From Deltaproteobacteria bacterium (GTDB taxonomy: Bacteria; Myxococcota_A; Polyangia; Polyangiales; JADJMO01): a DNA stretch of 64,000 nt. The translations under genes were made by a program, and so were the position numbers. Shown in pieces: positions 1 through 64,000 of the stretch; position 1 is the stretch's first letter, and every line of letters starts with the position of its first letter. Below the pieces are notes generated by a model. It searched no databases, was not told the origin of the DNA, and was given only the letters and a program-made list of their open reading frames with translations. Location: the NCBI GenBank assembly GCA_025363655.1, contig JANYDK010000116.1, forward strand, positions 1 to 64,000, given 5' to 3'.

Positions 1-138
1 AACGGCGCCTACACCGCGACCGCCAACGGCGACCTCGACGGCAACGCCGTCAACTCCACCTTCGCCCTCAAGGGCAAGGTCGTGGACGGCGAAGCGACCC
101 GCGATGGGCCGATCATCGTCACCAACGAAGACGAGTAG
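1..138 (+). CDS. C-terminal end of a pilin-like protein (5' end outside window)
   Basis: An open frame enters from the left edge and stops at TAG after 45 codons. The visible end contains GDLDGNAVNSTFALKG and finishes in an acidic stretch. The same pattern (GDLDG, V, STF) recurs near the C-terminus of the next gene, whose N-terminus aligns with type IV pilins, so this is most likely the end of a sister pilin or pseudopilin. Calling it pilin-like rests only on that shared C-terminal motif; the diagnostic N-terminus is not in the window. Confidence 0.6.
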   Translation, partial: NGAYTATANGDLDGNAVNSTFALKGKVVDGEATRDGPIIVTNEDE

Positions 139-225
139 TCGTCACGCTCCGCAACAACGCCGGCATGGGTCGAATTCGACCTGCCGGCGTTGTCGCATTT
201 CGACTGCGTCGGTAAGCTGCTCCGC

Positions 226-702
226 GTGCGAGGACCCTTCACGCCGTTGCAGCTGGCGACCACGTTCGCCGTGATCGGCTGTGCGGCTGCGGCGTCGATC
301 CCTGCATGCGTGCGTGCCGTCCGACTCTCGCGCACCGCCGAGGCGACCGAGAACGTCGAGACCATCTTCGCCGCCGGTATGCACGCGCGCATCGACCCGG
401 CGACTCCCATCGTCTCGACGCCGCTGACCCCAGCGTCCGTTCCGCGCGGCACCACCGTTGCCGATCCCGCAGGGACTTGGGACCATCCGACCTGGCAGAC
501 GCTCGGCATCATGTACTCCGACCCTCATTGGTACGCCTACCGGGTCGATGTCGACCCAGAGCCGGGTACTGCCCTCCGCGTGGTCGCGCTCGGTGATCTC
601 GACGGTGACGGCGTCTTTTCTACCTTCGAACGTTCGGCGACCTTCGACGGACCGACCGTCGTCGCGCGCCCTGGCCTCGTCGTCACCGCCGAGCTCGAGT
701 GA
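226..702 (+). CDS. degenerate type IV pilin-like protein
   Basis: About 158 residues from the GTG at 226, chosen because GGTAAG lies nine bases upstream and it gives a short prepilin-type leader; an in-frame TTG at 190 is the alternative. Counting from the Phe in GPFTPLQL, the hydrophobic helix matches canonical pilins at F1, T2, A11, I13, G14, A17, A18, I21 and P22. Two hallmarks are altered: the residue before F1 is Pro rather than Gly (Gly is one position earlier) and the invariant Glu5 is Gln. The C-terminal half carries GDLDGDGVFSTF, shared with the preceding gene. It probably inserts in the inner membrane, but processing by the prepilin peptidase is doubtful. Its stop overlaps the next start (TGATG), so the two are probably translationally coupled. 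Confidence 0.72.
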   Translation: MRGPFTPLQLATTFAVIGCAAAASIPACVRAVRLSRTAEATENVETIFAAGMHARIDPATPIVSTPLTPASVPRGTTVADPAGTWDHPTWQTLGIMYSDPHWYAYRVDVDPEPGTALRVVALGDLDGDGVFSTFERSATFDGPTVVARPGLVVTAELE

Positions 703-1601
703 TGAACGACACTTCGCTCGGTCGCCGGACCCTCCAAGTCGCCGCCACCATCACGCTCGTCGGCGCCGCGATCTTCGGCCTCGATCGACTGCGCGCACGG
801 CTCGGCACTCGCCTCAATCACGTGCGCGAGACCTCCGACGTCTATCCGCTCCCATCGCCGGTCTACGTCGAGCGCATCTCGCTCGGCTATCGCGACGCCG
901 TCGCGTCCATCCTCTGGGCTTCGGTGCTCTACCAATACGGCGAGCACGTCGGCCAGAACCGTCGCTTCGCCTACGCGACGCAGTACGTGCAGACCATCCT
1001 CCACCTCGATCCGAACTTCGCGCCGGCCTACAAGTTCGTGAGCACGTTCGTGACGATGCAGGCGGTGAACCCCGAGCGTCCCGAGCTCGAAGAGGTCGAG
1101 CGCATCCTTCGCGTCGGCACCACGCAACGTCCGGGCGACGCCGAAGTGTGGGGCGCGTACGCATCGTTCATGCTCTACGGCGGCGCGCAGTTCCTCCCCA
1201 AAGGTCCCGAGCGCGAGGAGTGGCGCAAGAAGGGCGCGCTCGCCGGTCAACAAGCCACCGAGCTCGGCTACACCGGCGGCGGCGATCTCGGAATGAGCGG
1301 CGCCATCGTCCTCGCCAACTCCGGATATCGCGACCTCGCGGTGCAACAGCTCGAACGGAGCTACGCCGTCGCGCCCAACGAAGAGACGCGAGAGCACATC
1401 CGCCAACAACTCGAACGCATGCAGGCGCGCTCGGCGATCGATCGCCTCAACGCCGGCATCACCGTCTTCCTCACCAAATGGCGTTCCGAGGCGGCATTTC
1501 TCGACGAAACCACGTTCGTCCTCGTCGGCCCACGCCCCGACACGGCAGCGTGCGTCGGCCTCACCGGCCTCGACCCACGCTGCACCATCGGTTGGAAATA
1601 G
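702..1601 (+). CDS. membrane-anchored TPR-like protein coupled to the pilin gene
   Basis: 299 residues from the ATG that overlaps the upstream stop as TGATG; a GTG three bases earlier is also possible. An N-terminal hydrophobic segment (residues about 11-25) is followed by helical repeats resembling tetratricopeptide repeats (for example YATQYVQTILHLDPNFAPAY and YRDLAVQQLERSYAVAPNEE). It ends with a Cys pair in DTAACVGLTGLDPRCTIGW. No enzymatic motif is visible. Coupling to a pilin-like gene suggests an assembly or partner role for that pilin, which is inference. The gene ends in a long hairpin. Confidence 0.7.
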   Translation: MNDTSLGRRTLQVAATITLVGAAIFGLDRLRARLGTRLNHVRETSDVYPLPSPVYVERISLGYRDAVASILWASVLYQYGEHVGQNRRFAYATQYVQTILHLDPNFAPAYKFVSTFVTMQAVNPERPELEEVERILRVGTTQRPGDAEVWGAYASFMLYGGAQFLPKGPEREEWRKKGALAGQQATELGYTGGGDLGMSGAIVLANSGYRDLAVQQLERSYAVAPNEETREHIRQQLERMQARSAIDRLNAGITVFLTKWRSEAAFLDETTFVLVGPRPDTAACVGLTGLDPRCTIGWK

Positions 1602-1625
1602 GGGGCGGTTTTTGTAACTCTCGCA

Positions 1626-1670
1626 CGGGGTTTCGCAATTCGTGCTGAGAGGCACGAATTGAAAACCCCG
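1626..1670. terminator. long hairpin between convergent genes
   Basis: An outer stem CGGGGTTT/AAACCCCG encloses a perfect 10-bp stem CAATTCGTGC/GCACGAATTG with loop TGAGAG. It lies between a plus-strand gene ending at 1601 and a minus-strand gene ending at 1727, so it is placed to stop transcription from both sides. There is no clean U tract on either strand. Confidence 0.6.
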
Positions 1671-1678
1671 CTCCGATT

Positions 1679-1714
1679 TCGTTTTGACAGTCTCATCCCC
1701 GGCCGTCGCCGGGG
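1679..1714. repeat. 36-bp dispersed repeat, copy 1
   Basis: This copy runs TCGTTTTGACAGTCTCAT followed by the hairpin CCCCGGCCGTCGCCGGGG (7-bp stem, 4-nt loop). The identical 36 bases occur in reverse orientation at 30411-30446 and a near copy lies at 59975-60007. All three are intergenic, just beyond the 3' ends of genes. Confidence 0.85.
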
Positions 1715-1726
1715 CCCCTGGGATAC

Positions 1727-4700
1727 CTAGTCGCGGAGCTTGAGGGTCAGCGTGCCCTTCCCGCCGGCGGGGACGGTGGCGCTGCCGCCCTTCTTCAACA
1801 CTTCGTCGCCATCCTTCGCCACGCACGTCACGCTGTACGTGCCGGCGGGGACGGTGATGGTGATCGGAGTGGCGCCGCGCGGTGTGCCGTTCACGACGCA
1901 GTTCGACTTCGGCAGCGTGTTGATGAAGAGCGTGCCGTCGCCGCCCGCAGGCTTCGGGGTCGGATCGCTGGTCGGCTTCGGGGTCGGATCACCCGTCGGC
2001 TTCGGCACCGCCGTCGCGGTGTTGGTCGCGACGATGGCAGGCTTGCCCTTCTCGACCATGTCGACCTTGAAGGTCTGGTCGGCGTCGTTGCCGAGCTTGA
2101 GCGGCGCGGTGAAGTCCTCGAAGCCAGGCGCCGTCGCCGTGACGACGTAGCTCTTGTCGGGATCGAGATCGACCGACTTCCCGTCGGAGATGTCCTGCTT
2201 CTTCGCGCCGTCGGAGACCTGTCCCTTGGCGCCCTTGGCGGCGATCGTGAACTTCATCGCCACGGCCGTCGGCATGACCTTGATGTCGTCGCTGTCGAGC
2301 TTCTTCGTCGAACCTTCCTCGACGTTGATGTCCATCTCGGCGGTCTTGAACTTCGAGCCGGTGAACTTGAGGTGGTGCTTGCCAGGCTTGATCGAGTCCA
2401 TCGTCAACGGCAGACCTTGCGTGTCGCCGCCATCGACCGAGACCTTCACGCCATCCTGAAGCGCGCCGATTTTGAGGACGGTCTTGTCGTCCTTGTCGGG
2501 GACCTTCGGCGAATCGGTGCTCGCCTCTTTCGGCGAGTCGCTCACCTGGATGGTGATGGGGACGACGACGTCTTTCGCCGGCTCGACCGTCACCTGCTTC
2601 TGGCTGGTGAAGTCACCGGCGATGACCTTGACGATGTGCGCGCCCGGAGAGACCTCGACGCGGCAGCTGGAGTCTTTGCACCTCTCGACGCCGTCGACCT
2701 GCACCGACACCTCCTTCGGCGGAGGATCGACGCTGACGACGATGTTGCCAGGCCGATTCGACGCCCAGAGGTACGCACCGACCGCCGCTGCGCCGGCGAA
2801 GAGGACGCCGCCGACGATGAGGAGCGTGCTGCTTCCGCCCTTGGGACGAATGACCTGCGTCTGATCGGCGATCTGACGCGGCATCGGCGTCATCGCCGGC
2901 GCGTTGCCGACGAATTGCGGTCCCATCACCGGCTGCGGAGCCGGCGCGACGACGGCCGGAAGCGGCGTTTGCGAGGGAGCAGGCGGCGGCGGCGCAGCGA
3001 GCGGCAACGTCGCGGCCATCTGTTGCGGCGCGGATGGCGCCTGAGGAAACGGCGCGGCGTGCTGCTGCGCGAACGGAGCGCCCGGCGGAGCGGCCGGCGG
3101 CGGGAGCGCGGCGGCAGGCATTCCACCGCTGCTCACACGCGAAGGCGGGCGCGACGGCGGAGCGAGCGGACGATCACTTCGCGACGGCGGCGGGAGCGGC
3201 GCGCCGACTCCGACCATCGTCTGCTTGAGGTTGCCCGACGGAGGCGAGGGGGGACGTGGCGTCGGGAGCTGCATCGGCGGCGGCGTCGCCAATCCCGCGC
3301 TGCTCTTGGCCATCTGTCCGACGATGTCTTTGTCGTAGACGTGCGTCTTCTCGTCCTCGTCGTCCCAATCCATGTCGACCATCGCACCCCGCGGATTCGG
3401 CGCGGCGGGCGCGGCAGACTTCGCAGGTGCCACCGACAGCGGCGAACGGCTCGGGGGCGGCGCGATCGGCGGCGTCGAGGTGCGCGGCGGCGCGGTCAGC
3501 GGCGGCGACGACACGGGAGGCAGAGGCATCCCGATTCCCATCTGGGTCGCATTGCGGCGCGGCGGTGGAGCGGGCGGCGGCGGCGCTGAGCGAGACGAAA
3601 CCGGCGGCGGCGGGGGCGCTGCCGAAGTCGTGGGGCGGCGCGTCGAGGTGGGCTTGGCGGCAAGCCCCTCGAAGACGTCGAGATCAGAACCCTTGTTGTC
3701 GGCCATGACTAGCTCCTGCGCGGACGGCTTTGTCGGCAATTGTGTACTGTTTCCGTTCATCGCGCCCCCCCCCGGATGCACCCCGGATGGATTGAGGCCA
3801 GACCCTTCTCCCGCGAAGAGCCCTGCCGACGGACCTTCTGCACCAGCTTTTTCGCTGGCGAAAGTCTGCCGCATGTAGGTGGCAACGTCTTCCCTGCCCC
3901 ACTTCAGATCTGCAGCGTAGGCGAAAGCTTGGAGATCGGCCTTGAGGTCCGCCGCAGAACCGTATCTCTCGTCGACGTCTCTCGAGAGGGCCCTCATGAC
4001 GATGCGATCGATCTCCACCGGGAGCGTCGGTTGGATGCGACGCGGAGGCGAGAGCTCGGCGTCTTTCACGCGCTCCATGATCAGCATCTCGTTGTCGGAG
4101 GCGAAGAGGCGATGGAGCGTCGAGAGCTCCCACGCGCAGATGCCGAGCGAGAAGAGATCGCTGCGATGATCGAGCGGCAGGCCGCGAACCTGCTCTGGGG
4201 ACATGTACGCGTACTTGCCCTTGATGGTCCCGACCTGCGTCTTGCTCAGCTTCATCGACGACTTGGCGATGCCGAAGTCGATGAGCTTCACGTCGCCGTC
4301 GAAGCCGACGAGGATGTTCTGCGGCGACACGTCTCGATGGACGAGGTTGAGCGAGCGTCCGTTCTGATCTTTCTTCTGATGCGCGTACTCGAGGCCTTCG
4401 CAGACCTTGATGAGAACGTGCACGAGGAACTCGAGCGGCACCGGCTCGCGCTTGCGCGCTTGGTGATCGAAGAGCGTGCGCAGGTCGTGACCGTCGACGA
4501 ACTGCAGCGCGAGGAAGTAGGTGCCCTCGACGCGTCCGAGATCGAGGATGCGGGCGATGTTCGGGTGCTCGAGCACGCGGGCGAGGCGCGCCTCGTCGCG
4601 AAACATGCGGACGAACTCTTCGTCCTCGGCGACCTCGGGGAGGATGCGCTTGACCGCGCAGATCTCTCCCGAGTCGCGATCGCGCGCGCGAAAGACCTCC

Positions 4701-4765
4701 GCCATGCCCCCCACGTTGACGCGGTCGAGCAAGTCGTAGTGGCCAAACGCCTGCGGGCGGCTCAA
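1727..4765 (-). CDS. Ser/Thr protein kinase with transmembrane segment and PEGA-like repeats
   Basis: 1012 residues. The kinase domain (about 8-290) has a glycine-loop variant VNVGGMAEV, the VAIK-type Lys near 39, HRDVSPQN with HRD at 143-145, and DFG at 163-165, so it should be active. A long Pro/Ala-rich linker follows, then one membrane span near residues 660-680 (LLIVGGVLFAGAAAVGAYL) and an extracytoplasmic part of PEGA-like beta modules, the last starting GTLFINTLP, separated by PTPKPTSDPTPKP repeats. The start is TTG, supported by GGAG seven bases upstream and by the glycine loop beginning only about 15 residues later. A run of nine G on the coding strand interrupts the linker. The layout fits a receptor-type kinase sensing the envelope; substrates are unknown. 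Confidence 0.93.
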   Translation of the reverse strand: MSRPQAFGHYDLLDRVNVGGMAEVFRARDRDSGEICAVKRILPEVAEDEEFVRMFRDEARLARVLEHPNIARILDLGRVEGTYFLALQFVDGHDLRTLFDHQARKREPVPLEFLVHVLIKVCEGLEYAHQKKDQNGRSLNLVHRDVSPQNILVGFDGDVKLIDFGIAKSSMKLSKTQVGTIKGKYAYMSPEQVRGLPLDHRSDLFSLGICAWELSTLHRLFASDNEMLIMERVKDAELSPPRRIQPTLPVEIDRIVMRALSRDVDERYGSAADLKADLQAFAYAADLKWGREDVATYMRQTFASEKAGAEGPSAGLFAGEGSGLNPSGVHPGGGAMNGNSTQLPTKPSAQELVMADNKGSDLDVFEGLAAKPTSTRRPTTSAAPPPPPVSSRSAPPPPAPPPRRNATQMGIGMPLPPVSSPPLTAPPRTSTPPIAPPPSRSPLSVAPAKSAAPAAPNPRGAMVDMDWDDEDEKTHVYDKDIVGQMAKSSAGLATPPPMQLPTPRPPSPPSGNLKQTMVGVGAPLPPPSRSDRPLAPPSRPPSRVSSGGMPAAALPPPAAPPGAPFAQQHAAPFPQAPSAPQQMAATLPLAAPPPPAPSQTPLPAVVAPAPQPVMGPQFVGNAPAMTPMPRQIADQTQVIRPKGGSSTLLIVGGVLFAGAAAVGAYLWASNRPGNIVVSVDPPPKEVSVQVDGVERCKDSSCRVEVSPGAHIVKVIAGDFTSQKQVTVEPAKDVVVPITIQVSDSPKEASTDSPKVPDKDDKTVLKIGALQDGVKVSVDGGDTQGLPLTMDSIKPGKHHLKFTGSKFKTAEMDINVEEGSTKKLDSDDIKVMPTAVAMKFTIAAKGAKGQVSDGAKKQDISDGKSVDLDPDKSYVVTATAPGFEDFTAPLKLGNDADQTFKVDMVEKGKPAIVATNTATAVPKPTGDPTPKPTSDPTPKPAGGDGTLFINTLPKSNCVVNGTPRGATPITITVPAGTYSVTCVAKDGDEVLKKGGSATVPAGGKGTLTLKLRD
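3765..3773 (-). repeat. nine-base homopolymer (G9 on coding strand) inside the kinase gene
   Basis: Nine consecutive C on the plus strand encode the Pro-Gly-Gly-Gly stretch of the kinase linker, after the catalytic domain and before the membrane span. A one-base slip would detach the kinase domain from its sensor domain. Confidence 0.8.
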
Positions 4766-4847
4766 TCAACGTCTCCAGCGAATTTGAGATGAACGCCGAG
4801 GGCGTTCCTTGGCGCGACGCGTATGCGTCGGTCGCAAAAGAGCCGTA

Positions 4848-4877
4848 GTTCTAGCCTTCGTAGCGGCGGAGGGTCAA
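4848..4877 (-). promoter_or_regulatory. candidate sigma70 promoter of the kinase gene
   Basis: On the minus strand, TTGACC and TAGAAC are separated by 18 bases, about 80 bp upstream of the TTG start. The 5' leader also holds an inverted repeat CGACGC-GTAT-GCGTCG at 4815-4830. Assigned by consensus only. Confidence 0.45.
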
Positions 4878-4948
4878 CTTGAGGTGACACTCGGCACGAT
4901 GCGGGTGGGATGAAGTAGGACAAGATCGGCGAGCGCCGACATCTCCAC

Positions 4949-7786
4949 TCACAGCTTGGGTGGCGGCGCGTTCGAGGGAGCGGGCGGCGGCGGCGGCGGA
5001 ATCTGCCCCGGCTTTGGCCCTTTTTTCCCGAAGTATCGGACGCGTTTCGCTTGCAGAGGCATCCACACCTCGGGCGCCACCACGGGCGTCTCGGGGAAGA
5101 GCGCGCGTGCTCCGGGAGCCTCGGCGCGAATCAACGTCACCGCCGGCGTCGCCAACTTTTTCGTGTCGAGCTCCATGTCCCAACCGAGCGATCCACCGAA
5201 TCGTGGCTCGAGCTCGGGCGGAGCGACCATCTGTTGCGAGCACCCGAGCTGCTGCAGGAGCGCCGAGAGCGAGGCCGCGCTTCCTTCTTGATCGGCGAAG
5301 ACGACGACCAACGTTCCGTCGTCGTCGGTGACGCCGAGCATCGTCTTGGTGGTCGTCGTCGCACCTGATTTCGGATCGTCGCCGCCGAAGAGCGCGACCG
5401 CGCTCGGACCTGGCGAAGTCGTGCCGAGCGCGAACGAGCCCGCCGCGAGCCAGAGCGAGAGACCACCTGCGCTCGGCTTGGTCGCGCCGCCGAAGGTGAT
5501 GATCGTCTGCGCCTGCTCGTCACCCTCGGTGGCGACGGCGGGCAGTTTGACGGTGCGCGGATCGATCTTGAGGACGCGCGCATGCAGCGATGGGTTCTTC
5601 GCGTCGGGCCGGATGCTCGTGAACGTCACCGCGTACGGGAACCCGTGCTGCGGAATGCCTTGCACCTTCCACATGCCTTCGCGCTCTTCCGCCGGTGAGA
5701 CGCGCGCGACGATCGGCGCGCCCGGCAGGACGTTGCGCAGCGTGAGGTACATGAAATCGCGTCCGTCGCGGCCGATGTAGCGGGGGAAGAGCATGTGCGG
5801 CATCGACTTGATCATGCGACGCGCGCGGAAGCTCCAACCCTCGAGCTGCGGCACCGAACCCTCTGCCTCCCACGTTCCCTCGAGCACGCGACCGAGGTCG
5901 GGGAGCTCGCCGGTGGGCGCGATTCGATAGAACTCGAAGCCGGTGTGCCCCGCGTTCATGTCGAGGTGCATGCCGGTCTTGCAGCGCGCGGCGACCATGC
6001 CGCGACCGAGCGAGTCTTGCGACATCTCGAAGCCGAAGAAGTAGCCGACGAAGCCCTCTTCGGTGATGCAGATGCCGCTGCGCGTGGTGTGAATCGCGTC
6101 GGTGGCACCCGGCGGCGTCCCTCCCCATTTGATCTGGTGGTACGGGTTGATGACGCCGTCGCGCACGAGGGGCGTGAGGTTCTGTCGGAACGAGAGAATC
6201 TCGTCGGGCACGTCGGGGAGGTTGCCCGGCCAAGTGCCGATCGCGGTGGTGCCGTCGACGAGCTCGGCCGCGGTCGCAGCGTACGGCTTCGGTGGGAGAT
6301 AGAGCGCCCCGCTCACCTGCATGCCGCCTTCGAAGTGCAGCGCCTGGAAGCCGCCATTGAAGCCGGCGACCACGTTTTTGAGCACTTCCGGCGTTCGCGG
6401 GATTTGTCCGGTGCCGACCTCGCCAGTCGCGCTCACCGGCTCGACGGTGCCGGCGACCATGTGCAACGAGACCTGCCGCGGATCCCACAGCGTGATGTAG
6501 ACCGTCGAGTAGACGCGCTGCGGATCGGTGCGGATGAACGTGCGCACGAACGCCGTCGGCATGCCCGGGTTCTTGCCGACGAACGGATCGTCCTCGAGGC
6601 TCTGCCAGGCGCCTTCGTCGGGGAGGGGGCTCGGCAAGACCGGCTTCAGTGGGGCGGGCGGCCAGCCGATTTCCGGATCGGTGTACGCCGGCTTCACCGG
6701 CACGCTGCCCGAGTTCTCCTTCACCTCTTGCGCGACATCCTCGCCGAACCAGTCGGAGAAGTGGCGCTTCAGGTAGTCGCGCATCTTGAACGCGTTGTAT
6801 TCGAGGAACTCGATGGTGTGCGGTCCGATCCAGGGAATGGCGCGCACGCGATCGACGGTCCAGGTGATGAAGTCGCCCGGCTTGCCCTTCACCACGTGCT
6901 CGAAGCGCGCGTAGAGCTTGCCGTCGACGAGCTCGTCGACGTCGTGATCGATGACGATCGCGTGCCCACCGGCGTCGACGTCGAGGAGCGATCCGTTCCA
7001 CACCATCGACACCGTCGCCGGCGTCGGATCGAGCGCATATCGTCGACGCCGCACGCCCTTGATGCTGCCCGTCTGCTGGAGGTTGGTGATCGCGTTCTGC
7101 ACCTTCTGGAATTTCTTCCATTCGGCGATGAGGCGCTGATCTTCTCCCGAGAGATCGTAGAGCTCGACGCCGGTGTAGACGCTCGTCGCCGGCTGCCAGG
7201 TGGCGAACGCGATCCATTCGCCGAGCGCGATCGGTCGCGTCTCGTCGACGTCGGTGGTCTTCGTCAGTTGATGAATCGACTCGACGGAGACGACGCGTCC
7301 TTCGGGAGAGCGACGCGCGCGTACGAGATAGACGTCGTGGTTCGCTTCGTCCGACGACGACGCACGCACGACGGCGCGGGTCGAGCCCTTGAGCGTTCCG
7401 AGGAGCCCGCTCGGCGTGTCGATCCAGACGACGTCGTCCGGCTCCGCGTGCAGCCCTTCGAGCGCCATCGCCCGCGTCACCGCGATTTGCGGATCCGTCG
7501 TCGTCGCCACCGCAATCGGCGAGCGACCATGGACGACCAGCGCGACGATCGCCGCCACCGGCGCCGCCTTCAACGCCGTCGTCGCCAGCCGCAACCGCGC
7601 CACGAACCGCGGACCGCCGCCCGTCGTTTCATCGGCTTTGTCGCCGGATCGAAGCGCTCGAGGAGGATAGGTCGTCGCCAATGGGTCGCCCCGGCGGAGC
7701 GTTAGCAGGTTCGCACCAAGCGCTCCACTTGTCAGCCAACGCTCTCCCGCCCCCCGCTTCGACGGGATGTCTTCACTCACTCCCAC
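4949..7786 (-). CDS. large membrane-anchored exported protein with phosphodiester-glycosidase-like region
   Basis: 945 residues. A hydrophobic segment near 75-90 (LKAAPVAAIVALVVHG) probably anchors it, with the rest in the periplasm. The central part contains VVAGFNGGFQALH, then VDGTTAIGTWPGN, and further on KTGMHLDMNAGHTGFEF. This order resembles the NAGPA/DUF2233 phosphodiester glycosidase fold, where NGGFF and ALNLDGGGS motifs flank the active site, but the terminal Gly-Gly-Gly-Ser is replaced by NAGHTG, so catalysis is uncertain. The C-terminus is a Pro-rich tail. It stands alone between the kinase and a divergent small gene. The domain call rests on motif memory, not on an alignment. Confidence 0.6.
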   Translation of the reverse strand: MGVSEDIPSKRGAGERWLTSGALGANLLTLRRGDPLATTYPPRALRSGDKADETTGGGPRFVARLRLATTALKAAPVAAIVALVVHGRSPIAVATTTDPQIAVTRAMALEGLHAEPDDVVWIDTPSGLLGTLKGSTRAVVRASSSDEANHDVYLVRARRSPEGRVVSVESIHQLTKTTDVDETRPIALGEWIAFATWQPATSVYTGVELYDLSGEDQRLIAEWKKFQKVQNAITNLQQTGSIKGVRRRRYALDPTPATVSMVWNGSLLDVDAGGHAIVIDHDVDELVDGKLYARFEHVVKGKPGDFITWTVDRVRAIPWIGPHTIEFLEYNAFKMRDYLKRHFSDWFGEDVAQEVKENSGSVPVKPAYTDPEIGWPPAPLKPVLPSPLPDEGAWQSLEDDPFVGKNPGMPTAFVRTFIRTDPQRVYSTVYITLWDPRQVSLHMVAGTVEPVSATGEVGTGQIPRTPEVLKNVVAGFNGGFQALHFEGGMQVSGALYLPPKPYAATAAELVDGTTAIGTWPGNLPDVPDEILSFRQNLTPLVRDGVINPYHQIKWGGTPPGATDAIHTTRSGICITEEGFVGYFFGFEMSQDSLGRGMVAARCKTGMHLDMNAGHTGFEFYRIAPTGELPDLGRVLEGTWEAEGSVPQLEGWSFRARRMIKSMPHMLFPRYIGRDGRDFMYLTLRNVLPGAPIVARVSPAEEREGMWKVQGIPQHGFPYAVTFTSIRPDAKNPSLHARVLKIDPRTVKLPAVATEGDEQAQTIITFGGATKPSAGGLSLWLAAGSFALGTTSPGPSAVALFGGDDPKSGATTTTKTMLGVTDDDGTLVVVFADQEGSAASLSALLQQLGCSQQMVAPPELEPRFGGSLGWDMELDTKKLATPAVTLIRAEAPGARALFPETPVVAPEVWMPLQAKRVRYFGKKGPKPGQIPPPPPPAPSNAPPPKL

Positions 7787-8000
7787 TCAACGAACGACCC
7801 TCGCCCGACCATCCGCGTCACCCGGGCTAGCCGAGCTGCCGCGGTTCCATCCATGCGACACCCGTGTCTCGACTTCATGACGAATTTCCGTCCCATTTCC
7901 CTCATTTGGCACCTTTCCGAGCCCACGTCGGCGGTCCAGCTATTGCAGAATTTTCCAGTAGGACTACGAAGCGCCTGGTTCGTCGCCCACGGAGCCCATG

Positions 8001-8213
8001 ATGTCCTTGCCCACCCTCTTCGTCGCCACTGTCGCCACCGTCGCTTCCTTGCTCACGACCATGACCGCCTGCGCGGTGGTCGACGACCAAGCACCGAAGG
8101 TCTCGGCGCCGCCCGAGAAGGCCGAGGTCAACGAGGCGATTCGGGTCGAGATTGGGGAAGCGACGCTGACGATCTTCGACGACCAAGGGCACGCGAAGCG
8201 CGTGGTGGAGTGA
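8001..8213 (+). CDS. small putative lipoprotein
   Basis: 70 residues from the second of two adjacent ATG codons; GGAG lies seven bases before it. The N-terminus is a signal peptide ending in TTMTAC, a plausible lipobox with Cys as lipidation site. The mature part (about 47 residues) is acidic and ends EIGEATLTIFDDQGHAKRVVE. No family is recognised. A weak point is that an overlapping frame (7853-8218) is also open; the signal peptide and ribosome site favour this one. Confidence 0.5.
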   Translation: MSLPTLFVATVATVASLLTTMTACAVVDDQAPKVSAPPEKAEVNEAIRVEIGEATLTIFDDQGHAKRVVE

Positions 8214-8245
8214 CGTGAGGACGCGGCGCGGCTAGGAGCGTCGCG

Positions 8246-8446
8246 ATGCGTCTCTCGGTCAACGGCGAAACCATCGACGTGCCAGCGGGCCTGACGGTCG
8301 CCGGGCTCGTGGCGCACCTCGGGCTCGATCAAGGCCCCGTCGCCGTCGAGCGAAACCGCGAGGTGGTGCCCCGCGCACAGCACGCCTCGACCACACTCTC
8401 GGAGGACGATCTCCTGGAGATCGTCCACTTCGTCGGCGGTGGCTGA
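8246..8446 (+). CDS. thiS: ThiS-type sulfur carrier protein
   Basis: 66 residues, the normal ThiS length, with the beta-grasp start [15 protein letters not shown] and the obligatory C-terminal Gly-Gly (FVGGG) that is adenylated and thiocarboxylated. ThiS donates sulfur for the thiazole of thiamin together with ThiF and ThiG. Neither thiG nor any other thiamin gene is adjacent, and no TPP riboswitch is evident upstream, so the partners must lie elsewhere or it may serve another sulfur-transfer enzyme. Confidence 0.88.
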
Positions 8447-8468
8447 AGAGGCTTCTCGTTTCGCCAAA

Positions 8469-8487
8469 GCCGCTCGGTCGCCGAAGT
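8469..8487. repeat. partial copy of the GGCGACCGAGCG palindromic element
   Basis: Reverse complement reads CTTCGGCGACCGAGCGGC, matching the left arm of the element described at 23465-23499. The second arm is lost. It lies in the gap between thiS and the zinc-ribbon/TPR gene. Confidence 0.4.
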
Positions 8488-8600
8488 CCGTCGCTCTTGT
8501 CGTGTGCTCGGCCACCTCGAGCGACGCGTGATAGCCTGCTCCCAGCAGTGTTTGCGCCGCGCGCTCGGGTCTTCCGCGCCGCGCTTTTCGGGAGCGAAGC

Positions 8601-11600
8601 ATGCCGGTCAAGGTCGAGTGCGAGTCGTGCAAGGCGCCGTATACGATCGACGAGCGCCGCATTCCCGCCGCAGGCTTGCGTGTCCGCTGTCCGAAGTGCG
8701 CGAAGACCTTCGTCATCAAGAAGCCCTCTGACGCCGAAGCTGCGCCGCCGCCGCCGTCGCCGCCGCCGTCCGATCTCGACCTCGATCTCCCCGCAGTTCC
8801 GCAGGCGCGCACGGCGCCGATCGGTGGTCGGAGGCCGGCGGCGACGATCGCCTTCGCGGGTGCGCCCGGTGCGCTGCCGGGAGCGCCGTCGGTTCCGAGC
8901 TTCGCCAACAAACCGATCGCGGCGCCGCCAAAGCCCGCAGCGCCCGCTCCTCCACCGGACGATCTCGAGCTCGATCTCCCCGTGCCGGTGCGCGCGCCGA
9001 CCGCGAAGGCGACGGCACCGGCGGCTCCGCAAGCGAGGCCAGTACCCGCGCCGCCGACGCCCGCAGCACCGGCAGCACCGACCGCGCCAGCGACGGCGGC
9101 TGTGGGACGCGCGGCCCTGAAGGGGACTCAAGTCGGCCTCGGTGCGTTTCTTCCCAAGGTCGCGGGGCCGACGACGCCGACCACCTCGGTCGACGATTTT
9201 CCGGCGATGCGTGGCAACGAAGTGCCGGCGCCGCCCGCCGATCTGGGCGACGATTTGCCGGCCCCGCGCAACGCGCCGCCCGCGAAGAAAGAGTCGTTCG
9301 ACGATCTGGAGCTCCCCAGCCCGGTCGCGAGGGCCGCGCCTGCCGCCACTCGCAAGCCGACGCCCGGTGCTGATTTGCCGCTTCCGAAGGCTCCGCGCGG
9401 CGGTGATGCGTTCGGCGATTTGCCAGCGACTCGTGGCGCCGATCTGCCTTCGCCACGTGCGGCGAGTCATGGGGCCGATTTGCCTGCGCCGCGTGGTCTC
9501 GGCGTGGCCGATCTTCCCGCGACGCGTGGACCGGGCGTCGATCTTCCGGCGACCCGTGGACGGCCGGGGCCGCCGCCGCGTCCGCAAGCGCCCAAGGCCG
9601 TCGACTTCGGCGACATCGATCTTCCGTCGGTGTCGAGTGGAGCCGATCTTCCCGCGCGTCGTGGTCATGATGCCTTCGGCGAGCTCGATCTCCCGGACGT
9701 CGCTGGCGTCGGATTGCCCGAGGTGCAGAGCGCCGGGCTCCCCGCGTTGCAGACGGCAGGGCTTCCGTCACCGACGATTCAAGGTCCGGGCTTGCCGATG
9801 CCGATGTCGCCGAGCGCGCAGACGGGCATGGGGAGACCAGGCATCATCGATCTTCCGACGGTCGCTGCGCCGACCGCGCACCTTCCGGCCGTCGCGGGAG
9901 GCGGCGCCTCGATGACGCCGCGCGCGGCCAATCCGAGCGGATCCTTCGAAGGTCTCGGCACCGCGCAGACGGCGGTCGGTGCGGCGTTTCCATCGCAATC
10001 GCAATCGCACCAGAGCATTCCCGCGCCGGGAGGCTTCGGCGAGCTCGAGCTCCCCGGCCCTTCGGGACCGCCCCCTCCCGATCAAGGTTCCGCGCCCGAT
10101 CTCGGACTCCGTGCGGGCACGCCGCATGGCTTCGGCGAGCTCGACTTCGAAGCTCCTCCTGCGAAGCCGGCCTCGTCGACGAGCTCGGGGATGGGCTTCG
10201 GCGAGCTCGATCTCGGCTCACCGGGCCCCGACTTCGGCGCGTCGTCTGGCGCATCGACGAGGAGCGGCGGTGATCACGGCGGCTTCGACGCCGATCCGCT
10301 CGCGGGGCTGGGCGAACCGGCGCGTGGTGCCGACAAATCGAACATGGGCTTCGGCGAAGTCGACCTCGGCGGCGGTAGCCCGGCGGGCGAGGACGACATG
10401 GAGTTCGGCGCCATCCCGCAAGCCGGTGGCAGCGGCGCCGGCAGCGAATTTTCCCCGGATTCACGCGGTTTCGGCGAGGCGCCGTTGCCGAGGCCACGCA
10501 CCGCGACGACGGCCGACGAGGCCAAGCCGAAGAAGCCCTCTCGCATCGGGCGCTACGTGCTCGGCTTCTTCGCGATCGCGGCGCTCGCCGGCGCGGGGCT
10601 CGAGTTCACCAAGCACGGCGCGTTCTTCCGCAACGACGTCGTCGATCGGCTCAACGGCGAGAAATACGCGAGCACCACCACGACCGCGATCACGCGGACG
10701 CGGCAGGCCTTCGGTGAGGACATCGGGACCAAGGCGGCCGAGGCGGTGCGCACGCTCGATCAAGACGTCGACGGTGCTCCGCGCTACGCGCCGCTCCTCG
10801 CCTTCGCGGCCTACGCCAATTTCGCCCAGCAATTGCGCTTCGGGAAGGACGCCACGCTCGACGCCAAGGGGCGACGCCTCCTCGAGCGAGTCGCGCTCGA
10901 CGTCCCCGCCAAGAAGCTCGCCGAAGCGACGCGCGACGTCGTCGCCGGTCAGCCGGGGAGCGCGCGGGCGACGTTGCAGAGCCTCGTCTCGGGTGAGTTC
11001 AAGATCGAAGCGACGGTCACCCTCGGCGAGCTGGAGCTCCGCGAGAAGAAAGGGAAGGAAGCGGTCGCTGCATGGACGCAGGCGAAGGCCGCCGAGGACT
11101 CGGCGCGCACGCGCACCGGTCTGATGCGCGCCTACGACCTCTCCGCCGACTACGAAAAGGCGAAGAAAGAGGCCGTCGATCTCGCGAAGAAGTTCCCGAA
11201 GAACGTCTCGTCGCGACTGCTCCTCGCGCGCTATGCGTGGGATCAGGCGAAGGACGAAAAAGAGGCGCTGCGCTGGCTCGACGAGCTGAAGAAGCCCGAC
11301 ATCGCCGGCACCGCCTCCCCGCAAGATCTCGTCGACGCCGGCACGCTGCGCGGCAACCTGCTCCTCGAGCGGGGTCGAGTCACCGACGCGCGCGCGGCCT
11401 TCGAGGCGGCGGTGGCGGCGGCGAAGGGTTTGCCGACGCCGCTGGCGCAGCTCGGCCTCGGTGAAGTCGACATGGCGGCTGGTCAGTACGCCTCGGCGAT
11501 TGCCCACTTCAACGCCGCGTCGCAGGCGATGCCCGAGCTGACGCAAGCGAAGATCGGCGTCGCGCGCGCGAAGCTGAAGCAAGAGATTCCCGCCGAGGCG

Positions 11601-12992
11601 AAGAGCGTCCTCTCGCCGCTGAAAGACCCGAAATTTGCCGGCGAAATTGGCTTCTGGCTCGGTCAGGCGGAAGAGAAGCTCTCGCCGGACAAGCCGGGCG
11701 AGGCGATGAAAATCTACGAGGGCGCGATCAAGGCGCAGCCGAGCGAGCCGAAGGCGTACATCGCGCTCGCCAAGTTGCAGGCCAAGGTCGGTCGCACGGA
11801 AGACGCGGCGAGCACGCTGGCGCAGGCCCTGAAGGCCGTGCCTCCGAGCGACAAGCTCCACCTCGCGGTCGGTCAGCTCAAGTACTCGCAGTCGAAGTAC
11901 GAGGACGCGCTCGCCGAGTACGAGCAAGCCCTCACCATCCAGCCCGAGAACTTGGAGGCCCTCTTCGAGAAGGGGCGCGCCCTCCTTCGCACCGGGCCGA
12001 AGGGACTCGAAGACGGCAAGTCGGTGCTCGATCAGGTCGAAAAGAAAGACCCGAAGTACCCGAATCTCGCGCTCGAAATGGGCTTTTATTACCTGCACAC
12101 CAATCAGCTCGCCGAGGCGCTCAAGCGCTACCAAGGCGCGCTCGATGCGGCGCCCAACGACATCGACGTCAAGCTCAACGTCGGCATCGCGATGGTCGAG
12201 TCGAACAATCCCGACGCCGAGCAGACGTTGCGCGACGTGCTCGACAAGTGCCCGACCGGATCGACCTCGCCGGACTTCTGCATCACCGAGACGCGTCACT
12301 ACCTCGGGCGCGCGCTCCTCAATCGCGGTGCGGTGACGGACGCGGTCGTGTTCCTCAAGCAGGCCGTCGAGAAGAGCGACTCCAACGCCAACTACCATCT
12401 CTATTTCGGCTGGGCCCTCGAGGAGGCGCAGCGCTTCGACGACGCCGAGCTCGAGATCAATCGCACGCTCGAGCTCGACAAGTCGAAATCCGAGGCCTAC
12501 TGGCTTCGCGGGGAAATTCTCGCGCGAAAGGGCATGTTCAAGGACGCCATCGACACCGCGACGATCGCGCTCAAGCAGAATCCGTCGATCTACGCCGCCC
12601 ACGCGACCATCGCCTTCAGCATGAAGTCACTCGGCCAGGAGACCGATTCGATCGGTGAGTTCCGCAAGGCGATCGACGGCGATCCGCGCAACCCGCAATC
12701 GCCTTGGTGGCGCTACCAAATCGCCGACATCTATTACCACCAAGCGGCGACGACGAAGGCGGCGGCCGAAATCAAAGAGTGCGTGGCGCAGGCGTCGAGC
12801 AAGGACCCGGCGCCGAGTTGGTTGCCGAAGGCGTACTTCTATCTCGGCGAGTCGGTTCGCTACACCGACAAGGAAGAAGCGAAGAAGGCGTACCGCACGT
12901 ACCTCGAGAAGTCCGTCGGCGGCAGCGATCCGGCGCGTGGAGAAGCACGGGCAGCGCTCGCCGAGCTCGGCGCGCCTTACGTCGGTCCCTGA
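8601..12992 (+). CDS. zinc-ribbon, single-pass, TPR-repeat protein (gliding-motility GltI-like layout)
   Basis: 1463 residues; ATG preceded by GGGAG six bases upstream. Residues 1-40 form an MJ0042-type zinc ribbon (CESC ... CPKC followed by AKTFVIKK). A roughly 600-residue Pro/Ala-rich region follows with two families of degenerate repeats: DLPATRG/DLPAPRG units and later GFGELDL units. A single membrane span comes next (YVLGFFAIAALAGAGLEF) and then about 800 residues of TPR helices (for example YEDALAEYEQALTIQPENLE). Zinc ribbon in the cytoplasm and TPR domain in the periplasm is the predicted topology. Myxococcus gliding proteins such as GltI share the ribbon plus TPR plan, but the similarity is architectural and function is inferred. 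It abuts a convergent lipoprotein gene with no spacer. Confidence 0.85.
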   Translation: MPVKVECESCKAPYTIDERRIPAAGLRVRCPKCAKTFVIKKPSDAEAAPPPPSPPPSDLDLDLPAVPQARTAPIGGRRPAATIAFAGAPGALPGAPSVPSFANKPIAAPPKPAAPAPPPDDLELDLPVPVRAPTAKATAPAAPQARPVPAPPTPAAPAAPTAPATAAVGRAALKGTQVGLGAFLPKVAGPTTPTTSVDDFPAMRGNEVPAPPADLGDDLPAPRNAPPAKKESFDDLELPSPVARAAPAATRKPTPGADLPLPKAPRGGDAFGDLPATRGADLPSPRAASHGADLPAPRGLGVADLPATRGPGVDLPATRGRPGPPPRPQAPKAVDFGDIDLPSVSSGADLPARRGHDAFGELDLPDVAGVGLPEVQSAGLPALQTAGLPSPTIQGPGLPMPMSPSAQTGMGRPGIIDLPTVAAPTAHLPAVAGGGASMTPRAANPSGSFEGLGTAQTAVGAAFPSQSQSHQSIPAPGGFGELELPGPSGPPPPDQGSAPDLGLRAGTPHGFGELDFEAPPAKPASSTSSGMGFGELDLGSPGPDFGASSGASTRSGGDHGGFDADPLAGLGEPARGADKSNMGFGEVDLGGGSPAGEDDMEFGAIPQAGGSGAGSEFSPDSRGFGEAPLPRPRTATTADEAKPKKPSRIGRYVLGFFAIAALAGAGLEFTKHGAFFRNDVVDRLNGEKYASTTTTAITRTRQAFGEDIGTKAAEAVRTLDQDVDGAPRYAPLLAFAAYANFAQQLRFGKDATLDAKGRRLLERVALDVPAKKLAEATRDVVAGQPGSARATLQSLVSGEFKIEATVTLGELELREKKGKEAVAAWTQAKAAEDSARTRTGLMRAYDLSADYEKAKKEAVDLAKKFPKNVSSRLLLARYAWDQAKDEKEALRWLDELKKPDIAGTASPQDLVDAGTLRGNLLLERGRVTDARAAFEAAVAAAKGLPTPLAQLGLGEVDMAAGQYASAIAHFNAASQAMPELTQAKIGVARAKLKQEIPAEAKSVLSPLKDPKFAGEIGFWLGQAEEKLSPDKPGEAMKIYEGAIKAQPSEPKAYIALAKLQAKVGRTEDAASTLAQALKAVPPSDKLHLAVGQLKYSQSKYEDALAEYEQALTIQPENLEALFEKGRALLRTGPKGLEDGKSVLDQVEKKDPKYPNLALEMGFYYLHTNQLAEALKRYQGALDAAPNDIDVKLNVGIAMVESNNPDAEQTLRDVLDKCPTGSTSPDFCITETRHYLGRALLNRGAVTDAVVFLKQAVEKSDSNANYHLYFGWALEEAQRFDDAELEINRTLELDKSKSEAYWLRGEILARKGMFKDAIDTATIALKQNPSIYAAHATIAFSMKSLGQETDSIGEFRKAIDGDPRNPQSPWWRYQIADIYYHQAATTKAAAEIKECVAQASSKDPAPSWLPKAYFYLGESVRYTDKEEAKKAYRTYLEKSVGGSDPARGEARAALAELGAPYVGP
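9190..10350 (+). repeat. coding repeats DLPxxRG and GFGE(L/V)DL
   Basis: In the linker of the zinc-ribbon/TPR protein, at least nine copies of a Asp-Leu-Pro-x-x-Arg unit (nucleotides about 9200-9660) are followed by about seven copies of a Phe-Gly-Glu-(Leu/Val)-Asp-(Leu/Phe) unit (about 9675-10370). Spacing is irregular, so these look like short binding motifs in a disordered tether rather than a folded tandem repeat. Confidence 0.75.
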
Positions 12993-13841
12993 CTATTCGC
13001 AGGTACGAATCGACACCGCGTCGATGAAGGGGCTGTGATCCCACGCCGAGCCGGGCGTGGTGTCGACGATGCGCAGCAGCGTGCTGTCGCCGAGCGCGAC
13101 GAAGGTCATCGTCTTCGTCTGCCAGCCGTCGTCCGACTTACGATCGAACGTACGCACGGCAGCCGCGACCTCGACGCGCACGGCGGTCGTCGATGGACCG
13201 GCATTTTTCTCGTCGGTGAGCGCGAAGCGCAATCGGTAACGCGCGCCGACGACGGTAGGAAAGCGCTGTTCGACGTAGTCGTCGGCGGTGCCATCGGCGT
13301 TGAGACAGATCGCTTGCACGCCATCGAGGTGACGTGGATGAGTGACGCCGCCCGGCGCGCCATTCTCGATCCAGAATCGGTTCCAAGCGCCGACCGCGTG
13401 GAGCGTAAATCCCGGGAGAAACGCGCCATCGTTCGAATACTTGGTGCTGTCGCGACCGATTGCCGGGAGCTCGAAGTCGCCGTTCACCATCAGCTCGTCG
13501 CCAATCGGGGTGCACTCGCCGTCGCCGTGATCGCTCGTCCCATCGAGCGCGTCGGTCCCATCGGTCCCGTCGCTCCCGCCCGATTCTCCGACGGCCGTCA
13601 CTGCGTCACGGCTCGCGTCGAGGCCGAGCTCGATCGCCGTGTCGGTCGTGACGTCACTCTCCATCCCGGCATCGTCCTCGGGCGTCGTCACCGAAGTCTC
13701 CGCGCTCGAGGCTGGGGCAGCGTCGGTCACACTGGTTTCACCGCGGTCGGCCACGCCGAGGCCACCCGTCGGCAGCGAGCACGCGAACGCGCCTGCCGAG
13801 AGGACCGCCACGAGAGCGAAACGCGACGAATGCCACTGCAT
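12993..13841 (-). CDS. lipoprotein with DUF642-like carbohydrate-binding domain
   Basis: 282 residues from the ATG giving MQWHSSRF and a signal peptide that ends AGAFAC, a lipobox. An Asp/Ser/Thr-rich spacer (about 20-110, including GSDGTDGTDALDGTSD) leads to a beta-sandwich domain starting MVNGDFELPAIG and ending FIDAVSIRTC. NGDFE at the start and a C-terminal DAVSI are the signature of DUF642/galactose-binding-like modules found in cell-surface proteins. It is probably outer-membrane anchored and exposed through the flexible spacer; the ligand is unknown. Confidence 0.72.
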   Translation of the reverse strand: MQWHSSRFALVAVLSAGAFACSLPTGGLGVADRGETSVTDAAPASSAETSVTTPEDDAGMESDVTTDTAIELGLDASRDAVTAVGESGGSDGTDGTDALDGTSDHGDGECTPIGDELMVNGDFELPAIGRDSTKYSNDGAFLPGFTLHAVGAWNRFWIENGAPGGVTHPRHLDGVQAICLNADGTADDYVEQRFPTVVGARYRLRFALTDEKNAGPSTTAVRVEVAAAVRTFDRKSDDGWQTKTMTFVALGDSTLLRIVDTTPGSAWDHSPFIDAVSIRTCE

Positions 13842-14026
13842 GTCTCCGGCTCGACGAAGCACATTTTACGCCGTGCGTCGTAAATCGTCGAAGCGCCAAA
13901 ATCCGCTGGTTTTTTCGGTCGATTCGCTTCGCAAGCAGAGGCCTCCGGATGCGACGCTCGTCACCTGGCCGATACGGAGCCCGTGTGCGTCTTTGCGTGT
14001 CGCCAAAGATTGCTGCGCAGCTTGGT

Positions 14027-14060
14027 CGTCCGGTCGATCTCGCCCGCTCGGTCGCCGGAC
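14027..14060. repeat. GGCGACCGAGCG palindromic element, near-complete copy
   Basis: 34 bases. Reverse-complemented it reads GTCCGGCGACCGAGCG, G, GCGAGATCGACCGGACG, differing from the copy at 23465-23499 only in the loop (G instead of AA). It lies in the intergenic region upstream of the cyclic-nucleotide-binding gene. Confidence 0.8.
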
Positions 14061-14104
14061 TGACAACCCCCCAGGGGTGGGTTTTCGGGTAACCTCGCGG
14101 CTCG

Positions 14105-14602
14105 ATGGTCGCGTCGCCCACCGCCTCCCCCGAGCCGTCCGTGGATCGGGAGGAGCAAATCGCGAAGATTCAGCTCTTCGCGGGCCTGCGCGCCGAGGCG
14201 CTGAAGTTGGTCGCGCAAGTGGCGATCGAAGAGTCGCACGCGGTCGGCACCGTCATTTTCAAGCACGGCGACGTCGGCGAGAAGCTCTACGTCATCGTCG
14301 AAGGTCGCGTGCGCATCACGCGCGAAGTGCAGGGGATGGGCGAAGAGGCGCTCGCCATCGTCGGTCCCGGCGAGGTCTTCGGCGAGATGGCCCTGCTCGA
14401 CGACTCGGTGCGCTCGGCGACGGCTCGGGTCCACGAGCGTGCCGTCCTCCTCGCGATCCACCGCGATGCCTTCGAAGATCTCCTCTTCGTCCACAAGGAC
14501 CTCGCCTACGAGGTGCTGTGGAACGTCGTGCGGATGCTCACCCGGCGCCTGCGCGAGACGAACGATCGCTTCGCGATGCTCTCGTTCGCCAACAAATTCT
14601 AG
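14105..14602 (+). CDS. stand-alone cyclic-nucleotide-binding domain protein
   Basis: 165 residues, essentially one cNMP-binding beta-barrel (about 25-140) with GEKLYVIVEGRVRI and the phosphate-binding cassette FGEMALLDDSVRSATARV. The Glu and Arg that contact cAMP in CRP-type cassettes are present, so ligand binding is plausible. There is no helix-turn-helix and no kinase or channel domain. It probably acts as a cyclic-nucleotide-responsive adaptor; the partner is unknown. The ribosome site is weak. Confidence 0.82.
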   Translation: MVASPTASPEPSVDREEQIAKIQLFAGLRAEALKLVAQVAIEESHAVGTVIFKHGDVGEKLYVIVEGRVRITREVQGMGEEALAIVGPGEVFGEMALLDDSVRSATARVHERAVLLAIHRDAFEDLLFVHKDLAYEVLWNVVRMLTRRLRETNDRFAMLSFANKF

Positions 14603-14606
14603 GTCG

Positions 14607-14640
14607 CTTCGGTCAGTCGCGCTTCGCTCGGTTGCCGAAG
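14607..14640. repeat. palindromic element between convergent genes
   Basis: A CTTCGG/CCGAAG outer stem encloses GCGCTTCGCTCGGTTGC, the same core as the family member at 23465-23499. It sits exactly between the stop codons of two convergent genes (14602 and 14641). Confidence 0.7.
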
Positions 14641-15786
14641 CTACTTCGGCTTCTTCTTGTCGAGCTCTTGGCGCGCCAGCTTGGCGACCTGGGCGGAGAC
14701 GTTCTTCGATTTCGCCAGCTTCTTCAGCTCGTCCTGACGCATGTGCGGAAGCAGGCGGAGCGAGATCGAGATCGGCGTCTTCGGATTGCCCACCAGGTTG
14801 AATTTGATCTGGTGCGATTTCGTGAACTCACCGTTGTTGCCGATGAGGCGGAGGACGTCTTCGCTGACGGCGCGGCTGGCGGCGAAGTTGGCGACCTCGG
14901 TCTCCTGGATGAGGGGACTGCGGATGACGGCTTGCGCGACGAGGCGGTTCTTGTCGCGCACGAGGAGCGTGCGAGACGAGGCATTGCCGAGCATGGCGGT
15001 GCGGATCTTCTGCGACACCGTCATGTTGCGGATGCGTTGGTCGAGGGGGAGGGCTCGTTCATCGAGGACCTCTTTGCCTTCGTCGTCTTCTTTGACGATC
15101 GAGAGCGCGGCGCCGGGCTCCGCGTCGATGGCGTCGGCGGCCTCTTGCGCCTCGCGGAAGAGAATGTCGTCGGGCGACGGCTCGGCGTCGGGCGCGAGGA
15201 TGAGCTCGTCGACGATGGCCTCGGCTGCCTCACGAAAGGCGGGAATTCCCAGTATTTTCCCGTTGCGCACGGCGAGGTCGAGCACGCGGTCGGCGGTCGA
15301 CATGCGCGTCCGCTTGTTCATGTAGAGCGCTTCGATGATCGTCGGATGCTGGAGCAGACGCTCCTCGTTGACCGCCACCAGCTCGGTCACCGGCTCGTTG
15401 CCGTGCTTGGCGAGGTAGCTGATGGCATCCATCGGCACCGCCGGGTGCATGACGATTTTTTCGACGATGCCGACGTCGTCGACATAGAGCTCGGCAACGA
15501 CGGTCAGCACGTTGGCGGGAAGATCAGGCGAGGCGAGCGCGCCGTTGATCAGCGGAGGCGGGAGCTTGGCCAGCGTCGCGCGCGCGGTCTCGGCGACGAC
15601 CTGTTCGACGTGCGCGAGCCCTCCACGTGCGAAGAGGACGACGACCGTCAGCAGCATCTCCGGACGAAGACCGGGCGCGGCGCCCTTGGCCGCCATCATC
15701 CGCATCGGCTGCGGCGTCGCCGGCGCGAGGATGCGTTGCACCGGCGCCGGCAGACCTGCTTGGTCGAACGACAACGTTTCCGCCAT
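14641..15786 (-). CDS. conserved helical-repeat protein of unknown function
   Basis: 381 residues, no signal peptide or membrane span. The sequence is mostly amphipathic helices with recurring units such as YVDDVGIVEKIVMHPAVPMD, VTELVAVNEERLLQHPTIIE and RNRLVAQAVIRSPLIQETEV, reminiscent of HEAT or leucine-rich-variant repeats. A stretch rich in Asp/Glu/Pro (about 205-245) divides two helical halves, and the C-terminus is Lys-rich. This suggests a cytosolic scaffold. It is divergent from coaBC, sharing a 96-bp promoter region. Confidence 0.65.
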   Translation of the reverse strand: MAETLSFDQAGLPAPVQRILAPATPQPMRMMAAKGAAPGLRPEMLLTVVVLFARGGLAHVEQVVAETARATLAKLPPPLINGALASPDLPANVLTVVAELYVDDVGIVEKIVMHPAVPMDAISYLAKHGNEPVTELVAVNEERLLQHPTIIEALYMNKRTRMSTADRVLDLAVRNGKILGIPAFREAAEAIVDELILAPDAEPSPDDILFREAQEAADAIDAEPGAALSIVKEDDEGKEVLDERALPLDQRIRNMTVSQKIRTAMLGNASSRTLLVRDKNRLVAQAVIRSPLIQETEVANFAASRAVSEDVLRLIGNNGEFTKSHQIKFNLVGNPKTPISISLRLLPHMRQDELKKLAKSKNVSAQVAKLARQELDKKKPK

Positions 15787-15882
15787 CGGTCGAGAGTACT
15801 CATAAAGCCAGAGATTGCTCCGCTACTTTGCGCGCTCGCCGGGCCGTTGCGTCGTGCCTCTGCCGCGACCAGCATCCGTTAC

Positions 15883-17130
15883 ATGTCGGACTCGCCTCCG
15901 CGGCTCGATGGCAAGACCGTCGTCCTCTGCGTCACCGGCGGCATCGCTGCCTACAAGGCGGTGGTGGTCGCGCGGCTACTCCTTCAGCGCGGCGCTGCGG
16001 TGCAACCGGTGGTCACGCGTTCGGGCGCTCGCTTCGTCGGCAAGGTCACGCTCAGCGGCATCTGCGGGCGGCCGGTCCTCGACGACATGTGGGACCCGAA
16101 ATTTCCCGGGGAGGCGCACGTCGCCTTGGCCGATCAAGCCGATGCGATCGCGATCGTGCCCGCCACCGCCGACGTGCTCGCGCGGATGGCCGAGGGGCGT
16201 GCCGACGATTTGGTGGCGGCGCTCGCCCTCGTCGCACGAACGCCCCTCGTCGTCGCGCCGGCGATGCACCCGCGGATGTGGGCGCACCCGGCGACGATGC
16301 GCAACGTGGCGACGCTCGGCGCCGATGGACGCGTGATCTTCCTCGGTCCCGTACACGGCGCCGTTGCCAATGGTGACGTCGGCGTCGGTCGCATGGCCGA
16401 GCCGGAAGACATCGTCTCCGCCATCGCCGCCGCCCTGAGACCACGACGCGATCTCGCCGATCGGCACCTCGTCGTCACTGCTGGACCGACCGTCGAAGAT
16501 CTCGATCCGGTGCGCTTCATCGGCAACCGATCGACTGGAAAAATGGGCTTCTCCGTCGCCGCTGCGGCTGCCAAGCGAGGCGCCAGAGTCACCCTCGTCA
16601 CCGGTCCGGTGCACCTCGCGACGCCGCCGGGTGTCGAACGCGTCGACGTGCGGAGCGCGCGCGACATGCAACGGGCGCTCGCCCTCGCCCTCGGCGAAGA
16701 CCTCGGTGGTGCCGACGCCTTGGTGATGGCCGCCGCGGTCGCCGATCATCGCCCGACCGTGGTCGCCGAATCGAAGCAGAAGAAGAGCGCCGACGGCGAT
16801 GGACGTCTCAGCATCGAGCTGTTGAAGAACCCCGATCTGCTCGCCGAAATCGGCGCCACTCGTGGCGAGAGACTCCGGCCAATCCTCGTCGGCTTCGCGG
16901 TCGAGACCGAGGGGCTCGAAGCCTACGCACGGAAGAAGCTCCGAGAAAAAAAGGTCGATTTGGTGGTCGGGAACCTCGCCGCGCATGGCTTCGGGGGTGA
17001 CGACGACGTGGTCTCGTTCGTCGACGAGACCTCGGCGACGGAGCTGCGTGGCACCAAGCTGGCCATCGCCGACGCGCTCCTCGATCGCATCGTGCTCGGC
17101 CTCCGCGTCGGGACGGAGGTCTCGTCATGA
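15883..17130 (+). CDS. coaBC: CoaBC bifunctional CoA-biosynthesis protein with altered CoaC active site
   Basis: 415 residues. The open frame extends far upstream, but homology begins at MSDSPPRLDGKTVVLCVTGGIAAYK. The N-terminal half is the flavoprotein CoaC (4'-phosphopantothenoylcysteine decarboxylase). Its His is kept (PGEAHVALADQAD), but the PAMN motif reads PAMH and the catalytic Cys motif ACGD reads ANGD (before VGVGRM). In E. coli Dfp these are Asn125 and Cys158, both needed for decarboxylation. The C-terminal CoaB synthetase half looks intact: VTAGPTVEDLDPVRFIGN, STGKMG, MAAAVADHRP and a Lys-rich loop. Its stop overlaps the bioA start (ATGA). CoaB activity is expected; CoaC activity is questionable. 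Confidence 0.93.
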   Translation: MSDSPPRLDGKTVVLCVTGGIAAYKAVVVARLLLQRGAAVQPVVTRSGARFVGKVTLSGICGRPVLDDMWDPKFPGEAHVALADQADAIAIVPATADVLARMAEGRADDLVAALALVARTPLVVAPAMHPRMWAHPATMRNVATLGADGRVIFLGPVHGAVANGDVGVGRMAEPEDIVSAIAAALRPRRDLADRHLVVTAGPTVEDLDPVRFIGNRSTGKMGFSVAAAAAKRGARVTLVTGPVHLATPPGVERVDVRSARDMQRALALALGEDLGGADALVMAAAVADHRPTVVAESKQKKSADGDGRLSIELLKNPDLLAEIGATRGERLRPILVGFAVETEGLEAYARKKLREKKVDLVVGNLAAHGFGGDDDVVSFVDETSATELRGTKLAIADALLDRIVLGLRVGTEVSS

Positions 17131-18482
17131 GCGCGCTCCTCGACGACGCCCGCGTGAAGGAAATCCTCGCCGCCGATCGCGCCCACGTCTGGCATCCCTA
17201 CACCCCGATGGACGAGTGGCGCGAGACGCACGACGCGATCGTCGTCGCCGGCGCTTTGGGGCCGCACCTCTTGCTCGCCGATGGTCGACGGCTCCTCGAC
17301 GGCAACGGCTCGTGGTGGGTCTCGACGCTCGGGCACAATCACCCTCGCCTCATCGCAGCCCTGGAAAAACAGGCACGAAAGCTCTGTCACGTCTCGCTCG
17401 CGGGGGTCGTTCACGAAGCGGCCGCGCTCTGTGCGCGCGAGCTCGCGGCGGTGATGCCGCCCTCGCTCGATCAGGTCTTCTTCTCCGACGACGGCTCGAC
17501 CGCGATCGAGGCGGCGGTGAAGATGGCGGTGCAAGCGCATCATCAAACGGGCAAGCCGAAGAAGACGCGCTTCGTCGCGCTCGACGGCGCCTTTCACGGC
17601 GAGACCATCGGCGCCACCAGCCTCGGCGGGGTCGAGGTCTTCCGTCGCCCCTTCGGCGGCGTCGTCTTCGACTGCGTGCACGTGCCCTCTCCCGCCGGTG
17701 ACGACGTCGCCTGCGCACCGGCGTGGGGCGAAGCCTTCGACGCCATCGCCGAGCTCATCGAGCGCGAGCACGAGACCCTCGCCGGCGTCGTCCTCGAGCC
17801 CATCGTCCAAGGCGCCTCGGGCATGCGCGTCTACGCCCCCGCGTATCTCCGCGCCGTCCGTGATTTGTGCACGAAATACGACGTGACGATGATCGTCGAC
17901 GAGGTCTTCACCGGCTACGGCCGTCTCGGCGTGATGTGGGCCTTCGAGCTCGCGGAGATCGTGCCCGACATCGTCTGCGTCGCCAAAGGTTTCACCGGCG
18001 GCGTCCTCCCGATGGCCGCGACGGTCGCCTGTCGCTCACTGCTCGAGGCCTTCTCCGGCGGTCGCAGTCGCTCGTTCCTCTACGGTCACTCGTTCTGCGG
18101 CAACCCGCTTGGCGCGGCGATCGCGCGCGAAGTCCTCGCCATTTACCGCGAAGAGCCGATCGTCGCCGGTGTCGCCGAGAGGCACGCGCTCATCGAGGCC
18201 GCCTTCGCGAGGCTTCGCGACGGCGCCATCACCAGTCGCCTCGTTCGCGACGTGCGGGCCATCGGCTCGATCGGCGCGGCCGATTTGCGCGACTCGACCT
18301 CCGGCTACACGGCGGGCATCGGCTGGCGCGTCTTCCAAGAGGCGCGCACGCGGGGCGCTTACCTCCGGCCACTCGGCAACGTCGTCTACGTCGCCCCCGC
18401 GCTCAACATTCCGCTCGACGATTTGCGGACGCTCCTCGGCATCCTCGAAGAGAGCGTCGAAGCCGTGGCGCGCGCCGTTTAG
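17127..18482 (+). CDS. bioA: adenosylmethionine-8-amino-7-oxononanoate aminotransferase
   Basis: 451 residues, normal length. It converts 8-amino-7-oxononanoate to 7,8-diaminononanoate in biotin synthesis, using SAM as amino donor and PLP. Family motifs are present: HVWHPYTPM near the N-terminus, GSWWVSTLGHNHP, SDDGSTAIEAAVKMA, IVDEVFTGYGRLG, the PLP lysine in VCVAKGFTGG and YGHSFCGNPLGAA. It starts within the coaBC stop (ATGA), so the two cofactor genes are translationally coupled. No other bio gene is in the window. Confidence 0.95.
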   Translation: MSALLDDARVKEILAADRAHVWHPYTPMDEWRETHDAIVVAGALGPHLLLADGRRLLDGNGSWWVSTLGHNHPRLIAALEKQARKLCHVSLAGVVHEAAALCARELAAVMPPSLDQVFFSDDGSTAIEAAVKMAVQAHHQTGKPKKTRFVALDGAFHGETIGATSLGGVEVFRRPFGGVVFDCVHVPSPAGDDVACAPAWGEAFDAIAELIEREHETLAGVVLEPIVQGASGMRVYAPAYLRAVRDLCTKYDVTMIVDEVFTGYGRLGVMWAFELAEIVPDIVCVAKGFTGGVLPMAATVACRSLLEAFSGGRSRSFLYGHSFCGNPLGAAIAREVLAIYREEPIVAGVAERHALIEAAFARLRDGAITSRLVRDVRAIGSIGAADLRDSTSGYTAGIGWRVFQEARTRGAYLRPLGNVVYVAPALNIPLDDLRTLLGILEESVEAVARAV

Positions 18483-18508
18483 CTCGTTTCGCAGGCGATT
18501 CGCGTCCG

Positions 18509-19798
18509 TCAGCCTGCGCAGGCCGCGCGCTCGACCTCGGTAGCCGCGAGCGTGCATGCTCGAAGACGCCACGGATCGCTTTTGTCACGGCCGACGATGC
18601 GCGCGGCCTCGGCGGCGAGGCGTTGGACCGTCGGCTCGATCGGTGCCAGCTCGCGTGCTGCCGCGAGCATCGCCAGCGCGGCTTCGTCCTTGGGGCTCGC
18701 TCGCAACTTGCGAAGCGCCGATACGGAGAGGTCGAGCGCCAGCGTGTCACCATCGACCACGCGAGGGAGCGCGCCTTTGCCCAGCAGCTCGTCGACAGTG
18801 CGTCGCCGCAGCGCGAGCCTTTCGCCGAGCATGCGCACGCGCGTCGAGCTCGAGGCAGCGGCGAGCTTCTCCAACTCTTCGGAGCGCGCCGGCGTCCAAG
18901 TGGACTCGATTTCGAGGGTCGCCGCGGCCGACTCGGCGATGGGACAGGTAGCGCGAACGGTGCGAGAAAATGAGACGATTTCTTCGTTCGTGCCGTGATG
19001 CGCGAGCTTCTCGAGCAAGGTCACGAGGGAGGCACAGCTCGGGTCGTCGATGGGCCGCGGCGCCTCGATCGGCGTCAGCGCACGCATCGCGAAGACGTAG
19101 GCGATGACCGCCGACGACTCGGCGATGGGGAGCACCGCGGCGCGAGCTCGCTTGCCTTCGAGGTCGTCGAGCCGGCCCGCCGCGAGCGCCGCCGTCACCG
19201 CGCCGGCCAGATCGCCGCGCTTGCATCGCGCCTCTGCGAGCACCGACCACGCGTGCGCCGACGTCGGTGAACGAAGCACGACCTCCTCGAGTCGCACGGT
19301 CGCTTCCGCGAAATGTCCCTCGCGCACGTCGAGCTCGGCGAGGCGCACGCTCGGGAGCGTGGCGTCGGCATCGGCCTCGATCGCGCGCAGGTAGTCGGCC
19401 CGAGCTGCCGCGAACTCGCCTCGAAATTGAGCACAATCACCGCGTGCAGTGAACGCGCGCTCGCGCTGCTCGGGCTGCATCAGGACATCGGCGAACGTCT
19501 TGGTCGCGTCGTCCATCTCGCCGAGCCGACAGAGCGCGAGCCCGAGACGTGCGCCGAGATCGGGCGCGCCGGGATCTTCCGAACGTGCCCGCCGAAGCGC
19601 CGCCACCGCTCCCGACCAATCGCCCGACTGTTCGGCGATGGAAGCCTCGAGCGACGCGGCGTAGGCCTCTTCGGAGACGAACCGCTCGGTGCGCGGCTTG
19701 CCGTGATAGACGCGCACGACCTCGTATTTCCCGAGGAAACAAGCGGAAATCGAGAGCGACCCGAGGAGGGCCGCGAGCACGGTCAGCGCGCGTCGCAC
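18509..19798 (-). CDS. TPR-repeat lipoprotein
   Basis: 429 residues from a GTG giving MRRALTVLAALLGS. The signal peptide ends SLSISAC, a lipobox. After a short spacer come tetratricopeptide units (SGDWSGAVAALRRARSEDPG, RGEFAAARADYLRAIEADAD, EGHFAEATVRLEEVVLRSPT), then a less regular helical C-terminus. Probably a periplasm-facing scaffold; function not identifiable. It is convergent with bioA, 26 bp apart. Confidence 0.75.
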   Translation of the reverse strand: MRRALTVLAALLGSLSISACFLGKYEVVRVYHGKPRTERFVSEEAYAASLEASIAEQSGDWSGAVAALRRARSEDPGAPDLGARLGLALCRLGEMDDATKTFADVLMQPEQRERAFTARGDCAQFRGEFAAARADYLRAIEADADATLPSVRLAELDVREGHFAEATVRLEEVVLRSPTSAHAWSVLAEARCKRGDLAGAVTAALAAGRLDDLEGKRARAAVLPIAESSAVIAYVFAMRALTPIEAPRPIDDPSCASLVTLLEKLAHHGTNEEIVSFSRTVRATCPIAESAAATLEIESTWTPARSEELEKLAAASSSTRVRMLGERLALRRRTVDELLGKGALPRVVDGDTLALDLSVSALRKLRASPKDEAALAMLAAARELAPIEPTVQRLAAEAARIVGRDKSDPWRLRACTLAATEVERAACAG

Positions 19799-19832
19799 GA
19801 AGACGTTCTACCAGAGGGCGCGCGAAGGTCGG

Positions 19833-21062
19833 TCAGAACGACTTCAAATCGCTGAAAATACGCTTGCTGATGACGACGCGCTGCACCTGGCCGGTGCCCT
19901 CGAAGATGTCGTAGACCTTGATGTCGCGGAACCACTTCTCGAGGAGCGCGTCCTCCTTGGAGATGGTCCCTTCGGCGCCGCAGATCTCGATCGCCTCGAC
20001 GCAAGCCTTCACCGCCGCCTGCGCCGCCGCCGCCTTCGACATCGAGGCCTCCTTGGCGTTCGGTTGTCCGACGTCGGCCATGTACGCCGCGCGATAGGTG
20101 AGCATGCGCGCCGCCTCGAGCCTTCGGTGCATCTTCGCCAGCCGCTCGACGAGCGCGTGGTAGCGCGCGATCGGACGACCGATCATGTAGCGGTCCTTCA
20201 CCGCGTCGCGGGCGTGCTCGTAGGCCGCGCGACCGATGCCGAGGGCCATCGACGCGACGAGCGGCCGCGTCGCATCGAACGTCTTCATCGCCGTCTGGAA
20301 GCCGGTGCTCTTCGTGAGGTACGCGTCCTCGCCGCCGAGCAGATTTTCTTCGGGCACGCGACAATCTTCGAGGACCAGCTCGGCCGTCTCGGAGGCGCGA
20401 AGACCGAGTTTGTCCTCGATTTTCCCGACCGAAAACCCCGTCGTGCCCTTCTCGACGACGAACGCACGATGTCCGGCGCGGCCCTTGTTCAAGTCGACCG
20501 AGGCGAAGATCACCACCCAGAGCGCGCGCGCGCCGTTGGTGATGTAGCACTTGCGACCGTTGATCACCCAGTGCTTGCCGTCCTTGCGACAGGTGCTCTG
20601 AATACCGCTGACGTCGCTCCCGGCGCTCGGCTCGGTGAGCCCATACGCGCCCCACGCGAGCTCGCCGCGCTTGTCGGCGTCGTGGATCATCCCGAAGTAT
20701 TTCTGCTTCTGCTCCGCGGTGCCGGTGGCGCGAATCGGCGGACCACCGAGCCCCGGACCCGGCAAACAGAGCAAGACCGAGGCGTCGGCCCAGGCGAGCT
20801 CTTCGGCGCCGATGAGCGAGGTGCGGTTCGTGAACGACGGCTTGTCGAGCGACGGCGGCTCCTTCTTCCCTTCGCCGAACGCCGCCGCGAGATCGTCGTC
20901 GCTGCGCATGCTGTTGGCCATCGAGACGAACTGCTGGAGGAACGTCGCCGGCACCTGGTGCTCGCGATCCATCTGCAAGCTCATCGGCCGAATGACGAAT
21001 CGCCCGAGCTGATTGAGGTTGTCCCTCAGCTCCTGCTGCTTCTTGCTGAGCTCGAATTCCAT
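19833..21062 (-). CDS. acyl-CoA dehydrogenase (second gene of pair)
   Basis: 409 residues of a complete acyl-CoA dehydrogenase. Visible: AYGLTEPSAGSDVSGI (flavin and substrate site), HWVINGRKCYITNGA, RYHALVERLAKMHRRLEAAR, and the catalytic Glu in YDIFEGTGQVQR near the C-terminus. It oxidises acyl-CoA to enoyl-CoA with FAD, passing electrons to ETF. AGGAGAG precedes the start. It follows the other dehydrogenase gene by 27 bp in one operon, suggesting a heteromeric enzyme or sequential steps. Chain specificity cannot be read from sequence. Confidence 0.92.
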   Translation of the reverse strand: MEFELSKKQQELRDNLNQLGRFVIRPMSLQMDREHQVPATFLQQFVSMANSMRSDDDLAAAFGEGKKEPPSLDKPSFTNRTSLIGAEELAWADASVLLCLPGPGLGGPPIRATGTAEQKQKYFGMIHDADKRGELAWGAYGLTEPSAGSDVSGIQSTCRKDGKHWVINGRKCYITNGARALWVVIFASVDLNKGRAGHRAFVVEKGTTGFSVGKIEDKLGLRASETAELVLEDCRVPEENLLGGEDAYLTKSTGFQTAMKTFDATRPLVASMALGIGRAAYEHARDAVKDRYMIGRPIARYHALVERLAKMHRRLEAARMLTYRAAYMADVGQPNAKEASMSKAAAAQAAVKACVEAIEICGAEGTISKEDALLEKWFRDIKVYDIFEGTGQVQRVVISKRIFSDLKSF

Positions 21063-21089
21063 CGGACTCTCTCCTGGCTCGGATGTGGC

Positions 21090-22325
21090 TCAGATGAAAA
21101 CAGGCTGAATTTCCGGCACCGGGAGCACGATCGCGGGATCGAGCGGGGCGCCGAGGGCGAGGGCGGCGAAGAGCTGATCGCTCGTCGTCGCCGAGGAAGT
21201 GCAGAGCGCCATCTGCTTGGCGTCGCGGAAGAGCTTCTCGGCGATGAAGTCGCGGACGAAGCCAGCGCCGCCGTGCACCTGGATGCAGTCGTCGCCACAG
21301 CGCACCGCCACCTCCGTCGCCTCGGCGACCGACTCGGCGCATCGCAGGAGCAGCTCGGTGTCGCCTTTGTGCTTCTTTTTCCAGTGATCGCTGCCAGCGC
21401 CGTCGAGCGTCCAAGCCGCGCGCCAGACGAGACCGCGTGCGCCGTCCACGTCCATCAGGCGATCGGCGATGAGGAAGGCGATCGCCTGGAAGTGCGCGAT
21501 CGGTTTGCCGAAGGCCTTGCGCTCGTCGGCATAGGCACGCGCGAGCTCGTAGCCTGCGCGTGCCACGCCCACCGCTCGCGCCGCCACCTGCAGCGATTGG
21601 CGCGCGAAGAAGCGTCGCAGCGCAGCGTCGAAATCGTCCCCGCCGGCGAGTCGATCGGACTCTTCGACGCGCACGCCTTCCAGCTTCACGTCGCCGAACG
21701 CCGCTGCATCGAGCCCCACGGTCTGGTGACGACGCACCACCGAAAAGCCCTTCGCCGCCGCGTCGACGACGAACGCGCCGATGCCGTTCCATCCCTTCGC
21801 CTCGTCGGTCTGCGCGAAGACGACGTAGGTGCCGGCGCGACCCGCGTTGAGCACGAACTTCTTCTCGCCCTCGAGGATCCAACTCGCGCCCTCGCGCTTG
21901 GCCGTGGCGGCGAAACCGGGACGCGCGAGCCCTCGTCCTTCGCTGAAGGCGACGGCGCCGACGCGCGACGGATCTTGCGCGAACGGTGCAAAATGTTTCG
22001 TCTGCTGCGCCTCGTCGCCCAACTCGACGAGCGCATGCGCGAGGGTGTTCGGACCGGGGAGCGCGAAGGCAGCGCCGGCGTCGGAGAAGCCCAGCTCCTC
22101 TTCGATGAGCACCGCGGTGCGCACGCTCGTCCCCGCGCCGCCGTGGGCCTCCGGGGTCCACAGCGCGCCGATGCCGAGCTCGGCGAGCCCGCTCCGCAAA
22201 TCGGCCGCGAGATCACGCGCTGCTTCCGTCTCTCGTAGGCGCGGTCGCAGCTTCTCGGCGCCGAACTGCGCCACGGTGTCGCGCATCAGGCGCTGCTCTT
22301 CGGTCGGCTCGAACGAGATCGTCAT
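21090..22325 (-). CDS. acyl-CoA dehydrogenase family protein, possibly non-catalytic partner
   Basis: 411 residues from the ATG giving MTISFEPTEEQRLMRD, with GGAGG six bases upstream. It has the family layout (FALPGPNTLAHAL, WILEGEKKFVLNAGRAGTYV, QVHGGAGFVRDFIAEKLFRD) but lacks the EGT motif with catalytic Glu at its C-terminus, where it reads HGGAGFVRD instead, and is weaker in the flavin motif. Paired alpha/beta-type acyl-CoA dehydrogenases often have one such degenerate subunit. It is the first gene of the pair, and an 18-bp palindrome overlaps its predicted promoter. Confidence 0.88.
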   Translation of the reverse strand: MTISFEPTEEQRLMRDTVAQFGAEKLRPRLRETEAARDLAADLRSGLAELGIGALWTPEAHGGAGTSVRTAVLIEEELGFSDAGAAFALPGPNTLAHALVELGDEAQQTKHFAPFAQDPSRVGAVAFSEGRGLARPGFAATAKREGASWILEGEKKFVLNAGRAGTYVVFAQTDEAKGWNGIGAFVVDAAAKGFSVVRRHQTVGLDAAAFGDVKLEGVRVEESDRLAGGDDFDAALRRFFARQSLQVAARAVGVARAGYELARAYADERKAFGKPIAHFQAIAFLIADRLMDVDGARGLVWRAAWTLDGAGSDHWKKKHKGDTELLLRCAESVAEATEVAVRCGDDCIQVHGGAGFVRDFIAEKLFRDAKQMALCTSSATTSDQLFAALALGAPLDPAIVLPVPEIQPVFI

Positions 22326-22344
22326 CGCGGTCCTCCGGTCCAAA

Positions 22345-22362
22345 ACTGAATGACCATTCAGT
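22345..22362. promoter_or_regulatory. TetR-type palindromic operator
   Basis: ACTGAATG-AC-CATTCAGT is a perfect 8-bp inverted repeat with a two-base centre. It lies 20 bp upstream of the acyl-CoA dehydrogenase start and 77 bp upstream of the divergent FAH-family gene. The TGAATG/CATTCA core matches the operator type of FadR-like TetR regulators of fatty-acid degradation. It overlaps a candidate minus-strand -10, consistent with repression. No tetR gene is in the window. Confidence 0.75.
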
Positions 22363-22438
22363 CGGAACTGCTCCAGAAATGCAAGAAGCGTCTTTCGAGA
22401 GGCTTGGCCCCGGCCGTACACACCGCTACCGAAGCCCC

Positions 22439-23458
22439 ATGAAGCTCGTCACCTCGCTCGAGAACGGTCATCCGCGTCATGGTGTGGTCGTCGGCAGCGT
22501 GATCCTCGACGTCACGTGTGCGCTGGTGGCGCTCGCCCGCGAGGCCGGTGACGCGGCTGCGACCGAGGCGACCATCGCGGCCACGCACGGCGCCGACATG
22601 CTCGGGCTCATCGCCCATCAAGACGTCGTGCTCCCGAAGCTGAAGCAGGCGATTGCGCGCGCCGAGAAGAACGACCTCGTCGCCCACGTCGACGGTCAGC
22701 CGCTGACGAAGCCGCTCGCCGGCGCCAAGCTCCTCGCGCCCATCCCCCGTCCGCCCTCGATGCGCGACGGCTACGCCTTTCGTCAGCACGTGCAGACCGC
22801 GCGCAAGAACCGCGGCCTCGACATGATCCCGGAGTTCGATCAGTTCCCCGTCTTCTACTTCACGAACCACCAAGCGGTCGTCGGCCCCGGTGATCTGGCG
22901 GTGATGCCGCTGCACCTGGAGAAGCTCGATTTCGAGCTCGAAGCGGCGATTGTGGTGGGCCGGCAAGGGCGCAACCTCGCGGCGAAAGACGCCGACGCGC
23001 ACGTCTTCGGCCTCATGATCATGAACGACTTCTCCGCGCGCGTGCTGCAGATGGAGGAGATGAAGCTCTCGCTCGGCCCCGCGAAAGGCAAAGACTTCGC
23101 GACCGGGCTCGGGCCCTACCTCGTCACCCTCGACGAGCTCGCGTCGCACGTCGTCCCGACGCCGCACGGCAACAAGTACGACCTCCGCATGACCGCCCAC
23201 GTCAACGGCAAGCAGGTCTCCGAAGGCAACGTCAAGGACATGGACTGGACCTTCGCGCAGATCCTCGAGCGCGCCAGCTACGGCGTCACGCTCCATCCGG
23301 GCGACGTCATCGGCTCGGGCACCTGCGGCACCGGCTGCTTCCTCGAGCTCAACGGTTCGAAGATCACCGACAACCAATGGCTCTTGCCCGGCGACGTGAT
23401 CACGCTCGAAATCGCCGAGCTCGGCAAGCTCGAGAACAAGATCGTCGAAGAGAAGTAG
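22439..23458 (+). CDS. fumarylacetoacetate hydrolase family protein
   Basis: 339 residues from the ATG giving MKLVTSLENG. The C-terminal two thirds are the FAH barrel: RPPSMRDGYAFRQHV, the metal-binding acids in DFELEAAIVVG and MNDFSAR, then IGSGTCGTGCFLEL and LLPGDVITLEI. Members hydrolyse carbon-carbon bonds of diketo acids using Mg or Mn, as in aromatic amino-acid breakdown. The divergent acyl-CoA dehydrogenases behind a common operator suggest shared use in acyl or aromatic catabolism; the exact substrate is not inferable. Confidence 0.88.
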   Translation: MKLVTSLENGHPRHGVVVGSVILDVTCALVALAREAGDAAATEATIAATHGADMLGLIAHQDVVLPKLKQAIARAEKNDLVAHVDGQPLTKPLAGAKLLAPIPRPPSMRDGYAFRQHVQTARKNRGLDMIPEFDQFPVFYFTNHQAVVGPGDLAVMPLHLEKLDFELEAAIVVGRQGRNLAAKDADAHVFGLMIMNDFSARVLQMEEMKLSLGPAKGKDFATGLGPYLVTLDELASHVVPTPHGNKYDLRMTAHVNGKQVSEGNVKDMDWTFAQILERASYGVTLHPGDVIGSGTCGTGCFLELNGSKITDNQWLLPGDVITLEIAELGKLENKIVEEK

Positions 23459-23464
23459 CCGACT

Positions 23465-23499
23465 GTCCGGCGACCGAGCGAAGCGAGATCGACCGGACG
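23465..23499. repeat. GGCGACCGAGCG palindromic element, reference copy
   Basis: GTCCGGCGACCGAGCG, loop AA, GCGAGATCGACCGGACG: a 35-base imperfect palindrome. Copies or variants occur at 8469, 14027, 14607, 32694, 54977 and 57149. Here it lies between convergent genes and is flanked by two direct repeats GACTGTCCGGCG at 23461-23472 and 23533-23544. Confidence 0.85.
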
Positions 23500-23500
23500 G

Positions 23501-23524
23501 CCGAAGTTGCGAAGCAATCTTCGG
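23501..23524. terminator. hairpin between convergent genes
   Basis: CCGAAG-TTGC-GAA-GCAA-T-CTTCGG forms a 10-bp stem with one bulge and a 3-nt loop, directly after the palindromic element and before the rhodanese stop. No U tract, so terminator function is tentative. Confidence 0.45.
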
Positions 23525-23549
23525 CGAAACGAGACTGTCCGGCGTCTTC

Positions 23550-23972
23550 TCACTTCAGCTTGGCGAACGCGCCGTCGCCGCCGTCACCGCTCTCGACCGG
23601 AAGCCCCGCGGCCTTCCAGCCCTGTTCGGTGACTTGGCCGAAGGGATCGCGCGCGGCATCGAACCCCGCGCGCTGATCGACGACGTTGCCGTAGCCGTGC
23701 GAGATGAGCAGCTGCGCGGCGCGAAGCGAACGACCGCCCGCTTTGCAGCCGACGACGATCTTCGCGTCCTTGGGGAAGCGCGCCTCCATCACCGAGAGGA
23801 ACTCGCCGTTGGGCGTCATCCCTCCCGGTCCCATGTGCATGAGCGGAACGTTGCGCGCTCCCGTCGGATGCTCGGCCTCGAATTCGGGCACCGAGCGAAC
23901 GTCGACGTAGACGTACCCCTCGTCGACGAGCTGCTTGGCCTCCACCGGGGAGACGCGCTTGAGATCCGCCAT
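23550..23972 (-). CDS. rhodanese-like sulfurtransferase
   Basis: 140 residues, a single rhodanese domain: YVYVDVRSVPEFEAEHPTGA, then the catalytic loop VVGCKAGGRS with the persulfide-forming Cys, and AAQLLISHGYGNVVDQRAGF. It moves sulfane sulfur to an acceptor; the partner is unknown. No signal peptide, so cytosolic. Confidence 0.9.
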   Translation of the reverse strand: MADLKRVSPVEAKQLVDEGYVYVDVRSVPEFEAEHPTGARNVPLMHMGPGGMTPNGEFLSVMEARFPKDAKIVVGCKAGGRSLRAAQLLISHGYGNVVDQRAGFDAARDPFGQVTEQGWKAAGLPVESGDGGDGAFAKLK

Positions 23973-23989
23973 GTTTTTGGGCGCTGTTT

Positions 23990-24940
23990 CTAGAGCGAGA
24001 AGTTCGCGCCGAAGCCGGAGCTGATCTCGAACTGGAAGACCGAGCCGTCGCCCGACCCGTTCTGCTTGTCGGCGGGGAGCGTTCCGCTGCTGGCGGTGTA
24101 CTCGACCTTGCCGGAGCCTTGGTTCGAGAAGGTGACCGACGGCGCGACGCGGAAGAAGACGTTGTCGGTGATCTGGTAGATGAGGCCGACGTCGAGCTGC
24201 AGGATCATCCCCTTCACGTTGGTGTTGGTGGTGATGTTCTGCGTCGTCTTGCCGTCGGCGCTGGTCTGCGCGGCGACGTTGGCGTTGCTACCGTAGAAGT
24301 AACCGACGCCGAGGCGCGGCCAGAACGAGAGGCGATCGTTGATGCGCAAAAGGTAGCCGACGCGCGGGATGAGCGTGAACGAGGTCACCGTCGGGAGGTC
24401 GCCCTTGGTGCTCGAGCTGCTGTTGCTGACCGTCGCGGCCGAGAACGTCTGCGTGTTGGTCTTCGACTCGGCCGAGCCGAAGCTGGTGTCGACCGCGAAG
24501 AGGCCGCCGACGGAGACGTTCTGAATGAAGAAGTAGTCGAGGCTGGGGGCGAGCCAGATCGAGTACGACTTGATGGTGGTCTCGGTCGTCGTGATGTTGG
24601 GGTTCGTCGACGAGAGCGTGATTTGCGGCGCCAGCGTCGTGGAGAAGTTGTTGTAGGCGAGGCCGACGGGGCCGTAATACTGCACGCCGCCGCCGACGCG
24701 CCCGCGGAAGCCGCTGACCTGGTCGATGACGAAGGCGCCCGGATCGCCGATGTCCGGGTTGGTGACCGGCGTCGCATCGAGCGCACCACCAGGGGCCTGC
24801 ACGCCGACGCCGGCGGTAGCGACTGGGGCAGGAGCAGGGGCCGGAGCGGGAGCCGGGGCGAGCTGCGCGGAGGCCATGCCTGCCGAGAGCAGCACCAGCG
24901 ACGACACCGAAGCAGCCACCAGGATGCGAGCGTGCGACAT
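23990..24940 (-). CDS. outer-membrane beta-barrel protein with Ala-Pro linker
   Basis: 316 residues from the ATG with AGGAGG eight bases upstream. The signal peptide ends SAGMASA-QL. An APAPAPAPAP tract (about 28-42) precedes an alternating hydrophobic/polar pattern typical of beta strands (SYSIWLAPSLDYFFI, FTLIPRVGYLLRINDRLSFWPRLGVGYFYG, GMILQLDVGLIYQI) and the C-terminus is ...GFGANFSL. It resembles OmpW/OmpA-barrel outer-membrane proteins and shares the FWPR(L/G)G(V/I)G segment with the next gene upstream. Function unknown. Confidence 0.78.
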   Translation of the reverse strand: MSHARILVAASVSSLVLLSAGMASAQLAPAPAPAPAPAPVATAGVGVQAPGGALDATPVTNPDIGDPGAFVIDQVSGFRGRVGGGVQYYGPVGLAYNNFSTTLAPQITLSSTNPNITTTETTIKSYSIWLAPSLDYFFIQNVSVGGLFAVDTSFGSAESKTNTQTFSAATVSNSSSSTKGDLPTVTSFTLIPRVGYLLRINDRLSFWPRLGVGYFYGSNANVAAQTSADGKTTQNITTNTNVKGMILQLDVGLIYQITDNVFFRVAPSVTFSNQGSGKVEYTASSGTLPADKQNGSGDGSVFQFEISSGFGANFSL

Positions 24941-25062
24941 ATCAATAGCCTCCTTATGCAATACGCGCGAGCGAGCAGGGTAGGGCTCGGTCGTTCGACG
25001 GCCGAGCCCCCGCTCGCTTCAAAGAACTTCTACGGCCAGGCGTTTAGCACGACCGCACCCGC

Positions 25063-25776
25063 CTAGAGATAGCCGCCGATGACCGCAGTGAGAAGGCGGA
25101 AGTCGAGGTACGAATTCCCGTCGACCGAGACGTTGCCATTTTTCACCGTGTGGCTGAGCGAAACCGTCACGCCCGGACCCGCTCCGATGAAGAAGTGTTC
25201 GATCGGATGGACGAGGAAGGGGGCGTCGATGAAGAAGTACCAGAGCGTGTTCGACGTATCGGCCCCACCGCCGCCGGAGAAGCTCGAGGTCTGGAAGCCG
25301 ATGCCTCCGCGCGGCCAGAACGAGAAGAGGGAGCTCAGCGGGATGTCGTAGCCGACGCGCGGCATGATTCCCCAATGCGTGCCGCTGATGGTGTCGGTGG
25401 TGTCCCCCGCGCCAGGTGCGTGCCTCGTCGTCGAGAAGCCGGTCGAGGCGAAGAGGACCTCGCCGCCGATCGAGAGGTGATCGATGACGAAGTAGTCGGC
25501 GCCCGGGTTGATGTAGAACGCGCTGTTCTTGAAGCTGTTGTAGCGACCGTTGTTGTTGAGGTCGGGCTGCGTCGACTTGCGGAACTCCCATCCGAGGAAG
25601 GGCGTGAGGCCGACCTGCGTGTCGGCTCCTTCGGCATCGAAGAGGCGAACTCCGCCCTGCGCGCTGATTGCGAGCTGACCTTGGGTTCCGAAGGGCGAGA
25701 GGTCGGTCTGCGCGGCGGCGGGCGCGACCACGCTGGCGGACGCGAGCGCAACGGCTACGGCGAGGATCTTCTTCAT
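25063..25776 (-). CDS. outer-membrane beta-barrel protein, paralogue of its neighbour
   Basis: 237 residues from the ATG giving MKKILAVAVALAS, with AGGAG seven bases upstream; the frame extends further but the signal peptide fixes the start (cleavage after PAAA-Q). Beta-barrel-like strands include FYINPGADYFVIDHLSIGGE, WGIMPRVGYDIPL and LFSFWPRGGIGFQTSSF. The PRVGY...FWPR motif is common to both barrel genes, so they probably arose by duplication. The C-terminus ends LLTAVIGGYL. Confidence 0.78.
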   Translation of the reverse strand: MKKILAVAVALASASVVAPAAAQTDLSPFGTQGQLAISAQGGVRLFDAEGADTQVGLTPFLGWEFRKSTQPDLNNNGRYNSFKNSAFYINPGADYFVIDHLSIGGEVLFASTGFSTTRHAPGAGDTTDTISGTHWGIMPRVGYDIPLSSLFSFWPRGGIGFQTSSFSGGGGADTSNTLWYFFIDAPFLVHPIEHFFIGAGPGVTVSLSHTVKNGNVSVDGNSYLDFRLLTAVIGGYL

Positions 25777-25896
25777 CGAGGTTCTCCTGACGATCGACTC
25801 GAAACGTGAACGACCGAAGGCCGATCCGCCGCTGAGAGTAGTACGTCGTACGACGATTGGACCTGGAAAAAGCGAGGTGATGACCCGAGACCTCAC

Positions 25897-26760
25897 TCAG
25901 GGAGCGAGCTCGATGTTCGCTCTCGCGACCCATCCGTGATCGGCGCCGCGGGCGAGGAGCGCATGGATGCTGCGGACGACGCCGGCATCGTAGCCCGCGC
26001 TGTCGGCGTTGGCGTACATTCCGAGGTAACGATCGAGCCGCGCGCGCGTCACCTTCGCTTCGTCACGCGCCCCGCTCGCGATGATCGCGTCGATGACTTC
26101 TTCGCGATGCGCGAGCGACCACTCGATCGAAGCGCGGCACGCTTGCGAAACGCGACGAACGACGTCTTCACCGAGCGCGCGACGAATGACGTTGCCTCCG
26201 AGCGGGAGTGGGTCCCCGGTGAGCGCGCGCCACGCTTCGCCGAGCTCGACGACGCGATGGAGGCTCGGATCGTCTTCGTACGTGAGACGTCCTTCGTGGA
26301 TGAGGAGCGCAGCGTCGACCTCGCCGTGATCGAGCGCTTCGAAGACGCGCGCGAAGGGAGTGATGGCGATCGGCACCGGCTCGAAGGTGCCGTGCGGCGC
26401 GACGAGGATGCGGAGCACGAGATAAGCAGTGGTGCGCGCACCAGGAATGGCGACCCGTTTGCCGGCGAGCTCCTCGAGCGTCATCGGCTTCTTCGCCACC
26501 ACCACTGGCCCGTAGCCGCGACCGACGGAGCCGCCGTGCGGAAGGAGCAAGTAGCGATCGGCGATGGCGGGGAGCTGAGCGATCGACACCGCGCAGACGT
26601 CGGGCGCATCGGCGGCCTCGCTGCGCGCGTTGAGCGCTTCGGTCTCCACGCGCTCGTGCACGAACTCGATTCCACCAGCGTCGACCTTCCCCGAGAGGAG
26701 CGGCCAGAACATGAACAAATCGTCGGCGTCGGGGCTGAAAGCCAGCCGGAGCGGGGGCAT
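25897..26760 (-). CDS. MqnA/MqnD-family protein (menaquinone futalosine pathway type)
   Basis: 287 residues from the ATG giving MPPLRLAFSPDADDLFMFWP. It has the two-lobed periplasmic-binding-protein fold of MqnA/MqnD, without signal peptide, so cytosolic. Visible: VSIAQLPAIADRYLLLPHGGSVGRGYGPVV, LLIHEGRLTYED with the His used by MqnD, and DPLPLGGNVIRR. MqnD cleaves cyclic dehypoxanthine futalosine to 1,4-dihydroxy-6-naphthoate. The N-terminal motif is SPDADD where MqnD has SPCPND, marking a divergent subgroup often annotated only as menaquinone-biosynthesis family. No other mqn gene is nearby. Confidence 0.75.
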   Translation of the reverse strand: MPPLRLAFSPDADDLFMFWPLLSGKVDAGGIEFVHERVETEALNARSEAADAPDVCAVSIAQLPAIADRYLLLPHGGSVGRGYGPVVVAKKPMTLEELAGKRVAIPGARTTAYLVLRILVAPHGTFEPVPIAITPFARVFEALDHGEVDAALLIHEGRLTYEDDPSLHRVVELGEAWRALTGDPLPLGGNVIRRALGEDVVRRVSQACRASIEWSLAHREEVIDAIIASGARDEAKVTRARLDRYLGMYANADSAGYDAGVVRSIHALLARGADHGWVARANIELAP

Positions 26761-26921
26761 GCGCACGACTCTAGTGCCACCTCGCGCGCGAATCGAGGTG
26801 CGTCGCGCACATGCTCGCACTGTGTGCTGTTGGAGAAATGCGCCGAAGTCGGAAACGGCGCGCTGCAGCACGCGATGTCGACTGGTTCGAGCGCGCGCAC
26901 CGACTACACTTCCACGATCCC

Positions 26922-28262
26922 ATGAACGTCATGCGCTCTTGGCGCTTGCTTGCCGTCGCCGCTCTCTTCGCTCCCACCCTCGCCAGTCTCGCCAGCTGCG
27001 GTCAGGCCAAGCCGACCGACGGTGAGCCCGTCAAGGCGTCGGCCGCGCCGATCATCGGAGGGACCAAAGACACGGCCGACACCTTCGTCGTCGGCATCGA
27101 CATCGGCGGCTCGTCGATCTGCAGCGGCTCGCTGATCGCGCCGAACCTCGTGCTCACCGCACGTCACTGCGTGAGCCAGGTGCCCGAGGTGATGGACTGC
27201 TCGGCCGCAGGGGCGACCAAGAACAAGGTCATCACCAACTACTCGGCGAGCTCTTTCCGCGTCACCACCAATCAGTACCTGTACGCCAGTGGTGGCGGCA
27301 GTTGGTCGGTGAAGTCGGTCTTCTACGTCGACGACGTGACCTGCACCGGCGGAAGCACCGGCCCCTCGTGCGGGCTCTGCGGCAACGATCTCGCGCTTCT
27401 CGAGCTCAACCGCGGGACGGCCTATCCGACGAGCTACGTCTCGCCGTCGCTCACCAAGCCGCTTCGCTATCCGTACCAAGCGATCGGCTTCGGCTGCCAA
27501 GATCCGCCCACCAGCACCGGCGGTGGCTGCAAGACGGTCGGCTATCGAATGCAGCTCGCGTCGGCGATCATCACCGACGTCACCGACCAAGACATCTTGG
27601 TCAGCGGTCGCGTCTGCGGCGGCGACTCGGGCGGACCGATCTACGATCCGGCGACGAAGACCATCCTCGGCGCCCTCTCTCGCGGCGACGGTCCTGACGC
27701 TTCCACCGGCTCGCCCGGTTGCACCGAAGGCATCTACACGCGCGTCGACACGCACCTCGCGTGGTTGCAGAAGCACGGCGTCGCAGCGGCGACCGACGGT
27801 GGATATGCCGCGCCGCCGTGGGTGACGGCGACCCCTCCTCCACCTCCTCCCGTCGACGCCGGTCCGGTCGCCGACACTGCGCCGCCTCCGCCTCCTCCGG
27901 CCGGCGCGCTCGGTGCCACGTGCGCCACGCCGGCCGATTGCAAGTCGGGGATCTGCATCGGCGTCGACGGCAAACAGATCTGCTCGCAGGCGTGCAGCGC
28001 TTCGGCGCCGTGCCCCACGGGCTTCGACTGCAACAGCGGTTACTGCGCACCGGCGAGTGCGCCGCCCCCGCCCGTCGACACCGGCGTCGCCACCGAAGAC
28101 GCTACGACGGGAGATGATTCCGGGCTCGGCGACGACACCACGAGCACGCCCGCCAAGGGCGGATGCACCGTCAGCACCGATCCGCCGCCGCGTCCGCAGC
28201 CCTGGGTGGCCATCCCCGTGCTCGCGCTCGTCGGCCTCGGTCTTCGTCGCCGTCGTCGCTGA
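26922..28262 (+). CDS. secreted trypsin-like serine protease with MYXO-CTERM-like tail
   Basis: 446 residues. The signal peptide ends TLASLASC, so it may be a lipoprotein. A propeptide ends at SAAP-IIGG, the classic activation site, followed by an S1 domain with triad LTARHCV, NDLALLEL and GGDSGGP. Then a Pro-rich linker, a Cys-rich module (CATPADCKSGICIG ... CNSGYC), a second acidic linker and a C-terminal GGCTVST, hydrophobic span (VAIPVLALVGLGL) and RRRRR. Cys, span and Arg cluster is the MYXO-CTERM sorting pattern of Myxococcota surface proteins. ATG at 26922 or 26931 are both possible; neither has a good ribosome site. Confidence 0.9.
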   Translation: MNVMRSWRLLAVAALFAPTLASLASCGQAKPTDGEPVKASAAPIIGGTKDTADTFVVGIDIGGSSICSGSLIAPNLVLTARHCVSQVPEVMDCSAAGATKNKVITNYSASSFRVTTNQYLYASGGGSWSVKSVFYVDDVTCTGGSTGPSCGLCGNDLALLELNRGTAYPTSYVSPSLTKPLRYPYQAIGFGCQDPPTSTGGGCKTVGYRMQLASAIITDVTDQDILVSGRVCGGDSGGPIYDPATKTILGALSRGDGPDASTGSPGCTEGIYTRVDTHLAWLQKHGVAAATDGGYAAPPWVTATPPPPPPVDAGPVADTAPPPPPPAGALGATCATPADCKSGICIGVDGKQICSQACSASAPCPTGFDCNSGYCAPASAPPPPVDTGVATEDATTGDDSGLGDDTTSTPAKGGCTVSTDPPPRPQPWVAIPVLALVGLGLRRRRR

Positions 28263-28314
28263 GGGGAAATCGAGCGAGAAATCGCGCTGAGAATTGCGTT
28301 TTCGCGACTCGGGG

Positions 28315-28343
28315 TTGCACGGATCGGCTTCTTCGCCTAGAGT
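28315..28343 (+). promoter_or_regulatory. promoter of rplU-rpmA with downstream C9 tract
   Basis: TTGCAC and TAGAGT are separated by 17 bases. The -10 is followed by GCG and then nine C (28347-28355), where transcription should begin. The same layout precedes rpmB and the S1 gene. Confidence 0.7.
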
Positions 28344-28403
28344 GCGCCCCCCCCCAAACCCACCTGGCCGCTTTCCCGCGCGCCAGAGTTCCAAGAGGTC
28401 ATC

Positions 28404-28712
28404 ATGTTCGCGGTCATCCAGACGGGTGGAAAGCAGTACCGAGTCGCCCAGGGCGACGTGCTTCGCGTGGAGAAGCTCGCCGGCGACGTCGGCGCGGCCG
28501 TCACGTTCGACAAGGTTCTCCTCGTCGGTGGCGACAACGTCAAGGTCGGCACGCCCCTCGTGAGCGGCGCCAAGGTCAACGCGGAGATCATCGCCCAAGG
28601 CCGCGACAAGAAGATCATCGTCTTCAAGTTCCGCCGCCGGAAGAACTACCGCCGCAAGAACGGTCACCGTCAGCCGTACACCGAGCTGAAGATCACCGGC
28701 GTCAACGCCTGA
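28404..28712 (+). CDS. rplU: 50S ribosomal protein L21
   Basis: 102 residues: [28 protein letters not shown], and the basic signature [26 protein letters not shown]. It binds 23S rRNA in the large subunit. AAGAGG lies just upstream of the ATG. Followed after 16 bp by rpmA, the conserved bacterial pair. Confidence 0.98.
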
Positions 28713-28728
28713 GAGACGAGACAGCACC

Positions 28729-28998
28729 ATGGCGCACAAAAAAGGTCAGGGCTCTTCCCGCAACGGTCGCGATTCAAACTCGCAGCGCCGGGGCATCAAG
28801 GTCTTCGGCGGCGAAGTCGTCACCGCAGGCAGCATCATCGTCCGCCAGGTCGGCGCGACGTTCCACGCCGGCAAAGGCGCGGCGCTCGGCAAGGACTACA
28901 CGGTCTTCGCCCTCGTCGACGGCGTCGTGAAGTTCGAGTGGAAGACGAAGCAGAAGCAGAAGGTCTGCGTCGTCCCCGTCCCCGTCGCCGCCAGCTGA
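28729..28998 (+). CDS. rpmA: 50S ribosomal protein L27
   Basis: 89 residues: [20 protein letters not shown], then [30 protein letters not shown] in overlapping family motifs. The N-terminal tail, which reaches the peptidyl-transferase centre, starts directly with MAHKKG, without the cleavable extension found in Firmicutes. The obgE gene that often follows is absent; a terminator comes instead. Confidence 0.98.
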
Positions 28999-29040
28999 TC
29001 ACGATTCCCCGGCAATTGTCGGGGATTTCGCGACGAACGA

Positions 29041-29085
29041 AAAGACGAGAGCTCCCCTTTCGGAGGCTCTCGTCTTTCATTTTTG
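29041..29085. terminator. bidirectional intrinsic terminator after rpmA
   Basis: AAAGACGAGAGC pairs with GCTCTCGTCTTT, followed by CATTTTTG on the plus strand; on the minus strand the stem is followed by a run of T as well. It lies between rpmA and a convergent gene. A separate dyad CCCCGGCAATTGTCGGGG lies at 29007-29024. Confidence 0.9.
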
Positions 29086-29104
29086 TCGTCGGAGGCTCGC
29101 CCGA

Positions 29105-29671
29105 TCATGCATTCCGATCGTTGGGCGGCGCGACGAAGGGATGCTCGAGCTCGAGCTTCGAGAGCACCTGACAAGTTCCCTTCTGGCACGACTCGGCGAG
29201 CATGCGCAGTCCCTCGTCGTGGCGCTCGAGCGTGATGCGGCCGCTCCCGTCGAGGGTGGTGAAGACGAGGCGCCCGTCGCGGAGTGTCCCCGTCGCCGCG
29301 ACGCTCTTCCCGTTCTGACCGTCGACCGCGAGTCGATAGAGCTTCGCGCTCTCGTCCCAGCGGATGGCGAGCCGAGTGTTTCGCTTGTCGCCGTCGACCG
29401 ACGCTTCTTCGGCGCAGTCGACGCCGGCGCCCGACGCGTTCCACGTGCAGCGAAGGGAGCCATCGGATTTGCTCGACGCGGCACCAGGTGCGTCGGACCA
29501 ATCGGCGTCGCTCCAGGTGAAGTCGCCGACCACGAACTCGAGCGCGCGCACCTCCGCGGACGCGGTGCTCGGCGCCGGACTCGCTGCCGTGCGAGCCGTC
29601 CCGCAGGCGAAGGACCCGAGAACGACGACGACGGAGAGGGAAGCGGCTTTGGCGAAGTGCGAGGTGCGCAT
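29105..29671 (-). CDS. putative lipoprotein of unknown function
   Basis: 188 residues from the ATG giving MRTSHFAKAASLS, with AGGAG five bases upstream. The signal peptide ends VLGSFAC (lipobox). The mature domain starts EFVVGDFTWSDADW and contains LRCTWNASGAGVDC, RLAIRWDESAKLYRL and GRLVFTTLDGSGRITLERHD, a beta-rich pattern that recalls DUF1579-like lipocalin folds; this is a guess from strand pattern. Two Cys (CQKGTC) near the end could pair. Confidence 0.65.
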   Translation of the reverse strand: MRTSHFAKAASLSVVVVLGSFACGTARTAASPAPSTASAEVRALEFVVGDFTWSDADWSDAPGAASSKSDGSLRCTWNASGAGVDCAEEASVDGDKRNTRLAIRWDESAKLYRLAVDGQNGKSVAATGTLRDGRLVFTTLDGSGRITLERHDEGLRMLAESCQKGTCQVLSKLELEHPFVAPPNDRNA

Positions 29672-29853
29672 GCGAGCTCCTGTTCGCGAGATGTGATGGG
29701 ACGGGCGTGATGTGATCGGCGAGGACTGCTTGCAGGTACCTGGCGCGAGATGGCCGATGGTTTCACTCAGGACCGAGGTTTTTGCCTCGGGCCTGGCGAA
29801 GCCCGCTTTCACCCCTTGAATCCAAGACGAGGTCGGGTGACTCTCCCCTGACG

Positions 29854-30405
29854 ATGTCCGACGACAACCTCCGCTATTTCGAGGCGTTCCCCAGCTGGCT
29901 CCGTGCTCTCGCCGACGACGCGTTGGCGCTCTCGGGCCTCATCACCGCCGAGTCGACGCCGGCCGCGGCCCGTCGCCCCGTCGCCGGTGGGCTGACCTAC
30001 CTCTTCAAGTCGCTCGACCTCGTGCCCGATGGCATCGACGACATCGGCTACCTCGACGATGCGTTCGTTCTCCGGGTGGCGTCCCGCGATGCGCTCGCCA
30101 TCGATGGCGCGAAGGCCGCGGATCTCAAGGGAACGCTCACCCGTCTCGCCGACGAGGTCGCGATCGTCGAAGCCTTCCTCGGCGACGACTTCTCCCGTCT
30201 CGCCGCCTACGTGCGCGAGCTCGGCAAGGGCGCTGCGCGGGGTCGCACCGTCGACGAGATCCTCGACAAGCCGGACGTGCGCAAAGAGTTCATCGCCGAC
30301 GTTCACGGCTTCGCCAAGGGGTACGCTGCGCCGTCCTTCACCCGCGACGAGAAGACGCTGGTGAAGCTCAAGGCCTTCCTCGAAGCGCGCCTCCCGAGCA
30401 AGTAG
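29854..30405 (+). CDS. DUF1232 (YkvA-like) protein
   Basis: 183 residues. The core is GGLTYLFKSLDLVPDGIDDIGYLDDAFVL in two overlapping blocks, matching the DUF1232 signature PLDLIPD...GYLDD, here with Ser for Pro in SLDLVPD. The rest is helical and charged. Homologues are small, often membrane-associated proteins of unknown function. It ends just before a 36-bp repeat. Confidence 0.8.
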   Translation: MSDDNLRYFEAFPSWLRALADDALALSGLITAESTPAAARRPVAGGLTYLFKSLDLVPDGIDDIGYLDDAFVLRVASRDALAIDGAKAADLKGTLTRLADEVAIVEAFLGDDFSRLAAYVRELGKGAARGRTVDEILDKPDVRKEFIADVHGFAKGYAAPSFTRDEKTLVKLKAFLEARLPSK

Positions 30406-30410
30406 CAGGA

Positions 30411-30446
30411 CCCCGGCGACGGCCGGGGATGAGACTGTCAAAACGA
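30411..30446. repeat. 36-bp dispersed repeat, copy 2 (inverted)
   Basis: Exact reverse complement of the 36 bases at 1679-1714, hairpin CCCCGGCGACGGCCGGGG first and then ATGAGACTGTCAAAACGA. It lies between two convergent genes, five bases after the stop of the DUF1232 gene. Confidence 0.85.
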
Positions 30447-30454
30447 CAGAATTC

Positions 30455-31225
30455 TCAGTGCACGCGCTCCAAGAACTGTTTGGTGCGCGGATGGGTCGGT
30501 GCGCCGAGCACGTTTTCTGGCGTGCCGATTTCGATGATCTTGCCGCCGGCGAGCAGCGCCACGCGATCGGCGGCGCGGCGGGCGAAGCCGATTTCGTGCG
30601 TCACCATCAAGAGCGTGAGGCCCTCTTTCTTCAGGTCCTCGAGCGTGTCGAGCACCTCGCCGCGGAGCTCGGGATCGAGCGCGCTGGTGATTTCGTCGCA
30701 GAGCAGCGCCTTCGGTTCCATCGCCAGCGCGCGGGCGATGGCGACGCGTTGCTTCTCGCCGCCGGAGAGCTGTTGCGGATGTGCTTCGAGCCGATGCCCG
30801 AGCCCGACGCGCTCGAGCAGCTTCTTCCCGATCACCCGCGCCTCTTCGACCGAAAGGCCGCGCACGTGCACCGGCGCTTCGATGACGTTGGCGATCGCCG
30901 AGAGGTGCGGAAAGAGCTGAAAATCTTGAAAAATCATCCCGACGATGGCCCGCGCGGCGCGCTTCTCGGCGGTGTCGGCGCTCGGTGCGTTGGGCATCAG
31001 CCGATGTTCGCCGACGTGGATCTCGCCCTCTTGGAACGAGACCAGCCCATTGATGCAACGGAGGAGCGTCGACTTGCCGCCCCCGCTCGGTCCGATGAGC
31101 GCGACGGTCTCGCCCTTGGCGACGGCGAGGGAGACGCCATCGAGGATCACGCGATCGCCGAAGCGCTTGCACACGTTGCGTACGTCGACGAGGTATGCGT
31201 TTTCGCTCTCGCTCGTCACGCTCAC
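30455..31225 (-). CDS. polar amino-acid-type ABC transporter ATP-binding protein
   Basis: 256 residues from a GTG overlapping the permease stop (GTGA). Walker A GPSGGGKST, Q-loop FQDFQLFPHLSA, signature LSGGEKQR, Walker B LLCDEITSALDP and switch His in VTHEIGF are all present. Closest type is the GlnQ/HisP family that energises uptake of polar amino acids. Last gene of a three-gene overlapping operon with a binding-protein/permease fusion and a Ser/Thr kinase. Confidence 0.95.
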   Translation of the reverse strand: MSVTSESENAYLVDVRNVCKRFGDRVILDGVSLAVAKGETVALIGPSGGGKSTLLRCINGLVSFQEGEIHVGEHRLMPNAPSADTAEKRAARAIVGMIFQDFQLFPHLSAIANVIEAPVHVRGLSVEEARVIGKKLLERVGLGHRLEAHPQQLSGGEKQRVAIARALAMEPKALLCDEITSALDPELRGEVLDTLEDLKKEGLTLLMVTHEIGFARRAADRVALLAGGKIIEIGTPENVLGAPTHPRTKQFLERVH

Positions 31226-32736
31226 GCGTGCCCCCACTTCTTCTCGAGCCGCCTGGAGAAATATCCGAGCGGCACCGACATGACGAGATAGAGCGCGGCC
31301 GTCGCAGCCCCGATTTCCAGGTATTTCATGCTGGATTTCGAGAGGATTTGATACTGCTTCGAGAGCTCGACGACGGCGATGACGCTGACGACGCTGGTGT
31401 CCTTGAAGAGCGCCACGAAGTCGTTGGTCATCGGCGGCAGCACCACGCGCACCGCTTGCGGGAGGATGATCCGACGAAAGGTGAGCGCGCGTGACATGCC
31501 GAGACAGGCCGCCGCGTCCCACTGCCCTTGCGGAATCGATCCGATGCCGGCGCGATAAATCTCGGCCTCGTACGCCGCGTAGTTGAGACCGAAGCCGAGG
31601 ATCGACGCTTGGATCGGAGAGAGGCGGAGCGAGACCGGGAGGTGGTAGACCTCGGCGATGCCCGGCATGCCGTAGTAGAGGAAGTACAAGAGCAAGAGCA
31701 CGGGAATGCCGCGGAAAAATTCGACGTACGTCGCTGCGAGGGCGCGTGCCCAGCTCGGTCCGTAGAGACGCATCAGCGAGAGCGGCAGCCCGATCAAGAT
31801 CGCCAGCGTCATTCCGGCGAACGAAATTTCAATGGTGAGGAGCGCGCCCGAGAGCAGGAGCGGCAGGTACTTTCGCAGCGTCCACTGCTTGTGCGCTTCG
31901 GCGACGACGTCGGTCGCTTTGGCGCCCACGAGCTCGCGCTGATCCTCGGTCCAGATGTTCCACTCGCGGTAGATCTTCTCCAGCGCGCCTCGCTCGAGGA
32001 GCGTGTCGATCGCCGCGTCGAGCTTGGCGACCAGTGCTTCTTGCCCTTTTCGCAGGGCGATCGCGTAGTAGCCCTTGCCGAAGGGCTGACCGACGAGCTG
32101 AAGCTTGGGGTTGGTCTTGGCGTAGTAGATGGCGATCGGCAAATCGAGGAGCACCGCGTCGACGCGCCCGAGCTCGAGGTCGGTATAGGGTTCGACTTGG
32201 CCGTCGTAGATTTTCTTGTTCACTCCCTGCGTATCGAGCAGCCGCTCGGCGGCGGTCTCCTCCAGCGTCGCGACGACACATCCAGCGGCCTTGCAAGCGT
32301 CGAGCGTGGTGAAACGTCCATCGCCGGCGCGGGTCACGAGCTGCAGCGAGTAGACGTAGTACGGCCTGGAAAAGAGCACTTTTTCCCGGCGTTCGGGGGT
32401 GATCTCGATGCCGTTCATGGCGAGATCGATGTCGCCGCGATCGAGGCCGGGGAGGAGGCTCTTGTAGTCGTACTGCGTGAACTGCACCTCGCGGCCGAGC
32501 TCGGTCGAAAGCGCGCGCGCGATGTCGACCTCGAAGCCCATCGTCTTCGTCGGCTCCTTCGGATCCTCGAAGATGTAGGGCGCCCCACCTTCCGCGTCGG
32601 CGCCCCAACGAAGCGGCGCTTCGGCGTGCGCGACTGCGCTGCTCGTGACGATCACGAACAGCGTCAGCGCGGTGATGAAGAGCGCCCAGAGGCGGCGACC
32701 GGTCGATCTCGCTTCGCTTGGTCGCCTTCCAGTCAC
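31222..32736 (-). CDS. solute-binding protein fused to amino-acid ABC permease
   Basis: 504 residues from a GTG overlapping the kinase stop (GTGA). A signal or anchor segment (WALFITALTLFVIVTSSAVAHA) leads to a family-3 binding domain (about 40-265: MGFEVDIARALSTELGREV, MNGIEITPERR, DLELGRVDAVLLD), followed by a HisM/GlnP-type permease domain (SGALLTIEISFAGMTLAI, AAYEAEIYRAGIGSIPQGQWDAA). Such fusions keep the receptor tethered to its channel. The binding pocket is that of polar amino acids; the ligand is not determinable. The first codons after GTG (TGRRPSEARSTGRR) coincide with a copy of the palindromic repeat. Confidence 0.93.
   Translation of the reverse strand: MTGRRPSEARSTGRRLWALFITALTLFVIVTSSAVAHAEAPLRWGADAEGGAPYIFEDPKEPTKTMGFEVDIARALSTELGREVQFTQYDYKSLLPGLDRGDIDLAMNGIEITPERREKVLFSRPYYVYSLQLVTRAGDGRFTTLDACKAAGCVVATLEETAAERLLDTQGVNKKIYDGQVEPYTDLELGRVDAVLLDLPIAIYYAKTNPKLQLVGQPFGKGYYAIALRKGQEALVAKLDAAIDTLLERGALEKIYREWNIWTEDQRELVGAKATDVVAEAHKQWTLRKYLPLLLSGALLTIEISFAGMTLAILIGLPLSLMRLYGPSWARALAATYVEFFRGIPVLLLLYFLYYGMPGIAEVYHLPVSLRLSPIQASILGFGLNYAAYEAEIYRAGIGSIPQGQWDAAACLGMSRALTFRRIILPQAVRVVLPPMTNDFVALFKDTSVVSVIAVVELSKQYQILSKSSMKYLEIGAATAALYLVMSVPLGYFSRRLEKKWGHA
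32694..32726. repeat. palindromic element inside the N-terminal codons of the transporter gene
   Basis: GGCGACC and GGTCGCC arms enclose GGTCGATCTCGCTTCGCTT, the core of the family described at 23465-23499. Unlike the other copies it is translated, as part of the basic leader of the binding-protein/permease fusion. Confidence 0.7.
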
Positions 32737-34481
32737 TGCGGGTTGCGGCTGAGATCGGTGCGCGGCGGCTGGACGCCCGGATGTCCCACCGAGGAGTGGT
32801 GACTGTCGAGGAGCTCCTGGAAGAGGTCGCGGCACTCGGCCTTCCCCTTCAGGTGCGTCATCAACGTCGAGGTCACCTCGGTGTAGGACTTCTCGAAGGC
32901 GAGGCCCTCTCGCACGCGCGCGGCGACACGCTCGCGACCGGAGGCGAGATCTTCCTCGAGCGCCTCGGCGTAGCGACCGAGCTGCCCGCGAAGATCTTCG
33001 ATTTGCTTGCGCAGATCGCGGGCGGCAGTCTCTCGCTGTCCGGCGCGTGCCTCGCACTCACGGAGCTGCTCGCGGCGGAGCTCCATCGTCGCCAGCGCCG
33101 CGCCCGCACGCTCGTAGAACGCGCGCATCGCTTGGCCAGGTGTGCGCTCGGCGGCGTCGGCTTGCTTGCGCGCGGCATCGGCGGCGCGCTCGGAGGTGAT
33201 GGCTTGCTCACGAAGACGTGTCGCCTCTTCGTGCTCGGCCGTCGCCTCACGGAGGACGCGCGACTCTTCGTGCGCCAGCTCTTCGACCTTACGACCGATT
33301 TCCGCACGAAGCGCGCGACCGCGACGCTCGAGCGCTTCGATCTTGCGGTTCTGCGAGGCGACCTCACCCTCGAGACGCGAGGCGCGCGCCGCGAGAATCC
33401 ACGTCTGTTCGAGCGCGTTGAGGATCTCGGGCGGCGCGTTGCCGGCGGGATACACGCGCGCGACCATGCGAGCGAAGAGCGACGCGCGATTCGCCCACTC
33501 GATGACGCCATCGCCTTGAGCCGGCGGCGGCGGCGGCGGGGCTTGCGGCGCGGCGTCGGCGTGACCGGAGACGTCCCACTGCTGCGAAGGCAGCGAGCGC
33601 TGCAGCGCCTTCAGCTCTTCTTGGAGATGGTGGGCGTCTTGGTAGCGCTTGCGGATGTCCTTCTCGAGGAGCCGGAGGCAGATCGCCTCCGCTTGCTGCG
33701 AGACGTCGGGCTTGAGCTGGCGCGGACGCGGCGGCGGTGCGGTGCGCTGCATCTCGAGCAGCGTGTCGCGATCGCTCGATCGGAAAGGAAGCTGTCCGGT
33801 GAGCATCTCGAAGAAGAGGATGCCGAGCGCGTAGAGATCGCTCTGCGGACCGGCGTCTTCCCCGCGCGCCTGCTCGGGCGACATGTACTCGGGCGTCCCG
33901 AAGACCGCCCCCTTGGGAGCGAGGCGCGGGTCACGGGCGAGCGCGGCGAGGCCGAAATCGAGGATCTTGACGAAGTCTTTGCGACCCCCGCGGACCGTGA
34001 GGAGGATGTTGTCGCTCTTGAGATCGCGGTGGACGACGCCGAGGTCGTGCGCACGAGCGAGCGCCGCGCACATCTGCTCGAGGATGTCGACGCCGCGCGC
34101 GAGGGCCATCGCGCCCTTCGCCACCTCGCTCGAGAGCGAGCTGCCGACGAGGTACTCCATGACGAGGTAGAGCTCGCCGTCCTCGGTCTCGCCGATGTCG
34201 TGGATGTCGATGATGTGCGCGTGATCGACGCGGTTGGCGGCGCGCGCCTCTCGCAGCATCCACGCCCGAAGATGCGTTTCGCCACGCAAATCAGGGCGAA
34301 TCAGCTTTAGTGCGACGACCCGATCGATGAGGACGTGACGAGCGCGATAGACGACGCCCATGCCTCCTTCACCGAGCCGAGCCTCAAGACGGTATCGGCC
34401 TGCGACGACCTTACCGAGTAACGCGTCGGCCGGCGCGGCTGCCCGCCCATGGCCCGACTGCGCTTGTTTCGATGCCTCCAT
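32733..34481 (-). CDS. Ser/Thr protein kinase with coiled-coil tail, coupled to an ABC transporter
   Basis: 582 residues from the ATG giving MEASKQAQSG; another start lies 63 bases upstream. The kinase domain (about 28-290) has LGEGGMGVV, VALKLIRP with Lys59, VVHRDLKSDN, LDFGLA and FGTPEYMSPEQAR, all intact. A Pro-rich linker follows, then about 200 residues of heptad-rich charged helix (LEGEVASQNRKIEALERRGR onward), with no membrane span. Its stop overlaps the start of the transporter gene (GTGA), so kinase and transporter are made together. Likely cytosolic, oligomerising through the coiled coil and possibly regulating the transporter by phosphorylation, which is inference. Confidence 0.93.
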   Translation of the reverse strand: MEASKQAQSGHGRAAAPADALLGKVVAGRYRLEARLGEGGMGVVYRARHVLIDRVVALKLIRPDLRGETHLRAWMLREARAANRVDHAHIIDIHDIGETEDGELYLVMEYLVGSSLSSEVAKGAMALARGVDILEQMCAALARAHDLGVVHRDLKSDNILLTVRGGRKDFVKILDFGLAALARDPRLAPKGAVFGTPEYMSPEQARGEDAGPQSDLYALGILFFEMLTGQLPFRSSDRDTLLEMQRTAPPPRPRQLKPDVSQQAEAICLRLLEKDIRKRYQDAHHLQEELKALQRSLPSQQWDVSGHADAAPQAPPPPPPAQGDGVIEWANRASLFARMVARVYPAGNAPPEILNALEQTWILAARASRLEGEVASQNRKIEALERRGRALRAEIGRKVEELAHEESRVLREATAEHEEATRLREQAITSERAADAARKQADAAERTPGQAMRAFYERAGAALATMELRREQLRECEARAGQRETAARDLRKQIEDLRGQLGRYAEALEEDLASGRERVAARVREGLAFEKSYTEVTSTLMTHLKGKAECRDLFQELLDSHHSSVGHPGVQPPRTDLSRNPQ

Positions 34482-34645
34482 CGGCGACGCGCGCTCCTTG
34501 CTTCCTGATGAACCGCTGCAGCCCTGGCCGGAGCGAGCGCTCACGCCGGGAGTGACGAGCGTACCTTCCGCCGGTCACGTTAGGGAATACGATCGTGGTC
34601 TTCGCGTCGCGCACATCGGCGCACCTGTATTTATGCGGGAATTTG

Positions 34646-34657
34646 CCTTCGCGAAGG
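34646..34657. promoter_or_regulatory. 12-bp perfect palindrome after trpE
   Basis: CCTTCGCGAAGG lies one base beyond the trpE stop and about 165 bp upstream of the kinase start, on the same strand. On the minus strand it precedes CATAAATAC, a possible -10. Terminator remnant or operator of the kinase operon. Confidence 0.35.
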
Positions 34658-34658
34658 G

Positions 34659-36116
34659 TCAGCGCAGGCGGAGGGCGCCGAGGGCCTCGGCGGCGACGAC
34701 GGCCGAGAGCGCGGCGCCTGCCTTGTGCCTCGTCTCGGCTGCCTCGAGGAAAGGCTCGCTCGCCTCGACGATTCCGGCGCCGGCTTCGACCTCGAAGTGG
34801 TCTTGGTAGGCGACGAGGGTGCGGATGGCGATCGCGAGATCCATCGTGTCGCGCTGGTGCGTTCTTCCAACGTAACCGATGGCTCCTCCGTAGACGCCAC
34901 GCGGAGCCGCCTCGAGCTCGCGGATGATTTGCATCGCTCGCACCTTCGGCGCACCGGAGAGCGTGCCCGCGGGGAACGTGGCGGCGAGCACGTCCCAAGC
35001 GTCACGCCCTTCGGCGAGCTTGCCCTGCACCTCGCTGACGATGTGCATGACGTGCGAATAGCGCTCGATCGCCATCTGCACCGGGACCTTGACGCTGCCG
35101 ATGGCGGCGATGCGCCCGATGTCGTTGCGCCCGAGATCGACCAACATCACGTGCTCGGCGAGCTCCTTCGGATCGACCAGCAGCTCGGCCTCGAGCGCGC
35201 GATCGCTCGCGTCGTCGACTCCTCGCGGCCTCGTGCCGGCGAGCGGACGAAGCGTCACCGTTCCTTCTTCGAGGCGCACCAAGGTCTCGGGCGAAGCGCC
35301 GGCGATCGCGGTTGGCGCGTCACCGCTCGCGAGGCCGGAAAAATCGAGGAAATAGAGATACGGCGAAGGGTTGAGCACCCGCAGCGCGCGATAGACGTCG
35401 AAGGGATCGGTCCGTCCCCGAGGCGTACGGAACGCGCGCGCGAGGACGACCTGGAAGATGTCGCCGGCGACGATGTACTCCTGCGCACGCCGCACCACGC
35501 GCGCGTAGGCCTCGTCGTCGAGCGCCGTCTCGAGCGGAGGGCGGAGGTTTCGGTGTGGAGGCGAGAAGATCGGCAATCGCACCCGTTCGCGCGCGAGCGT
35601 CGCTTCGACTTCGTCGATCGTCGCCACGTCGTCGCCGTGAATGGTCACGGTCTGCGTCAGGCCGTCGAAGATGACGTTGGTCGCGCCTTCGAGGAGGAGC
35701 GCGAGCCGACGCTCACCAGGCCACGCCGGCACCGGCTCGAGCGCGTGCACCAAGTCGTAGGCGACGTAGCCGACTGCCGCGCCGACGACGCGCGGCCTCT
35801 CGAGCCCGTCTTCGTCCTTCGGCACCGCGACGTGCGCACGGAGAAGCGCCATCGCGTCGCGCGGCTTTCCTTCGTGGGTCTCGAGCACGCGGCCGGTCCC
35901 CGGTTCGAGGATCGAGAGGCGCAATACTTCCCCACCGGCGAGCAGATCGAGCGCGATCGCGCGCCGCGGAAATGCCCCGACGATCGAGTACCGCCCCCAT
36001 CGCTCGCCGCCGATCGCGCTCTCGAGGAGGTAGGAGGGACCACGCGCCGCCTGGGCACGCAGCGCCGCGTAAGCAGCGACGGGGGTGAGATCGTCGACGA
36101 CGAGCACGCGCTTCAT
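34659..36116 (-). CDS. trpE: anthranilate synthase component I
   Basis: 485 residues. It makes anthranilate from chorismate with TrpG. The tryptophan feedback motif SYLLESAIGGERWGRYS is present (about 28-44). The chorismate-binding domain shows IVAGDIFQVVLARAF, YLYFLDF, LAGTRPRG, LVDLGRNDIGRI, FPAGTLSGAPKVRAM and GYVG ... DMAIAIRT-type sequence (MDLAIAIRTLV). It is a complete, feedback-regulated TrpE. trpG and trpBA lie about 16 and 19 kb away rather than adjacent. Confidence 0.96.
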   Translation of the reverse strand: MKRVLVVDDLTPVAAYAALRAQAARGPSYLLESAIGGERWGRYSIVGAFPRRAIALDLLAGGEVLRLSILEPGTGRVLETHEGKPRDAMALLRAHVAVPKDEDGLERPRVVGAAVGYVAYDLVHALEPVPAWPGERRLALLLEGATNVIFDGLTQTVTIHGDDVATIDEVEATLARERVRLPIFSPPHRNLRPPLETALDDEAYARVVRRAQEYIVAGDIFQVVLARAFRTPRGRTDPFDVYRALRVLNPSPYLYFLDFSGLASGDAPTAIAGASPETLVRLEEGTVTLRPLAGTRPRGVDDASDRALEAELLVDPKELAEHVMLVDLGRNDIGRIAAIGSVKVPVQMAIERYSHVMHIVSEVQGKLAEGRDAWDVLAATFPAGTLSGAPKVRAMQIIRELEAAPRGVYGGAIGYVGRTHQRDTMDLAIAIRTLVAYQDHFEVEAGAGIVEASEPFLEAAETRHKAGAALSAVVAAEALGALRLR

Positions 36117-36158
36117 GACGCACGCACGGTAGCGGATTCGGCGTCATAATATGCAGCG

Positions 36159-36860
36159 ATGCGCGTCGTCCCCACCCTCCTCGTCGTCGCCCTGGCCTCG
36201 CCCTTCGCGAACGTCCCCTCAGGTCCGTCGGTTGCGCATGCGCAGGTCGCCCCGCCACCCCCCGGCTTCGTGCCGCTGGTGGTGCAAGGCGGCGCGCCCG
36301 GTCTGCAGTACGAGCTCTCGCTCGACGAACGCAACGCACCTCCGCTCGCGCACTGTGGAGGCGACTGTCTCGTCTACGTTCGACCCGGAAAATACAGGCT
36401 ATCCGTCACCGAAACGGAGGAGACGCGATCGGGGCGGCGGACCATCGAGGTCTTCGGTCCTTCGCGCGCCTTCGTCGAGCCCCGCACCAAGGCCGACAAA
36501 GAGTCGGGCCTCATCATGGGCATCGGCGGCTCGGCGCTCTTCATCGGCGGCTTCATCGGACTCTTCGCGTCCCTCATCCACGAGACGCATTGCAACGAAG
36601 GGCAGGTCGGCTGTCGCACCGATTGGAGCACCGGCGCGACCCTTTCGGTCGTCTCGCTGGTCGCCGGCGCGATACTGACACCGATCGGCTGGGTCCAATT
36701 CGGGCGTTCGAGCCCGAACGTCGCGATGGCGCCGCTCCAGGCCTCCCCACCACCTCCCCCCCAGCCTCCGCCGGTGCAGGTCTCTTTTCGGCCCTTGAAG
36801 CGGCCAGATGGGTCGGGAGCTCCGGTCGGCGGCCTGCTCTTCGGCCAACTCGCCTTTTGA
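36159..36860 (+). CDS. exported protein with two membrane spans, unknown function
   Basis: 233 residues. A signal peptide ends VAHAQ. Then a beta-rich region with LQYELSLDERNAPPLAHC, CLVYVRPGKYRLSVTETEE resembling a PEGA-like module, followed by two hydrophobic segments (GIGGSALFIGGFIGLFASLI, LSVVSLVAGAILTPIGWVQF) linked by a Cys-containing loop, and a Pro-rich tail. Likely an envelope protein. Divergent from trpE. Confidence 0.65.
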   Translation: MRVVPTLLVVALASPFANVPSGPSVAHAQVAPPPPGFVPLVVQGGAPGLQYELSLDERNAPPLAHCGGDCLVYVRPGKYRLSVTETEETRSGRRTIEVFGPSRAFVEPRTKADKESGLIMGIGGSALFIGGFIGLFASLIHETHCNEGQVGCRTDWSTGATLSVVSLVAGAILTPIGWVQFGRSSPNVAMAPLQASPPPPPQPPPVQVSFRPLKRPDGSGAPVGGLLFGQLAF

Positions 36861-37061
36861 GAGTCGACAAATCCAAGGCCGGCTGGACCGAGCGAACGAA
36901 TCCGCTTTCATCGCGGCCCTCGGCGTAGGTAGGCTGCTGTTTCCCGGTCGCTTCTCGGCACGCCGTTCGTATTGCCGAAGGCATCCCTCCAAGGTGCGTT
37001 CTTTGGTGGCCACCCCCCTCGGCGCTATGATTGCTCACGCCGCGTGAGCGGAAGCCCAGCC

Positions 37062-38672
37062 ATGGCTATCTGGAAGCTCACGATCGAGGACGACGAAGGG
37101 CAAAAGACCGTCGTCCCTCTCGTGCGTGACGAGTACACGCTCGGGCGCAACGAGGGTCAGACCATCCGCCTCACCGAGCGGAACATCTCGCGTAGCCACG
37201 CCCGCCTGAAGAAGAACGGCGAGGGCTACGTCCTCGAAGATCTCGGCAGCTACAACGGCGTCTTCGTCAACGGCCATCGCGTCGCCGAGCCGGTCCCGTT
37301 GCAGACGGGCGATCTCGTCATCATCGGCGACTACCGCATCGAGGCGCACAACGAAGACGCGCCTGCGCGGGCGGTCCCCGTTCCCCTCGTCGGCAAGGCC
37401 GCGAGCTCTCGCCCGCCCTCGCTCGCCCGTGCGGCCGAGAAAATCCCGCACCGGCTCGTCCTCCTCACGACCGACAGCGCCGGCAAAGAGTTCTCGCTCG
37501 ATCGTCCGAAGACGGTCATCGGTCGCGGTGACGACGTCGACGTCCGCGTCAACCACAGCTCCGTCTCGCGTCATCATTGCGAGCTCCACGCGCAGGGCTC
37601 CGACAACGAGAAGCAGTTCGAGGCGGTCGATCTCGACTCCGCCAACGGCATGCGCGTCAACGGCCAAGAGGTGAAGCGCGCGCTTCTCTCGCCGGGCGAT
37701 CACGTCGAGCTCGGCGACGTGCAGCTGAAGTACGTGGCCGCCGGACACACCTTCGTCTTCGACGCTGCCGCGCAGGCCGCCGCCCGCGAAATCGAGCAGC
37801 GCAATGCCAAGGCGCGTCGTCGCGGCGGAGCAGGCACGTGGATCGTCGTCCTCCTGCTCATCGCCGGCGCGGCCGCGGGCGGCATCATCCTCGCGCGCTC
37901 CAGCTCCGACGATCACACGAGCCCAAGCACCAGCAGCACGACGTCGAACGCGCCGCCTCCGACGGCTTCGAAGGACGAGCCGCTCGCGAAGGCCCTCGCC
38001 AAGCTCGACGCCGGCGATCCGATCGCGGCCTACGCCGAAGCGAAGCTCGTCCCCGCCGCCAATGGCACGCCCGAGTGGTCGCGCATCGAGTCGGCGTGGG
38101 CGAAGAAGCGCATCGAGCAGCTGCAAGACGCCGATCCCGCCGTGAAGAAGGCGGGCGTCGCCGAAATCCTCGCCACCGGCGTCGACGAGGGCACGAAGAC
38201 GAAGGCGAAGAGTCTCCTCGTCGACACGCCGGCGCCCCCCGACACGACGTCGCAGCCGGTCGCCGACACCGCTCCGCCCGAGCCGACGACGACGGCCCCG
38301 ACGACCAAGCCGACGACGACCACCACCGCCACGGTTCCGACGACCAAGCCGACGACCACCACTACGGTCCCGACGACCAAGCCGACGACCACCGCCACCG
38401 CGACGACCACCGCCAAGCCGACGGCGACCGCGACGACCACCGCCAAGCCGACCGCCACCGCCGCCGTCACCGCGACGGTGGGAAATTGCCCTAGTTACAA
38501 GGGTGATTACAGCACGGCCTGGAAGAACGCCGACTACGACTGCGTGAGGAACATTCTCTTGCCGCGCCTCAACGCGGGAGCCATCTCGTCGGGTGACGCC
38601 AAGCTGCTCAAGGCCGCGTGCGTGCAGCTCGGCGATCTCTCCTGCGCCAAGCGCGCCGCCGAGAAGATGTAG
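37062..38672 (+). CDS. double FHA-domain membrane protein
   Basis: 536 residues from the ATG giving MAIWKLTIEDDEG. FHA 1 (about 5-95) has LGRNEGQTIRL, ISRSHARL and GSYNGVFVNG; FHA 2 (about 124-220) has IGRGDDVDVRV, VSRHHCELH and SANGMRVNG. Both keep the Arg, Ser-x-x-His and Asn that bind phosphothreonine. A single span follows (TWIVVLLLIAGAAAGGIILA), then an extracytoplasmic region with a TPR-like part, a Thr/Pro/Lys repeat tract and a small Cys-containing C-terminal domain (GNCPSYKG ... CVRNILL ... CVQLGDLSCAKRAAEKM). It probably reads phosphorylation by the local Ser/Thr kinases. Confidence 0.9.
   Translation: MAIWKLTIEDDEGQKTVVPLVRDEYTLGRNEGQTIRLTERNISRSHARLKKNGEGYVLEDLGSYNGVFVNGHRVAEPVPLQTGDLVIIGDYRIEAHNEDAPARAVPVPLVGKAASSRPPSLARAAEKIPHRLVLLTTDSAGKEFSLDRPKTVIGRGDDVDVRVNHSSVSRHHCELHAQGSDNEKQFEAVDLDSANGMRVNGQEVKRALLSPGDHVELGDVQLKYVAAGHTFVFDAAAQAAAREIEQRNAKARRRGGAGTWIVVLLLIAGAAAGGIILARSSSDDHTSPSTSSTTSNAPPPTASKDEPLAKALAKLDAGDPIAAYAEAKLVPAANGTPEWSRIESAWAKKRIEQLQDADPAVKKAGVAEILATGVDEGTKTKAKSLLVDTPAPPDTTSQPVADTAPPEPTTTAPTTKPTTTTTATVPTTKPTTTTTVPTTKPTTTATATTTAKPTATATTTAKPTATAAVTATVGNCPSYKGDYSTAWKNADYDCVRNILLPRLNAGAISSGDAKLLKAACVQLGDLSCAKRAAEKM
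38281..38475 (+). repeat. Thr/Pro/Lys coding repeat in the FHA protein
   Basis: Imperfect tandem units of the type PTTKPTTTTTATV and TTTAKPTATA, with nucleotide repeats such as CCGACGACCAAGCCGACGAC. They encode an extended Thr-rich stalk outside the membrane. Copy number may vary between strains. Confidence 0.8.
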
Positions 38673-39023
38673 TCACGATCGCGGAAGCACAGGTCGCGCA
38701 TCTTTCTCTGCTGGCGGCACGCACTCGTCGCATCGACAGAGCGAGCGCAAATAGCGAAATGTGTAGATGCCGGTGGCGTGTCCGTCGCCCCACTCGAACG
38801 AGAGCGCATAGTCGCCGACGGGCTCGATGGTCTTGATCGAAGTGTCGCCGCCGCCCACGAACTTGATCTCGGCCGAGTGGCCCTGGCATCCGGCGCACGG
38901 GCAATATCCGCGAAGGACTTCGTGCGGGTATTTCCCGACGTGGCCGTCCGCCCAATCGATCTCGGTGACCAGCGCCCGGTAGGGGGAGCGCACCGCGGTG
39001 GGTGCATGACGACGGTCGATCAT
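38673..39023 (-). CDS. DUF971 protein
   Basis: 116 residues from the ATG that overlaps the upstream stop (ATGA). Motifs YRALVTEIDWADGHVGKYPHE in shortened form, LRGYCPCAGCQGH, YALSFEWGDGHATGIYTFRYLRSLC define DUF971, which equals the N-terminal domain of gamma-butyrobetaine hydroxylase. Four Cys (CPCAGC, CRCDEC) suggest metal binding. Homologues are often linked to iron-sulfur-cluster factors; that is family context only. Third gene of the recO-pfkB-DUF971 operon; its stop abuts the FHA gene's stop. Confidence 0.87.
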   Translation of the reverse strand: MIDRRHAPTAVRSPYRALVTEIDWADGHVGKYPHEVLRGYCPCAGCQGHSAEIKFVGGGDTSIKTIEPVGDYALSFEWGDGHATGIYTFRYLRSLCRCDECVPPAEKDARPVLPRS

Positions 39024-40021
39024 CGCGAGCTCGCCTTCTTCGGTTTGGTCGTCTTCTTGGAGCTGGAGCTGGAGCTGGAGGTCTCGCGCGTCATCGTATG
39101 CAGAGCCGCCGTCGCCCCGAGGCGGGTGACGACGCGGGTTCCGAGGCGGCAACCGAGGCGAAGCGCTCCGTCGAGCGTCGCGACGTCACGCTTCTTCGCG
39201 CGGATCCAGGTCGAGAGCGCACCCGCCATGAACGCGTCGCCGGCGCCGGTGACGTCGACCACGCGTGGATGGGAGGTGGTCACGTGGATCACGGTAGGCC
39301 CGAGAAAACCTACGGCGCCGCGATCGGCGAGGGTGAGGATGGTGGCCCTCCCGCCGCGACGTTCGTGGAGCTCGCGCGCGCCGGCCTCGTCGGGCGTGAA
39401 TCCCAGCAGTTCGAGATCTTCTTCGCTCGCTTTGACGAAGTCGGCCTCGAGCGTGATCGGGAGAATGAGCGTGCGGAGCTCGTCGGGGGAGCTCCACAAA
39501 TGACGTCGGGCATTGACGTCTTGCGAGATCGACGCACCGGCGGCCCTTGCGTGGGCGATGGCGGCGAGGGTGGCGAAACGCGAAGGGGCCCGCGCCAAGG
39601 TCGAGCTCCCGACGTGGAGCCACGAGGCCGCGAACGTCTCGCGCGTGAGCATCTCCGGGGCGAGCAACATGTCGGCGCTCGGATGCCGGTAGAAGAGAAA
39701 TCGCCGCGCGCCGTCCTTGGCGACGTCGACGAAGGTGACGCCGGTGCGCGCCGAAAGCCGAACGACGTCGGCGACGCCGACACCCGCTTCGGCGAGCTCG
39801 TCGATCAGGCCCTCGCCGAGTGGATCGTCGCCGACGGCGGTGACGATGTTGACCCGGACGCCGAGCCTCGCGAGCGTGCGGGCGACGTTGGCTGGCGCGC
39901 CACCGGGGTGTCGCACGTCGAGGGTGCGATGGGCGAGCGACTCGCCTGGGCGCCGCGGGAAGAGATCCCAAATCGCCTCGCCGAAGACGACGACGTCGGC
40001 CGGTCTCGCGCGCGCCCTCAT
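39020..40021 (-). CDS. PfkB-family carbohydrate kinase (fructokinase-like)
   Basis: 333 residues from the ATG overlapping the recO stop (ATGA). PfkB signatures: GGAPANVARTLARLG near the N-terminus and DVTGAGDAFMAGAL with the catalytic Asp near the C-terminus. VVVFGEAIWDLFP at the start is fructokinase-like. The C-terminus is an odd Ser8-Lys-rich tail (SSSSSSKKTTKPKKASSR). Sugar specificity is not certain. Confidence 0.92.
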   Translation of the reverse strand: MRARARPADVVVFGEAIWDLFPRRPGESLAHRTLDVRHPGGAPANVARTLARLGVRVNIVTAVGDDPLGEGLIDELAEAGVGVADVVRLSARTGVTFVDVAKDGARRFLFYRHPSADMLLAPEMLTRETFAASWLHVGSSTLARAPSRFATLAAIAHARAAGASISQDVNARRHLWSSPDELRTLILPITLEADFVKASEEDLELLGFTPDEAGARELHERRGGRATILTLADRGAVGFLGPTVIHVTTSHPRVVDVTGAGDAFMAGALSTWIRAKKRDVATLDGALRLGCRLGTRVVTRLGATAALHTMTRETSSSSSSSKKTTKPKKASSR

Positions 40022-40782
40022 CGGACGCCTTTTTTGCTGCCGATCGCCCGCGCGCGGCGGTCGATGGCATCGCGCACCACCGCGAGGAGCTGCGCCGCGT
40101 GTTCGATCGAAAGCGTGGCTGCGTTGGCCCGATGTTGCAGCTGATCGAGCACCGCGCCGGGGAGCGGTCGATTGTCCGAAGGAACGCCAGGCCTGCAGGC
40201 TTCGCAGACGACGCCTCCACCTTCGGCGCTGACGAACGCCGGCTTGCCCGAAGGCCGCGGCTTCGAGCATCGCGCACAAGCATCGAAGGCGAGCCCGTAC
40301 CCGAGCACATCGAGCAGCTCGAGCCCGAAGACGACCAACCGACCTTCTGTAGTCGTCGCTCGCGTGATCGCTTCCGTCGTCGTGGGCGCGGTCTCGCGTT
40401 CGAGGCCGTCGAGGAGCTCTTCGAGCGCGGCGAATACCTCTGGTTCGGCGACTCGAGGCGGCGAGAGCGCGCGAATCCAACGGCAGGCCATTCCTCCCGC
40501 GTCGAGGTGTGAGGCGCTGTCGAGCAGATGAGGCCGCGCGACGTCGATGATCGCCGAACGGAGCGACGAGAGCTCTCCGCGGCCGCTCGTCAGCTCGACG
40601 GCGAGCGTGTGGAACGGCTCGAGGAATAGCCGACGTTTCGGCGTCGAAGCACGCGCGCGCTTGGCGATGGCGGGCACGACCCCCTCACGCTCGGTGAACA
40701 TCGTCACGATCAAATCGGCCTCGCCATAGGGCGCAGTGCGTAGCACGAAGGCCCGATCGGCAGGGCCACTCGGGCGCGCCAA
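40018..40782 (-). CDS. recO: DNA repair protein RecO
   Basis: 254 residues. N-terminal OB fold starts AFVLRTAPYGEADLIVTMFTERE in two overlapping blocks, the classical RecO opening. The zinc finger is CARC ... CEAC in the C-terminal half. RecO loads RecA on SSB-coated DNA with RecR. The start is TTG (LARPSGPADRAFVLRT), forced by the position of the OB fold. First gene of an operon with two ATGA overlaps. Confidence 0.93.
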   Translation of the reverse strand: MARPSGPADRAFVLRTAPYGEADLIVTMFTEREGVVPAIAKRARASTPKRRLFLEPFHTLAVELTSGRGELSSLRSAIIDVARPHLLDSASHLDAGGMACRWIRALSPPRVAEPEVFAALEELLDGLERETAPTTTEAITRATTTEGRLVVFGLELLDVLGYGLAFDACARCSKPRPSGKPAFVSAEGGGVVCEACRPGVPSDNRPLPGAVLDQLQHRANAATLSIEHAAQLLAVVRDAIDRRARAIGSKKGVR

Positions 40783-40802
40783 GTCAATCTCGCCGAAGCT
40801 TC

Positions 40803-41285
40803 TCAGCCGAGGTGGATGACTGCGCCGACGTCGCGGCTGGAGATCTCCGGGGGGAGATCGCGGCCACGCGGCTTGAGGACGAAGCTGAGCGCCATCGTGC
40901 AGAGCACGAGGAGGAGGACGAAGGCGATGGCGATGCCGACGCGACGACCATCGCGCGAGGTGATGCCTGGGGTCACCGGCATCGGCGCGACGTGCGGAAC
41001 GCGGCGAGCGGAGCCGTAGCTCGCGAGCACTTCGTCGGCGTCGAGGTCGACCGCCTTGGCGAAGGCGCGGATGAAGCCACGGACGAAGACCTCACCAGGG
41101 AGATCGTCGAAGCGCTCGGCCTCGATGCGTTCGAGGGATTGCACGGGAATCCGCGTCGCGCGGGCCACCTCTTCGAGCGACATGCCATGCAGCTCGCGCT
41201 CTTGCCGCAGCCTCGCCCCGACCGTGGTGGGGGAGGGGGCGAGACGGGCGAACCGTCGCGTCGAGGTGGGGGCGGGTGACTCCAT
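40803..41285 (-). CDS. RodZ-like membrane-anchored helix-turn-helix protein
   Basis: 160 residues. An N-terminal Cro/C1-type HTH of the RodZ kind (TVGARLRQERELHGMSLEEVARATRIPVQSLERIEAERFDDLPGEVFVRGFIRAFA, in family order) is followed by one membrane span (VGIAIAFVLLLVLCTMALSFVL) and a short tail. RodZ links MreB to the envelope; this one lacks the long periplasmic domain. It could also be an HTH membrane regulator. Confidence 0.85.
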   Translation of the reverse strand: MESPAPTSTRRFARLAPSPTTVGARLRQERELHGMSLEEVARATRIPVQSLERIEAERFDDLPGEVFVRGFIRAFAKAVDLDADEVLASYGSARRVPHVAPMPVTPGITSRDGRRVGIAIAFVLLLVLCTMALSFVLKPRGRDLPPEISSRDVGAVIHLG

Positions 41286-41329
41286 GCAGACCGTGGCCCA
41301 TCGGGGAGAAACCGATGAGTGGGGTCCCG

Positions 41330-41358
41330 GGAGTAGCCCACGCCTCCGATGAGGTCAA
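41330..41358 (-). promoter_or_regulatory. candidate promoter of the RodZ-like gene
   Basis: On the minus strand TTGACC and TACTCC are 17 bases apart, about 45 bp upstream of the ATG. Confidence 0.4.
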
Positions 41359-41445
41359 CGGCCAAGTTTTCCACAATGGGTTCGCTACTTTGACCCTGGA
41401 CATGTAACCAGTGAGTAGAAGTTCAGCAGAGATGGACTTGTGGCC

Positions 41446-42108
41446 TCAGCTGGGGGCCGGTTCGCCCTTGAGCTCGTCCTTCACTCCCAGCAGCGCATAA
41501 AGCTTCTTCAGGGCCTCGACGTCGGGGATGTCGAGCTTCTCGTCGTGGATGCGGATGTAGTCGCCGTCGCGGAGCTGCTGGACGGTGCGCTTGACGGTGT
41601 CGATGTCGAGGCCGACGCGCGAGGAGAGGTCCATCGGCGAGACGGGAATGCCGTTGCTGCTGCGTCCGGCGCAGAGCTTGAGGAGCGCGGAGACGACCTT
41701 CGACTGGGTGTCGCGGATCATCATGAACTCGATTTGATCTTCGAGATCGCGCAGGCGACGCACCAGCTGTTGGAGGACGCGAGCGGCGATGGCGGCGTTG
41801 TTCTGGAGGAGCGCGCGGAAGGTGCCTTCGGCGAGGGCGAGGGCGACGCCGTCGGTGAGGGCGATGGCGGTCGACGAGCGCATCGCACCGGTCACCAACG
41901 CGGACTCGCCGAAGAGATCGCCGGGCTTCAGCACCATCAGCGAACGCTCGACGGTGCGTACCTTCTTCAGGAGTCGGACGCGGCCCTCCTGGAGGAGGAA
42001 GGCCTCCTGTCCCGCTTCGCCCTCGCGGAAGAGGACCTCGCCGGCGGTGAATCGTCGCCCGAATTTCTCGAGCAGTCGCGGATCGGGGCCGACGCCGCCT
42101 TCGTCCAT
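41446..42108 (-). CDS. Crp/Fnr-family transcription regulator
   Basis: 220 residues: N-terminal cNMP-binding barrel (about 15-125, with GQEAFLLQEGRVRLLKK and FGESALVTGAMRSSTA), dimerisation helix, and a C-terminal winged HTH (PMDLSSRVGLDIDTVKRTVQQLRDGDYI). The phosphate cassette keeps Glu and Arg, so cAMP or c-di-GMP-type ligands are possible. There are no Cys clusters of the FNR type. An 18-bp palindrome with CRP spacing lies 21 bp upstream of its start. Confidence 0.92.
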   Translation of the reverse strand: MDEGGVGPDPRLLEKFGRRFTAGEVLFREGEAGQEAFLLQEGRVRLLKKVRTVERSLMVLKPGDLFGESALVTGAMRSSTAIALTDGVALALAEGTFRALLQNNAAIAARVLQQLVRRLRDLEDQIEFMMIRDTQSKVVSALLKLCAGRSSNGIPVSPMDLSSRVGLDIDTVKRTVQQLRDGDYIRIHDEKLDIPDVEALKKLYALLGVKDELKGEPAPS

Positions 42109-42128
42109 GGTCGTCGCAGGCTAGGAGT

Positions 42129-42146
42129 TTGTCGCTCTTGCGACAA
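42129..42146. promoter_or_regulatory. Crp-family operator in front of the crp/fnr-like gene
   Basis: TTGTCGC-TCTT-GCGACAA, a perfect 7-bp inverted repeat. Read as TGTCG-N6-CGACA it has the half-site spacing of Crp/Fnr/CooA sites. Its position just upstream of the start suggests autoregulation; it could instead be a weak hairpin after the kinase gene. Confidence 0.6.
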
Positions 42147-42182
42147 CACCAGAGGACGCGGCGAGGGAGATCGTTCGCGAAT

Positions 42183-44363
42183 TCAGGAGGTCCAGTCGAT
42201 CATCTTCACCACCCGCAGCGACTCGACGATTCGCGCGGCTTGGTGCGGGCTCTCGACCTCGGCGTTGACCGCACGGAGGAGCGCACGCACGGTGATCGGG
42301 GAGTGGGCGAGCTCGAAGGCGCGCAGGGCAGCGGGCGACCAACCGGCGTCACGGAGCGAGGGGGCGACGGCGTTGGCGAGGACGCGGCGATCGATCCACG
42401 GACGATAGCGTGCGGTGGCGGCGGCGTCGTCGAGCATCGAAGCGACGCCGGCCTCGACGACGGGACCGACGCCGAGATCGAGCGGGAAGTCGACGTGCGC
42501 CGGCTCCGCGCCCTTGTAGAAGGCGAGATCACCTTCGCTCCAACGGAAGACGTCGAGCACCTTGTCGCGGCCTTGCTCGCGGATGGCCTTGAAGACGACG
42601 ACGGCGGGGAGGAGCCCGAGCCCGGTCAGCGCCTCGCCCAGATGACCCCCGAATCGCGGAAGCACGGCGAGGGCGAAGTCGAGATCGGTTCGGTCGATGA
42701 GCCCGCGGCCGACGAGGTATTCGCCGATCATCTCGGCGGCCTCGCTCGAGGCGACGTGATGGAGCCGACCGCCCTTGAGGTAGATCTCTTTGCGTTTGCC
42801 GCCCGGCTGCGTGGCGATGAGCACGCCCGTTCCCTCGCGTGAGGCGACGAAGCCGAGCGCGGTGGCGATGCCGGGATCGATGGCGCCGCCGATGTCCGGA
42901 TCGTATCTCTCGGCGACCGCACCGACCCAGTCGGGAGCGCCCGGACCCTGGATTTGCCGGGTCGTGGTGCTTCGCGGGGCGACGTGCCGGGCGAGCTCGT
43001 CGATGTCGCGGAGCGGGACCCACCCGGCGCCCATGAAATCGATCTCGTCGTCGGCATCGATGCGGCCGGTGGTGATCAACTCCATCAGCTTGGCATAAGG
43101 GTAGGGGCCGAGCAGTCGCCCATCGGTCGTGCGCACCTGCGAAGGCGGCGGCGCGAAGGGAGCGGTGACCGCCAAATCTTCTTGCGAAGGGCGCGGCTCG
43201 ACCTCCCGAACGGTGAGCGAGTCGAGAAGCGATGGATCGAGCCGGAGCTTCGGCTTTGGACGCTGCGGCACCGCGCGAATCGGCGTCGCCTGCGCCTCGT
43301 CGGGGAACGTCGGCGGCGGCTTCTCGGTGACGAGCGGACGATTCGGCGACGACGGATGTTGGCCGAGCGCACGCATCTCGAGCGAGCTCTCGCGCGCCCA
43401 ACGGACGAGCTGCGCCACCTCGCGGCGGGCAGCGGCGCGATCGTGCCAGGAGAAACTGGCGAGTGCCTCGGAGAACGCGCGCGCATCTGGATACCGTGCC
43501 GAAGGTGACCTCGCGAGGGCACGCTTGAGGATGGTGACGAGCGGGGTCGGGATCGCGTCCCCTGCGTCGTCGAGCAAATCGAGGCGCGCGTCGCGGATGG
43601 CGAGCAGCACCGCGAGTTGTCCGGAGCCCGGAAAAAGAGGCCTTCCCAGCAACATCTCGGCGAGCACGTTGGCGACCGCGAAGAGATCGGAGCGATGGTC
43701 GACGGGCTCGGACGCGACCTGCTCAGGAGAGAGGTAGGCGAACTTGCCGCGCAAAGCGGTGCCACCGGCGTTGCGACGTCCACCGGACTCGGACCCGGCG
43801 ATGCCGAAATCGCCGAGCTTCACGTCGCCTGACGTCGAGAGGTAGATGTTCGACGGGCTGACGTCGCGGTGGACGATGCCGATGACGTGTCCGCGCTCGT
43901 CGCAGCCCTCGTGCACGGCGGCCAACGCCGCGAGCATTTCCCGTGCGATGTGGGTCGCGAGCGGCGCAGTGACCGGTCTCTTGCGCGCTTGGACGAGGCG
44001 GAGCACGCGATGCAAATCGGCGCCCTGCACCAACTCCATCGCCAGGTAGGGCTCGCCCTCGGCTGCGCCGGCGCCGTAGCAAGTGACGATGTTGGGATGG
44101 ACGAAGCGTTGGTGTATCGCCGCTTCGTCGGCGAACATCGTACGCGCGAGGGGCTCTTCGAGGAGCGTCGCCAAGAGGCGCTTGATGACGAGGTGCGGGG
44201 CTGGCCTCACTCCGCTCGTCGGTCGCGCGAGGTAGACCTCGGCGGTGCCGCCGATCGCGATGCGCTCTTCGAGCACGTAGTCGCCGAAGCGTTGACCTTG
44301 CGTGTACGCCCGCACCTTGCGGGAGCCAGGACGGCTCGGCGGCGGAGGCGGGGTCGGGCTCAC
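42183..44363 (-). CDS. Ser/Thr kinase fused to GYF-like and DUF4388 domains
   Basis: About 726 residues from a GTG (VSPTPPPPPSRPGSRK); the frame is open further but overlaps the end of the RNase R gene, and no start has a clear ribosome site. The kinase domain has IAIGGTAEVYLA, LVIKRLL, GIVHRDVSPSN, LGDFGIAG and LRGKFAYLSPEQV. After a basic Pro-rich linker a GYF-like module (TTDGRLLGPYPYAKLMELI ... GAGWVPLRDI) and a DUF4388-type region (TGVLIATQPGGKRKEIYLKG, AEMIGEYLVGRGLIDRTDLD) follow. No membrane span. DUF4388 is common in myxobacterial regulators. It is 115 bp downstream of rnr on the same strand. Confidence 0.88.
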   Translation of the reverse strand: MSPTPPPPPSRPGSRKVRAYTQGQRFGDYVLEERIAIGGTAEVYLARPTSGVRPAPHLVIKRLLATLLEEPLARTMFADEAAIHQRFVHPNIVTCYGAGAAEGEPYLAMELVQGADLHRVLRLVQARKRPVTAPLATHIAREMLAALAAVHEGCDERGHVIGIVHRDVSPSNIYLSTSGDVKLGDFGIAGSESGGRRNAGGTALRGKFAYLSPEQVASEPVDHRSDLFAVANVLAEMLLGRPLFPGSGQLAVLLAIRDARLDLLDDAGDAIPTPLVTILKRALARSPSARYPDARAFSEALASFSWHDRAAARREVAQLVRWARESSLEMRALGQHPSSPNRPLVTEKPPPTFPDEAQATPIRAVPQRPKPKLRLDPSLLDSLTVREVEPRPSQEDLAVTAPFAPPPSQVRTTDGRLLGPYPYAKLMELITTGRIDADDEIDFMGAGWVPLRDIDELARHVAPRSTTTRQIQGPGAPDWVGAVAERYDPDIGGAIDPGIATALGFVASREGTGVLIATQPGGKRKEIYLKGGRLHHVASSEAAEMIGEYLVGRGLIDRTDLDFALAVLPRFGGHLGEALTGLGLLPAVVVFKAIREQGRDKVLDVFRWSEGDLAFYKGAEPAHVDFPLDLGVGPVVEAGVASMLDDAAATARYRPWIDRRVLANAVAPSLRDAGWSPAALRAFELAHSPITVRALLRAVNAEVESPHQAARIVESLRVVKMIDWTS

Positions 44364-44478
44364 CGACGCCGAGCATACATCGACCACCCGTTTACCCGCA
44401 CGCACGAGGAACCGGGGAAATCGAGCTTGATCACGGCTTCCGCTCGCGTTCGGCGAGACTTGGGTGCGAGCCCTTCGC

Positions 44479-46833
44479 TCAGCGACGCTTGCCCTTCTTC
44501 TTCGACTTGCCGGCGGCGTTCTGCTTCTTCTGATCGGCCTTGCGGGAGAGCGCGGCAGCGTGCTTTTTTCCCTGCGGATCGCGATTGCCGGTGCCCTTTC
44601 CACGGGCGAGCTCACCCTCCCGACCGCGACTACGGCTGGCGCCGGCTTCGCGCACGCGCACCCCGTAGACCGAGCGGCGGGTGATCGAGACGTCGTCGAT
44701 GCGCACCATCATGCGATCGCCCAGGCGCACGACATCGCCCGAGCGCTTGCCGATCGCGGAAAGTCCGTCGTCTTCGATGACGTAGGGCTCATCGCCGAGC
44801 GACTCGAGCTTCACGAGGACGTCGACGTAAGGCGAATCCATGGCGACGAAGACGCCCGAGCCGACGAGCGAGGTGACGGTGCCCTCGAGCTGCTCGCCGA
44901 TGTGGCTGCGCATCAGAAGTGCGCGGTGGAGATCGACCACCTCGCGCTCGACGTCCATCGCCTTGCGCTCGGCGGTGGAGGCAGCGAGGGCAGCTTCACG
45001 GAGCGCCTCCAGCGAACGCTCGTCGTTCGGTGCCTTGCCACCGCCGCAGAGGTGATGCACCGCGCGATGCACGACGAGGTCGGGATAGCGGCGAATCGGC
45101 GAGGTGAAGTGCAGGTACGCCTTCGACGCGAGGCCGAAGTGACCGATGTTGACGACGTCGTAGGTCGCTTGCTTCATCGCCCGCAAGAGCAGCGAATTGA
45201 GGACGTGCACCTGCGGGTGGGCAGCGATGGTCTTGAGGAATTTACCGAGCGATTTCGGATCGCGCGCGTCGTCGACCTTGAACCCGAGGCCGAGCGCCTG
45301 GGCCAACGTGGCGAAGCGATCGAGCCGCTCTTCGTCGGGAATTCCGTGCACTCGATAGACCGTCGGGACCGTGCGACCGGCGAGATCTTCGGCGACGACC
45401 TCGTTGGCGAGGAGCATCAGCTCTTCGATGAGGTTGTAGGCGCGCTTCACGCCCGGGTTGGCGCGCGAGCGGACGACGTCGATGCAGGCACCTTGCGCGT
45501 CGAGGACGACCTTGGCCTCGGGGAGATCGAAGTCGAGCGCGCCGCGACGCATGCGCATGCCGCGTAGGAGCCCCGCGGCTTCGGCGGCGATTTGCAGATC
45601 GGGAAGAAGCGCCTTCGCCGCTGCCGAGGCCTCGCCTTCGACCCAACCGAGCGCGCGACCGACGTCTTCGTAGGCGAGCTTGGCGCGGTTTCGCATCACG
45701 CCTTGCACGAACCGGTGGCCGAGCTGCGCGCCGGTGGCATCGAGCCTCACCTCGACCGCGAGGCAGAGGCGATCTTTGTCGGCGACGAGCGAGCAGAGAT
45801 CGGTCGAGAGCTCGCGCGGAAGCATCGGAATCGCGCGATCGGGGAGATAGACCGAGCAGCCCCGACGCTGCGCTTCCTTGTCGAGCGCGGTGCCTGGCCG
45901 CACGTAGGCGGAGACGTCGGCGATGGCGATCCACGCGACGTAGGCCGTGTCCTCGCCGTCTTGCTCGGCGCCTCGCCGGACGAAGACCGCGTCGTCGTGA
46001 TCGCGCGCGTCGACGGGATCGATGGTGGTGAGCGGAATGGCGCGGAGATCTTCGCGTCCTTCGAGTTGGGCCTCGGTGACGTGATCGCCATAGGCGCGCG
46101 CCTCTTCGACGACCGCGAAGGGGAACGACTCGTCGATCTCTTCGCGGGCGAGGATCTTCGCGACCTCGACCTTCGGCTCACCTGGCCGACCGAGCACTGC
46201 GTAGATGTCTCCTTCGGGATGCTCGTCGGCGAGCGTGGGAAAGCGCGTCACCTTCACGACCACCGCGTCGCCGTCGTTGCCGGGGATCTCCCCTTGCTTC
46301 GGCGCGATGGTGATCGGTCCGCGCATGCGCGCGTCGTCGGGCTCGAGCCACACTGATTTTCCGCGGCGTCGCAGCGTTCCGGGGACGCGCGTCGTGCCTC
46401 GCTTGGTCACCCCGACGATTTCCCCCTCGGGCCCGCGATGGCCGACGCGCGCGACGCGCACCGTCACCGTATCGCCGTGGAGCGCGCCGCCGAGCATCTC
46501 GGGCGAGATGAAGACGTCTTGCTCGCCGGTGCCGGGACTGGTGACGAAGCCGAAGCCGCGCGGGTTCATCGTCAGGACGCCCTGCCTCTCGCGCGTCGGA
46601 CGCGAGCCACCCCGCACGTCGTCGACCACCGCGACATCGCCGGCGATGCGGTACTTATTTCCGGGGAACGCGCGCGCCGCTCCGTTGAGCACGAGGTCGT
46701 CGAGCATGGCCGCGAGGGCGCCGTGCAGGTGCTCTTGGACGCCGAGGCGACCGCCGATTTCGGCGAGGTGCAGTGGGCGACTGCTCTGACCGAGCAGCTC
46801 GAGGAGGCGAAGGCGATGGGGAAGGCTCGACAC
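44479..46833 (-). CDS. rnr: ribonuclease R
   Basis: 784 residues from a GTG. Winged-helix N-terminus, cold-shock domains (GFGFVTSPGTGEQDVFI), the RNB catalytic core with TIDPVDARDHDDAVF holding the metal-binding Asp residues, YLPDRAIPMLPRELSTDLCSL, HFTSPIRRYPDLVVHRAV, an S1 domain (GTVTSLVGSGVFVAMD) and a Lys-rich tail (KKQNAAGKSKKKGKRR). Processive 3'-5' exonuclease for structured RNA. Lies in a same-strand run with the S1 protein, a lipoprotein and a kinase. Confidence 0.96.
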   Translation of the reverse strand: MSSLPHRLRLLELLGQSSRPLHLAEIGGRLGVQEHLHGALAAMLDDLVLNGAARAFPGNKYRIAGDVAVVDDVRGGSRPTRERQGVLTMNPRGFGFVTSPGTGEQDVFISPEMLGGALHGDTVTVRVARVGHRGPEGEIVGVTKRGTTRVPGTLRRRGKSVWLEPDDARMRGPITIAPKQGEIPGNDGDAVVVKVTRFPTLADEHPEGDIYAVLGRPGEPKVEVAKILAREEIDESFPFAVVEEARAYGDHVTEAQLEGREDLRAIPLTTIDPVDARDHDDAVFVRRGAEQDGEDTAYVAWIAIADVSAYVRPGTALDKEAQRRGCSVYLPDRAIPMLPRELSTDLCSLVADKDRLCLAVEVRLDATGAQLGHRFVQGVMRNRAKLAYEDVGRALGWVEGEASAAAKALLPDLQIAAEAAGLLRGMRMRRGALDFDLPEAKVVLDAQGACIDVVRSRANPGVKRAYNLIEELMLLANEVVAEDLAGRTVPTVYRVHGIPDEERLDRFATLAQALGLGFKVDDARDPKSLGKFLKTIAAHPQVHVLNSLLLRAMKQATYDVVNIGHFGLASKAYLHFTSPIRRYPDLVVHRAVHHLCGGGKAPNDERSLEALREAALAASTAERKAMDVEREVVDLHRALLMRSHIGEQLEGTVTSLVGSGVFVAMDSPYVDVLVKLESLGDEPYVIEDDGLSAIGKRSGDVVRLGDRMMVRIDDVSITRRSVYGVRVREAGASRSRGREGELARGKGTGNRDPQGKKHAAALSRKADQKKQNAAGKSKKKGKRR

Positions 46834-46847
46834 CCGGAGACTCTATC

Positions 46848-47297
46848 TCACTCGTCCTCGATGTCGCGGACGACGTCCACTTGCGCCGAGACGTCGACGT
46901 CTCCCGTCTTCACGCCGCCTTTGACGAACGCGTGGAAATTGCACTCCCACGTGCCAGTGTCGATGAGCGTGGCGTCGGTCGCGAGATCGGCGCGCAGCGT
47001 CCCGTTGCCGTTGCCGTTCACCGTCTCGCGCCGGCTCGTCTTCCAGTCACCCGACTGTCCCTTGAGGCGCCACTCGATCTTGATCTCGGTGCCCTCGGGG
47101 AGGCTCTCGAAGCGCACGTCGCAACCGAGGTAGCGCACGTTGCGCAACGGCCCGTCCTTCGTCGGCACGAGCGCTGCTTTGCGCTCGGCGCGCGAACCGA
47201 TTTGCGGCTGCCCGAGCGAAGGCTTGTTCCCGCATGCGGCCGTCGTCGCGACCGTGGCGATCGCGACGACGAGCAGCGAGAGACGAGCGAGAATCAT
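46848..47297 (-). CDS. putative lipoprotein
   Basis: 149 residues. Signal peptide with lipobox ATTAAC. The mature part has a central LRNVRYLGCDVRFESLPEG and TGTWECNFHAFVKGGVKTG, with two Cys that may pair; beta-rich, no known family. It lies 14 bp downstream of the S1 gene and 14 bp upstream of rnr, so it is cotranscribed with RNA-metabolism genes despite being an envelope protein. Confidence 0.68.
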   Translation of the reverse strand: MILARLSLLVVAIATVATTAACGNKPSLGQPQIGSRAERKAALVPTKDGPLRNVRYLGCDVRFESLPEGTEIKIEWRLKGQSGDWKTSRRETVNGNGNGTLRADLATDATLIDTGTWECNFHAFVKGGVKTGDVDVSAQVDVVRDIEDE

Positions 47298-47311
47298 CTC
47301 GGCCGCACCAG

Positions 47312-49210
47312 CTATTTGGTGATGCCCTTCTTCGCGAGGAGATCGCCGAAGGTGCCGAACTTCGCCGTCTGCTTCACCTGGTTCTGGTACTGCCGGAACG
47401 ACTGACGCTCTTGATCCTTCGCGAGGGCGCTGATCGACAGCTTGATGCCTCGCGGCCCCATCTCGATGATCTTGGCGTCGAGCTCTTTGCCGACCGGAAA
47501 GACGCGGCGGAGATCGGTGCCCTTGGGCGTGCCGGTCGCCATCGCGGTGATGTAGCCCTTGGCGTTGCGGCCCGTCTGTCCGACGATTTGCACGACGAGC
47601 CCCGTGAGCTCTTGCGCTTCGACGATGACCTTGACCGCTCCGTGCATCGCGAGGCGCGGCGGCGGGCGTTCACGCTCGCCTTGCTGCTCGCGCTCTCGCT
47701 GCAGCGGCACTTCGCCCTCTTTCGGCGCCATTTGGAGGCCGATTTTGTGCTTCTCGATGTCGTTCTGGGCGACGACCACCTCGAGCTCGTCGCCGACCTT
47801 CATCACCTCGCTCGGGTGCGCCAGCCGCTTCGTCGACGGCATGTCGCTGATGTGCATCAGCCCGTCGATGCCCGGTTCGAGCTCGATGAAGGCGCCGAAC
47901 GGTTGGAGCCGCACGACCTTCGCCTTGTGGAGGGTTCCACGGGCGTAGCGCTCGGCGGCGCCCTCCCACGGATCCTTCTCGACGGCCTTGCGCGAGAGCC
48001 AGACTTTGCCCTTCTCGTCGACGCGGAGGATCTTCACTTCGATCTCGTCGCCGACCTTGAAGATCTGGTTCAGCGGCGCGACCACGTGGGACGCCTCGGT
48101 CATGTGTACGAGACCGTCGACGCCACCGACGTCGACGAAGGCGCCGAACTGGGTGACCGATCGGACCACGCCTTTGACGACCTCGCCGACCGGCAGCTTG
48201 CCGATGACTTCGCCGCGGACCGCCCTCGCGGCCTCTTCGAGCGCGCCCTTGCGTGAGAGGACGAACTCGCGACCGCGCTTGGCGAACTGCACCACTTCGA
48301 AGGGCACGCGTTGCCCGATGAGGTAGTGGAGATCGGCGCCGAGGCGCAGATCGACGTGCGAAGCCGGTGCGAAGCCGCGGAGACCGCGAACGTCGACCTC
48401 GACACCGCCCTTGATGACGCCGGTGATGAGCCCGGCGACGGGCTGCTTGTCCTTGAACGCCTGCTCGACCTCGGTGCGGGCGAGCTGCCAGCGGTTGAGA
48501 TCGCGCGTGAGCACGACGAGACCGCCGCGCGCACCGTCGTTGGCGACCTTGCCGATGAAGCGCTCACCCTCGGTGAAGACCTCGCTCGTCGGTGCTTCGC
48601 TGCGATCGAAGATGCCGAGCGCCTTGCCGCTGACGTCGATCATCAGCGCTTCGTCCATCACGTTGATGATCTTGCCGACGACCTCTTCGCCAGCGCCGAA
48701 CGGCGGCTTCTCGCGCGGCGGACCGGCGGGCCTCTTCTTCGCCTTCTTGCCCGGCCCAGGCTGCTGGCCTTGCTGCGGCTTCTTCGCCTTTTTCTCGCCA
48801 GCTTCGGCGCCAGGCGCAGCTTCGCCTTCGGCTGCGGGCGCAGCTTCGCCGTCGTCGGCCTTTTCGTCGCCTTCTTCGTCGCCTTCGGCTCCATCGTCGG
48901 CTTCGCCAGCCTCGGAACCCTCGGCAGCGGCGGCCTCGCCCGGCGCGCCCTCGACCTTCGGCGCGTTCGGATCGCCCGCCTTCTTGCGACGACGACGACG
49001 GCGGCGCTTCTTCTTCGGCGCTTCGCCAGCTTCACCCACGGCGGCGGGCGCGGCTGCGCCTCCACCTTCGGGCGACGCGGTCGTCTCGGTTGCCTCGGCT
49101 GCCGGAGCAGCTTCGACGTTGGGGGCCGTGGTTTCTTGCGAGGGGACGCTCGGTGCCGCAGCAATCTCAGGCTGCGCTTCCGGCGTCGGATTCGAATTCT
49201 CGGTGGACAT
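47312..49210 (-). CDS. multi-S1-domain RNA-binding protein with charged disordered N-terminus
   Basis: 632 residues. Residues 1-170 are low complexity: Ala/Glu/Pro, a KKKRRRRRRRKK cluster, an acidic tract, and a second basic patch. Then S1 motifs: GKIINVMDEALMIDVSGKALG, GLITGVIKGGVEVDVRGLRGF, GVVRSVTQFGAFVDVGGVDGL and KVVRLQPFGAFIELEPGIDG are OB-fold cores; a fifth, less typical module is at the end. It resembles RpsA but has fewer S1 repeats and a novel tail. Probably binds mRNA in translation or decay; rnr is two genes downstream. Its promoter has the C-tract layout of r-protein genes. Confidence 0.9.
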   Translation of the reverse strand: MSTENSNPTPEAQPEIAAAPSVPSQETTAPNVEAAPAAEATETTASPEGGGAAAPAAVGEAGEAPKKKRRRRRRRKKAGDPNAPKVEGAPGEAAAAEGSEAGEADDGAEGDEEGDEKADDGEAAPAAEGEAAPGAEAGEKKAKKPQQGQQPGPGKKAKKRPAGPPREKPPFGAGEEVVGKIINVMDEALMIDVSGKALGIFDRSEAPTSEVFTEGERFIGKVANDGARGGLVVLTRDLNRWQLARTEVEQAFKDKQPVAGLITGVIKGGVEVDVRGLRGFAPASHVDLRLGADLHYLIGQRVPFEVVQFAKRGREFVLSRKGALEEAARAVRGEVIGKLPVGEVVKGVVRSVTQFGAFVDVGGVDGLVHMTEASHVVAPLNQIFKVGDEIEVKILRVDEKGKVWLSRKAVEKDPWEGAAERYARGTLHKAKVVRLQPFGAFIELEPGIDGLMHISDMPSTKRLAHPSEVMKVGDELEVVVAQNDIEKHKIGLQMAPKEGEVPLQREREQQGERERPPPRLAMHGAVKVIVEAQELTGLVVQIVGQTGRNAKGYITAMATGTPKGTDLRRVFPVGKELDAKIIEMGPRGIKLSISALAKDQERQSFRQYQNQVKQTAKFGTFGDLLAKKGITK

Positions 49211-49252
49211 GTAGCCTCGATCCCCATGCGGGGGTCGGCGGAGGGGGCGCGA

Positions 49253-49281
49253 ACCCTAGGACATTCGCGCGAGAGCGCCAA
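49253..49281 (-). promoter_or_regulatory. promoter of the S1 gene with downstream C tract
   Basis: On the minus strand TTGGCG and TAGGGT are 17 bases apart, followed by TCGCG and CCCCC (complement of 49243-49247). The -10 and following bases are nearly those of rpmB. Confidence 0.62.
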
Positions 49282-49332
49282 GGTGCGGGCGCACGTCAGC
49301 GAAATGACCCATTTTGTCCGGGTAGAAGCGGG

Positions 49333-50279
49333 TCAATTCTTCGCGGCGTCGGGCGTGTCTTCGTGCAGAGCATTGCGCACGAACAAGTCTTCGAGGCTGT
49401 CCTTGCGCGGCACGGCGGACGTCACCTTGGCGCCGGCGGCGAGCGCCTTGGTCATCGTCGTCGCCAGCGGCGTGTCGCCCGAGACCTCGAGCACCAACTC
49501 TTCGCCGAGCTCGCGCAGCACGGTCGAGGTGCCGATGACCTCTTGGCGCGCGTCGGCTGGCAGGTTGCGCAACGTCAGCTCGGTGAGCGTCGCCGAGCGC
49601 TTCACCAAATCGCGCACGGTGCCTTGCGTGACGAGCTCGCCCTTGCGGAGGATGACCACCCGATCGCACAGCGCCTCGATGTCGGAGAGCACGTGCGACG
49701 AGAAGAGCACCGTGCGGCCGCGGCGCTTCTCCTCGAAGATCAGATCGCGCACCTCGCGACGACCGAGCGGATCGAGGCCGCTCATCGGTTCGTCGAGCAC
49801 CAGCAGCGACGGCTCGGCGACGAGCGCGGCGGCGAGCCCGGTGCGTTGCAACATGCCCTTCGACAGTCGACGAACGGGCCGATCGGCGGCGAAGGCGATT
49901 CCCGCGCGTTCGAGCACCGCGGGCACTCGCTTCTCGCGGGTCGCAGCATCGAGCCCCGAGAGCCGTCCGCACAAATCGACGAACTCGCGCGGCGTCAGAT
50001 ACGGATAGACATAGGGATTCTCGGGGAGGAACCCGAGCTCGGCGCGTGACTTCGGCTGCTTCGAATCGATGCCGCGGATGCGCGCCGCGCCGTCGGTCGC
50101 ACGGACGAGCCCGAGGAGCACCTTCAGCGTGCTCGTCTTTCCCGAGCCGTTCGGTCCGATGAGGCCGACGATCTCTCCTTCTTCGACGGCGAAGGAGATG
50201 CCGCGCACCGCCTGCACCACTTTGCGGAAGAACCCGACGCGATACGTGACGTGAAGCTTGTCGATCTCGATGACGCTGC

Positions 50280-50283
<4 letters not shown>
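49333..50283 (-). CDS. ABC transporter ATPase, ABC-2/NatA type, without permease
   Basis: 316 residues from a GTG overlapping the regulator stop (GTGA). Walker A GPNGSGKT, Q-loop FLPENPYVYPY, signature RLSKGMLQR, Walker B LLVLDEPMSGLDP, switch FSSHVLSD. The C-terminal 80 residues are a regulatory extension typical of export ATPases (NatA, gliding GldA). No membrane partner is adjacent. Coupled translation with a sigma54 activator is unusual; GldA/Agl-type function in motility is conceivable but unproven. Confidence 0.93.
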
Positions 50284-51683
<1,400 letters not shown>

Positions 51684-51692
51684 GCGGCGAGC

Positions 51693-52286
51693 TTATCGCG
51701 AGAGCCAGTTGCCGAGCAGTCGCTTGCCGTCGGCGGTGAGAATCGACTCGGGATGGAATTGCACGCCTTCGACGTCGAAGGCGCGATGGCGCACGCCCAT
51801 GATCGTCGGCGAGCCGACGCCGTCATCGGTCACTGCGGTCACCTCGAGCACCGACGGCAACGACGTCGGCTCGATGACCAGCGAGTGGTAGCGTGTCGCG
51901 ATCATCGGCGCCGGAAGGCCGGCGAAGACGCCCTTGCCCTCGTGGGCGATCATCGACGTCTTGCCGTGCATCAGCTTCGGGGCGCGGACGATCTTCCCGC
52001 CGAAGGCCTGCCCGATCGACTGATGACCGAGGCATACGCCGAAGATCGGCAGCTTGCCGGCGAGACGCGTGATCGCCTCGAGACAGATGCCGGCCTCGTT
52101 CGGCGTGCAGGGCCCAGGAGAGAGGAGCAGCTTGTCCGGCGGCGATGCTTCGATGGCGTCGACCGTGATTTCATCGTTGCGCACGACCTCGCAACGCGCG
52201 CCCAGCTCGCCGAGATATTGGACGAGGTTGAACGTGAACGAGTCGTAGTTGTCGACGACGAGGACGCGGGCGGACACGCGGGACAC
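51693..52286 (-). CDS. trpG: anthranilate synthase component II (glutamine amidotransferase)
   Basis: 197 residues from a GTG; a second GTG nine bases later is equally good. Motifs VLVVDNYDSFTFNLVQYLG, LSPGPCTPNEAGI, the nucleophile in FGVCLGHQSIGQAFGG and GVQFHPESILT with His and Glu of the triad. Supplies ammonia to TrpE and possibly to PabB. Located between a PilZ gene and the sigma54 regulator rather than beside trpE. Confidence 0.95.
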   Translation of the reverse strand: MSRVSARVLVVDNYDSFTFNLVQYLGELGARCEVVRNDEITVDAIEASPPDKLLLSPGPCTPNEAGICLEAITRLAGKLPIFGVCLGHQSIGQAFGGKIVRAPKLMHGKTSMIAHEGKGVFAGLPAPMIATRYHSLVIEPTSLPSVLEVTAVTDDGVGSPTIMGVRHRAFDVEGVQFHPESILTADGKRLLGNWLSR

Positions 52287-52318
52287 GCGCGAGACGTAGC
52301 GCGCGCAGGTCTCGACGG

Positions 52319-52672
52319 CTAGATGGCGGCGGCTTCCTCGAGATATCCGGCGCGCTCGAGCAGGCGGTTGAGCTTGCGGAGGTCGCGATCTTCGACGCCG
52401 ATGAAGCGGAGGGCCTGGCGGGTGCCGTCGGTCCAGACTTGGCGAGCCCAGAGCCAGACGCGCTCCGGCGGACGATCGCCCGAGGCCTCCATGAGGCCGA
52501 TTTCTACCGGGTAGAATTCGCGGTCGATCTCCGGCTCGGAGACGCGCTCGAGAAGGAGACCACCTTCGGATACGTCGATGGTGCGGCACACGTGCGGCAT
52601 TCCATCGATGTATTTGTTGAAGAGGAGGTCGACGCGCTGACGGGGGGCTGAACGGCGCTCCGAGTCGGTCAT
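52319..52672 (-). CDS. PilZ-domain protein
   Basis: 117 residues, a single PilZ domain: the c-di-GMP motif RRSAPRQR (RxxxR) near the N-terminus and DVSEGGLLL (DxSxxG) about 25 residues on, so binding of c-di-GMP is likely. Beta-barrel ends RQALRFIGVEDRDLRKLNRLLE. Stand-alone PilZ proteins relay c-di-GMP to motility or secretion machinery; myxobacterial type IV pili lie nearby. Confidence 0.9.
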   Translation of the reverse strand: MTDSERRSAPRQRVDLLFNKYIDGMPHVCRTIDVSEGGLLLERVSEPEIDREFYPVEIGLMEASGDRPPERVWLWARQVWTDGTRQALRFIGVEDRDLRKLNRLLERAGYLEEAAAI

Positions 52673-52726
52673 GGGGCTAGTGTAACCACATGTAGGACAC
52701 TGGCGCCAAATTAATCGCCCCAGCCT

Positions 52727-53605
52727 CTATATATTGCGCTCCCGCAAGAATCGCTCGACCCGGAGGTTCACCAGTTCGGGAAACTCCACCGCCGTGTAGT
52801 GGGTGCCGCCGCGGACCATGAGCATTTCGGCGCCGGGGATCTTGTCGACGATGCGTTTGGCCGTCTTTGGCGGGGTCATTCGATCTTTGTCGCCGGTGAT
52901 GACCAGCGTCGGCGCGGTGATCGTCGGCAAGACGTCGTGGGCGTCGTGGTCGCCGAGGGCGTGGAGCGTGCGGTAGTAGGCGTCCATGTCCATCGTCCCG
53001 AAGGCGGCGACGACCTCGGCGAAGACGTCCTCGTCGATGGTCTCGGCGACCATTCCGGCGCGCTTCATCCAGGCGATGGTCTCGGGCCAGGTCGACACCT
53101 GACGAAGCGCTGCGCTCGAAACGCCGTGGTATTTGCGCAGGAGCTCGAGCACCTTGGGCACCAAGCGCTCGGCGAGTCGGCCGAGAGGGAGCGTGGAGAA
53201 GGGTTTGCCGAAGGTGCCGTTGATGAGGACGAGGGCGCGTCCGAGCTGCGGACGTCGGCGAATCGCCTCCAGCGACACCTGCACGCCCATGCTCCAACCC
53301 ATCAACACCGCGCTCTCGACCGACGTCGCCTCGAGGACGGCGAAGAGGTCGCGCACCTGGTGATCGACGGAGAACGCGCCGGGATCGCGCGGGCGACCGG
53401 AGGCGTAGAGGCCGCGGTAATCCCAGGTGACGAAGCGATAGCGAGGCTCGAGGTACGCCACCTGATGACGCCACGCCGCGTAGGTACCGCCGAGCCCGTT
53501 GGCGAGGATGATGGTCGGTGCGTCGCGCGGCCCCACGGTGTGGAAGGCGATGGGCGTCCCGTCAAAGCTCGTCAGTGTCTGGGTGTCGAACGAGGCGGCT
53601 GGCAT
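52727..53605 (-). CDS. alpha/beta hydrolase
   Basis: 292 residues from the ATG giving MPAASFDTQTL. Oxyanion motif LANGLGGT, nucleophile Ser in MGWSMGVQ, acid Asp in VITGDKDRMTPP, and His in GGTHYTAVEFPE: a complete triad. Similar in layout to small esterases or haloperoxidase-like enzymes. Substrate unknown. Confidence 0.88.
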   Translation of the reverse strand: MPAASFDTQTLTSFDGTPIAFHTVGPRDAPTIILANGLGGTYAAWRHQVAYLEPRYRFVTWDYRGLYASGRPRDPGAFSVDHQVRDLFAVLEATSVESAVLMGWSMGVQVSLEAIRRRPQLGRALVLINGTFGKPFSTLPLGRLAERLVPKVLELLRKYHGVSSAALRQVSTWPETIAWMKRAGMVAETIDEDVFAEVVAAFGTMDMDAYYRTLHALGDHDAHDVLPTITAPTLVITGDKDRMTPPKTAKRIVDKIPGAEMLMVRGGTHYTAVEFPELVNLRVERFLRERNI

Positions 53606-53743
53606 TCGGGGCGCTCTCGACGAGCGAAGATCGACGATAGCAGCAGCTCGTCCTCGGCGAAGGTCGAGACACATTGATTGCCTATGTATCGCCCACCGCT
53701 CGTGCGCTCGCGGTGCGTCGCGGTGATGGGTCGTCGCTCGTGA

Positions 53744-53773
53744 TTGACAGCGTGCAACCAAAGCGGCTAGGAG
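53744..53773 (+). promoter_or_regulatory. candidate sigma70 promoter
   Basis: TTGACA and TAGGAG are 18 bases apart (CTAGGA at 17), 78 bp upstream of the ATG at 53851. Confidence 0.5.
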
Positions 53774-53850
53774 ACGATCGGCTCGTTTTCCCGCGAGCCC
53801 AGCAGCAACGCCCGAGGGTCGTCTCACCCGTCGGGCACGTCAGGAGCGCG

Positions 53851-54972
53851 ATGGCCGAGGAGCGGAAGAAGCCCAAGATCGACCTGAAGACGCGCATCCC
53901 GTCGAAGACGGTGAAAGGCCTCTCGCCGTCGACCGGCGGTGGAGCCATCCCGCCTCCGCCGGGCGCGGTCCCCGCCCCGCCGCCCGATTTGCTCGGGCGT
54001 CGCACCCAGCCGCCGAAGGTCTCGGTCGACCCGAACGATCCTCTCGGCGCTGCCAAGATGGAAGGCGGCTCCTCGCCGCAACAGCAGCAAATCGTCGTCG
54101 TCGAGGCTGCCCAGCCCGAGGGCGTCGCCGGTCACGCCAGCAAGCGGGGCGTCTTCTTCGCCATCGTCGGCGTGGTCCTCCTCGTCGGCGCCGGCATCGG
54201 CTTCCTCGTCGGCTCCGGCTCCTCTGATCGCGGCCGCAAGGGCAAGGCGACAGGCGACGTCAAGGACCTCCAGGCCAAGGTGGTGAAGACCACCGCCAGC
54301 CTCGAGGCGCTCCTCGCCACGCTCAAGCAAGCGCAGAGCGAGGTCGACAACGACGGCGTCAAGCAAGAGACCATCGACGCGCTGAAGAACTGGAAGAGCG
54401 GCTTCTCCGCCGCCGATCTCCAGAGCATCGACCTCGCCTACATCGGCCCCGACAACGCGCTGAAGATCGTCGGCTGGGCGAGCAGCGTCTACTACATCGA
54501 TCAGCTCGCGGTCGGCCTCACGAAGGGCAACGCCCTCGAGAACGCCAACGCGCAGGTGAAGGCGTTCAGCATCCCCGCCAAGCAGTCGAAGTGGGGCGTG
54601 ACGCTGGAGAAACCGAGCAAGGACGTGCCGCTCACCGTCGCGTCGCTCGTCGACTTCGGCGAGGCGCTCGACCTCAAGACGAAGGTCGACCTGAAAGACC
54701 CCAAGGCTCCGAAGCTGAACGCCAAGAGCGCGCAGCTCGACGTCTGGGCCGACGGCACCAAGGGCGACTTCGTCGGTGGCGAGAAGAACTACGTCTCGGC
54801 GATCCTGGGCAGCGACTGGCTGAAGGCCTGCCCCGTGCGCGCGCAGGCGCTCGGCTACACCAGGCAGGGCATCGGCGAGGTCGTCACCGCGCTCGAAGGC
54901 GCCGGCGACATCCCCGGCGTCATCAAGCCCGGCAAAGACCTCGGCGACAAGCTGAAGGGCCTCGCGAAGTAA
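53851..54972 (+). CDS. single-pass membrane protein of unknown function
   Basis: 373 residues; AGGAG lies five bases before the ATG. Residues 1-115 are a Pro/Lys-rich cytoplasmic stretch (KKPKIDLKTRIPSKTVKG, PPPPGAVPAPPPDLLGRR). A membrane span (GVFFAIVGVVLLVGAGIGFLVG) is at about 115-140, then a 230-residue extracytoplasmic domain with a helical start (LQAKVVKTTASLEALLATLK) and a mixed fold that includes IGPDNALKIVGWASSVYYID. No known family recognised. Similar cytoplasmic tails with TRIPSKTVKG occur in myxobacterial proteins, as far as I recall. Confidence 0.68.
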   Translation: MAEERKKPKIDLKTRIPSKTVKGLSPSTGGGAIPPPPGAVPAPPPDLLGRRTQPPKVSVDPNDPLGAAKMEGGSSPQQQQIVVVEAAQPEGVAGHASKRGVFFAIVGVVLLVGAGIGFLVGSGSSDRGRKGKATGDVKDLQAKVVKTTASLEALLATLKQAQSEVDNDGVKQETIDALKNWKSGFSAADLQSIDLAYIGPDNALKIVGWASSVYYIDQLAVGLTKGNALENANAQVKAFSIPAKQSKWGVTLEKPSKDVPLTVASLVDFGEALDLKTKVDLKDPKAPKLNAKSAQLDVWADGTKGDFVGGEKNYVSAILGSDWLKACPVRAQALGYTRQGIGEVVTALEGAGDIPGVIKPGKDLGDKLKGLAK

Positions 54973-54976
54973 GCTT

Positions 54977-55005
54977 CGGCGATCGAGCGCTAGCGAGATC
55001 GAGCG
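54977..55005. repeat. palindromic element variant
   Basis: CGGCGATCGAGCG, CTA, GCGAGATCGAGCG: variant of the 23465-23499 element, between a plus-strand gene stop and the trpA stop (convergent). Confidence 0.65.
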
Positions 55006-55017
55006 AACTGAAATATC

Positions 55018-55821
55018 TCAGCCGCGGATCGCGCGAATCACGGCCGCTGCCCTCTCGGCGGCGGCCGTGACGTTTTTGTCGGCCGATTCGACCGCTTTGA
55101 CGATTGCGCTGCCGACGACGATGCCGTCGGCGCGACCTCCGCCGTATGCGCGCTTCGCCTTTGCCGCATCATCGATGCCGAAACCGATGACCACCGGCAG
55201 CTTCAGCTCGGCGCGCAGGCGCTCGGCGGCAGAAGCAGCGGCGTCGAAGGGATCGTGCGCGGCGACGCTGCCGGTGACGCCAGTCATGCTCACGTAATAG
55301 ACGAAGCCGCTCGCGACCTTGCGCGCCGCCTCGACCCGCGAGGGCGCGCTGGTCGGCGTCAGGAGCGGGATGACGTCGACGGCGTGCTCGCGCGCCGCAG
55401 AGCGGAGATCTTCGCCCTCTTCCGGCGGCAAATCGACGACGAGCATGGCGTCGATGCCCGCGTTCGCGGCCTCGGCGACGACCGTGCGCTCGCCGCGGAC
55501 GACGATGGGGTTGGCGTAGCCGAAGAGGATCAGCGGCGCCTCGCTCGTCTGACGCAGCACGCGTCCGACCTCGAGGGTGGCGCGGAGCGAGCCGCCGGCG
55601 GCGATGGCGCGGGTCGAGGCGCGGGCGATCACGGGACCATCGGCGGTGGGATCGCTGAAGGGCGCGCCGAGCTCGAGGGCGTCGGCGCCGGCCTCGAGGA
55701 GCGCGCGGGCGATGACCAGCGAAGCCGCGACGTCGGGATCGCCGATGCATAGATACGCTATGATTGCCGGTCGCCCTTCTTTTCGAGTGCGTGCGAAGAC
55801 GGCGTCGAGGCGCGCGCTCAC
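55018..55821 (-). CDS. trpA: tryptophan synthase alpha chain
   Basis: 267 residues from the GTG overlapping the trpB stop (GTGA). Catalytic Glu and Asp in [17 protein letters not shown], then [36 protein letters not shown] and [10 protein letters not shown]. Cleaves indole-3-glycerol phosphate to indole. The order trpB-trpA with overlap is the usual one. Confidence 0.97.
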
Positions 55822-57041
55822 GAGACGCCTCCGAGGCCGAGGCGGTCGATGAGCGTCGCCAGATCTTTGTCGCCGCGTCCGGAGACGCAGACGACGACGG
55901 CAGAACGTTTTCGGCCGGCCTTCACGAGGCGATCGACGACTCCGCGGAGCGCGGCGAAGGCGTGGGCCGTCTCGAGTGCGATGATGATGCCTTCGAGGCT
56001 GGCGACCTCGCGAACTGCGGCCAGCGCCTCGTCGTCGGTCGCCGAGACGTAGGTCGCGCGACCGCTGCGCGCGAGCTCGGCGTGCTGCGGTCCGACGCCG
56101 GGATAGTCGAGGCCGGCGCTGATCGAGTGCGGCTCGATGATTTGTCCGTCGTCGTCGCAGAGCAGGTAGCTCTTGGAGCCATGGAGGACGCCGATGCGAC
56201 CGGCGGTGATCGTCGCCGCGTGCTTGCCAGTGGCGACTCCCTCTCCAGCCGCTTCGACTCCGAAGAGCGCGACGCTCGCGTCGTCGATGAAGGGTGCGAA
56301 GGCGCCGATGGCGTTGGACCCTCCGCCGACGCAGGCGACCACCGCATCGGGCAACCGACCGAGCGCGCGCATCGACTGCTGCTTCGCCTCGTTGCCGATC
56401 ACCGACTGCAGATCGCGAACCAACGAAGGATAGGGATGCGGTCCCGCGGCCGAGCCGACGCAGTAATAGGTGTGCGCGACGTTGGTGACCCAGTCGCGCA
56501 TCGCTTCGTTCATCGCGTCCTTGAGCGTGCGCGAGCCCGACGACACCGGGATCACCCGCGCGCCGAGCAGCTTCATGCGCGAGACGTTCGGCGCTTGGCG
56601 GGCGACGTCGAGCTCGCCCATGTAGACCTCGCAGGGCAGACCGAGCACCGCGCACGCGGTCGCGGTGGCGACGCCGTGTTGTCCGGCGCCCGTCTCGGCG
56701 ATGATCCGCGTCTTGCCCATCTCCTTCGCGAGGAGCACTTGCCCGAGCGCGTTGTTGATCTTGTGCGCACCGGTGTGACACAGATCTTCGCGCTTGAGCA
56801 GGAGCGCGCCGAGACGCTCGCCCGACGAATCGATGGCGGCGCGGAGGCGCTCGGCGTGTCCGAGCGGGGTCGGGCGTCCGACGTAGTCGCGCAGGAGTGC
56901 GTGGAATCGCTCTTGGAACGGGCTCGTCGTCATGACGTCGCGCGCGGCTGCTTCGAGCTCCTCGAGCGCAGGCACCAGCGTCTCGGCGACGAAGCGTCCG
57001 CCGAAGGGTCCGAAGTAACCTGCGCGAACGCTCGCCGCCAT
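55818..57041 (-). CDS. trpB: tryptophan synthase beta chain
   Basis: 407 residues from the ATG giving [23 protein letters not shown] lysine in [52 protein letters not shown] and [11 protein letters not shown]. Joins indole and serine to tryptophan in the alpha2beta2 complex. The ribosome site is weak. Divergent from a lipoprotein gene, 52 bp apart. Confidence 0.97.
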
Positions 57042-57093
57042 GCGATGGACGTAGCGTCGTCGCGCCACGAGCGCTAGGTGATTGCGGGCCACG

Positions 57094-58473
57094 ATGCAGA
57101 AGGCGTTCTCATTTCGCCAAAGATGGCCTCGCTCCTTTGGTGGCCGTCCGTTCGCTCTCGCTTCGCTCGGTCTCGTTCTGTCCGCGGCGATCGTTTCGGG
57201 TTGTCCGGGGCGACGGGACGATCCAGGAAGCGGCGCGACCTCGAAGGCTTCACCGCTCGCGGGCGGCAACACCACGCCCAGGCCGACGACCGAAGCGGCT
57301 CTCCCCCCTGATCTCGGCGACAAGCTCACGCCGAGCGCGCTCTCGCCGATCGCGCTCGATGCGCCGCTCCCTCCCGACACGCACGGCGTCGAAGGCGACA
57401 CCTGGGCGATGGAGCTCGTCTTCTCGCTGAGGCCGCGGCCGATCGTCTCGCCCCCGACCGAGCTCGGTGCGGCGATGAGCGCCTACGCTGCCTTGCCGAT
57501 CGACGAGTTGTTGGTCACGCTCGCCGACGGACGCGCGCGGATGCGCATGCAAGGTCCCGTCGGTCTCTTCCATGGGCGAGGTGAGCTCCGCGCGGTGGTC
57601 GGCCTCGCCGGGTTGCTGCACGTCTCGTCGAGTGCCGCGCCTTCGTATCGCGTGGTGCCGGCCGGCGCGATGCGCGCGTACTTCAACGAAGGGCGCAACG
57701 ACGTCTTGCCGCTCTCGACCGCGAGGGTCACGCGTGAGACGCCGGGAGTGCGGCTTGGTCGTCCGACGTCGCGTACCACCGTCGTCACCTCGTACGGGAC
57801 GATGATGCTCGAGCAACTCGACGCGCCGGTGCCGCCCAAGCCCGCGGCCTTCGACGCGCGCGTGCTCGATGCCGCGCCGACGCCGACGGGCATCGAAGGT
57901 GCGGGAGAGCCGCTCTGTCGCATGCTCCTCGAGCTCTTGGTGGCCGATCGCGTGCTCGGTGGCGAACCGTGCGACCCGGCCCGCATCCCCATCCATGTCG
58001 AGCTCGACTACGCGTCGGGCGGCGGGCTCTCGCTCGAGGCGACGTCGCTCAAGGAAGAGTCGGTGCCGCGCGCCGACGTGGCGTTTCCCCCTGTGTTCGC
58101 CGTCCTCGCGAACAAGGCTTCGCTGCTCGCGCCGCCGACGCCGCGGGTGTTCGGCGGGGACGAGGCGCTGCTCGCCCTTCGCGTGCGCGGCGAGCCCGCG
58201 ACGCTCGAGCTCGTCTCGTCGACGCCGCTGCCGCGGATGGTGCTCGTCGACGGCGTCCCCCTCGTGCTCCTCGGCGGAGGTGTGCCGGCCTCGCTCCGGT
58301 TACGCACCGGTAGCTATCTCGTCGAGTGGCGCACGCCGACCTATGAGGTGGTGGAACGAACGATTCAAGTCGAGGTGCCCGGCAAGAGCACGTCGACTCA
58401 ATGGACGACGCCGCTCCCGCCGCTCCCGCCACCGATCGCATCGGCGATTCCTTCGGCACGCAAAGGTCCGTAG
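57094..58473 (+). CDS. large lipoprotein of unknown function
   Basis: 459 residues from ATG 57094 (TTG at 57082 also open). The signal segment [18 protein letters not shown] ends in a lipobox; its first codons include a palindromic repeat copy. The mature protein has a Pro/Ser/Thr-rich spacer and a beta-rich region ([65 protein letters not shown]), the last resembling a PEGA-like strand set. Its 3' end overlaps the convergent gene by 76 bp. Confidence 0.65.
57149..57175. repeat. palindromic element variant in the signal-peptide codons
   Basis: CGTTCGCTCTCGCTTCGCTC followed by GGTCTCG. Core CTCGCTTCGCTCGG matches the family. It encodes part of the signal peptide of the lipoprotein gene. Confidence 0.5.
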
Positions 58474-59051
58474 TCGCTCGCGTCGTAGGTGCGCTGCGTG
58501 GTGTCGGCGGCGTGTGCGCGGACGATCGAGTCGGCGATCAGCTCCATCGTCTCGAGCCGCGAGGAGAGCGTGTAGTACTCGTCTTCCTCGATTTCGCCGA
58601 TGTTCTCGAGCACGGCGTGCGCGCGTGGCTCGTCCTGCGGCAAGAGACGAAGCGCCGCCCCCCAGCCCTCGGCGTCTTGCTGGAGCAGCACCTCGACGGC
58701 GGCGCCGATCGGGTTCATCGACAGGAAGACGTCGCGCAGCTCGAGACGAAAACGCCGATATTCGCCGGTCGGCGCGAACCAACGGAGCGGGAGGATGCGA
58801 CGCGCGACCTCGCCGAGGTAAGCCCCCGCCGGCCCGGCCGCGAGCGCGACGACCTCGTCCTTCGCGGTGCCCAGTTGGCCGCGCCTCTGGGTCAGCCAAT
58901 GATCGAGCAGCGGAAGCGTCTCCGGCGTGTAATCGAGGCGAATCTTCAGCTCGCGCTCGACGTACTCGACGCAAGCCTCCGCCAACTCGAGCACTTCGGC
59001 CGGCGCTTCGTCGGTCTCGATCTCACGCTGCCCGTTGCCCTCTTCGCTCAT
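58398..59051 (-). CDS. acidic cytosolic protein of unknown function
   Basis: 217 residues, no signal or span. Mostly helical: EAPAEVLELAEACVEYVERE, LDYTPETLPLLDHWLTQRRG, then AYLGEVARRILPLRWFAPTG, VFLSMNPIGAAVEVLLQQDA, EDEYYTLSSRLETMELIADS. The Gly/Ser-rich C-terminus ([11 protein letters not shown]) lies in the antisense overlap with the lipoprotein gene. I do not recognise a family. Confidence 0.65.
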   Translation of the reverse strand: MSEEGNGQREIETDEAPAEVLELAEACVEYVERELKIRLDYTPETLPLLDHWLTQRRGQLGTAKDEVVALAAGPAGAYLGEVARRILPLRWFAPTGEYRRFRLELRDVFLSMNPIGAAVEVLLQQDAEGWGAALRLLPQDEPRAHAVLENIGEIEEDEYYTLSSRLETMELIADSIVRAHAADTTQRTYDASDYGPLRAEGIADAIGGGSGGSGVVH

Positions 59052-59203
59052 CGCTGACGCTCTTATCCCGATGCGCGTGCCGACTGCAACCGCCGGAGCC
59101 CTCGCGCGGCATGGGAAATTGCCTCGTTCTCGACATTCGTCGCCTCCGATGCTCGTGACACTAGCTCCGTGAGGCAGACAGCATTAGCCTTGGCCATTCG
59201 TAG

Positions 59204-59941
59204 ATGCGCCTTGGGATTTTCTCCGACGTCCACGCCAACTACGAGGCGCTTTCCGCCGTCCTCGAGGCGTACAAGAAAGAGCGCATCGACATCTTCTATT
59301 GCCTCGGCGACAGCGTCGGGTACGGCGGCTCGCCCAACGAGTGCGTCGACATCATCCGTCGTCTCGCGCGCCTGACCATCCTCGGCAACCACGACGCCGC
59401 CGTCGCCGGCCGTATGGACTACTCGTACTACTACGAGGCAGCGCGCCACGCGCTCGACACGCACGCGGCGATGCTCACGAGCGAGAACATGGCGTGGCTG
59501 AAGGGCCTGCCGTACCGCGAGAAGCTCGACGAATTCGGCGTCGATCTCTGCCACGGCTCGCCGGTCCGCTTCGAGGAGTTCGAGTACATCTTCGCGCCCG
59601 AGCAGGCGCGCGAGTGTCTCCCCATCTTCGAAGAGCTCGGCAACCTCACGGTCATCGGGCACTCGCACCTTTGCAAGGTGTTTGCGCTCACCACGACCGA
59701 GGTCGAAGAGCTTCCGGCCGTCGACCTCACGCTCGGCGGCGACAGGAAGTACATCATCAGCGTCGGCTCGGTCGGCCAGCCCCGCGACTACGACAACCGC
59801 GCGAGCTACACGGTCTTCGACACGACCACGCGCCGCTTCGAGTTCAAGCGCGTCGAGTACGACGTCGAGACGGCCGCCGACAAGGTCCTGCGCGCGCGCC
59901 TCGAGCGCAACTTCGCGCACCGGCTGTTTCTCGGGGTGTAG
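59204..59941 (+). CDS. YfcE-type metallophosphoesterase
   Basis: 245 residues with the five phosphoesterase motifs: FSDVHAN, YCLGDSVGYGGSPNE, ILGNHDAAV, LCHGSP and VIGHSHL, holding the dinuclear metal ligands. SVGQPRD follows as in the YfcE/DiaA-like calcineurin group. Likely cleaves phosphomono- or diesters; substrate unknown. Confidence 0.9.
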   Translation: MRLGIFSDVHANYEALSAVLEAYKKERIDIFYCLGDSVGYGGSPNECVDIIRRLARLTILGNHDAAVAGRMDYSYYYEAARHALDTHAAMLTSENMAWLKGLPYREKLDEFGVDLCHGSPVRFEEFEYIFAPEQARECLPIFEELGNLTVIGHSHLCKVFALTTTEVEELPAVDLTLGGDRKYIISVGSVGQPRDYDNRASYTVFDTTTRRFEFKRVEYDVETAADKVLRARLERNFAHRLFLGV

Positions 59942-59974
59942 TCGACGGCTGACTGTCGCTCCGATGATGGTCTA

Positions 59975-60007
59975 GACAGTCACATCCCCGGCCGTCGCCG
60001 GGCCCCT
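59975..60007. repeat. 36-bp dispersed repeat, copy 3 (partial)
   Basis: GACAGTCACATCCCCGGCCG, then TCGCCGGGCCCCT: matches copy 1 with one T-to-A change and one missing G, and lacks the TCGTTTT left end. Preceded by an inverted GACTGTC at 59951, making GACTGTC ... GACAGTC arms. Confidence 0.75.
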
Positions 60008-60017
60008 ACAGAGCTGC

Positions 60018-60046
60018 TTGACAAGACGGCGGGCTCCACGTAGGGT
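60018..60046 (+). promoter_or_regulatory. strong promoter of rpmB with downstream C tract
   Basis: Perfect TTGACA and TAGGGT at 17-base spacing, followed by TCCG and CCCCCTTTCT (60051-60060). Transcription should begin in the pyrimidine run, about 30 bp before the ribosome site AAGGAG. Confidence 0.78.
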
Positions 60047-60087
60047 TCCGCCCCCTTTCTCACCAGCCGTTCCGAAGGAGCACGCCC

Positions 60088-60453
60088 ATGGCGCGCAGCG
60101 ATCTCACCGGGAAACACAAGGTTCGAGCGCAGAACGTCTCGCACTCGAACATCAAGACCAAGCGCTGGCAGCGCCTCAACGTTCAGAGCCGTCGGCTCTG
60201 GGTGCCTGAGCTCAGCCGCTTCGTCCGTCTCAACGTGACGACGCGCGACCTTCGCTCGATCGACAAGCTCGGCTTCTGGCCGTTCCTCACGAAGACGCTC
60301 GACCGCCGCATGAACGCAGGCGTAGCCACGACGACCAAGGCGCTCTCCGGGCTTTTCAAGAAGCTCGGCATCGAGGTCGTGTTCGAAGAGGCCGAGGGTG
60401 GCGAGCACGTCCACGGTCCGGGCTGCGGCCACGAAGCCGCCGCCGCGAACTGA
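60088..60453 (+). CDS. rpmB: 50S ribosomal protein L28 with His/Cys C-terminal extension
   Basis: 121 residues against 60-80 usual. The L28 core is residues 5-72: LTGKHKVRAQNVSHSNIKTK, RRLWVPELSRFVRLNV, IDKLGFWPFL. The N-terminal Cys of many L28 proteins is absent. Residues about 75-121 are an extension ending HVHGPGCGHEAAAAN, a His/Cys cluster that could bind a metal. AAGGAG precedes the ATG. Confidence 0.93.
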   Translation: MARSDLTGKHKVRAQNVSHSNIKTKRWQRLNVQSRRLWVPELSRFVRLNVTTRDLRSIDKLGFWPFLTKTLDRRMNAGVATTTKALSGLFKKLGIEVVFEEAEGGEHVHGPGCGHEAAAAN

Positions 60454-60468
60454 CCGAACTGCAAAAGT

Positions 60469-60511
60469 AAGCGCGCGCTCCCGAAAGGGCAGCGCGCGCT
60501 TTCTCATTTTT
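60469..60511 (+). terminator. intrinsic terminator of rpmB
   Basis: AAGCGCGCGCT pairs with AGCGCGCGCTT over 11 bp, closed by CCC-GAAA-GGG, followed by TCTCATTTTT. Typical strong rho-independent terminator. Confidence 0.93.
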
Positions 60512-60582
60512 GCCTTCAGTCAGCGAGCGGGTGCAACCGTCAGCAAGCCGACGCGACGCCACCGGCGTGGAGACAGCCCAGC

Positions 60583-61188
60583 CTAGGCCGCATCGGCGAG
60601 AATCTTCCGCAGCTGACCCATCGCGCGGGTATGAAGCTGGGAAATCCGCGGCTCGCTGACGCCGAGGGCGGCGCCGATCTCCTTGAAGCGAGCGCCATGG
60701 AAGTAGTGCATGCGGACGATGGTCGCCTCGCGCGGCGGGAGTCGTTCGACGGCGTCGCGGAGGTGCTTCATGTCCTCCTCGCTGACCATCTGTGCTTCGG
60801 CGTCGTCGGCCTCTTCGTCGACGAGGGCGCTGTTGGCGTCGACGTCGTCGAGCCCGATCAGCGCCATCGGTGCGCCTTCACCGGCCTCGACCTTGTCGCT
60901 CACCGCCCAGCGCGCGCGTCGCGAGAGCCAGTCCTGCGTGCGCAGCTCGTCGAGGATGGCGCCGCGGATGCGGATGCGCGCGTAGGCCTCGAAGGTCGGC
61001 CCTTGGTCGCCGCCGTTCTTCCGCAGGGAATCGATGAGCCCGAAGACGCCGGCGGCGAGGAGGTCGTCACGGAGGACGTTGGCCGGCAGCCGACGAAGGA
61101 AGCGGGCGACCACCTGCTTCACCAGCAGCATGTGACGACTGACCTCGTCGGCGCTGGGAGTCGCAAGGAGCGGCGTGCTGGTAAGCAT
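60583..61188 (-). CDS. FliA-like sigma factor lacking region 3
   Basis: 201 residues from the ATG giving MLTSTPLLATP; another ATG 18 bases upstream is possible. Sigma region 2 reads VARFLRRLPANVLRDDLLAAG and FEAYARIRIRGAILDELRTQDW, the FliA/WhiG signature. Region 4 is LPPREATIVRMHYFHGARFK with HTH EIGAALGVSEPRISQLHTRA. Between them the usual region 3 (LGRxPTExEIA) is missing, replaced by an acidic stretch (DDVDANSALVDEEADDAEA). It probably directs RNA polymerase to an alternative regulon; flagellar genes are not in the window. Confidence 0.9.
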   Translation of the reverse strand: MLTSTPLLATPSADEVSRHMLLVKQVVARFLRRLPANVLRDDLLAAGVFGLIDSLRKNGGDQGPTFEAYARIRIRGAILDELRTQDWLSRRARWAVSDKVEAGEGAPMALIGLDDVDANSALVDEEADDAEAQMVSEEDMKHLRDAVERLPPREATIVRMHYFHGARFKEIGAALGVSEPRISQLHTRAMGQLRKILADAA

Positions 61189-61264
61189 CGGGTGAGCTCG
61201 TCTCATGCGAGCTGCGGGCCACGATGCCAACTGCTTGAATTTACATAAAGATCGAATCCGAGGT

Positions 61265-61285
61265 GGGTATTAATTGACCCAATTC
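61265..61285. promoter_or_regulatory. operator-like repeat A upstream of the sigma gene
   Basis: GGGTATTAAT followed by TGACCCAATTC-type sequence (GGGT-N7-TGACCC-AATTC). Matches repeat B, 65 bp away, at 16 of 21 positions in the same orientation. Confidence 0.55.
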
Positions 61286-61311
61286 AGGCTCTGATTCTTG
61301 ATGCGGATCGG

Positions 61312-61324
61312 GGTAATAGTTACC
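61312..61324. promoter_or_regulatory. 13-bp palindrome between the operator repeats
   Basis: GGTAA-TAG-TTACC, a perfect 5-bp inverted repeat, lying between operator repeats A and B in the AT-richer intergenic region. Confidence 0.4.
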
Positions 61325-61329
61325 TCATC

Positions 61330-61350
61330 GGGTCACGAATGACCCAATTC
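61330..61350. promoter_or_regulatory. operator-like repeat B upstream of the sigma gene
   Basis: GGGTCA-CGAA-TGACCC followed by AATTC. A perfect 6-bp inverted repeat with the same AATTC flank as repeat A. A related TGACCCATTTTG occurs at 49305-49316 upstream of the S1 gene. Confidence 0.55.
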
Positions 61351-61368
61351 GGCCATGCGGCTGCATCG

Positions 61369-62286
61369 CTATTTCGCCGAGCCAGAGGTCGCCGGTTCGG
61401 GCGTGGGCAGGGGCGGGAGCGGGGATGACCAAGTGCTGGGAGCGAGGCTCGACGAGGGAGAAGCGGAAGAAGACTCATCGAGCTGAAGCTGCTCGATGGA
61501 CGTGTCGTCGACGCCCTCGTCGATGTCGGTCGCCTTGCCGACGTACTTCGGCGCTTCGCCCGGCTTCGAGAGATCGACCCAGAACGTCGATTGCTTGCGG
61601 ACGTCGAAGTGGACGAAGAGCGAGTTCGGGTAGTAGCCGACGCCGGTGAGCTTGAAGGTTCGGCAGTAGTCGCGCAGGACCTCGTTGGGGACGCCGCCGA
61701 TGCGCATGTCCATCGCCTTGCCGACGTTGTGGTTCGAGTGCGGCGTGTACTGCGTCGGCGTCTTCGGCCGGAATCCGCTGATGATTTCGATGGGGCGCCC
61801 TCCGAAGTGATCGGAGACGGCGGCGATGTTGAGCACCAGCTTGGGATCGATCTTGTGCTCGATGTTGAGGGGGCCGAAGCGCATCATTCGCGCGAAGCGT
61901 GGGAGGACGCCGGGCATCAGCTTCCCCTTCTTGTCGGTCACCTGGATGATTTGCGTCTCTTTGCTGCCGAAGCGGACGAGCTTCACTTGGCCCTTCTTCT
62001 TCGGCTTCTGCTCGAAGGTGTCGGCCTTGGCGGTTTTTCCTGCGCCCTTCGGCGGGATGACCAGCTTCTGCCCAGGCTTGAGCGAGGCGCCGTCCTTCAG
62101 CTTGTTCGCCGAGAGGAGCGCCTTGGCACTGACGCCGTATTTCTTGGCGACGTCGTCGACCGACTGACCCTTGGCGACGACGTGCGTCTTGGTGTCGGCG
62201 GCCACTTCGTCGGAGAACGACGCGACGGCGAGGGCGGGCGCGAGCGCGAGGCAGAGGGCGAGGAACCCTCGGCATAACTTCGACAT
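61369..62286 (-). CDS. LysM-anchored M15/DUF882-type peptidoglycan peptidase
   Basis: 305 residues from the ATG giving MSKLCRGFLALCLA; signal peptide cleaved near AVASF. LysM domain at about 33-80 (HVVAKGQSVDDVAKKYGVSA, LKPGQKLVIPP). The C-terminal domain shows ISGFRPKTPTQYTPHSNHNVGKAMDMRI with the SxHxxGxAxD-like zinc ligands (HSNHNVGKAMD) and LFVHFDV with the last His. Family members cut peptide cross-links (DD- or LD-endopeptidases). Ser/Pro-rich tail. Likely periplasmic cell-wall remodelling. Confidence 0.87.
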   Translation of the reverse strand: MSKLCRGFLALCLALAPALAVASFSDEVAADTKTHVVAKGQSVDDVAKKYGVSAKALLSANKLKDGASLKPGQKLVIPPKGAGKTAKADTFEQKPKKKGQVKLVRFGSKETQIIQVTDKKGKLMPGVLPRFARMMRFGPLNIEHKIDPKLVLNIAAVSDHFGGRPIEIISGFRPKTPTQYTPHSNHNVGKAMDMRIGGVPNEVLRDYCRTFKLTGVGYYPNSLFVHFDVRKQSTFWVDLSKPGEAPKYVGKATDIDEGVDDTSIEQLQLDESSSASPSSSLAPSTWSSPLPPLPTPEPATSGSAK

Positions 62287-62516
62287 GCGAGTCTCTCGGG
62301 CGCTCGCCGGACGTCGGGCGAGCGGGAGGGGGAGATGTACGAGAGGGGAGGGAGGGGTGCAACTCGCGGTCGGCCGGCCGAGGCACCGAGGTCGCGAATT
62401 TTGGCCGGTCCTCGGGAGCGATGTCATGATCGCGGGTGAACGATCGAGACCGACGGCTTCGTCCCGTCGCCAGCTTGGTCGCGTGTGTCGGGTGACGGAG
62501 AGGGAGCGCAGCGGAC

Positions 62517-63569
62517 ATGGCCGATGGGAAGAACCTCGTTGGTGTCGACATCGGGTCGAGCGCCATCAAGGTCTGCCAGCTGAAAGAGACGCGGAAGGGG
62601 CTGAGCTTGGTGAAGCTCGGCTACGAGCCGTTGCCGCCGCAGACCATCATCGATGGTCACGTGATGAACTCGAGCGCCGTCGTCGAGGCGCTGGCGAAGG
62701 CCTTCCGTGACGCGGGAGTGAAGACCAAGGACGTCGCCCTCGGGGTGAGCGGCCAAAGCGTCATCATTCGTAAAATCAGCGTCCCGCTGATGACCCAGGA
62801 CGAGCTCGACGAGCAAATCCAGTGGGAGGCAGAGCAGCACATCCCCTTCGACATCAAGGACGTGCAGATCGACTACGAGGTCCTTCGTCGTCGTCCCGAG
62901 GCGGGGCAGATGGATCTGCTCCTCGTCGCCGCCAAGCGCGACGAGATCGACGACTACGCAGCGCTCGCGCGCGAGGCGAAGCTGAAGCCTCTCTGCGTCG
63001 ACATCGATGCGTTCTGCCTGCAGAACATCTTCGAGGCCACCTACGGCCTCCCCGGTGAGACCACCGTCGCGCTCCTCAACGTCGGTGCGTCCCTCACCTC
63101 GCTCAACATCGTCTCCAAGGGCGTCTCCGCGTTCACGCGCGACATCGCCAACGGAGGCAACGCCTTCACCGAAGAGATCCAGAAGCAACTCGGCGTCTCG
63201 CGCGAGCAGGCCGAGGCGTACAAGGTCGGCGGCACCGGCACCGAGCCGGTCCCCGCGCAGGTGCAGCAGGTGCTCGCGCAAGTGGCCGACGGGCTCGCAG
63301 GGGAAATCCAGCGCAGCCTCGACTTCTTCCTCGCCACCAGCGGCGAGTCGGAAATCAGTCGCATCTACATCGCAGGTGGCGGTGCGGCGTTGCCGAGCCT
63401 CTCGCAGGCCATCGAGCGCCGCGCGCGCGTCCCCGTCGAGCGCTTCAATCCGATGAGCAAGGTCACGGTCGAGGGTGGCATCAACGGTGAGCTCGCGCTC
63501 GCGCGTGGTGAGCAGCTGGCGGTGGCGCTCGGCCTCGCGCTGCGGAAAGACCGGGAGAAGCGGTCATGA
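62517..63569 (+). CDS. pilM: type IV pilus assembly protein PilM
   Basis: 350 residues. Actin-like ATPase fold: VGVDIGSSAIKVCQLKET, ALGVSGQSVIIRKI, VDIDAFCLQNIFEATYG, NVGASLTSLNIV and IYIAGGGAALPSL. It forms the cytoplasmic ring that binds the PilN tail (INLLPxR). GGAGAGGGAG precedes the ATG. Its stop overlaps pilN (ATGA), as in the canonical pilMNOPQ cluster, which probably continues beyond the window. Confidence 0.97.
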   Translation: MADGKNLVGVDIGSSAIKVCQLKETRKGLSLVKLGYEPLPPQTIIDGHVMNSSAVVEALAKAFRDAGVKTKDVALGVSGQSVIIRKISVPLMTQDELDEQIQWEAEQHIPFDIKDVQIDYEVLRRRPEAGQMDLLLVAAKRDEIDDYAALAREAKLKPLCVDIDAFCLQNIFEATYGLPGETTVALLNVGASLTSLNIVSKGVSAFTRDIANGGNAFTEEIQKQLGVSREQAEAYKVGGTGTEPVPAQVQQVLAQVADGLAGEIQRSLDFFLATSGESEISRIYIAGGGAALPSLSQAIERRARVPVERFNPMSKVTVEGGINGELALARGEQLAVALGLALRKDREKRS

Positions 63570-64000
63570 TTCGCATCAACCTCCTCCCTCGCCGCCGAGA
63601 GGCGAAGCGCGAGGGAAGCAACCTCTGGGCATATGCCGTCGCCATCCTCTTCGTCGCCGAGGTCGTCGGTCTCGTCGTCGTCCACGCGCAGAAGAAGAGC
63701 GTGCTCGACGCCCAGACGACGAAGAACGCCGACGTCGAGAAGGGCATCAACGACAAGAAGGGCAAGGTCGCCAATCACGAGGCGGTCAAGAAGCAGCTCG
63801 GCGAGTTCCAGCAGCGCGAGGACGCCATCGCCAAGCTGCAGGCTGGCCGCACCGGTCCGACGGCGATGCTCCTCGAGCTCTCGCGCGTGCTCACGCCGGG
63901 GAAGATGCCGACCGTCGATCCCGAGGTCTACGAGAAGCTCCGCAGCGACAACCCGACCGCGCTCCCTTCGGAGCGTTGGGATCCACATCGGCTCTGGCTC
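63566..64000 (+). CDS. pilN: type IV pilus assembly protein PilN (3' end outside window)
   Basis: The first 145 residues are visible. They begin MIRINLLPRRREAKRE, the conserved INLLPxR motif that binds PilM, then one membrane span (WAYAVAILFVAEVVGLVVV) and a periplasmic coiled coil. The start overlaps the pilM stop (ATGA). Cut by the right window edge. Confidence 0.95.
   Translation, partial: MIRINLLPRRREAKREGSNLWAYAVAILFVAEVVGLVVVHAQKKSVLDAQTTKNADVEKGINDKKGKVANHEAVKKQLGEFQQREDAIAKLQAGRTGPTAMLLELSRVLTPGKMPTVDPEVYEKLRSDNPTALPSERWDPHRLWL

Follow-up and report, generated by a model that had tools for sequence, protein, structure and literature searches.

A C tract in fixed register with the -10 element marks translation promoters in a Polyangiales genome and its relatives

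Promoters of the translation apparatus in a Polyangiales genome and its relatives share an element in which a GC-rich discriminator leads from the -10 into a run of C lying where transcription is expected to begin. The element keeps a fixed register relative to the -10, is specific for ribosomal protein (r-protein), rRNA and tRNA genes, and is conserved. Our reading, held with moderate confidence, is that this is a sigma-70 element of the translation regulon whose C or U starts make initiation responsive to ppGpp/DksA and to CTP. The layout suggests that ribosome production is controlled through an unusual and unfavourable RNA start.

Three translation promoters in the window

The original prediction named three promoters in a window of 64,000 nt (the whole stretch of DNA analysed, here contig C7 of an assembly that comprises 150 contigs and 9.03 Mb), each with a C tract at the expected transcription start of a translation gene. 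The closest named relatives of this genome are metagenome genomes of deltaproteobacteria or myxococci, followed by Sorangium and Polyangium, so that it probably belongs to the Polyangiales. Read directly from the sequence, all three are exactly as described. The rpmB promoter, on the forward strand, consists of a -35 TTGACA (60018-60023), a 17-bp spacer and a -10 TAGGGT (60041-60046), followed by TCCG, CCCCC and TTTCT (60047-60060). When columns are aligned on the -10, its predicted start lies at 60053-60055, that is at positions 7-9 after the -10, within a stretch from position 6 to position 15 that contains no purine. The gene behind it (60088-60453, +) encodes ribosomal protein L28 (Pfam PF00830, Ribosomal_L28, E 1.3e-20). 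The rplU-rpmA promoter, on the same strand, has TTGCAC (28315-28320) and TAGAGT (28338-28343), again with a spacer of 17, and then GCG and nine C (28344-28355), with the predicted start at 28350-28352 in the aligned columns. It precedes rplU for L21 (28404-28712, +; PF00829, Ribosomal_L21p, E 1.3e-44) and rpmA for L27 (28729-28998, +), the latter identified by its translation and its place in the operon. On the reverse strand, the S1 gene promoter has TTGGCG (49276-49281) and TAGGGT (49253-49258), likewise with a spacer of 17, followed by TCGCG, CCCCC and TCCG (49239-49252), and the same alignment predicts its start at 49244-49246. The corresponding rpsA-like gene (47312-49210, -) encodes a 632-residue protein with S1 domains (PF00575, E 6.1e-37, in three stretches). 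The Pfam matches bear out the claim that all three downstream genes serve translation. In the S1-domain protein, the N-terminal extension ahead of the S1 domains is long, charged and of low complexity, with runs of Arg/Lys.

The 17-bp spacing is present in all three promoters as claimed but is no special feature: spacings of 16-18 occur across the full set, and we do not count a spacer of 17 bp among the defining features. Two other candidate promoters that had been contrasted with the three do lack a C tract, but their -10s are also poor (TAGAAC and TAGGAG). A scan with the standard sigma-70 consensus recovered none of these promoters, whose -10s are TAGRGT, in the stretch scanned. No Rfam RNA family matched within the window, so no known leader riboswitch accounts for the C-tract layout.

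Register of the C tract

We aligned 18 translation promoters of the genome on the end of the -10 and numbered positions from there. C occupies position 2 and positions 7, 8 and 9 in all 18 promoters, and position 6 in 17. Positions 6-9 are free of purines in 17 of the 18, compared with none of 24 control promoters of the same -35/-10 type. The space between the -10 and the start is a GC-rich discriminator, with C or G at positions 2-6 in nearly all 18. The run of C at the start ranges from C4 to C9 and so provides the three or more identical bases that reiterative transcription requires. The predicted start, 6-9 nt after the -10, would fall within the C positions. Eleven of the 18 promoters were found through a C5 pattern in which the run could begin anywhere from position 3 to position 9; because the pattern left this choice free, the fixed register tells more than the search itself put in.

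The promoters are of sigma-70 type (TTGAC-like -35, TANNNT -10, spacing 16-18), and 14 of the 18 conform to TTG...TANNNT. The other four (rpmE, rpmH, rplS and rpsB) each depart from it in one element: the rpmE -35 is TCGACA and lacks the TTG, and rpmH, rplS and rpsB have poor -10s, which we placed in the alignment by eye. How far the pyrimidines extend differs between promoters. The rpmB, rpmE, rpsT and rplK promoters are purine-free between position 6 and position 14 or beyond, with continuations such as CCCCCCTCTCCCT in rpmE and CCCCTTTTTTC in rpsT. In rrn P1 and P2 there is a G at position 10, and several other promoters have a purine at positions 11-13. The genome has 67% GC, and C makes up 33.5% of its bases.

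Across all 18 promoters, the alignment upholds the idea that translation promoters as a class carry a C tract at the expected start. It adds to the original prediction the register relative to the -10 (C2, C7-C9) and the resemblance of the discriminator to the GC-rich one known from promoters under stringent control. A further addition is that rRNA and tRNA promoters carry the layout as well.

Specificity for translation genes

The pattern TAGRGT-N2-8-CCCCC has only nine distinct sites in 9.03 Mb, six of which precede rplU, rpsA, rpmB, rpsO, rpmE and rpmI; the remaining three lie upstream of a hydrolase gene, upstream of a lipoprotein gene or inside a coding region. When a -35 is required and the -10 relaxed (TTGN{19,21}TANNNTN{2,8}CCCCC), there are 12 distinct sites genome-wide, against five hits for the reversed pattern. 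Eleven of the 12 belong to translation (rplU, rpsA, rpmB, rpsO, rpmI, rpsP, rpmG, rplM, yceD-rpmF and two 16S rRNA promoters), and the twelfth lies within an open reading frame. Pfam was used in assigning rpsP, rpmG, rplM and yceD-rpmF. The two rRNA promoters stand in tandem 300-470 bp upstream of a 16S rRNA gene. A refined motif, TTGN{19,21}TANNNTNCNNNCCCC, has 18 sites in the genome, 14 of them at translation genes, with three for the reversed control. Among 39 TTGAC...TANNNT sites genome-wide, all four at translation genes (rpmB, rplM and two rrn) have at least five C, and four of the 35 non-translation sites have C4 or more (L192, L198, L202 and L217); two of these, L198 and L217, also have C at positions 7-9. 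Specificity is lost when the cut-off is C4 instead of C5, which admits leaderless genes (CCCC-ATG) of other function. Sites with TAGRGT-N6-CCCC-ATG or similar were seen at C35:166, C38:53243 and C87:24322 of this genome and at loci L393 and L400 of genome G015; this class likely represents leaderless mRNAs of non-translation genes, in which the C's lie just 5' of the start codon.

A sample drawn blind to function gives the same picture. It covered 864 kb (the window together with 800 kb from four contig stretches, 9.6% of the genome), in which 712 genes were called with a codon-usage script and 28 were preceded by a TTG-type -35 and a TANNNT -10. At least four C at positions 3-12 after the -10 were found in four of these 28, precisely rplU, rpsO, rpmB and rpsA, and in none of the other 24 (exact p 4.9e-5). 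Since three of these four come from the original prediction, the independent weight rests with rpsO and with the other tests. Equal frequency of the motif at other genes had been named as a refutation of the layout; other genes do not have C tracts at a comparable frequency.

We also located further translation genes with a concatenated E. coli protein query and read their upstream regions without selecting for C runs. The arrangement is present at rpsB, rpsL, rplK, rplC, rpsT, rpmH and rplS (agreement in seven of seven). In the same gene-first search no C-tract promoter lies upstream of rpsF, tuf, rplN, rpsM, rplJ or nusG, most of which sit within operons, tuf following tRNA genes; at frr a CCCC is present but out of register.

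Conservation

In four genomes of the same family, with genes named by eye from translations, the tract is found at rplU, rpmB, rpsL, rpsT, rpmI, rplM, rplC and rpmE, and also at rplV, rpsP, rpsO, rpsA, rpmG, rplK, rimK and rRNA-type promoters. It further precedes tRNA-Phe in three same-family genomes and tRNA-Pro in one. A complete genome from another family has 13 sites, including tRNA-Arg (two copies), tRNA-Asn, tRNA-Ala, rpsP and an S1-like gene. The rplU promoters of Sorangium, Polyangium and other Myxococcota (25 in all, 17 of them distinct) never deviate from C at positions 2, 8 and 9 and have only pyrimidines at 7 and 10; the length of the C tract varies among close relatives (9, 7 and 6 C). 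The rplM promoters of three families similarly keep the pyrimidines with a variable length of C, and in family f3 no matching promoter lies directly upstream of rplM. None of 34 distinct Bacillota rplU promoters has pyrimidines at positions 7-9.

A weaker form of the bias is seen in E. coli when the best-scoring promoter per gene is chosen automatically: C is at position 8 in 14 of 19 r-protein promoters versus 5 of 30 controls (p 1.8e-4), and positions 8-10 are pyrimidines in 12 of 19 versus 5 of 30. A fragment of E. coli rpsT P2 numbered -60 to +25 is drawn with +1 at the C that opens CCTTTG, at a distance of 7 nt from the -10 (PMC6970531). In view of this weaker bias and of the rpsT P2 start, the C run of the Polyangiales resembles a stronger version of a more widespread tendency.

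Discussion

The mechanism that we favour starts from the geometry of the element. A GC-rich discriminator of the form N-C-[CG]-[CG]-C after the -10 runs into a C/pyrimidine tract fixed at positions 6-10, so that RNA polymerase is offered only C or U at its preferred distance. Transcripts would then begin at the C's of positions 7-9, as 5'-CCC(U).... A C-rich non-template discriminator would make weak contact with sigma region 1.2, and this contact, together with a poor pyrimidine start, would be expected to give short-lived open complexes. Initiation would track growth through ppGpp/DksA and the CTP pool, and starvation would shut down the ribosome components jointly; the genome does encode DksA (PF21157 and PF01258, at C130:49231). 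Bacterial polymerase prefers to start 7 bp after the -10 with a purine at that place (PMC5730371), and its order of preference for the start base is A>G>U>C, with C least favoured (PMC3247240). The most active starts in Gluconobacter are mainly purines (PMC5756330). A promoter that offers nothing but C at this distance would thus start poorly, although these genes normally rank among the most expressed. Promoters inhibited by ppGpp/DksA are marked by GC-rich discriminators (PMC9304144; PMC7822876). Against our reading it can be said that C4 or more also occurs at four of the 35 non-translation sites, two of them with C at positions 7-9, that the -10s of rpmH, rplS and rpsB are poor and rpmE is without a TTG -35, that a GC-rich discriminator by itself needs no tract continuing past the start, and that the transcript start could scrunch to a downstream purine (G10 in rrn P1/P2, positions 11-13 in others).

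The last two points lead to a rather unlikely alternative, in which the element is a stringent GC-rich discriminator only, the C run is how such a discriminator looks in a genome of 67% GC, and the polymerase scrunches to the first downstream purine, leaving the pyrimidine start without function. Positions 1-5 do resemble the E. coli GCGCC and GCCGC, a scrunched start to the G of rrn P1/P2 would parallel E. coli rrnB P1, and a GC-rich discriminator is the known determinant of ppGpp/DksA inhibition. What speaks against this alternative is the strand-specific bias, with C and never G at positions 7-9 of all 18 promoters where G, A and C all occur in controls from this genome, as well as the purine-free stretch from position 6 to at least 14 in rpmB, rpmE, rpsT and rplK and the +1 drawn at C in E. 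coli rpsT P2 (PMC6970531). The tract might instead act in the RNA, as a 5' C/U tract read post-transcriptionally (through stability, a binding protein or slippage products) and hence as a true functional counterpart of 5'TOP. Such a role, which we hold to be improbable, would suit the pyrimidines that often extend the tract, as in rpmE and rpsT, and a homopolymer at the start allows reiterative synthesis in principle. However, untranslated rRNA and tRNA precursors carry the tract too, its most fixed part is locked to the -10, and its length is free to vary in the rplU of close relatives. The sharing by rRNA and tRNA and the tie to the -10 make a promoter role likelier than an mRNA role.

It is highly improbable that the C tract is the recognition site of a transcription factor or special sigma factor. 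The element is regulon-wide and sequence-specific, as such a site would be, but it is asymmetric and homopolymeric, lies over the start and has a fixed register. Its -35 and -10 are identical in type to those of the control promoters (TTGAC..TANNNT), so that a special sigma factor is not needed. We give practically no credence to chance or a compositional artefact of a C-rich genome. The frequency of C in the genome and the CCCC before ATG in leaderless genes could be cited for it, but 11 of 12 sites are at translation genes, none of the 24 controls has the tract and the invariant columns extend across Myxococcota. A chance origin was rejected by the reversed patterns, the function-blind sampling and the gene-first checks.

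The sigma-70 element proposed here has relatives in several known systems. It shares with the E. coli stringent promoters (rrnB P1, rpsT P2) the gene classes, the place after the -10 and a GC-rich composition with C at position 2. It differs in that the myxococcal C run spans positions 6-9, often further, and leaves no purine start; a similar response to ppGpp/DksA is predicted. The E. coli r-protein promoters that start at C or CCUU (rpsT P2, L11, spc, rpmE, rpmB) likewise have C8 and pyrimidines at 9-10, but their consensus is weaker and the long C run is missing. As in the initiating-NTP control of B. subtilis, one start nucleotide is fixed across a growth regulon, with CTP predicted here in place of GTP; the tract is missing from the rplU promoters of Bacillota. 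Start-site switching and reiterative transcription at pyrimidine genes such as E. coli upp likewise involve a homopolymer or pyrimidine start, but the genes differ, and slippage is putative here. The likeness to eukaryotic 5'TOP mRNAs and the TCT initiator, suggested in the original prediction, holds in form only, with translation genes and transcripts predicted from the DNA layout to begin with C and a pyrimidine tract. Nothing points to a TOP-reading protein, the polymerase is another one, and TOP is read on mRNA, whereas rRNA and tRNA share the bacterial layout. In the literature searched, the coverage of which was partial, no paper was found to describe pyrimidine starts as a class among bacterial r-protein promoters; this does not prove novelty.

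A purine start is the expectation for the strongest bacterial promoters. That a fixed C-start layout is common to the r-protein, rRNA and tRNA promoters of Myxococcota and is echoed in E. coli suggests that growth genes have been selected for a poor start. The broadest interpretation is tentative and, to our minds, open to considerable doubt: Myxococcota, and weakly Proteobacteria, may begin all RNAs of the translation apparatus (mRNA, rRNA and tRNA) at C by design, as a CTP-sensing counterpart of the GTP-sensing Bacillus growth regulon that independently parallels eukaryotic TOP initiation form for form. In practical terms, a sequence rule picks out the translation regulon from raw DNA, and the supply of pyrimidine nucleotides can be linked, in a testable way, to the alarmone ppGpp and to ribosome synthesis.

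Other genes behind C-tract promoters

A GAPDH-like gene in a genome of another family (L153, G009) lies behind TAGGGT-CCG-CCCCCC, so that membership may reach past translation genes in some lineages. A rimK-like gene, of the ribosomal S6 modification family, follows a -10 and C tract in two relatives, at L091 (G001) and L133 (G002), and the L133 product matches Pfam Rimk_N. A small basic protein (MGKFDRRHSQKMKRREAQAKKKARAARR...) with no Pfam match is encoded in this genome at C116:83619-83774 (L324) and in relatives at L128 and L141. The relatives' copies have C-tract promoters, while L324 has TAGCAT-GCTCGACCCTCC; the protein is a candidate ribosome-associated small protein. A second small orphan protein (MANRAIWSMRKRHEWL...KMKRSGRLRIGLQDALDRK), also with no Pfam match, is encoded behind a C-tract promoter in two relatives, at L081 (G001) and L109 (G003).
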